Virus record (IMG/VR): IMGVR_UViG_3300042556_000244
Span: 1 to 26,245 of that record
DNA from: a virus
Length of the DNA stretch: 26,245 nucleotides
Strand: one strand, 5' to 3'
Shown here one piece after another: positions 1 to 26,245 of this stretch (positions are counted from its first letter, which is position 1; every line of letters starts with the position of its first letter). A program made the position numbers and the translations under genes. Below the pieces are notes generated by a model. The model saw only the letters and a program-made list of their open reading frames with translations. It made no database searches and was not told the DNA's origin.

Positions 1-830
1 CCTTCGACGCATCCCCGGGCATCGCCTACCCCTGGGCACCCCTGACCCAGATGCTCCACGGGATCCGCCCGGGTGAGCTCGTCACGGTCACCGCAGGCAC
101 CGGGGTAGGCAAGAGCCAGTTCTGCCGCGAGCTGGCCTACCACCTCATCAAGAGCGGAACCCCGGTCGGCTACATCGCCCTCGAGGAATCCGTGGCCCGC
201 ACCGCCATCGGCCTGATGAGCCTCGAGGCAAACCGCCGGCTCCACCTCGGGGCCAACAAGCAAGAGCTCAAGGACTCCTTCGACCGGGTCTTCGGGGAGA
301 ACAAGGTCTACCTCTACGACCACTTCGGGTCCACCGAGGGGCAGAACCTCCTCGACCGCATCCGCTACATGGGCAAGGGCCTCAGCTGCAAGGCCGTGTT
401 CCTCGACCACATCTCCATCGCCGTGAGCGGTCTCAACGATGGGCAGGGGGACGAGCGCCGGATGCTCGATGCCTTGGTGACGAAGCTCCGCACCCTGGTC
501 GAGGAGACCCAGATCACCCTGTTCATGGTCTGCCATCTCAAGCGAGTGGACGGCAGGAGCCATGAGGAGGGAGGCGAGGTCAGCCTGAGTCACCTCCGGT
601 CAAGCCAGGGCATCGCGCAACTCTCCGATGCGGTGATCGCGCTTGAGCGGAACCAGCAGGGCGAGAACAAGAACCAGACGAGGGTTCGCGTCCTGAAGTG
701 CCGCTACACGGGAGAGACGGGTTCATGCCTTGCGCTGGAGTACGACAAGGAGACGGGCCGCATGGCCGAGTGCCCGATGTTCGATCCGGCGGAGGACCTG
801 AAAGAAATAGATGCTCATATTCCTTTCTGA
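1..830 (+). CDS. gp4: T7 gp4-like replicative DNA helicase, C-terminal part (partial)
   Basis: This is the RecA-type helicase domain of a T7 gp4-like primase-helicase, which unwinds DNA at the phage fork. The frame is open to the window's left edge, so the first ATG at 51 is internal: in-frame residues ...PWAPLTQ precede it. Visible motifs are Walker A GTGVGKS (nt 96-116), YIALEES (motif 1a), Walker B AVFLDHISIAVSG, MVCHLKR (motif 3), LRSSQGIAQLSDAVIALERN and a C-terminal RVLKCRYTGETG segment. The tail is acidic and ends in phenylalanine (EDLKEIDAHIPF), like T7 gp4, whose terminal Phe contacts the polymerase. Whether the missing N-terminus holds a primase domain cannot be seen. The polymerase gene follows after one small gene. 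Confidence 0.93.
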   Translation, partial: FDASPGIAYPWAPLTQMLHGIRPGELVTVTAGTGVGKSQFCRELAYHLIKSGTPVGYIALEESVARTAIGLMSLEANRRLHLGANKQELKDSFDRVFGENKVYLYDHFGSTEGQNLLDRIRYMGKGLSCKAVFLDHISIAVSGLNDGQGDERRMLDALVTKLRTLVEETQITLFMVCHLKRVDGRSHEEGGEVSLSHLRSSQGIAQLSDAVIALERNQQGENKNQTRVRVLKCRYTGETGSCLALEYDKETGRMAECPMFDPAEDLKEIDAHIPF

Positions 831-861
831 CCATTGGATCGCCAAGGATCGTCAATACATT

Positions 862-877
862 GTCTCTGAATCGAGAC
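862..877. other. Small inverted repeat in the helicase-downstream gap
   Basis: GTCTC (862-866) and GAGAC (873-877) form a perfect 5-bp stem around a 6-nt loop, inside the 68-bp gap between the helicase stop and the next start codon. It is too short and lacks a T-tract, so it is not a convincing intrinsic terminator. It could be an RNA-processing or leader hairpin, or chance. Confidence 0.3.
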
Positions 878-898
878 GGTAGTACGAAAGGATCAAGG

Positions 899-1156
899 AT
901 GATCGCTGACGGCACCCTGTTTCTGGATGGATGCGACGACGCCGTGGTGGGCTGGGCGGTCCGCTGCGGCCAGCCGGTAATCGTCGTCTACGACCACGAC
1001 AAGCTCATCAAGAAGTTCCTGGACGACGGTATGACCGTGGAGGAGGCCCATGAGTGGGTCTCGTTCAACATCGAGGGAGCCTGGGTCGGTAAGGGGACGC
1101 CGGCGGTCATGTACCGGGGAGATGCGGACGAGGCGCGGGAGGCGCTTGGGGAATGA
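899..1156 (+). CDS. Hypothetical 85-aa protein between helicase and polymerase
   Basis: I do not recognise a family. The start is set at ATG 899, after the helicase stop and preceded by AAAGGATCAAGG as a ribosome binding site; the longer open frame from 698 would overlap the helicase by over 130 bp. The protein begins MIADGTLFLDGCDDAVVGWA and continues with VIVVYDHDKLIKKFLDDGMT and EEAHEWVSFNIEGAWVG. It is acidic, with no membrane segment or cysteine cluster. The DGCDDAVVGWA opening and the EEA..WVSFNI segment look like a compact alpha/beta fold. Its stop overlaps the polymerase start by ATGA, so translation is probably coupled with the polymerase. A role in replication is only inferred from position. 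Confidence 0.75.
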   Translation: MIADGTLFLDGCDDAVVGWAVRCGQPVIVVYDHDKLIKKFLDDGMTVEEAHEWVSFNIEGAWVGKGTPAVMYRGDADEAREALGE

Positions 1157-2910
1157 ACCCCGTCATCTTCGACATCGAGACTGACGCCCTCGACGGATAC
1201 ACCCGCATCCACTCCATCGTGGTCCGCGATGCGGTGACCTCGAACATCCTCGCATCGACCTACGAGGCCATCGGGCATGGGGAGTCCCTGCGGATCCTCA
1301 AGTCTGCCCCGGCCATCGTCGGGCACAACGTCATCAACTTCGACCTCCCGGTTCTCCGCAAGCTCCTCGGGTTTGAGCCTTCGTGTCAGGTCATCGACAC
1401 TCTCGTCCTCTCCCGCCTCTGCTACCCGGACATCCGCAACGACGACTACAAGCGCAACGAGTTTCCCAAGGATCTCATCGGGAGCCACTCGCTAAAGGCA
1501 TGGGGTCATCGCCTCGGGCTGCACAAGGACGTCTTCGGGGAGACCGCGGACTGGTCCAGGTGGTCCGAGGAGATGCAGGAGTATTGCGAACAGGACACCG
1601 AGGTCACCCGCAAGCTCTGGCACCACCTGGTTCAGCAGGGAATCTCCGACCGTGCATGGGAACTCGAGCACCGGGTCTCGTCCATCTGCCGTGACATCGA
1701 GGTTGCCGGGTGGACTTTCGACATCTCGGGTGCCGAGCGGCTCACCGCGCAACTCCTGACGAAGCGGCTGGAGCTGAAGGAGAACCTTGTGAAGGTCTTC
1801 CCTCCGAAGAAGGAGGTCCTGAAGACCAAGACCAAGACGATCCCGTTCAACCCCGGGAGCCGCCTCGACATCGCCCGCGGCCTGAACGAGCTCTACGGGT
1901 GGAAGCCGGTGCTGGTGACTCCCTCGGGACAGCCTCGGATCGACGAGGAGATTCTGTCAGAGCTGAAGTACCCGGAGGCGCAGATGCTCACGGAGTACCT
2001 CCTGGTGGTGAAGCGCCTCGGTCAGGTGGCCGAGGGCGAGGAGGCATGGATCAAGCTGACCAAGGGCGGGAAGATCCACGGAAGGATCAACCCGGGCGGG
2101 ACGGTGACGGGACGGGCTTCCCATGCCCGCCCGAACATGGCGCAGGTGCCTGCGGGGCGGAGCCCCTACGGCAAGGAGTGCCGTGGACTGTTCCTACCGA
2201 GGAAGGGGTGGAGGCTGGTGGGAGCAGACGCATCGGGGCTCGAGCTCCGCTGCCTCTCCCACTACCTCCACTCCTACGACGACGGTGCCTACGGCAAGGC
2301 CGTGGTGAGCGGCGACATCCATTGGGAGAACGCCATTGCCTTCGGTCTGGTCCCTTCCGGAACCAAGAGGGACAAGCACGACCCCGGCCATGAGGACCGC
2401 CGCAACCAGAGCAAGACCCTGATCTACGCGATGATTTACGGGGCAGGGGACCTGAAGCTCGGCTCGGTGGTCGGAGGGGCGGCCAAGGACGGCAAGCGCC
2501 TCCGTGCGTCTTTTGAGAAGAAGGTGGCCGCCTACAAGATGCTCAAGGAAGCGGTGGTCTCGGCTTCTCAGCGGGGATACCTGCTCGGCCTCGACGGTCG
2601 CCGGCTCCCCGTGCGTTCGCAGCACTCCGCCCTGAACACCCTGCTCCAGTCTGCGGGAGCGGTGGTGATGAAGGTGGCACTCGTCAGGTTCGTCCAGGAC
2701 ATGGCTTTGGACGGACTCGGGTGGGACAAGGACTACGCAGTCATTGGGTGGATCCATGACGAGTTCCAGATTGAGTGCCGGCCTGAGCTGGCAGAGCGTG
2801 TTGGACACGGTGCGGTCTCAGCAATCGCCGGTGCCGGAGCAGAGCTTGGGTTCCGGTGCCCGCTCGATGGCGAGTTTCGTTCCGGGGCTACATGGGCCGA
2901 GACACATTGA
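1153..2910 (+). CDS. gp5: Family A DNA polymerase with 3'-5' exonuclease, T7 gp5-like
   Basis: Replicative phage DNA polymerase, 585 aa against 704 in T7. The exonuclease residues are present: D7 and E9 in FDIETD, D64 in HNVINFD, and D148 in YCEQDTEVT. Polymerase motif A is DASGLELR (D359), motif B is RRNQSKTLIYAMIYGAG (K421, Y429), and motif C is WIHDE (H535-D536-E537). The C-terminus LDGEFRSGATWAETH aligns with the T7 end (...GPNWAICH), so the 3' end is intact. The region that in T7 holds the roughly 75-aa thioredoxin-binding insertion is only about 20 residues here (FPPKKEV to FNPGSR, residues 216-237). The ATG overlaps the previous stop. A LAGLIDADG-type frame overlaps the last part of this gene. 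Confidence 0.97.
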   Translation: MNPVIFDIETDALDGYTRIHSIVVRDAVTSNILASTYEAIGHGESLRILKSAPAIVGHNVINFDLPVLRKLLGFEPSCQVIDTLVLSRLCYPDIRNDDYKRNEFPKDLIGSHSLKAWGHRLGLHKDVFGETADWSRWSEEMQEYCEQDTEVTRKLWHHLVQQGISDRAWELEHRVSSICRDIEVAGWTFDISGAERLTAQLLTKRLELKENLVKVFPPKKEVLKTKTKTIPFNPGSRLDIARGLNELYGWKPVLVTPSGQPRIDEEILSELKYPEAQMLTEYLLVVKRLGQVAEGEEAWIKLTKGGKIHGRINPGGTVTGRASHARPNMAQVPAGRSPYGKECRGLFLPRKGWRLVGADASGLELRCLSHYLHSYDDGAYGKAVVSGDIHWENAIAFGLVPSGTKRDKHDPGHEDRRNQSKTLIYAMIYGAGDLKLGSVVGGAAKDGKRLRASFEKKVAAYKMLKEAVVSASQRGYLLGLDGRRLPVRSQHSALNTLLQSAGAVVMKVALVRFVQDMALDGLGWDKDYAVIGWIHDEFQIECRPELAERVGHGAVSAIAGAGAELGFRCPLDGEFRSGATWAETH

Positions 2911-3289
2911 GAAGAGCCTCTGGGTTGCATACCTCGCCGGATACCTCGATGGCGAAGGTTGCTTCACGGTTTGGCACGGAAGAACCCCGGCAATCTCGGT
3001 GAGCAACACCTTCCCATATGTCCTCGAGGCTCTCCGCAAAGAATGGGGTGGCTCTATTCGACGGAAAGCGGGCCGGGATCGCAGCCGCACCGCGTGGGAA
3101 TGGCGTGTCTGTGGTGAACGCGCCATTGCTGTCGCTCAGATGGTTTCCCCGTACCTCGTCGAGAAGCGGCTTCAGGCCGACCTCCTTACGCAGGTCCGGG
3201 TGTGGCCGAGTGGATCGAAACAACGGAACGACCTGGTCGCGCGGCTCAGGTCACTCAAGAGAATTGACTACGGAAAGGGTGGGGAATGA
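2867..3289 (+). CDS. LAGLIDADG-type homing endonuclease-like protein, overlapping the polymerase 3' end
   Basis: A likely free-standing site-specific DNA endonuclease. With the start at ATG 2867 it has 140 aa. Residues 19-35 (WVAYLAGYLDGEGCF) are a clear single LAGLIDADG motif with the acidic DGE. The rest follows the usual plan: a VSNT strand, LEALRKEWGGSI helix and loop, TAWEWRVCGERAI, then VSPYLVEKRLQADLL. A single motif implies a homodimer. The start is uncertain: the frame is open back to a TTG at 2744, ATG also occurs at 2756, and none has a good ribosome site, so 2867 is the shortest ATG start that keeps the domain. It overlaps the polymerase by 44 bp in the +1 frame, and its stop overlaps the next start by ATGA. 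Family confidence is higher than start confidence. Nuclease activity is inferred. Confidence 0.8.
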   Translation: MASFVPGLHGPRHIEKSLWVAYLAGYLDGEGCFTVWHGRTPAISVSNTFPYVLEALRKEWGGSIRRKAGRDRSRTAWEWRVCGERAIAVAQMVSPYLVEKRLQADLLTQVRVWPSGSKQRNDLVARLRSLKRIDYGKGGE

Positions 3290-3507
3290 CGGATCTATCT
3301 CTGACGACAACTGCGGAACTCCTCGACGAGCTGAGTCGCCGGGTTGATGCGTTTGTGTTCATCGCCTACCAAGATCGGAGCCAGAAGTCCTACGCACTCA
3401 TTACGGAGTTCAAGGGGAACGCTCTTGAAGTGATTGGGCTTTCCGAAATGCTGAAGGACCGGGTCAAGGAAGTCGTGTCGGATACGCGTGAAGGGGGCGG
3501 AGAATGA
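3286..3507 (+). CDS. Hypothetical 73-aa protein
   Basis: No family recognised. The start ATG overlaps the endonuclease-like gene's stop and its own stop overlaps the exonuclease start, both as ATGA, so it sits in a coupled run. The sequence has an N-terminal helix (TTAELLDELSRRVDAFVFIA), a probable strand-turn section (SQKSYALITEFKGN), and a second helix (LSEMLKDRVKEVVSD). It is acidic and soluble, with no cysteine or membrane segment. The intact coupling on both sides argues that it is a real gene. A link to replication or nucleotide metabolism is only positional. Confidence 0.75.
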   Translation: MTDLSLTTTAELLDELSRRVDAFVFIAYQDRSQKSYALITEFKGNALEVIGLSEMLKDRVKEVVSDTREGGGE

Positions 3508-4241
3508 CCCACATCGTCATTGACGGGGACATCCTCTGTTACACGGCATCGGCTTCGGTCGAGAAGCCAATCCATTGGGGGGACGACTTCTGGACCCTCC
3601 ATGCGGATCTTGCAGAGGCCAAGAGCCGGGTTGACATCGACATTGTGGAGTTTGTTGAACGCCTGAATGGATCGTCGTACACGGTCTGCTTCAGCGACAA
3701 AGCAAACTTCAGGAAGATGGTTTATCCCGAGTACAAGGCCAATCGTAAGGATGTCCGCAAGCCTGTGTGTTTCGCGGCGCTCCGGGAGTACGTCCAAGAG
3801 TGTTGGCCGTGCGCGACGTGGCCCAACCTTGAGGCCGACGACGTGATGGGAATCATGGCGACCACCCCCAAGAAGGACGTCGTGATTGTCTCGGCTGACA
3901 AGGACATGCGGACAATCCCTGGTAAGTGGTTCAACCCGAACAACCCGGATGCGGGTGTTGTCGAGGTAAGCCGAGCGGACGCAGACCGAACCCATTTGAT
4001 GCAGACCCTTACGGGTGACCGCGTTGACGGGTACCCGGGTTGTCCCGGAATCGGTCCCGCTCGAGCCGAAAAGATCGTTGATGGGGGGTGGGATGCGGTT
4101 GTTGACACCTACGCCAAGGCCGGCCTGAATGAGTCGGTCGCGTTGGTGCAGGCCCGCATGGCCTACATCCTGCGGAAGGGCGATTACATCAAGAGTTCAT
4201 CGCGGGTGCGTCTGTGGACCCCGAAAAAGGCAGCAGCATGA
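3504..4241 (+). CDS. gp6: 5'-3' exonuclease (flap nuclease family), T7 gp6-like
   Basis: A 245-aa exonuclease of the FEN/PIN family. The T7 equivalent removes RNA primers and degrades host DNA to nucleotides. Metal-binding acidic residues are visible: D7 and D9 in VIDGDI, E110-D112-D113 in LEADDVMG, D132 and D134 in SADKDM, and D172 and D175 in TGDRVDG. YPEYKANR (74-81) is the conserved helical-arch lysine/arginine segment, and PGCPGIGPARAEKI (178-191) is the helix-hairpin-helix DNA-binding element. It is shorter than T7 gp6 (about 300 aa). The start at 3504 overlaps the previous stop by ATGA, and its own stop overlaps the next start the same way. Confidence 0.95.
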   Translation: MTHIVIDGDILCYTASASVEKPIHWGDDFWTLHADLAEAKSRVDIDIVEFVERLNGSSYTVCFSDKANFRKMVYPEYKANRKDVRKPVCFAALREYVQECWPCATWPNLEADDVMGIMATTPKKDVVIVSADKDMRTIPGKWFNPNNPDAGVVEVSRADADRTHLMQTLTGDRVDGYPGCPGIGPARAEKIVDGGWDAVVDTYAKAGLNESVALVQARMAYILRKGDYIKSSSRVRLWTPKKAAA

Positions 4242-4507
4242 AGAGCGATTCCTGGGTGGAGATTCATCTCCCTTCGTGGGAGACAACCGTTCGTGTTGAG
4301 GGGCATGACCGCGAGCGGGATGGAGACCTTCGATGCAAGTTTGATTTCAACTTCGGCGATTACTACGCCTGCCTGATGATCTCAAAGATGGGCCCAGACG
4401 GAAGTGACCAGCACCTTGCGTCGGTTGACCTACACATCGACCAGCTCAAGATGATCGCCGAGATTGCGTCTCGGGTTGGCCCAGGGATGGGGGGCTCCGA
4501 TGAGTGA
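4238..4507 (+). CDS. Hypothetical 89-aa protein
   Basis: No family recognised. The start is placed at ATG 4238, which overlaps the exonuclease stop as ATGA, the pattern used by its neighbours; an upstream ATG at 4214 lies inside the exonuclease. The protein has a beta-rich first half (SWVEIHLPSWETTVRVEG, then CKFDFNFGDYYACLMIS) and an amphipathic helix (IDQLKMIAEIASRVG), suggesting a small alpha/beta domain. There is no membrane segment. It ends GMGGSDE and overlaps the next small gene by 8 bp. Confidence 0.72.
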   Translation: MKSDSWVEIHLPSWETTVRVEGHDRERDGDLRCKFDFNFGDYYACLMISKMGPDGSDQHLASVDLHIDQLKMIAEIASRVGPGMGGSDE

Positions 4508-4649
4508 TGGGTGCTTTTGCGCGTGGCGTACTGACCCTATTGAGAAGCTGTGTCGCTACTGCCGCCCCTTGCGTGAAGACCTTGATGAGTCACGGCGACT
4601 TGAGGCGGACCTTGAGGCCGATGCTCATCAAGAGGAGGACGGCAAGTGA
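4500..4649 (+). CDS. 49-aa cysteine-containing miniprotein
   Basis: A very small protein beginning MSDGCFCAWRTDPIEKLCRY. It has C-x-C (C5, C7) and then C-x2-C (LCRYC), four cysteines in a spacing that could hold a zinc ion as a minimal zinc ribbon. The second half (REDLDESRRLEADLEADAHQ) is a highly charged helix. The start at 4500 overlaps the previous gene's stop by 8 bp, and the stop overlaps a GTG start for the next gene (GTGA). The in-frame ATG at 4464 is inside the upstream gene and is less likely. Zinc binding is inferred from spacing only. Confidence 0.62.
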   Translation: MSDGCFCAWRTDPIEKLCRYCRPLREDLDESRRLEADLEADAHQEEDGK

Positions 4650-4834
4650 AGGACATTGTGACCCGACTACGCGCTGTCTTTCACAACGAACGCAGCGTGG
4701 AATTGATGAACCGCGAGGCTGCTGACGAGATCGAACGTCTACGCGCCGAGCGCGACGAGGCGAGGCGCAGGCTTGCTGAACGCGCAATGGATGATCTTGC
4801 TCGACTTGATGCAGAAACGAGGTTGATGCCATGA
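4646..4834 (+). CDS. Small coiled-coil hypothetical protein (62 aa, GTG start)
   Basis: The protein opens MKDIVTRLRAVF and continues MNREAADEIERLRAERDEAR, a long charged heptad-like helix; small phage proteins with an AADEIERLRAE core are common but of unknown function. The GTG at 4646 overlaps the previous stop (GTGA), and a GAGGA upstream (4632-4636) could serve as ribosome site. The stop overlaps the next ATG. A scaffold or adaptor role would be a guess. The gene call rests on coupling and on the recurrent phage motif. Confidence 0.68.
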   Translation: MKDIVTRLRAVFHNERSVELMNREAADEIERLRAERDEARRRLAERAMDDLARLDAETRLMP

Positions 4835-5280
4835 GCGGCGAGTGCAACATCTGCGGAGAGTGGGGGTGCGTCGAGTCGGCGCATGAGCACCGCCAGGACG
4901 GCATGACCCTAAAGGATTCGGGTGCCCGTCAGACCTGGGACACGGGGAGCCGTCGGGACACCCGAGACGGTAAGGGGAGGTTCGACCTCCTGCCGTGGGA
5001 GGTCGTCTGGGCCGACGCGAAGTACATCGAGCTGGGCGCGAAGAAGTACGGCGACCGTAACTGGGAGAAGGGCCAGCCGCTCTCCCGTTACCTCGACTCG
5101 GCCTGCCGTCACCTTGCGAAGTACATGGCTGGACACCGAGACGAGCCGCACCTGTTGGCTTGTCGATGGAATCTCGCAGCGTTCATTTGGACGCTTGACC
5201 GGATCAAGGAGGGGCGCCTTCCCGGTTCGTTGGACGATATTGGGGAGACCTCCGGGGCACCTATGGACAACCATGGATGA
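4831..5280 (+). CDS. DUF5664-like protein (phage dATP/dGTP diphosphohydrolase N-terminal family)
   Basis: A 149-aa protein resembling the phage family annotated as the N-terminal domain of dATP/dGTP diphosphohydrolase. Recognisable parts are GSRRDTRDGKGRFDLLPWEV (about residues 39-58), the helix YIELGAKKYGDRNWEKG (65-81), SRYLDSACRHLAKYMAGHRD (85-104), and LLACRWNLAAFIWTLDRIKE (108-127). A short cysteine motif, CNICGEWGC (residues 5-13), precedes it and may bind metal. The usual biological suggestion for the family is nucleotide-pool control. No PurZ-like or other base-modification gene is visible here, so a link to modified DNA is not supported. The start overlaps the previous stop as ATGA. 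Activity is inferred. Confidence 0.75.
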   Translation: MSGECNICGEWGCVESAHEHRQDGMTLKDSGARQTWDTGSRRDTRDGKGRFDLLPWEVVWADAKYIELGAKKYGDRNWEKGQPLSRYLDSACRHLAKYMAGHRDEPHLLACRWNLAAFIWTLDRIKEGRLPGSLDDIGETSGAPMDNHG

Positions 5281-5467
5281 CCTACCGCTGATCCACCCCG
5301 CAATGGTGGACGCATTGAAGAAGAGGTTCCCTGTTCCGGTGCCCAAACTTGACGACTCAGATCGTCAGGTTTGGTTCCGCGTTGGGGCTTGGTCTGTCAT
5401 TCAATTCCTCGAGAAGACATCCAAGGAACAACAGGAGAAGACCCGTGTGCAGCCCGAGCATTCCTAA
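5273..5467 (+). CDS. Hypothetical 64-aa protein
   Basis: No family recognised. The start is ATG 5273, overlapping the end of the DUF5664-like gene by 8 bp; the open frame upstream to 4922 merely shadows that gene. The protein begins MDDLPLIHPAMVDALKKRFP, then PVPKLDDSDRQVWFRVGAWS, then a helical tail VIQFLEKTSKEQQEK. The PLIHPAMVDALKKRFP opening is typical of small conserved podovirus proteins at the junction of replication and head modules, but I know no function. It overlaps the next gene's GTG start by 23 bp. Confidence 0.68.
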   Translation: MDDLPLIHPAMVDALKKRFPVPVPKLDDSDRQVWFRVGAWSVIQFLEKTSKEQQEKTRVQPEHS

Positions 5468-5636
5468 GCCGGTTCCCCCGCCGCCTCCGCCGCCGGCTCC
5501 GGTGAAGATGACTGAGTCGATGACGCCTACGGCGGCGACTCGGTCGAAGCGGCGGAAGGGCGGCTTCGGGCTTGACCTCCTGACGATCCCGATGGGCGAA
5601 GCCGGTGGTACCGGGGCCCAGATCCCGGGCACCTAA
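5445..5636 (+). CDS. Proline-rich gp7.3-like protein before the portal
   Basis: A 63-aa basic protein. GTG 5445 is chosen because AGGAG about 8-13 nt upstream fits and gives an N-terminus MCSPSIPKPV followed by a run of seven prolines; a longer ATG frame from 5349 overlaps the previous gene. The second half (TRSKRRKGGFGLDLLTIP, ending GEAGGTGAQIPGT) has the charged patch and glycine-rich ending seen in T7 gp7.3-type tail-assembly/host-range proteins. In T7, gene 7.3 also lies directly before the portal gene, so position supports the call. Sequence similarity by eye is weak. The cysteine at position 2 has no signal peptide before it, so lipidation is not indicated. Confidence 0.6.
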   Translation: MCSPSIPKPVPPPPPPPAPVKMTESMTPTAATRSKRRKGGFGLDLLTIPMGEAGGTGAQIPGT

Positions 5637-5644
5637 AGAAATCA

Positions 5645-7183
5645 ATGGAATCAGCCAAGAGCCTCTGGCTTCATCTCGAAGCCGGGAAGATGTCGTATGT
5701 CAACCGGGCGCGGGAGTGTGCCGCCCTGACGCTCCCCTTCGCGTACCCGCCGGCAGGGTCGGGTTCGGTCACGGCGCTTCCCACCCCCTACAACAGCCTT
5801 GGTTCGCGGGGTGTGAACAACCTTGCGGCCAAGCTGCTCCTGAGTCTGCTCCCCCCGAATACTCCGTTCTTCCGGTTCACCATGAGTCGGGAGGCAATCC
5901 GGCAGGCGGATTCGCAGGAGATGCTCTCCGAGTTGGACTATGCCTTCTCCGAAATGGAGCGGGAAATCATGGATGAGATTGAGGGGATGCAGACGCGGCC
6001 CGTCATGTATGAGGCCATGCGCCATCTCCTGATCGCGGGCAACGGTCTCCTTGAGCTCAACACCGATGGCAAGTGGCGGTTCCGGGGGCTTGAGAACTAT
6101 TCGGTTGAGCGGGATGCCTCGGACAACGTGATCCACCTTGTCACCAAGGAGACGGCGTCGGTCAAGGCGCTGCCCCCGGATATCCGTGCGCTTGCGGTGG
6201 AGCAGTACGGTGACTCTCAGCGGGAGATTGACGTCTACACCGCCGTCTGTCGCCGCGAGAAGGGGTTTGAGACGTGGCAGGAAGTGCTTGGAATGGAGGT
6301 CCCCGGCAGTCGTCGGACCTACTCCACGGATGATCTACCGTACATCGTTCTCCGCTGGAACCGGGTGGCAAACGAGGATTACGGCCGTGGTCTCGTCGAG
6401 GAGTACCTCGGTGACCTCATCTCCCTCGAGGCGCTCACTCGGAGCATTGTCGAGGCAAGTCTGGCAGCATCCCGAATCCTGTTCCTGGTGAATCCCAACG
6501 GACTCACCGCAGCACGGACCTTGCAGGATGCTCCGAATGGCGCCATCCGCGAAGGCAACCCGGAGGACGTTGGCGTTCTTCAGGTGGAGAAGTACAACGA
6601 TTTCCGAGTGGCTCTTGAGACCATGAATGGGATCAAGGAGCGGCTCGGTCAGGCGTTCCTCTTGAACACGTCGGTCCAGCGCGGAGGAGAGCGGGTAACC
6701 GCTACCGAGATTCGCGCCATGATTGCAGAGCTCGAGTCGAGCCTCGGCGGTGTGTTTGCAACTCTGAGCGAAGAGTTGAGTCAGCCGTTGGTGACTCTGG
6801 TGATGAACCAGATGCTCCGCAAGAAGCGGGTCCGTCGGCTTCCCAAGGGTGTTGTCCGGCCCATCATCGTCACGGGGCTGGATGCACTCGGGCGTGGGCA
6901 GGACCTCCAGAAGCTCGACATCTTCCTTGCCGGGATCCGAGACGCGCTTGGGCCGCAGGTTGTCGCTCAGTACCTCGACGTGCAGGGCTACCTCGTCCGC
7001 CGCGCCTCGAGTCTTGGATTGGACCTCAACGGTCTCGTCAAGAGCCAAGAGCAGATGCAGGCCGAGGCGCAGCAGGCGCAGCAGCAGGCCATGACGGAGA
7101 AGCTCGGGCCCTCGGTGATCCAGGGTGGAGCGAAGTTGATCGGGCAGCAGATGCCCCAGGGACAAGGAGCAATGAATGGCTGA
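5645..7183 (+). CDS. gp8: Portal (head-tail connector) protein, T7 gp8-like
   Basis: The dodecameric portal through which DNA is packaged and ejected. It has 512 aa, near T7 gp8 (536). Close matches to T7 by eye are MSYVNRARECAALTLPFAYP, the GSRGVNNLAAKLLLSLLPPN segment, YGRGLVEEYLGDLISLEALT, FLLNTSVQRGGERVTATEIR followed by AELESSLGGVFATLSEELSQ, and ITGLDALGRGQDLQKL-like text (VTGLDALGRGQDLQKLD). The C-terminus is glutamine-rich (about residues 470-490). The ATG at 5645 follows the previous stop by 8 bp and has only a weak AAAGAAA ribosome site. The scaffold gene overlaps its last 8 bp. Confidence 0.97.
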   Translation: MESAKSLWLHLEAGKMSYVNRARECAALTLPFAYPPAGSGSVTALPTPYNSLGSRGVNNLAAKLLLSLLPPNTPFFRFTMSREAIRQADSQEMLSELDYAFSEMEREIMDEIEGMQTRPVMYEAMRHLLIAGNGLLELNTDGKWRFRGLENYSVERDASDNVIHLVTKETASVKALPPDIRALAVEQYGDSQREIDVYTAVCRREKGFETWQEVLGMEVPGSRRTYSTDDLPYIVLRWNRVANEDYGRGLVEEYLGDLISLEALTRSIVEASLAASRILFLVNPNGLTAARTLQDAPNGAIREGNPEDVGVLQVEKYNDFRVALETMNGIKERLGQAFLLNTSVQRGGERVTATEIRAMIAELESSLGGVFATLSEELSQPLVTLVMNQMLRKKRVRRLPKGVVRPIIVTGLDALGRGQDLQKLDIFLAGIRDALGPQVVAQYLDVQGYLVRRASSLGLDLNGLVKSQEQMQAEAQQAQQQAMTEKLGPSVIQGGAKLIGQQMPQGQGAMNG

Positions 7184-7973
7184 ATCGACCCCGGTGTTCA
7201 CGACCGACCCTTCCACGGGCCCCAACGACGCGGCGTACATCGCCCGCGCTGAGGCCGCAGCCCAGCAGGCGGCGCAGGCCAATGAGCCGGCGGGCGACTT
7301 CGGTGACGCAGCTGCATCGGCTTCCCAGCCGCCGGCTGCCCCGGAGCCGCCCGCACCGCTTGCGGGAAAGTTCAAGGACGCTCAGGAACTCGAGAAGGCA
7401 TACCTTGAACTTCAGAAGAAGCTCGGGTCCTCCGAGAAGCCCGAGGCAGAGCCGGGTGAGTCTGCGGAGAAGCTCATCGGGACGGAGGCTCTGGACTCGT
7501 TCGTGTCTGAGTTCCGGACATCAGGCGCTCTTTCAGAAGAGTCCTACGGCAAACTCCAGAACTTTGGCCTGAGCAAGCAGGTGGTAGACGCCTACATCGA
7601 GGGGCAGAAGGCCCTCGCTGATCGCCAGGCCGAGGCGGTTTACGCACAGGTGGGTGGGCGGGACTCATATCAGCAGGTGATTGAGTGGGCCTCCTCCTCG
7701 CTGTCCGCAGACGAGCAGGAGGCATTCAACGGAATCATGGCATCCGGTGACATGAAGGCCGCAGCCTTTGCCGTCAAGAATCTCGCGGTCAGGTTCGCTG
7801 CCGAGGGCGGACAGCCGGTCCGAATTGAGGGCAAGGCGGTTGCCACCCCCGCAGGATTCCGAAGCAAGTCGGAGATGGTTTCGGCCATGCGCGACCCCCG
7901 ATACCAGCGTGATCCGGCGTATCGGCAGGAAGTCGCCCGGAAGATGGCGTCGTCCCAGTTTGTCTCAGACTGA
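7176..7973 (+). CDS. gp9: Capsid assembly scaffolding protein, T7 gp9-like
   Basis: Internal scaffold that directs procapsid assembly and leaves before maturation. It has 265 aa (T7 about 307). The first 65 residues are Ala/Pro/Gln-rich and probably disordered. These are followed by GKFKDAQELEKAYLELQKKL, a segment typical of podovirus scaffolds, and an acidic, helical middle with SALSEESYGKL-like text (SGALSEESYGKLQNFGLS). The C-terminus, RDPRYQRDPAYRQEVARKMA, is the basic tail that in this family contacts the capsid protein. It lies between portal and capsid genes as in T7, overlapping the portal gene by 8 bp. The next start overlaps its stop by one base. Confidence 0.92.
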   Translation: MAESTPVFTTDPSTGPNDAAYIARAEAAAQQAAQANEPAGDFGDAAASASQPPAAPEPPAPLAGKFKDAQELEKAYLELQKKLGSSEKPEAEPGESAEKLIGTEALDSFVSEFRTSGALSEESYGKLQNFGLSKQVVDAYIEGQKALADRQAEAVYAQVGGRDSYQQVIEWASSSLSADEQEAFNGIMASGDMKAAAFAVKNLAVRFAAEGGQPVRIEGKAVATPAGFRSKSEMVSAMRDPRYQRDPAYRQEVARKMASSQFVSD

Positions 7974-8449
7974 TGATCCGGATCGTTCTCCTTGCCGTGC
8001 TGCTTTCCGGGTGTAACCCGGTTCAGCGCATCGCGGTGTCTTCCAACTCAATCCGGGAAGAAGCCCGTGAGTTGGTAATTCACGGAGAAGAAATCGGGGA
8101 CGACGAGGTTGTCTCAAGGGCAAGCAAGATTGATGGGCTCGCCGCCGGGATTCACAAGGAACTCCCGAACGTCCAGAACAAGCCGTCTGACCTTATGGAC
8201 TTCCTGAAATGGGCAGCCATCGCCGCGGTGCTGATCGCCGTGGTGGTGTTGCTGGCTCAAACCGGGATTGGCAGCGGGATTCGAGCCGTGCTCGGGTGGA
8301 TTCCTCGCAAGACCAAGGCTGACGCGACGCTGGCAGCGTCAGCCCTTTCGCAAGAGAAGCCAGAAACCATTAGGGAGTGGATTGCCTCCAAGAGGGCGGA
8401 TCCGCTCTGGGACCGGGCGTTCAAAGACGCCCAGAAGGAGATCAAGTGA
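7973..8449 (+). CDS. Phage lipoprotein with internal membrane segment; possible spanin
   Basis: A 158-aa protein with a lipoprotein signal at the start (MIRIVLLAVLLSGC, lipobox LLSG-C at residue 14). A roughly 60-residue periplasmic-type region follows (EEARELVIHGEEIGDDEVVS), then one strong transmembrane segment WAAIAAVLIAVVVLLAQTG (about residues 83-101), and a charged C-terminal domain (GWIPRKTKADAT...KDAQKEIK). A protein lipidated at one end and anchored at the other could span the periplasm like a unimolecular spanin, but the C-terminal tail (about 55 aa) is longer than in known ones. It may instead be a superinfection-exclusion or entry protein. Placement between scaffold and capsid genes is not the T7 order. 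Function is inferred from topology only. Confidence 0.78.
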   Translation: MIRIVLLAVLLSGCNPVQRIAVSSNSIREEARELVIHGEEIGDDEVVSRASKIDGLAAGIHKELPNVQNKPSDLMDFLKWAAIAAVLIAVVVLLAQTGIGSGIRAVLGWIPRKTKADATLAASALSQEKPETIREWIASKRADPLWDRAFKDAQKEIK

Positions 8450-8541
8450 TGCTCACCGAAATCATGGTCGCTGCGTTCGTGTTTGGTTCCGGAGCCAGCT
8501 TTGGCTACTGGCTGTGCAAGACCAAGAAGTTCAACTTCTGA
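8449..8541 (+). CDS. 30-aa membrane miniprotein
   Basis: A tiny gene starting at ATG 8449, one base overlapping the lipoprotein stop, with a strong ribosome site AAGGAG about 8 nt upstream. The product is MLTEIMVAAFVFGSGASFGY followed by WLCKTKKFNF: one hydrophobic helix with small residues, then a short basic tail (KTKK), so N-out/C-in topology is expected. It could be a holin-like or lysis-accessory peptide, or a partner of the lipoprotein. Short length alone makes functional assignment unsafe, but the ribosome site and coupling support a real gene. Confidence 0.62.
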   Translation: MLTEIMVAAFVFGSGASFGYWLCKTKKFNF

Positions 8542-8545
8542 TCGA

Positions 8546-8581
8546 CAGCAAAGTGGAACTATAAGTTGCACTTTGTTGCTG
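8546..8581. other. Hairpin 1 upstream of capsid
   Basis: CAAAGTG (8549-8555) pairs with CACTTTG (8569-8575). After a G-G mismatch, an inner AACT (8557-8560) pairs with AGTT (8564-8567) around an ATA loop. An outer ACAG/CTG(T) extension is possible with a small bulge. It starts 8 bp after the miniprotein stop and is followed by a T/G-rich stretch (TTGCTGTTGGTT), so it may be a weak terminator or an RNA-processing site. Confidence 0.55.
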
Positions 8582-8582
8582 T

Positions 8583-8604
8583 TGGTTATCAAATCGGATA
8601 ACCA
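8583..8604. other. Hairpin 2 upstream of capsid
   Basis: TGGTTATC (8583-8590) and GATAACCA (8597-8604) are a perfect 8-bp inverted repeat with a 6-nt loop AAATCG. It may act as an operator-like palindrome or an RNA hairpin. It lies directly after hairpin 1. No T-tract follows. Confidence 0.55.
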
Positions 8605-8622
8605 CCGGCAAACCGAAACAAC

Positions 8623-8652
8623 TGCCGCTCCGTGGGAAACCACGGATCGGTG
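8623..8652 (+). terminator. GAAA-loop hairpin upstream of capsid (terminator-like or RNA-processing element)
   Basis: TCCGTGG (8629-8635) pairs with CCACGGA (8640-8646) around a GAAA tetraloop (8636-8639). After one mismatch the stem continues with GCC(G)/CGG-type pairs and two G-T wobbles out to 8623/8652. It is followed by ATTCACGCTTC. Layout and trailing sequence match the hairpin after the capsid gene (9918-9947, then ATTCACTCCTTTC), so the two look like copies of one element. No long T-run follows, so terminator function is uncertain. Confidence 0.5.
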
Positions 8653-8726
8653 ATTCACGCTTCATTGCGGCTCAGGCAGGGCCGTGATGATGAGGTCCGG
8701 GGAACGTCATCCCGCATCCGCTGAGG

Positions 8727-8739
8727 CCCCCTGAGGGGG
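8727..8739. other. GC hairpin upstream of capsid
   Basis: CCCCC (8727-8731) and GGGGG (8735-8739) form a 5-bp stem with a TGA loop, preceded by CTGAGG and followed by GACACCCTCG. It lies about 80 bp before the capsid start. It could be a leader hairpin that stabilises the capsid mRNA. Confidence 0.35.
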
Positions 8740-8803
8740 ACACCCTCGCGTCGATGCCGGTTGTCGAACGGGCTGACCCGTACTGCCATCGCATCGTAAT
8801 CAC

Positions 8804-8809
8804 AAGGAG
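8804..8809 (+). promoter_or_regulatory. Strong ribosome binding site of the capsid gene
   Basis: AAGGAG, 8 nt before the ATG at 8818. It stands out because the starts of gp13 to gp17 have little or no Shine-Dalgarno sequence, so it fits high expression of the major capsid protein and fixes the start. Confidence 0.85.
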
Positions 8810-8817
8810 TCACCACA

Positions 8818-9891
8818 ATGGCTGGTGAGTTCAATTTCACGGGGAACCGTCAGGGCGCCAACAACGCCGGTTCTGACAAGCGCGAGCTGTTCCTCAAGGT
8901 TTTCAGCGGAGAGATCCTCTCCAACTACGAGACCAAGCTGGTTCTCGCTCCCCTCGTCCGCAACCGCACCATCGCGGTTGGTAAGTCTGCCACCTTCCCC
9001 ATCTACGGCAAGGCGACCGCCAAGTGGCACACGCCTGGCGACAACATTCTTGAGGCCGCCTCGGGTTACCTCAACGACTTCAAGTTCGGCGAGCGCGTCA
9101 TCAACATCGACAACATGCTGACCGCCAGCACGTTGATCCATGACGTCGATGAGCTGATGAACCATTGGGATGTCCGTGGTCCCATCGCAACGGAACTCGG
9201 CTACTCGCTTGCCCGCGCCATGGATGGCTTTGCCATGCGTACCATGATCGCGGCCTCGCTTGCCTCTAGCCCGATTTCCAACTCTTCTGGTAACGGCACC
9301 GCGCTGGCTGGCGAGACCATTACGACTGGTACGGCCAATTCGGTGACTGGCGCACAGATTGTTGATTCGCTCTTCACCGCGCAGGAGAAGCTCGACAACA
9401 AGGACGTGCCTGAGCAGGGCCGCTTCTGCATCGTGCGCCCTGAGCAGTACGGCTCGATTATGGCGGCTGCGTCCGACCGCGCTGTTCGTTTCTCGAGCGA
9501 CTACGGCTCGGGTGTCGGCGACGTCTCCAAGGGCACGGCTTCGGGAATCGAGATCGCCGGGTTCAAGGTGCTCAAGAGCAACCTGTTCCCGCGCGACACG
9601 GGTGCCGAAAACTCCAACGCTCTGTGGGCTGCCGGCGGCGGCTCTCAGGCGAACATCGCCAACGATGTCTTCGGTGCGGCTGGCGTCGGCTACGGACCCG
9701 ACGGTACGGCTGGTGTGGACTACTGGGGCGTCTGCGGTCACGCCGATGCCATCGGTTGCGTCAAGAAGCTCGATGTCTCGACCGAGATGGAGCGCAAGAT
9801 CGAGTATCAGGGCACCCTGGTCGTCTCGAAGCTCATGGCTGGCTTTGGCATTCTCCGTCCGGAGTGCGCCATCGGTCTCAAGTGGAGCTGA
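8818..9891 (+). CDS. gp10: Major capsid protein, T7 gp10-like
   Basis: Main shell protein with the HK97-type fold expected of this family, 357 aa (T7 10A: 345). Typical features are the N-terminal arm, ELFLKVFSGEILSNYETKLV, GKSATFPIYGKATAKWHTPG, INIDNMLTASTLIHDVDELM, RGPIATELGYSLARAMDGFA, and the C-terminal MERKIEYQGTLVVSKLMAGF with RPECAIGLK. It ends with two in-frame stops (TGA TAG). I looked for a slippery site near the end that would give a 10B-like extension and saw none. It is a single-gene unit with hairpins on both sides and a strong ribosome site, consistent with high expression. Confidence 0.97.
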   Translation: MAGEFNFTGNRQGANNAGSDKRELFLKVFSGEILSNYETKLVLAPLVRNRTIAVGKSATFPIYGKATAKWHTPGDNILEAASGYLNDFKFGERVINIDNMLTASTLIHDVDELMNHWDVRGPIATELGYSLARAMDGFAMRTMIAASLASSPISNSSGNGTALAGETITTGTANSVTGAQIVDSLFTAQEKLDNKDVPEQGRFCIVRPEQYGSIMAAASDRAVRFSSDYGSGVGDVSKGTASGIEIAGFKVLKSNLFPRDTGAENSNALWAAGGGSQANIANDVFGAAGVGYGPDGTAGVDYWGVCGHADAIGCVKKLDVSTEMERKIEYQGTLVVSKLMAGFGILRPECAIGLKWS

Positions 9892-9917
9892 TAGCGGTCT
9901 GACTACCTAACCAATCA

Positions 9918-9947
9918 CCGCCTGCCCGGGGAAACCCGGGTAGGTGG
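9918..9947 (+). terminator. Strong GAAA-loop hairpin after the capsid gene, probable terminator
   Basis: CCTGCCCGGG (9921-9930) pairs with CCCGGGTAGG (9935-9944) around a GAAA tetraloop. With flanking CCG/TGG pairs the stem reaches 13 bp including two G-T wobbles. It is followed by ATTCACTCCTTTCC, a pyrimidine-rich tract. It lies 26 bp after the capsid stop, the place where T7 has its late terminator (T-phi), which fits making the capsid in excess over downstream tail proteins. Confidence 0.75.
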
Positions 9948-9970
9948 ATTCACTCCTTTCCTCCCTCCCG

Positions 9971-10000
9971 GCCTCCCGGGGGATCACTCCCCCGGGGGGC
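9971..10000 (+). terminator. Second GC-rich hairpin between capsid and tail tube A
   Basis: GCCTCCCGGGGG (9971-9982) pairs with CCCCCGGGGGGC (9989-10000), a 12-bp stem with one G-T wobble and the 6-nt loop ATCACT. No T-tract follows; the sequence runs straight into TATCAGGAATCCC and the gp11 start at 10014. It could back up the first hairpin, protect the 5' end of the downstream mRNA, or restrain gp11 translation, since its 3' base is 5 nt before the AGGA ribosome site. Confidence 0.6.
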
Positions 10001-10013
10001 TATCAGGAATCCC

Positions 10014-10580
10014 ATGAACGAAACATCCCGGCTCCAAGCGGTCAACACGATGCTCTCCTGCATCGGCGAGACCCCGGTATCGACTCTTACGGGTCCAACG
10101 AACGCAGACGTCGTGGTTGCCCAGCAGATCCTTGACGAGGTGTGTCGGGACCTGATGAGTCGGGAGTGGTCATGGAACACCCTGAAGAAGCAGACACTCA
10201 TCCCCGACATCAACGGGAACGTGACCGTTCCGTCGAATTGGGTCCGCGTGGATCACCCAACCAAGGACTACGCCAAGAAAGGCTCGCGTCTTTACGACCG
10301 CGACAAGGAAACGGACGTTTTCGATGGTCATGTCAAGGAACTTCAGGCCATCGTCCTACTTGACTGGGATGACATGCCGGAACCCGCCCGTCGATACGCC
10401 ATGATCCGCGCCGGCCGAACCATGGGGGCCCGCATGGTCGGCAGCGAAAAGGTGGTTGCATTCACGGAGCGTGACGAAGCCCAGGCTTTCATGGTGCTCC
10501 GAGAGTTTGAGGCAGAGCAGGCTGACTTCAACATCTTCAACAACCCCGACGTCTCCTACAACAACCGCCGCTGGGCATGA
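10014..10580 (+). CDS. gp11: Tail tubular protein A, T7 gp11-like
   Basis: Gatekeeper ring between portal and nozzle, 188 aa (T7 gp11: 196). The N-terminal TSRLQAVNTMLSCIGETPVS is diagnostic, followed by ILDEVCRDLMSREWSWNTLK, the strand LIPDINGNVTVPSNWVRVD, RLYDRDKETDVFDG and a C-terminal helical region (YAMIRAGRTMGARMVGSEKV) ending NPDVSYNNRRWA. AGGA at 10005-10008 gives a modest ribosome site. Its stop overlaps the gp12 start as ATGA, so gp11 and gp12 are probably made together. Confidence 0.96.
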   Translation: MNETSRLQAVNTMLSCIGETPVSTLTGPTNADVVVAQQILDEVCRDLMSREWSWNTLKKQTLIPDINGNVTVPSNWVRVDHPTKDYAKKGSRLYDRDKETDVFDGHVKELQAIVLLDWDDMPEPARRYAMIRAGRTMGARMVGSEKVVAFTERDEAQAFMVLREFEAEQADFNIFNNPDVSYNNRRWA

Positions 10581-12910
10581 ACATCGTCTCCGTCCAGGTA
10601 CCGAACCTCATCCAAGGGGTTTCTCAGCAACCCCCGCAGATGAGGCTCCCGTCGCAGCTCGAGGAACAGGTCAACGCTTACCCCTCGCTGTCCGATGGGC
10701 TCACGAAGCGCCCTCCGACAAATCATGTGAAGCGCCTGACCACGGACGCTCCTGACCAGTTCATTCACTTCATCAACCGTGATTCATCCGAGAGGTATGT
10801 GGTCCGAATCACCGCAAGTGGCCTGAAGGTGTTCACGCTTGCCGGCGTCGAGAAGACGGTCTATGACGCCCTGACCAACACCAACCCGTTTACGTTCCCT
10901 ACCTACCTGAACACCCCAGGGAACATTCGGGCAATCACCATTGCCGATTACACCTTCTTGCTCAATCGCGGGCAGACGGTGGCGATGGGTACCACTACGA
11001 GTGCTGCGGCCGCTCGAGAGGGCTTGGTCACGATCATCCAGGCTTCCTACAGCACCGACTACAGCGTGACAATCAAGGTCGGGTCAAATCAGTACACCTA
11101 CACAAACACGACTACCAGTAGCTCGGCGAGCACTACTGGGATCGTCACGGCCCTTGTCAGTTCGATCAACTCAGCGACGGGGACGACCGGACTGACGGCG
11201 ACAAGTTACGGGTCTACCTTTCTTGTCAGTCACGGGACTTCAGACTTCTCTTTGAAGGTCTCCGACTCAGGAGGCGGAAGCCTCATGTCCTGCGCGAAGG
11301 GTAAGGTCAGCAGACTTGCAGACCTCCCGTTGCAGGCAAAGCACGGGTTCAAGGTTGCCGTCGGGGCGGCGGTTGATGAGCCTGAAGCGAGTGACTATTA
11401 CGTTGAGTTCGTTGCCAACGACGGCGCGAGTGGTACTGGATTCTGGCAGGAGTCCGTCGGGTTCTTGGTCAAGACAGGCTTCGACGCCACAAGCCTCCCA
11501 TTTGTCCTAGTCCGGAGGAGTGACGGTCATTTTGCCTGCTTCCGTCCGTCGTGGACCACCCGGACCGCCGGCGATTCCGCGTCGTCACCGGACCCGAGCA
11601 TCGTGGGCAGGAAGATCAAGGACATCTTTCTCTTCAGGAACCGACTCGGGTTCGTCGCTGATGACAAGGTGGTCCTGAGCGAGAGTGGCTTCTACTTCAA
11701 CTTCTTCCGCACGACGACCACTCAGATCCTCCCGACTGATCCCATCGACGTCTCGGTAGGGCACAGCAAGATTGCATCGCTCGAGGCCGCCGTCCCCTGG
11801 GACGAGAGGCTCATTCTCTTTTCCCCCCTCACGCAGTTCAGCCTTGGTTCGGGCGGGGACACCGTACTGAGCCCGGAGACGGTCGAGATCGTCCAGACCA
11901 CGGAGTTTGAGAATGCTTCGGATCTTTGCCGCCCTGAGGCAACCGGGCGGTCCCTCCTGTTCCCGCAGCGTCGTGGTTCCTATGTCGGAATGCGTGAATA
12001 CATCCGCATCTCCACGGACGAGAAGTACGACGGGATGGACATCACCGCGAATGTCCCCTCGTACATCTCTGGCTCCCCGACGCAAATCGCCGTAAGTACG
12101 CACGACTCCACGGGATTTGTCAGGACATCCGACGGGGTCTGGAACTACAAGTGGTTCGTGAACGGCACCGAGAAGATCCAGTCTGCATGGAGCAGGTGGG
12201 ACTTCGGGTTTGATGCCGTGATCCGCGGCATGGAGTGGTTTGACCACAGCCTGTACCTCGTCTTGACCCGAGGAGGTCAGACGGTACTTGAGCGGGTTGA
12301 CTTTGGCGGGCGATTCCTTGACGCCCCCCTTGATTGGGGTGTCCACCTGGACCGCCGCCTGAAGGTCTCCTGCACAACGACTGGAGCTCCGTCTGGCTCG
12401 AGCATCATCGACGTTTCCGGCCTTGACATCAACTTCACGGGCTTGGGTGTTCAGGTGATCGTGAACGGACTTCAGGCGAATGTTGAGTCCGTGTCTGGAT
12501 CACAGATCGTCATTACGGGGCGATACAACTCATCTGAGGTGTGGATCGGTGTTCCCTATGAGATGACCTGGACGTTCTCCCAGCCGTTTGTCAGGAACGG
12601 GAGCGCGGCCATTGTCGATGCCAAACTCCAGCTCAACTACCTGACCTTGTCCTTCGAGGACACCGGGTACTTCACTACGACGGTGCAGCCGAAGTACCGG
12701 GACCCGTACTCCTACCTGTACTCCGCTGGACACGTCGGATCCAACCTGACGGCCGGTGCGGCGTTCCTCGGTACCTCGTCATTCCGCTTCCCGATTCATT
12801 GCAAGTCTGACGAAGCAAAGATCACCGTGAGCAGCTCGTCGTTTCTCCCGTGTCGAATCCAGAGCGCGGCCTTTGAGGGTCGCTACACCACCCGTAACCA
12901 GCCCGTATGA
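10577..12910 (+). CDS. gp12: Tail tubular protein B (nozzle), T7 gp12-like
   Basis: The large nozzle of the short tail, 777 aa against 794 in T7. The N-terminus is highly typical: VPNLIQGVSQQPPQMRLPSQ, LEEQVNAYPSLSDGLTKRPP. Other family segments are FLFRNRLGFVADDKVVLSES, FYFNFFRTTTTQILPTDPID, ERLILFSPLTQFSLGSGGDT, LLFPQRRGSYVGMREY and, near the C-terminus, KPRYRDPYSYLYSAGHV-like text (PKYRDPYSYLYSAGHVGSNL). A Ser/Thr-rich beta-type stretch (around residues 165-230) is probably a loop or small inserted domain. Start and stop both overlap neighbours as ATGA. Confidence 0.97.
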   Translation: MNIVSVQVPNLIQGVSQQPPQMRLPSQLEEQVNAYPSLSDGLTKRPPTNHVKRLTTDAPDQFIHFINRDSSERYVVRITASGLKVFTLAGVEKTVYDALTNTNPFTFPTYLNTPGNIRAITIADYTFLLNRGQTVAMGTTTSAAAAREGLVTIIQASYSTDYSVTIKVGSNQYTYTNTTTSSSASTTGIVTALVSSINSATGTTGLTATSYGSTFLVSHGTSDFSLKVSDSGGGSLMSCAKGKVSRLADLPLQAKHGFKVAVGAAVDEPEASDYYVEFVANDGASGTGFWQESVGFLVKTGFDATSLPFVLVRRSDGHFACFRPSWTTRTAGDSASSPDPSIVGRKIKDIFLFRNRLGFVADDKVVLSESGFYFNFFRTTTTQILPTDPIDVSVGHSKIASLEAAVPWDERLILFSPLTQFSLGSGGDTVLSPETVEIVQTTEFENASDLCRPEATGRSLLFPQRRGSYVGMREYIRISTDEKYDGMDITANVPSYISGSPTQIAVSTHDSTGFVRTSDGVWNYKWFVNGTEKIQSAWSRWDFGFDAVIRGMEWFDHSLYLVLTRGGQTVLERVDFGGRFLDAPLDWGVHLDRRLKVSCTTTGAPSGSSIIDVSGLDINFTGLGVQVIVNGLQANVESVSGSQIVITGRYNSSEVWIGVPYEMTWTFSQPFVRNGSAAIVDAKLQLNYLTLSFEDTGYFTTTVQPKYRDPYSYLYSAGHVGSNLTAGAAFLGTSSFRFPIHCKSDEAKITVSSSSFLPCRIQSAAFEGRYTTRNQPV

Positions 12911-13371
12911 CCCCCCATGTGCGCCCCTCGCTCGAGTCCGACTGCGGATTCATCGCCTCCCATCTCCGGGAAGCCGACAAGCGGGAATGCGACCTGTGGG
13001 GGGTTGATCCGCTGCATTCGCTGCGGCAAGGTCTCGCGTACTCGCTGCAACCGCTCACCGTCGTCGGCCCCTCGGGATCACCGACCGCCATGTTTGGGGC
13101 CACCTTCGGAAACTCATCGGACGCCACCGTCTGGCTCCTCGGGACTGACGAAATCGTGACGTTCCCCATGACGTTTCTGAGGCAGTCCAGTATGTGGGTA
13201 GATCACTTGTGTCGGCCCCTGCGGTGCTCGGACAAGATCACCGGGATAGGGAACTGGGTGGATCGTCGAAATGATCGACATGTCTCATGGCTCCTTTGGA
13301 TGGGCTTTGAGATGACATCGCCATCCATGAAGGATGAAGTCGAAATCGGATACTTCCGAAAGGCATTCTGA
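12907..13371 (+). CDS. gp13: Internal virion protein A, T7 gp13-like (GNAT-like fold)
   Basis: 154 aa, in the gp13 position. It resembles the acetyltransferase-like (DUF2833-type) gp13 family. The N-terminal half has the GNAT-like opening VRPSLESDCGFIASHLREAD; the middle has SPTAMFGATFG and WLLGTDEIVTFPMTFLRQSS. The C-terminal third matches T7 gp13 in layout (GIGNWVDRRNDRHVSWLLWM, GFEMTSPS, then EVEIGYFRKAF). In T7, gp13 is needed to build active virions, perhaps by loading gp14 to gp16, and is not certainly a working acetyltransferase. The start ATG overlaps the gp12 stop. No Shine-Dalgarno is visible, so coupling is probably how it is translated. Confidence 0.85.
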   Translation: MTPHVRPSLESDCGFIASHLREADKRECDLWGVDPLHSLRQGLAYSLQPLTVVGPSGSPTAMFGATFGNSSDATVWLLGTDEIVTFPMTFLRQSSMWVDHLCRPLRCSDKITGIGNWVDRRNDRHVSWLLWMGFEMTSPSMKDEVEIGYFRKAF

Positions 13372-13377
13372 ACAACC

Positions 13378-14082
13378 ATGTGTCTCCCAATCCTTGCCCC
13401 CATCGGGGCGGCCCTTGGTGCCTCTGCGGCACAGGCGGCGGCAGTCGGGACCATGGCGACCCTCGGGCTTGCAACGTCTGCCGCCGGGGCCGCTATGTCC
13501 TTCGTCGGGCAGTCACAGGCTGCTTCGGCGCAGCGGTACCAGTACAGCGAGGCTCAACGCCTTGCGAACGAGAACCTTCAGCTCCAGTACCGGCAGATGG
13601 CCGTGCGGCAGCGGGAAGAGCAGGTTTCCAAGGCGCAGCAGGTCCAGCAGATTCGCATGGAAGCCGAGCAGGCGTTCGGGTCTATCCGTGCAGAGAGCGG
13701 AGAAAGCGGTGTGTACGGGAACACCGTGGACATTCTGATGCGGGAGTTTGAGCGTCAGCAGAACGAGTCACTCTCAAACCTCGACCTGAACTACGACTTC
13801 AGGAACAGGCAGCTCCAGATTGAGCAGCTCGGTATGCGTGGTCGAGCCGAGAGCGCCATGATCCAGGCGTACCCAAACCAGACCGCTCCGAGCATCATCA
13901 CGCCGCTCCTTCAGGTTGGCGGCTCGGCGCTGAACACGGTGAACATGTACGGGAACTTCTCAAGGATGCCGGCGTTCGGCGGCAACCCGGCCCCCCAGGT
14001 CTCGAGCCTTGCCCGACGCGAGGCATTCGTGGCCGGGCTTCCTGCCTTCTACCGCACCCCCGGAATGAACCGCTGGTACTGA
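13378..14082 (+). CDS. gp14: Internal virion protein B, T7 gp14-like
   Basis: 234 aa (T7: 196). gp14 is ejected early and forms a pore in the outer membrane. The N-terminus MCLPILAPIGAALGAS resembles T7 MCWAAAIP and is hydrophobic for about 50 residues (VGTMATLGLATSAAGAAMSF). A long coiled coil follows (NENLQLQYRQMAVRQREEQV) and the family core AFGSIRAESGESGVYGNTVD with FERQQNESLSN. The C-terminus has a second hydrophobic patch (APSIITPLLQVGGSALNTVN). The ATG is 7 bp after the gp13 stop and lacks a clear ribosome site. Confidence 0.9.
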   Translation: MCLPILAPIGAALGASAAQAAAVGTMATLGLATSAAGAAMSFVGQSQAASAQRYQYSEAQRLANENLQLQYRQMAVRQREEQVSKAQQVQQIRMEAEQAFGSIRAESGESGVYGNTVDILMREFERQQNESLSNLDLNYDFRNRQLQIEQLGMRGRAESAMIQAYPNQTAPSIITPLLQVGGSALNTVNMYGNFSRMPAFGGNPAPQVSSLARREAFVAGLPAFYRTPGMNRWY

Positions 14083-14086
14083 ACCG

Positions 14087-16495
14087 ATGGCAAAGTCCCT
14101 CACCCCAAACGACCTTACTCAGGTTGCCATTCAGCCTTCGGCTTCCCCCGTCTCCCTAAACATCCTCCCGGCCCCCGGGCAGCGATTCAGCGGAAACACC
14201 CTTCAGCAGATTGGTGAGTCTCTGGCAGCCTTCAGCCCATCCTTGCAGGGGATGCTTGCTCAGAGAGTGGAGGAGGACAAGCGGGCGCTGGCTGCCCAAG
14301 GGGCGGCGGTTGACTTCTCCCGTGCCTTTGACGTCGATCCGAATGCCGCCCCAGAAGATCGACAGCGGGCGCTCAATGAAGCGTTCAAGGAGTCGATTTC
14401 GAGGCAGGGTGGCCCGGACTCAGCCAACCCATTCTTTCTAATCGCTGCACGGCAGAACTTCGGGCGAACGGTCGGCCTGCGCTATCGGAACGCCCTCGCA
14501 TCGCTCCGTGAGAAGGCTACGGATCCGGACAACCCGGTGGCGTTCGGGGAGATCGCCCGTCAAGCGGCAGAGATGGCAGGCTCAGACGCGGTCACGGACG
14601 ATGTCTATGGAGCAGCCGGGTTCGCCTCGGTAGCGCAAGAAGTAAACGCCGAGATGAGCGGGCGGTTCCAAGAGGAACTACGCAAGCGGCAGGACTTCCT
14701 CGCGGTGGAGCGCACCCAGCAGGGGATCGCGGATGGCCTTCTCACGGCTGCGGCAAGCGGCTCTGACTTCACTCCCGAATCGCTTGTCGGGCAGACCATT
14801 CAGCGGTCTATCGACGCCATTCAAACCACCTCGTCCGACCCTGAGACCGCACGAAGGACGGTCATTGGTGCGGCCCAGATTGCCCTAGGACAGATCAAGG
14901 ACGAACAGGATGCCGAAGAAGCCGTCGCAGCCTTGAGCGAGATGCGGTTCGGGAAGGCATCAATCAGAGAGAACCCGGCATTGTTCGTCCAGCTCCTTCG
15001 GATCAAGGATCAGCGGCTCGACGAGATTGCCGCTGAGGGTGCCCGAGGAGAACGAATCCTGAAGCAGCAGGTTCAGAGAGGGATCCGGGAAATGTATGCC
15101 CTCGGGCTCAACGAGAAGGTGACCCGGGCAATCATGGACGGCAACCAAGAAGGCGCACAGCAGGCGGTTGAGTCCGTGTTCGATCAATACATCACGAACA
15201 ACCCGGATACCTCCCCGACGATCCGAGACGCCCTCCGCAGGGAACTCCAGCTTGAGTTGGACCCGCTCTACGGAGCGGTCAGCCGGCAGCGCAACGCATC
15301 GAACGACGCAGCCTTTGAGAGCGGGTTCGGGCTCATTGACGATGGCACCATCATTGATTCAGGCGTCCTCAGAATGTGGGCGCAGGACAACCAGTTGACC
15401 ATTGAGCAGCAGATGCAGCTCAACCGATACTTCTCGGAGAACGTCGGCGTGGTCCGATCCTCTGCCACCTACTACGCGCAGAACAAGGGCAAGGAGATCA
15501 TCAATAGGGTTCTTCAGGGAATGGCCGCAAGCGGGAAGTTGCCCATGGGGATGAACGGGCAGCCAACGGTTACACCGACTGCACAGGATGAAGCACAGGC
15601 GCTTGAGGTTGAGTGGCGTACTGGTGCCTATGAGCAAGTCCAGAAGTTCGTCCGAGGGGACGTCCGAGACCCCGCATCGGGTTCTTCCTACCAGGACATC
15701 AAGCAGCAGAGCGGTGTTGAGACTGCTAACCGAGCGATTAGCGGTGTACTTGATGCGTGGTACGACAAGCAGATTGAGGCGTACAACCGAAAGAGCACGG
15801 CTACCAAGGCAGCAGTCGATGCCGGCCTACAGGTCTCCGCGCAGTCTCCTGCCGCGACCTTTGCCGAGGAATCCGCATCGTCTCAAAAGATGGTCTACGA
15901 CACCATCGCCAAGCGCCTCGAGTCGGAGACGATGAACGAGCAGCAGCAGAAGACTGCCGTACTAGAGGCCATTGAGACCGAAATCGCTGATATCAATCGA
16001 ATTGGCTACGAAGTCGGATTCGGGTATGGGGGGGCCTTCGAGCCCGTCCAACTTGCTGATCGCCTCGGGTCCATGTGGCGGGTGGCGTCTGAGAAGGGGA
16101 CTGTAGGGGTCAAGCAGCTCGGATGGGTGTGGGATTCGAGCGTCGCCTTTACCCCGGACGTCATCCTTCACCACTACGGCAAGGTCAAGCGGAGCATTGC
16201 CAATGGGCTGGACGCTTATGAAGTGATCCGGAACGAGACCAGAGACGGTCTCCCCGTGTTTGGTGTGGTGCTTCCGCACCGCCGAGACGCTGTCGGGTAC
16301 GCATTCTCGGTGCCCCTGTTCTCTTCTTTCGCACAACTCGGAGAAGCCGATACGGTCAACGAGGTCATGGACGCCATGTCCATCCCAACGGATCTTCGAC
16401 AGCAATTTGTGGCCCGTCAAGCAACCCTCGTCCGAATGCGGGCGGCGGTGTCTGCCGAAGCGGAATCACCTAACAAGGTCAGCCCAATCGACTGA
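14087..16495 (+). CDS. gp15: Internal virion protein C, T7 gp15-like
   Basis: 802 aa (T7: 747). In T7, gp15 and gp16 form the periplasmic tunnel that carries DNA into the cell. The protein is almost wholly soluble and helical, as expected: PSLQGMLAQRVEEDKRALAA near the N-terminus, many Gln/Glu-rich helices, and a C-terminal segment VMDAMSIPTDLRQQFVARQA. No enzymatic motif is visible. The call depends on size, helical composition and position between gp14 and gp16 more than on a diagnostic motif. It starts 5 bp after gp14 and ends 2 bp before gp16. Confidence 0.88.
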   Translation: MAKSLTPNDLTQVAIQPSASPVSLNILPAPGQRFSGNTLQQIGESLAAFSPSLQGMLAQRVEEDKRALAAQGAAVDFSRAFDVDPNAAPEDRQRALNEAFKESISRQGGPDSANPFFLIAARQNFGRTVGLRYRNALASLREKATDPDNPVAFGEIARQAAEMAGSDAVTDDVYGAAGFASVAQEVNAEMSGRFQEELRKRQDFLAVERTQQGIADGLLTAAASGSDFTPESLVGQTIQRSIDAIQTTSSDPETARRTVIGAAQIALGQIKDEQDAEEAVAALSEMRFGKASIRENPALFVQLLRIKDQRLDEIAAEGARGERILKQQVQRGIREMYALGLNEKVTRAIMDGNQEGAQQAVESVFDQYITNNPDTSPTIRDALRRELQLELDPLYGAVSRQRNASNDAAFESGFGLIDDGTIIDSGVLRMWAQDNQLTIEQQMQLNRYFSENVGVVRSSATYYAQNKGKEIINRVLQGMAASGKLPMGMNGQPTVTPTAQDEAQALEVEWRTGAYEQVQKFVRGDVRDPASGSSYQDIKQQSGVETANRAISGVLDAWYDKQIEAYNRKSTATKAAVDAGLQVSAQSPAATFAEESASSQKMVYDTIAKRLESETMNEQQQKTAVLEAIETEIADINRIGYEVGFGYGGAFEPVQLADRLGSMWRVASEKGTVGVKQLGWVWDSSVAFTPDVILHHYGKVKRSIANGLDAYEVIRNETRDGLPVFGVVLPHRRDAVGYAFSVPLFSSFAQLGEADTVNEVMDAMSIPTDLRQQFVARQATLVRMRAAVSAEAESPNKVSPID

Positions 16496-16497
16496 AC

Positions 16498-19400
16498 ATG
16501 CAGGACAACCAGAACTCCGGGCGGTACTTCTCGCAGGAAGAACTCGACGCCATCGTCTCCGGGGCTGTCGTGCCAAAGATGCCGACTGACCTCGGGGCTC
16601 CCCAGGAAGCAACCGGATCGTCTCCTGTGTGGGATACCGCGGACACCCTCATGGCTGTCCCGCGGGGTGCCGTCGGGGCAGCGAAGGGCGTATGGAACTT
16701 TGCCGATTGGGCAACATTCGACCTTCTCCCGGACTGGCATACCAATCCCCTCGGTTCGTCCAAGTCGATAGTGGGTGGTTTCGTAGAGGGAATTGCCCAG
16801 GTCGGAACCGGAATGCTTGTCGGTGGCGGAGTCCTTGGGGCTGTCTCCAAGATTCCGGGGGCCGTGGGTACGGCTGCTTCGTGGCTTGGCGGGGCTGGGG
16901 GCGGCGCGGCAGGCGTCGTCCGTTCCGGTCTCTCGAAGGGAGCCATTGCTGACTTCGTCGCGTTTGAGGCCCACGACGCCCGACTCTCAGACCTCCTTGT
17001 TCAGGCGGACAACCCCCTCCTAAACAACGTCGTCACGCAATACCTGGCGTCCGACATGGAGGATGGAGAACTCGAGGGGAGGCTCAAGAACGCCCTAGAG
17101 GGCGGCGTGACTGGCGTGGCCCTGGATGGCGTCGTGTCCTTGCTCAAGGGGTCCGTAAAGGCGTCCAAGAACTACCGGGCAGCAAAGGCGGCCGGTCGCT
17201 CTGAAGAAGAAGCAGTCAAGGCTGCCATGGACGCGGGTGCGTCCGACATCCGGCGGGGAGAGAGTGTCTTGTCCAAAGAGCAGGACAACCTCCTTACCAA
17301 GGCTGAGTTTGAGCAGACCGGCGGCGCGGGGGCTGAACTGAAGGAAGCGGAGGAACTGCTAGCCCGTGCCGACGATGAAGCGTCTCTTGAGGTGATGTCT
17401 GCTGGTCGGGCTGGTACCCAGTCCATTGAGGACATCCTCCAGGCGTTCAATGATGGCGATGTCGTTGATGTCAAGCGACCGTCTACGAGCGATGCCGGAT
17501 ATCCCGTGAAGCGCGGAGCTGACGCCATGATAAACCGGATCAACCGGGAGGTCGGGCAGGCCGCCGGGATCACCGCAGAGGAAGGGCGGTTCATGGCTCA
17601 ACTCATTGAGCGCATGGGGGTGTCCAACTTCGAGGACATCGGCATCCGGTTCAGGAAGCTCCGCCCTGGAGCGAACGGATCGTTCGATTTCATCAGGAAC
17701 GTCATCAACATCTCTCGGAAGGCCGAGGCGACCGGGGAGACGAAGCGCACGTTCGTCCATGAGGTGTGGCACTCGCTCACCGAGTACCTGGACGATTCGA
17801 TGCTCTCCGCGATGAAGCGGGACTACGAGAAAGCCCACGTCGCATTCTTCGACAAGTACGGGGTTAGCCCACGGGATGCGGTGAGCGGGAACAAGCAGGT
17901 CGCCAAGAGCCTTGCCAAGGTCATCAGAGACAACAGCATCGACATTAGTGAGTGGTATCGGCTCATCAACTTGGATGAGTGGGTTGCCGAGACCCTGACG
18001 GACGCTTCGTTCCGTCAGCTCAATCTTGAGGCGGACACCAAGACCGTCCTCGGGTTCATGCGGTATTTCCTGAAGAACACGCTGACCGAAATCAAGTCCG
18101 TCTTCGGAGGTGCCAAGTACGACAAGCTCTCGAAGGACTGGCTGAACGGTCGCTACCAGTACGCGGCTGTTGACAAGATCACCAAGAGGCCGCACTCATT
18201 CCGCCAGACGGCTCGAGGAAAGGAAATCCTGCCAGGCAGGGGGGCGTTGGGCGGTCAGCGCATGGCTGAGTACCGGGCTTACGGTGAGTATGTGACGCCG
18301 GACATGAGCGGGATCGCGTTCTCGGCCAGTCGGGTCGGTGACCCCAACTACAAGGTCGATGAGGTTCGGGCAACCGCAGTCGATCCCAATGTCGCCAAAG
18401 AGATGAGGGACATCTTGGCTGGTGGAGGGGACCGAGCTGCCATCCGAGACGCGGTCAAGCGATACGACGACGCTGGGCTCATCAACTTCAACCGCATCCT
18501 TCGCGGGCAGGGGACGGACGAGGAGCTCTACGAGGAACTTGTCGGAGTCCTCCGGCAATTTGAAGCAAATCCTCGGTCGTTCTCTAAGGCACCGAAGGGA
18601 AGCAACAAGGCAACTTCCGACGCGGCCAAGGCTGCCCTGCTCGCCATGGAAGAGACCGGCGGAGTCAACATTGCGGCCATGCGGGCCATGGTGGAGAAGG
18701 GGACCATCACGGCCAAGGAGGTGTTTGATCTTGCCCCCGTGCTCGAGGGAGTTGAGATGCACCTTCGGAGCAAGATGCTTGAGGCCCTCCGAAACCCGTC
18801 TGCCGCCGATCCCGTGCTGATGGCAAAGGCGTGGACATCCATTGCCGGAAGCGTTGAGAAGTTCTTCTCATACGCGGGCAAGACGCTTCAAGTCCGTCAG
18901 GCATTCGATACCTCTAAGCGGTTCATGGACGAACTCTCAAGGCTCTCGCCAGAGCAGCGGAAGATCATGGCTGAGAGCATGGCGGACACCCTTCAGTACC
19001 TCGTCCTTGACCCCAAGACTGGCAAGGAGATGGCGAAGGTCCTGACCGAGAGTTCAATGATGAAGGGGGTCCGAATCATCACGGAACTCCACCGGAACTC
19101 CATCCTCAGCGGCCCCAAGACTGCCGCCGTCAACTTCTGGAACGGGGTTCAGATGCTTCTCCAGCCCGTCGAGCGCGCCGTCGGGAGACTTGGTTCCGGG
19201 CAAACAGACATTGCGGCCCGGGAGCTCTCGACGATCACTCGCTACATGGGGGAGAGCCGCGAGGCTGCCCGAGCCGCAGCGGCATCGTTCATCGCAGAAG
19301 GCGACTCAATCGCACTTGGACGAGGTAACACCCAGTTTGGTGAGTTCAGTCCACAACGGGCCGTCTCAAGCCGTAACGCCAGATTCCTGAACACGGTTGA

Positions 19401-21339
19401 TCCGGCTACCGGAGGGGTGAACAGGACCGTTGCCGGAACCGCTGTCGATTTCGTCGGACAAGTCGTGGGCACCCCGACTCGCCTGATGGGTACCTCAGAT
19501 GAGTTCTTCACGACCCTCTCAGCGCGGTCGGAAGCCGATGTCGTACTCCGCCGGATTGTCGCCAAGAACATGAAGCGTGGGCTCACCGACTCTGCGGTCA
19601 GCGCAGAGGTGCATCGTCTCAAGCAAATCATGTTTGTTGACGGTCAGCTCTACACCCGAAAGACCGTACTTGAGCGGGGGATGCGAATGGCGCGGGAGAA
19701 GTATTTGCCGAAGGCTCTCCTCAAGACGCTTTCCGATTCCATCGCGGCAAAGACCGGGGCGTCCGCGACGGACCCCTCGGTGGTCTCCGAGGCGAACCGG
19801 ATGTTCAGCCAAATGATCGACCCCTCCACGGGCAAGGTCAAGTCCATGTCGGAAATCCGAAAGATGCCCGATGCTGACGTCTTGATCCCGAGCCTGGATG
19901 CCGCAGGTGGGAGAGCCGTCGCGGAGCCGCTGTTCCTCTCGGAGGTCCAGCGATTCGTTGACCAGAACTGGGACCAGTACGTCGATTCGGACATGATGCC
20001 AATCGGTGGGCGTTTCCAGGATCAGGTCGGTCAGGACTTCAGGATTCTCCAGCAGGCATCTCGGGAGATTGAGCGCCGCGTCCGGGAGACCACCTGGAAG
20101 CGCGACTACGAGGACATGGCGGAATCATCGGTGTGGGGTACCCGTCTCGTCGGAAACATCGGCCGCTCCGTGTCGGGTGCCGTCAATCAAGTCCCGGCAC
20201 TTCAGCTAGTCGTTCCGTTCATTAGGACTCCGACCAATCTGCTCGCGTATGTCACGGACCGGAACCCCGTCGGCCGCAGTCTTGCGTGGGTGCAGGCGGC
20301 GCGGGCCGGGGACAAGGAAGCCATGGCCGAGGCCATCGGCAGATTCTCGACCGGCACGGTCTTCTACACCACGGCAGTCGCCTTGGCCGCCAATGGGATG
20401 ATTACGGGCAAGGGTCCGAAGGACACCGAACTACGCAAGCAGCTCCTTGCCGCGGGGTGGCAGCCGTACTCGTTCCGAATCGGAGATACGTTCCTGTCCT
20501 ACGGACGAAACGACCCGGTGGCGACCTTCTTCGGGCTTGTGGCGGACACCTTTGAAGTCGCTAACGCCACCTACGACCCGACCCCAGACGAGCTTGGTGC
20601 TATGGAGACGCTGTCCAAGGCGGTCCTCACCTCGGTCGCCAACAACGTCACGACCAAGAGCTACCTGCGCGGTATCTCGACGGTCATTGAGGCACTCGGG
20701 GGTAATGAGGCAGCCATTGGTCAGCTCAAGCGGCAGTACGCGGGAGCCGTGGTCCCGAACTTCCTTGCCCAAGGCGAGAACTACGTCCTCGATTCAGACA
20801 TCCGTGAAACCAGGACGATGCTTGATGCCATTCGCGCACGGACACCGTTCCTGAACGACAACGTGGACAAGGTCAGGAATGCCACCGGCGACCCGATCTC
20901 CGGTGCTGAGGGTCCGTTCAGCATGTGGCTCCCAACGAACGCACGGAGACTCAGCAAGGACCCAGTCAAGCGGGAGCTCGCCTCGAGCCTCATCTCAGTC
21001 GGCTCGCCTCGTCGGGTACTTCCCGGCGGGATTGACTTGAAGAACATCAGGCTCAAGAGCGGACAGTCTGCTTACGACCGTCTTCAGGAGCTTTCCGGTG
21101 AAGTCCGGATTGGGGGACGAACGCTGAAGCAGCAACTCCAGTCCCTCATCTCGAGCCCCTTCTACCAGGGTCTCCCAGAGATGGGTCAAGACAACTTTGA
21201 CTCCCCCCGTGTGTCCCTGGTCCGAGGAAACGTGTCGTCGTTCCGTCGGGCAGCAATGCAGCAACTAATGAAGGAATCCCCGGATCTCGCCGTCGCGGTC
21301 GCCAAGAGCCGCGAAGCCAAGGCGTCCATGTTCCGCTGA
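16498..21339 (+). CDS. gp16: Internal virion protein D, T7 gp16-like, with an HEXXH peptidase-like domain
   Basis: A 1613-aa ejection protein (T7: 1318). Layout: a polar N-terminus; a Gly/Ala-rich hydrophobic segment (about residues 92-140: GGFVEGIAQVGTGMLVGGGV); helical linker; then a zinc-peptidase-like region at about 385-500 with VINISRKAEAT, RTFVHEVWHSLTEYL (H421, E422, H425), and LDEWVAETL, where E494 or E498 could be the third metal ligand. A helical body follows. The C-terminal part (about 1190-1613) contains QLVVPFIRTPTNLLAYVTDR (I1242 onward) and FLSYGRNDPVATFFGLVADT, segments shared by large phage ejection proteins. The lytic transglycosylase domain found at the T7 gp16 N-terminus is not recognisable. 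Peptidase activity is inferred. The ATG follows gp15 by 2 bp, without a good ribosome site. Confidence 0.88.
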   Translation: MQDNQNSGRYFSQEELDAIVSGAVVPKMPTDLGAPQEATGSSPVWDTADTLMAVPRGAVGAAKGVWNFADWATFDLLPDWHTNPLGSSKSIVGGFVEGIAQVGTGMLVGGGVLGAVSKIPGAVGTAASWLGGAGGGAAGVVRSGLSKGAIADFVAFEAHDARLSDLLVQADNPLLNNVVTQYLASDMEDGELEGRLKNALEGGVTGVALDGVVSLLKGSVKASKNYRAAKAAGRSEEEAVKAAMDAGASDIRRGESVLSKEQDNLLTKAEFEQTGGAGAELKEAEELLARADDEASLEVMSAGRAGTQSIEDILQAFNDGDVVDVKRPSTSDAGYPVKRGADAMINRINREVGQAAGITAEEGRFMAQLIERMGVSNFEDIGIRFRKLRPGANGSFDFIRNVINISRKAEATGETKRTFVHEVWHSLTEYLDDSMLSAMKRDYEKAHVAFFDKYGVSPRDAVSGNKQVAKSLAKVIRDNSIDISEWYRLINLDEWVAETLTDASFRQLNLEADTKTVLGFMRYFLKNTLTEIKSVFGGAKYDKLSKDWLNGRYQYAAVDKITKRPHSFRQTARGKEILPGRGALGGQRMAEYRAYGEYVTPDMSGIAFSASRVGDPNYKVDEVRATAVDPNVAKEMRDILAGGGDRAAIRDAVKRYDDAGLINFNRILRGQGTDEELYEELVGVLRQFEANPRSFSKAPKGSNKATSDAAKAALLAMEETGGVNIAAMRAMVEKGTITAKEVFDLAPVLEGVEMHLRSKMLEALRNPSAADPVLMAKAWTSIAGSVEKFFSYAGKTLQVRQAFDTSKRFMDELSRLSPEQRKIMAESMADTLQYLVLDPKTGKEMAKVLTESSMMKGVRIITELHRNSILSGPKTAAVNFWNGVQMLLQPVERAVGRLGSGQTDIAARELSTITRYMGESREAARAAAASFIAEGDSIALGRGNTQFGEFSPQRAVSSRNARFLNTVDPATGGVNRTVAGTAVDFVGQVVGTPTRLMGTSDEFFTTLSARSEADVVLRRIVAKNMKRGLTDSAVSAEVHRLKQIMFVDGQLYTRKTVLERGMRMAREKYLPKALLKTLSDSIAAKTGASATDPSVVSEANRMFSQMIDPSTGKVKSMSEIRKMPDADVLIPSLDAAGGRAVAEPLFLSEVQRFVDQNWDQYVDSDMMPIGGRFQDQVGQDFRILQQASREIERRVRETTWKRDYEDMAESSVWGTRLVGNIGRSVSGAVNQVPALQLVVPFIRTPTNLLAYVTDRNPVGRSLAWVQAARAGDKEAMAEAIGRFSTGTVFYTTAVALAANGMITGKGPKDTELRKQLLAAGWQPYSFRIGDTFLSYGRNDPVATFFGLVADTFEVANATYDPTPDELGAMETLSKAVLTSVANNVTTKSYLRGISTVIEALGGNEAAIGQLKRQYAGAVVPNFLAQGENYVLDSDIRETRTMLDAIRARTPFLNDNVDKVRNATGDPISGAEGPFSMWLPTNARRLSKDPVKRELASSLISVGSPRRVLPGGIDLKNIRLKSGQSAYDRLQELSGEVRIGGRTLKQQLQSLISSPFYQGLPEMGQDNFDSPRVSLVRGNVSSFRRAAMQQLMKESPDLAVAVAKSREAKASMFR

Positions 21340-21348
21340 GAAACACCC

Positions 21349-24300
21349 ATGCCAGAGTTCTACGAACTTCCGTACAAGTCACGGACCTTCTACACCGGAA
21401 ACGGCGTCCAGAAGGATTTCCCCGTCACGTTCGCCGGCGGATCCCCGCTTGACCGCGGACACGTCCAGGTGTTCCTGAACCAGGTGTCGTACACCTCGAA
21501 CTGGAGCATCGTGACGATCAACGGGCAGGACTACGTCCGGTTCGTGGACGCTCCCCCTCAGCCGAACGACGGTGTCCCCAACGTCATGCTGAAGCGCGTG
21601 ACCCCTGGGAACGAGTCGGACCGGGTGGTCGATTTCACGGACGGGTCCATCCTCAGCGCGGCGGACCTGGACAAGGCGCAACTGAACTCCTTGTACGTCT
21701 CGCAGGAGTCCGCCGACCTCTTCCTCGACCAGGGCGGCGCTGCGGTCAACGTCAACTTCGACCAGACCATCGGCGGGGAGAAGACCTTCACGGGTGTCGT
21801 CGAGATCGCCCAGAGCGGTGCCTTCGTCCACAAGCCCCAGACCCCGATCTCCAAGGTCGCACAGGGGAAGCAGTACGTCCTCGCGGCCGCGACCGTGGAC
21901 GGGAACGTCGAGTGGATGCCGACGACGGTGGCTGCGGACGGTCTTCCTGCCAACGTGGTCCTCACCGACACGCCTGCGGCCAGCAATCAGGTCATCACCG
22001 GACCGAAGCGGTTCGAGAACACCCTTCAGGTCCTCAACGGCAACCTGAAGGTCGATGCCCAGAACACCGTGAACAAGGCGCTGGTCGCCAACGACAACGC
22101 CGGGACCATGACCCTCCAGCCCGTGGTCAACGGGGTTCGGCTCGGTTCAGCGAATGCCGCGGTCTCCACGGGAACCGTGACGATCTCCCCGGAGTCCATC
22201 GGTGCGCTCCCTGCCAACCTCTCGGGAGGCGCGACCCAGACGGTGTCCGTACCGATCAACTTCACGGCCTCCATCGGGCTCGGTGACGACGCCTCCGCCG
22301 ACACGCTGACCATCAACAGCAGTCTCGTCATCCCGCCCAGCGCAGAGGCAGGAAAGGTCCTGACATGCCTCGGACCCGCCGGAAACGCGACTTGGGCCCC
22401 CGCTCCCCAGACCGGCATCACGTCGATCAACGGGGATACCGGAGTTGGTGGGTCCGTCACGCTTGATGCTGCGGACGTCGGTGCGGCTTCCCTCAACGGG
22501 GCTCCCCAGACCATCAACGCGCAGACCTCGTTCTCGAACCACGTCACCCTCGGGGACAACGAACTCGACAACATCACGGTCCTCGGCCGCCTCAAGTACC
22601 CCGTGACCGGCCACGCGGCAGGAAAGGTCCTGTTCTGCCAGCCCGACGGAGAGGCTGTCTGGAACAACCTCCCGGCATCCGTGACCAGCGTCAACGGAAA
22701 GAACGGTGCAGGCAACTCCGGGGCGGTCACCCTGACCGCAGCGGACGTCGGGGCGGTCGGCGTGAGCGGAAACCAGTCCATCGCGGACACCAAGACGTTC
22801 ACCGGGACGGTCTCAGCGAACAACGCCGAGGTCACCAACCAGCTGACCTACAACGTCGGGACCAACCTCCAAGGCAAGGTCCTGACCTCCGATGCCAGCG
22901 GTCGCGCCTCATGGGCCTCCCCTCCCGCCACCGGGGTCACCTCCATCAACAACCAGACGGGACCTGCGGTCACCCTGACCGCGGCGGACGTCGGTGCAGT
23001 CTCGGTCGGGACCACGCAGGAGGTCACGGGTGCCAAGACGTTCTCGAACAACGTCAACCTCGGCGTTGACCAGTTTGACATCATCACGGTGAACGGGGAA
23101 CTCCGGATCCCCGGAGGAACCAATGGTCAGGTCCTCACGCAGACCGCGGCCGGCAAGGCCGTCTGGCAGACCCCGGAACCAGCAGGGGTCACCTCGGTCA
23201 ACGGCGGAAACGGGGCCGTGACCATCACGGCTGCGGACCTCGGTGCCTACACGGCCCAGACCATCCCGACCGCAACGACCGGGCAGAAGGGACTGATGCA
23301 GGTCGGCAGCGGCCTCAGCGTCAACGCAAGCGGCGTGGTCAGCGTGAACCAGAATGCCTCGCTCCCGGTCGCCAGCGCCTCGGTCCTCGGCGGCATCAAG
23401 GTTGGCAGCAACCTGTCCATCAACCAAGACGGCGTTCTCTCGGCCGCGATCAGCCAGAACACCGGGGTCACCACCTTCAACGGTCGGGCAGGGGACATCT
23501 CGCCGACGTCGGGCGACTACACCGCGGCTCAGGTCACCAACGCGGTCACCACCAACTCGGCGCAGGACGTCTCCGGATCCAAGAAGTTCACGGCCAACCA
23601 GACGGTCTCCACGGCGACTCCCGCGGTCGGTACCAACGGGTCCTCTGGCGTCCTCCTCAACACCAGCGGTTTGGTCCAGGTGCAGCGCACCTCGGCTAAC
23701 GACCGGGTGTTCCAGGGTCACGCCCCGGCAGGCGGAGTCACCTCGTACATCGAGGCGGACGGCGATGCCACCTTCAGCGGAGTGGTGACCGCCAACGGCG
23801 GATTCGTCACCACGGCAGGCATGACCGTGGGCGACAACACCCAAGACGGCATCAACATTACGGGAACCCTGAAGATCGGCGGGAACGGTTCAGCTGGTGT
23901 TGGCAAGGTCCTGACCTGCACAAACAACGACGGAAACACCGAGTGGCAGATGCCGGCCAACGCCCCCGTGACCTCGGTCAACGGAATGACCGGCGTGGTC
24001 AGCGTGAGCCTCGACGGCGAGGCCAGCCCCACCGGGAACCTCAACGGCGTCACCAAGGGAACCACCCAGACCATCAGCGGCCAAAAGACGTTCACGGCCA
24101 CCACGAACTTCAACGGCGACGTCAACCTCGGTGACGCAGTCGGTGACGTCATCAAGGTCGATGGCACCCTCCGCATCCCTTCGGGTGCCGGCGCGGGACG
24201 CTTCCTCCAGTCGGATGCGAGCGGCAATGCCTCATGGGCAGCGGTCCCCACGGCCCCCGTCAGCTCGGTCAACGGTGCCACGGGTGCCGTCACAATCATT

Positions 24301-26172
24301 GCTGACGGAACCGAGACGGCCACGACCAAGAGCCTCGGTGCCGTGGACAAGACGTCGAACCAGACCATCGGCGGAAACAAGACGTTCTCCGGTACGGTCA
24401 CGTTCAACAACAACGTCACCATCGGAGCCACCACGGCTTCCTCGCTGACCGTCAACTCGACCCCCGTGTTCCAGAGCGGGGGTGCCGCCGCAGGCCGTGT
24501 GCTGACCTGCACGGACACCAACGGGAACACCCAATGGGCCGACCCGAGCGCACCCCCGGTCACCTCGGTCAACGGACGCACCGGGGCCGTGGTCATCACG
24601 GCCGACGACGCAGGGACCGGAATCGGGGCAGTCACCAAGTCAACCGCCCAGGACATCACGGGCACCAAGACGTTCACGGTCGCCCAGAACTTCCACGGAG
24701 ACGTCAAGCTCGGTGACGCCATCGGGGACACCGTCACCCTCAACGCCAAGATGCTTGTCCCCGCTGACAAGGGAGCCAACAAGGTCCTGACCTGCGTCGA
24801 TGCGGCTACGGGACAGGTTGGCTGGGCGGCTCCGAGGGTGAACTCGGTGCGTGGTTCAGCCATTGCCCTTGCGAACGCCCAGACCGGGGACGTGTCCATC
24901 AGCGCAGCCGACGTCGGTGCCCCGACCATCGCGGCGCTCAACACGGTGTCTACAGCGGCGTCGAACGCCCAGACCACGGCAAACACGGCGAACGCGAACG
25001 CGAGCAACGCGCAAGCCACGGCAAACAGCAAGTTGTCCGCCGTGTCCCACACGGTCACCGCGCTCGGTCCTGCGGGAAGCGAGACCAACTACACCTGCCT
25101 CAGCGGCGACGGTACCGCAGGGAACCCCCTCAAGGTCGAGCAGGCGGCACCGTGCGGACCGGCCGCCGGTGACCTGTCAGGTGCCTATCCGAACCCGACC
25201 ATCGGGGCCAACAAGGTCACCTTTGCCAAGATGCAGTTGGTCCCGCCGGCCAAACTGCTCGGTGGACCAACCACGGGGGTCAACAACGGACAGGTGCAGG
25301 CCATCGGGCTCGGGGCTGGTCTCACCTTCGACGGAAGCGGGAACCTGTCCAACAGCGCCATCCCGACCGTGTCCGCATCGGGAAACAACACGTTTAGCGG
25401 AACGAACACGTTCACGGGAAACGTGCAGGTCGGTTCGGCTCTCGGAGCGACCAATAGCACCACCATCCACGGCCCCCTCACGGCGAACGGAAACGTCACC
25501 ATCGGTGATGCGGCAACCGACGCCTTGGTCGTCAAGTCGGCGGTCAAGATTGAATCCGGGTCCCCGTCGGCGGGGAAGGTGCTCACCTGCGACGGCAGCG
25601 GCAACGCGACTTGGGAGAATCCCGCGACAACGACTCTCCTGAGTTCCTCTAATACTTGGACCAGTTCAAACACCTTCAATAGCACCCTGACCGCAAACGG
25701 CGCCCTGACCGCAAACGGCAACACCACGCTTGGAAACGAGGCAAGTGATGTCATCATCGCCCAGGGTGTCCTGAAGATCAAGAAACTCGGAACTAATCCG
25801 GCCGTTGGAAATGTCCTCGTTTGCGTAAACGCCGACGGAACCACAGAGTGGCAGTCTCCGATGACCTACGTCGGAGCAACACAATGCTTCGTTATGAACT
25901 CAAGCGCAGGCTTGAATACTCCTGCCACGATTTCCGGACAGCCTTCAAGCACATTCTCTACAGGAACAGGTTATGCGAGGTCTCCGAGATCGGCAACCGG
26001 AACGTGGACCGGAACTTGGCGCTATTACATCGCATCCGGTACCGGTCTCGGAGAGAACATCGGAACAGTCGTCATTACGCCGAGTTCGTGTACCTACACA
26101 GCTGTTGCTGGTCTCAAGCCGACGGACCTTAGCACTGGAAACGTGAGTTTCATGCTTGCGAGGACCTCCTAA
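21349..26172 (+). CDS. gp17: Tail fibre protein, T7 gp17-like N-terminus with long repeat shaft
   Basis: A 1607-aa receptor-binding fibre, about three times T7 gp17 (553). Residues 1-130 match the T7 tail-fibre anchor domain: FYTGNGVQKDFPVTFAGG, MLKRVTPGNESDR, VVDFTDGSILSAADLDKAQL, NSLYVSQESADLFLD. The shaft contains 11 degenerate modules with TKTFTGTV / NGTLRIP / GKVLTCT-D-GN-W / VTSVNGxTGAVTITAADVGA elements. Two longer interruptions occur, one with ASASVLGGIKVGSNLSI, the other with a coiled coil of Ala/Asn/Thr repeats (STAASNAQTTANTANANAS). The tip (from about 25860) has no S74 chaperone or other domain I recognise and ends TGNVSFMLARTS. Codon use is very C-rich until the last 0.6 kb. Confidence 0.93.
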   Translation: MPEFYELPYKSRTFYTGNGVQKDFPVTFAGGSPLDRGHVQVFLNQVSYTSNWSIVTINGQDYVRFVDAPPQPNDGVPNVMLKRVTPGNESDRVVDFTDGSILSAADLDKAQLNSLYVSQESADLFLDQGGAAVNVNFDQTIGGEKTFTGVVEIAQSGAFVHKPQTPISKVAQGKQYVLAAATVDGNVEWMPTTVAADGLPANVVLTDTPAASNQVITGPKRFENTLQVLNGNLKVDAQNTVNKALVANDNAGTMTLQPVVNGVRLGSANAAVSTGTVTISPESIGALPANLSGGATQTVSVPINFTASIGLGDDASADTLTINSSLVIPPSAEAGKVLTCLGPAGNATWAPAPQTGITSINGDTGVGGSVTLDAADVGAASLNGAPQTINAQTSFSNHVTLGDNELDNITVLGRLKYPVTGHAAGKVLFCQPDGEAVWNNLPASVTSVNGKNGAGNSGAVTLTAADVGAVGVSGNQSIADTKTFTGTVSANNAEVTNQLTYNVGTNLQGKVLTSDASGRASWASPPATGVTSINNQTGPAVTLTAADVGAVSVGTTQEVTGAKTFSNNVNLGVDQFDIITVNGELRIPGGTNGQVLTQTAAGKAVWQTPEPAGVTSVNGGNGAVTITAADLGAYTAQTIPTATTGQKGLMQVGSGLSVNASGVVSVNQNASLPVASASVLGGIKVGSNLSINQDGVLSAAISQNTGVTTFNGRAGDISPTSGDYTAAQVTNAVTTNSAQDVSGSKKFTANQTVSTATPAVGTNGSSGVLLNTSGLVQVQRTSANDRVFQGHAPAGGVTSYIEADGDATFSGVVTANGGFVTTAGMTVGDNTQDGINITGTLKIGGNGSAGVGKVLTCTNNDGNTEWQMPANAPVTSVNGMTGVVSVSLDGEASPTGNLNGVTKGTTQTISGQKTFTATTNFNGDVNLGDAVGDVIKVDGTLRIPSGAGAGRFLQSDASGNASWAAVPTAPVSSVNGATGAVTIIADGTETATTKSLGAVDKTSNQTIGGNKTFSGTVTFNNNVTIGATTASSLTVNSTPVFQSGGAAAGRVLTCTDTNGNTQWADPSAPPVTSVNGRTGAVVITADDAGTGIGAVTKSTAQDITGTKTFTVAQNFHGDVKLGDAIGDTVTLNAKMLVPADKGANKVLTCVDAATGQVGWAAPRVNSVRGSAIALANAQTGDVSISAADVGAPTIAALNTVSTAASNAQTTANTANANASNAQATANSKLSAVSHTVTALGPAGSETNYTCLSGDGTAGNPLKVEQAAPCGPAAGDLSGAYPNPTIGANKVTFAKMQLVPPAKLLGGPTTGVNNGQVQAIGLGAGLTFDGSGNLSNSAIPTVSASGNNTFSGTNTFTGNVQVGSALGATNSTTIHGPLTANGNVTIGDAATDALVVKSAVKIESGSPSAGKVLTCDGSGNATWENPATTTLLSSSNTWTSSNTFNSTLTANGALTANGNTTLGNEASDVIIAQGVLKIKKLGTNPAVGNVLVCVNADGTTEWQSPMTYVGATQCFVMNSSAGLNTPATISGQPSSTFSTGTGYARSPRSATGTWTGTWRYYIASGTGLGENIGTVVITPSSCTYTAVAGLKPTDLSTGNVSFMLARTS
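21853..25869 (+). repeat. Degenerate tandem modules in the fibre gene (11 copies)
   Basis: The GKVLT-type strand motif (consensus GKVLTC-D--GN-xW) recurs at about 21868, 22355, 22621, 22874, 23127, 23905, 24206, 24497, 24781, 25576 and 25812. Most spacings are 236-301 bp; two are about 780-795 bp and correspond to inserts, and the first is 487 bp. Each module also carries a TKTF / NVTLGD / NGxLxIP stretch, and most carry a VTSVNGxTGAV linker. Copies differ at many bases, so they are old duplications, but they are still likely recombination substrates. Confidence 0.85.
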
Positions 26173-26245
26173 TGTCCCAAGACCACGACGTCATGCTTGC
26201 CATCGGACGCCTCGAGGGAAAGCTCGACTCGCTCCTCCAGATGCG
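26172..26245 (+). CDS. Small gene after the fibre, partial at window edge
   Basis: ATG 26172 overlaps the last base of the fibre stop (TAATG), with GAGGA a few bases upstream as ribosome site. The visible 24 residues begin MSQDHDVMLAIGRLEGKLDS and continue LLQM, an amphipathic helix. This opening is common in short phage proteins that carry a coiled coil and then a membrane segment (XhlA-like or holin-associated), and a lysis gene after the fibre would match T7 gene 17.5, but the part that would decide is beyond the window. Confidence 0.6.
   Translation, partial: MSQDHDVMLAIGRLEGKLDSLLQM

What the first reader, a model, noticed from the sequence alone, without database searches (positions are those of the whole stretch)
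17650..18000. Zinc-peptidase-like HEVWH motif embedded in the ejected gp16-like protein
H421-E422-x-x-H425 lies in a plausible active helix (RTFVHEVWHSLTEYL), preceded by a strand VINISRK and followed 69-73 residues later by DEWVAE, which could supply a glutamate ligand. T7 gp16 instead carries a transglycosylase. An injected protease could process the ejection tunnel, cut periplasmic proteins or crosslinked peptides in the wall, or disarm a host defence on entry.
Basis: partly seen in the sequence, partly recalled or inferred. Interest (0 to 1): 0.66.

Follow-up and report, generated by a model that had tools for sequence, protein, structure and literature searches.

The report
Swappable protease cassette in ejected protein
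A T7-like virus carries, inside the giant protein it is thought to inject at the start of infection, a zinc-protease domain that otherwise near-identical viruses either lack or replace with a different zinc protease, which suggests an interchangeable tool aimed at the host rather than part of the injection machinery.

Summary
HEVWH is residues 421-425 (window 17758-17772) of a 1613-aa phrog_6651 internal virion protein (gp16-like). In 14 distinct homologues (96 to 24% identity) H421, E422, H425 and E494 are invariant; E498 is not, so E494 is the likely third zinc ligand. The predicted fold is the zincin core; best structural matches are IrrE/PprI, selecase and lethal factor (weak E-values).

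The domain sits in a ~325-aa cassette in a fixed slot (residues ~281-609). Three within-species comparisons (flanks 97-98% nt identical) show the slot filled or empty; one species has three states: this zincin, nothing, or a distantly related zincin. Against another species the cassette is 94-98% identical in DNA while flanks are 43-80%, so it has moved horizontally. It is not needed for ejection and does not replace the transglycosylase (a cultured phage has both). By analogy with T7 it would face the cytoplasm.

Best reading: an injected, host-dependent protease effector of the polyvalent-protein MPTase kind, carried by a T7-type ejection protein. Substrate unknown; self-processing is the main rival. 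Cultured P. putida KT2440 phages with a gp16 zincin make it testable.

The parts
16498..21339 (+). gp16-like internal virion (ejection) protein D, 1613 aa, carrying the cassette
   Evidence: phrog_6651 E 7e-45; isolates' homologues annotated internal virion protein D
17338..18324 (+). exchangeable cassette, residues ~281-609 (block shared at 94-98% nt with L003; the block missing from L020 is residues ~274-609)
17485..18192 (+). zincin-like metallopeptidase domain (modelled residues 330-565; conserved core 336-555)
   Evidence: alignments A3/A4, model, fold searches
17758..17772 (+). HEVWH: zinc-binding H421 and H425, catalytic E422
   Evidence: invariant in 14 distinct homologues
17977..17979 (+). 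E494, probable third zinc ligand in LDEWVAE
   Evidence: invariant in 14 homologues; aligns with the EF(V/I)AE glutamate of a second zincin family by hhalign
16687..17295 (+). gp16 N-terminal conserved block (residues ~64-266), with weakly hydrophobic stretch 91-123
   Evidence: shared with isolates without a cassette; hydropathy
20113..21291 (+). gp16 C-terminal conserved block (residues ~1206-1598)
   Evidence: phrog_6651 match 1226-1494
13378..14082 (+). gp14-like ejection protein
   Evidence: PF24072 T7_gp14 E 3e-25
14087..16495 (+). probable gp15-like ejection protein, 802 aa (by position only)
   Evidence: no Pfam, PHROG or NCBIfam match of weight; inferred from gene order

Best explanation
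Residues ~281-609 of the gp16-like ejection protein are an optional cassette that holds an intact zincin-type metallopeptidase (H421, H425 and E494 bind zinc, E422 activates water). Shown here: intact conserved active site, zincin topology, purifying selection, insertion in a fixed slot between the conserved N- and C-terminal gp16 blocks, presence/absence within three phage species, replacement by a different zincin, and horizontal movement of the cassette. Inferred: it is packaged and ejected with gp16; because the slot follows the first conserved, weakly hydrophobic block, as in the T7 topology model, it is placed in the host cytoplasm in a few copies at the moment of DNA entry; there it cuts a host protein whose presence or form differs among hosts, most likely a defence or stress component, so the cassette is gained, lost and swapped as hosts change. 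Substrate unknown.
For: Catalytic set invariant in 14 homologues down to 24% identity; omega about 0.17-0.19 in the zincin in three usable comparisons, 0.41 in a fourth. Model matches the MPTase core described for polyvalent proteins (PMC5512222); PDB hits are dominated by zincins, BFVD hits include polyvalent proteins and Bordetella phage BB8 internal protein D. hhalign to the second cassette family: probability 96.6, E 6e-10, aligning HExxH and E494. Filled/empty pairs at 97-98% nt in flanks: window/L020, L003/L078 and L082, L004/L085; L080 has the other zincin. Cassette synonymous divergence window-L003 is 0.105 versus about 0.60 in flanks. L051 carries the domain together with ART-PolyVal (E 3e-19) and a second HExxH in one gp16-like protein. 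T7 topology: the region after TMH I is cytoplasmic (PMC8954989).
Against: No biochemical evidence. Cytoplasmic placement rests on analogy with T7 gp16, which is not closely related. Self-cleavage of gp16 cannot be excluded. No defence target or immunity partner was identified.
Confidence: 0.6

Rival explanations
1. Self-processing protease: the zincin cuts gp16 itself, in the head or after ejection, to free part of the giant protein.
For: Iyer et al. propose this for polyvalent MPTases and cite processing of P1 DdrB before packaging (PMC5512222). Large multi-domain members such as L051 (2612 aa) could need cutting.
Against: Empty alleles exist, so the core gp16 needs no cut; no second effector domain that it could release is recognisable in the window protein; N4 vRNAP, with a similar domain, is packaged uncut (PMC5512222).
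Confidence: 0.22
2. Cell-wall or envelope enzyme: the domain opens the wall or trims envelope proteins to let the ejection tunnel through, replacing the T7 transglycosylase.
For: No SLT domain was found in this gp16, and T7 gp16 has one (PMC8954989).
Against: Cassette-free siblings exist, and the one scanned (L078) also lacks a detectable SLT; YIMV22061 has SLT and zincin together; in T7 topology the slot would face the cytoplasm; zincins of this type cut proteins, not cross-linked wall peptides (general knowledge).
Confidence: 0.07
3. Inactive or non-proteolytic HExxH domain: a structural spacer, or an HExxH enzyme of another chemistry such as the alphaKG-HExxH fold.
For: HExxH is not unique to peptidases; the N4 vRNAP paper mentions radical-SAM associated HExxH enzymes for its C1 domain.
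Against: The catalytic E422, both His and E494 are invariant; the swap partner keeps the same set; fold hits are peptidase zincins.
Confidence: 0.08
4. Filled/empty alleles are assembly artefacts of metagenome contigs, so the cassette is really constant.
For: All window-type loci are metagenomic contigs; no isolate carries this exact family.
Against: Six empty contigs in four lineages, all in frame, several with their own linker sequence; cultured phages show the same pattern with the second zincin family (ErraM and PSTNGR1 with, VSW-3 and SVOphi44 without).
Confidence: 0.03

Closest known systems
Zincin-like MPTase domains of polyvalent proteins (Iyer et al. 2017, PMC5512222), including the HExxH domain of N4 vRNAP
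   Same: HExxH plus Glu on a later helix, three-stranded sheet with N-terminal helix, inside a very large virion protein, found with ART-PolyVal in a relative (L051)
   Different: The carrier is the T7-type ejection protein D; no Pfam, NCBIfam or PHROG model covers this domain; the slot shows within-species presence, absence and replacement, which the passages of that paper read here do not discuss
T7 gp16 (internal virion protein D)
   Same: Position in the ejection gene cluster, size class, conserved N-terminal block followed by a long C-terminal part
   Different: Sequence family phrog_6651 rather than phrog_342; no transglycosylase found; zincin cassette added. One relative of the zincin (L048) does sit in a phrog_342 protein
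T4 internal proteins Ip1-Ip3 (PMC12373910)
   Same: Works like: non-essential, variable proteins packaged in the head and injected to disarm host restriction
   Different: Separate small genes encoding inhibitors, not a protease cassette inside an ejection protein; no homology claimed
Anthrax lethal factor family (M34), IrrE/PprI, selecase
   Same: Best PDB fold neighbours; HExxH zincins
   Different: Weak structural scores (E at least 0.03), no sequence match; membership of any of these not shown
gp16 zincins of cultured phages: ErraM group (P. putida), PSTNGR1, BB8, YIMV22061
   Same: HExxH zincin in internal virion protein D of Autographiviridae isolates, related by profile comparison
   Different: They belong with the second zincin family (HExxH then EF), not the TFVHEVWH family of the window

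Membership tests
zincin metallopeptidases (HExxH) | HExxH conserved | tested here: met
   invariant in 14 distinct rows
zincin metallopeptidases (HExxH) | third zinc ligand on a downstream helix | tested here: met
   E494 invariant, in helix 492-513 of the model; aligned to the EF(V)AE glutamate of the second family
zincin metallopeptidases (HExxH) | fold in which the two His and the Glu meet at zinc | tested here: inconclusive
zincin metallopeptidases (HExxH) | zinc binding and protease activity | not testable with these tools
   needs purified protein
polyvalent-protein MPTase | zincin core within a large multi-domain protein of a phage or plasmid | tested here: met
   1613-aa internal virion protein; relative L051 combines it with ART-PolyVal
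polyvalent-protein MPTase | delivered into the host on entry | not testable with these tools
   inferred from the ejection-protein context
polyvalent-protein MPTase | membership of one of the 12 published MPTase clades | not tested
   clade alignments not available here
gp16-like internal virion protein D | family match and gene order | tested here: met
   phrog_6651; gp14-like gene, 802-aa gene, this gene, T7 tail-fibre N-terminal domain
T7 gp16 proper | N-terminal lytic transglycosylase | tested here: not met
   no SLT match in Pfam; so it is a gp16-like protein, not filed as T7 gp16 proper
gp16-like internal virion protein D | ejected into the host, crossing the inner membrane | not testable with these tools
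   analogy only (PMC8954989)

The most novel reading that the evidence does not exclude
T7-type ejection protein D contains a dedicated effector slot into which phages plug interchangeable protease (and ART) modules by recombination, so that host-disarming enzymes arrive in the cytoplasm together with or ahead of the genome; allele choice tracks host defences.
Probability: 0.4. Interest if true: 0.82.

Novelty: new variant of a known kind. Interest (0 to 1): 0.64.

Why it matters
Zincins in giant phage proteins were described in 2017 with function only proposed (PMC5512222). Here nature supplies near-isogenic phages with and without the enzyme, and a swap for another one, which separates its role from the ejection function. 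Related cultured phages on P. putida KT2440, a laboratory strain, allow a direct test of whether injected proteases act on the host or merely process their carrier.

Tried and rejected
L007-L011 were chance hits: they are DNA polymerase III alpha-like proteins sharing MGVSNFED. The genome-contig scan found no relative, so the family looks virus-bound at that sensitivity. Isolated phage genomes hold no member of the window's own zincin family. PDB sequence searches gave only chance hits. PADLOC gave nothing. The model of the second zincin (pLDDT 63.7) was too poor for a fold search, so the last one was left unused. Alignment A5 has one mistyped residue in the ErraM row; the conclusion drawn from it was repeated with A6, which is free of it. 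The wall-enzyme reading was set aside because SLT and zincin coexist in one protein and cassette-free siblings exist. E498 was rejected as third ligand because it varies.

Full report
Observation. The ORF at 16498-21339 (+) encodes 1613 aa. HEVWH is at residues 421-425 (17758-17772) and DEWVAE at 493-498 (17974-17991). The protein has nine histidines; HExxH occurs in 0.28% of shuffles, and no other main ORF of the window has it. The protein matches phrog_6651, internal virion protein. It follows a T7 gp14-like gene and an 802-aa gene in the gp15 position, and precedes a T7-type tail fibre. The window is a virus record of 26,245 bases.

The domain is conserved. Scans of viral contigs gave relatives of the region from 96% down to about 23% identity. 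In alignment A4 (14 distinct rows) H421, E422, W424, H425, Y487 and E494 are invariant.

Fold. The AlphaFold model of residues 330-565 reached pLDDT 74.4 and pTM 0.71, though the other four models were near 50. Its order is N-terminal helices, three strands, the HExxH helix, further helices, and a helix that begins at 492 and holds E494. Iyer et al. [quoted passage not shown] Foldseek against the PDB gives PprI/IrrE, selecase, lethal factor and Wss1-like entries, with E of 0.03 or more. Against viral models the best two hits are uncultured phage proteins (E about 6e-6 and 9e-6), and lower hits include polyvalent-protein entries and internal protein D of Bordetella phage BB8. No Pfam, NCBIfam or PHROG model covers the region with any weight.

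A swappable cassette. Locus L020 encodes a gp16 98-99.5% identical to the window's but lacks residues ~274-609 cleanly and in frame. The same pattern recurs: L003 (filled) versus L078, L079 and L082 (empty), and L004 (filled) versus L085 (empty), with flanks 97-98% identical in DNA where measured. In the L003 species a third allele, L080, has another HExxH protein in the slot, LLHEVVHAGT with NVKEFVAEAL downstream. Profile comparison shows that the two zincins are related (probability 96.6, E 6e-10), aligning HExxH with HExxH and E494 with the EF glutamate. Between window and L003, DNA identity is 68-80% before residue 281, 94-98% from 281 to about 600, and 43-56% over the next 160 residues. 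Synonymous divergence is 0.105 in the zincin and about 0.60 in the flanks. The cassette has therefore moved between species recently. Selection on the zincin is purifying (omega 0.17-0.19 in three comparisons, 0.41 in one).

Wider setting. Nine gp16 homologues from named phage records, and L020, have no HExxH. More distant gp16-like proteins carry our zincin (L049, L050), our zincin plus ART-PolyVal and a second HExxH (L051, 2612 aa), or the second zincin family in about 2000-aa proteins that keep the gp16 C-terminal block. L048 has our zincin in a phrog_342 protein, the PHROG named internal virion protein with endolysin domain. Among cultured phages, ErraM and 24 near-identical P. putida KT2440 phages, Providencia phage PSTNGR1, Bordetella phage BB8 and Limnohabitans phage YIMV22061 carry a gp16 zincin, whereas VSW-3 and SVOphi44 do not (HExxH itself was checked in ErraM, PSTNGR1, BB8 and YIMV22061, and the other P. 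putida phages were taken from their 99% identity). YIMV22061 also has an SLT transglycosylase at residues 16-118.

Mechanism. Because siblings without the cassette exist, it is not required for the tunnel. In T7, gp16 has a periplasmic N-terminus, a membrane region (243-410), a cytoplasmic domain and a second membrane region (PMC8954989). The slot here follows the N-terminal conserved block with its weakly hydrophobic stretch, so by analogy it would lie in the cytoplasm; this step is inference. An optional, conserved, exchanged enzyme delivered at entry is best explained as an effector on a host protein, comparable in logic to T4 Ip proteins, which are injected and block subtypes of Type IV restriction enzymes (PMC12373910). 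Self-processing remains the main rival.

Novelty. Zincins in polyvalent proteins are known. What appears new is the carrier (T7-type ejection protein D; the terms 'ejection', 'T7-like' and 'Autographi' do not occur in the text of Iyer et al.) and the within-species slot polymorphism. A literature search found no paper with both 'internal virion protein' and 'zincin', within an open-access library only.

Noticed in passing
window 2744-3289: Possible LAGLIDADG-type homing endonuclease (weak, E 0.003, below the Pfam cut-off) overlapping the 3' end of the DNA polymerase A gene.
   Followed up: no
L051 5829-13664: 2612-aa gp16-like protein with two HExxH motifs and an ART-PolyVal domain (E 3e-19): several predicted effectors in one ejection protein.
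   Followed up: partly
L080 5087-9799: Same species as L003 but a different zincin in the slot; a second small contig (L094) holds part of it.
   Followed up: partly
window 18340-20000 (gp16 residues ~614-1100): The part of gp16 just after the cassette is less conserved between species (21-60% aa in places, higher omega) than both ends, so it may be a second variable region.
   Followed up: no
L092 1313-8464: 2384-aa gp16-like protein with HELAH and a near-threshold match to Mycobacterium phage L5 gp82 (E 2e-5).
   Followed up: no
window 21349-26172: 1607-aa tail fibre with T7 fibre N-terminus and long degenerate repeats (SVNGxxGxVTLTAADVGA type).
   Followed up: no
window 4831-5280: dATP/dGTP diphosphohydrolase-like N-terminal domain (PF18909, E 3e-20).
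   Followed up: no
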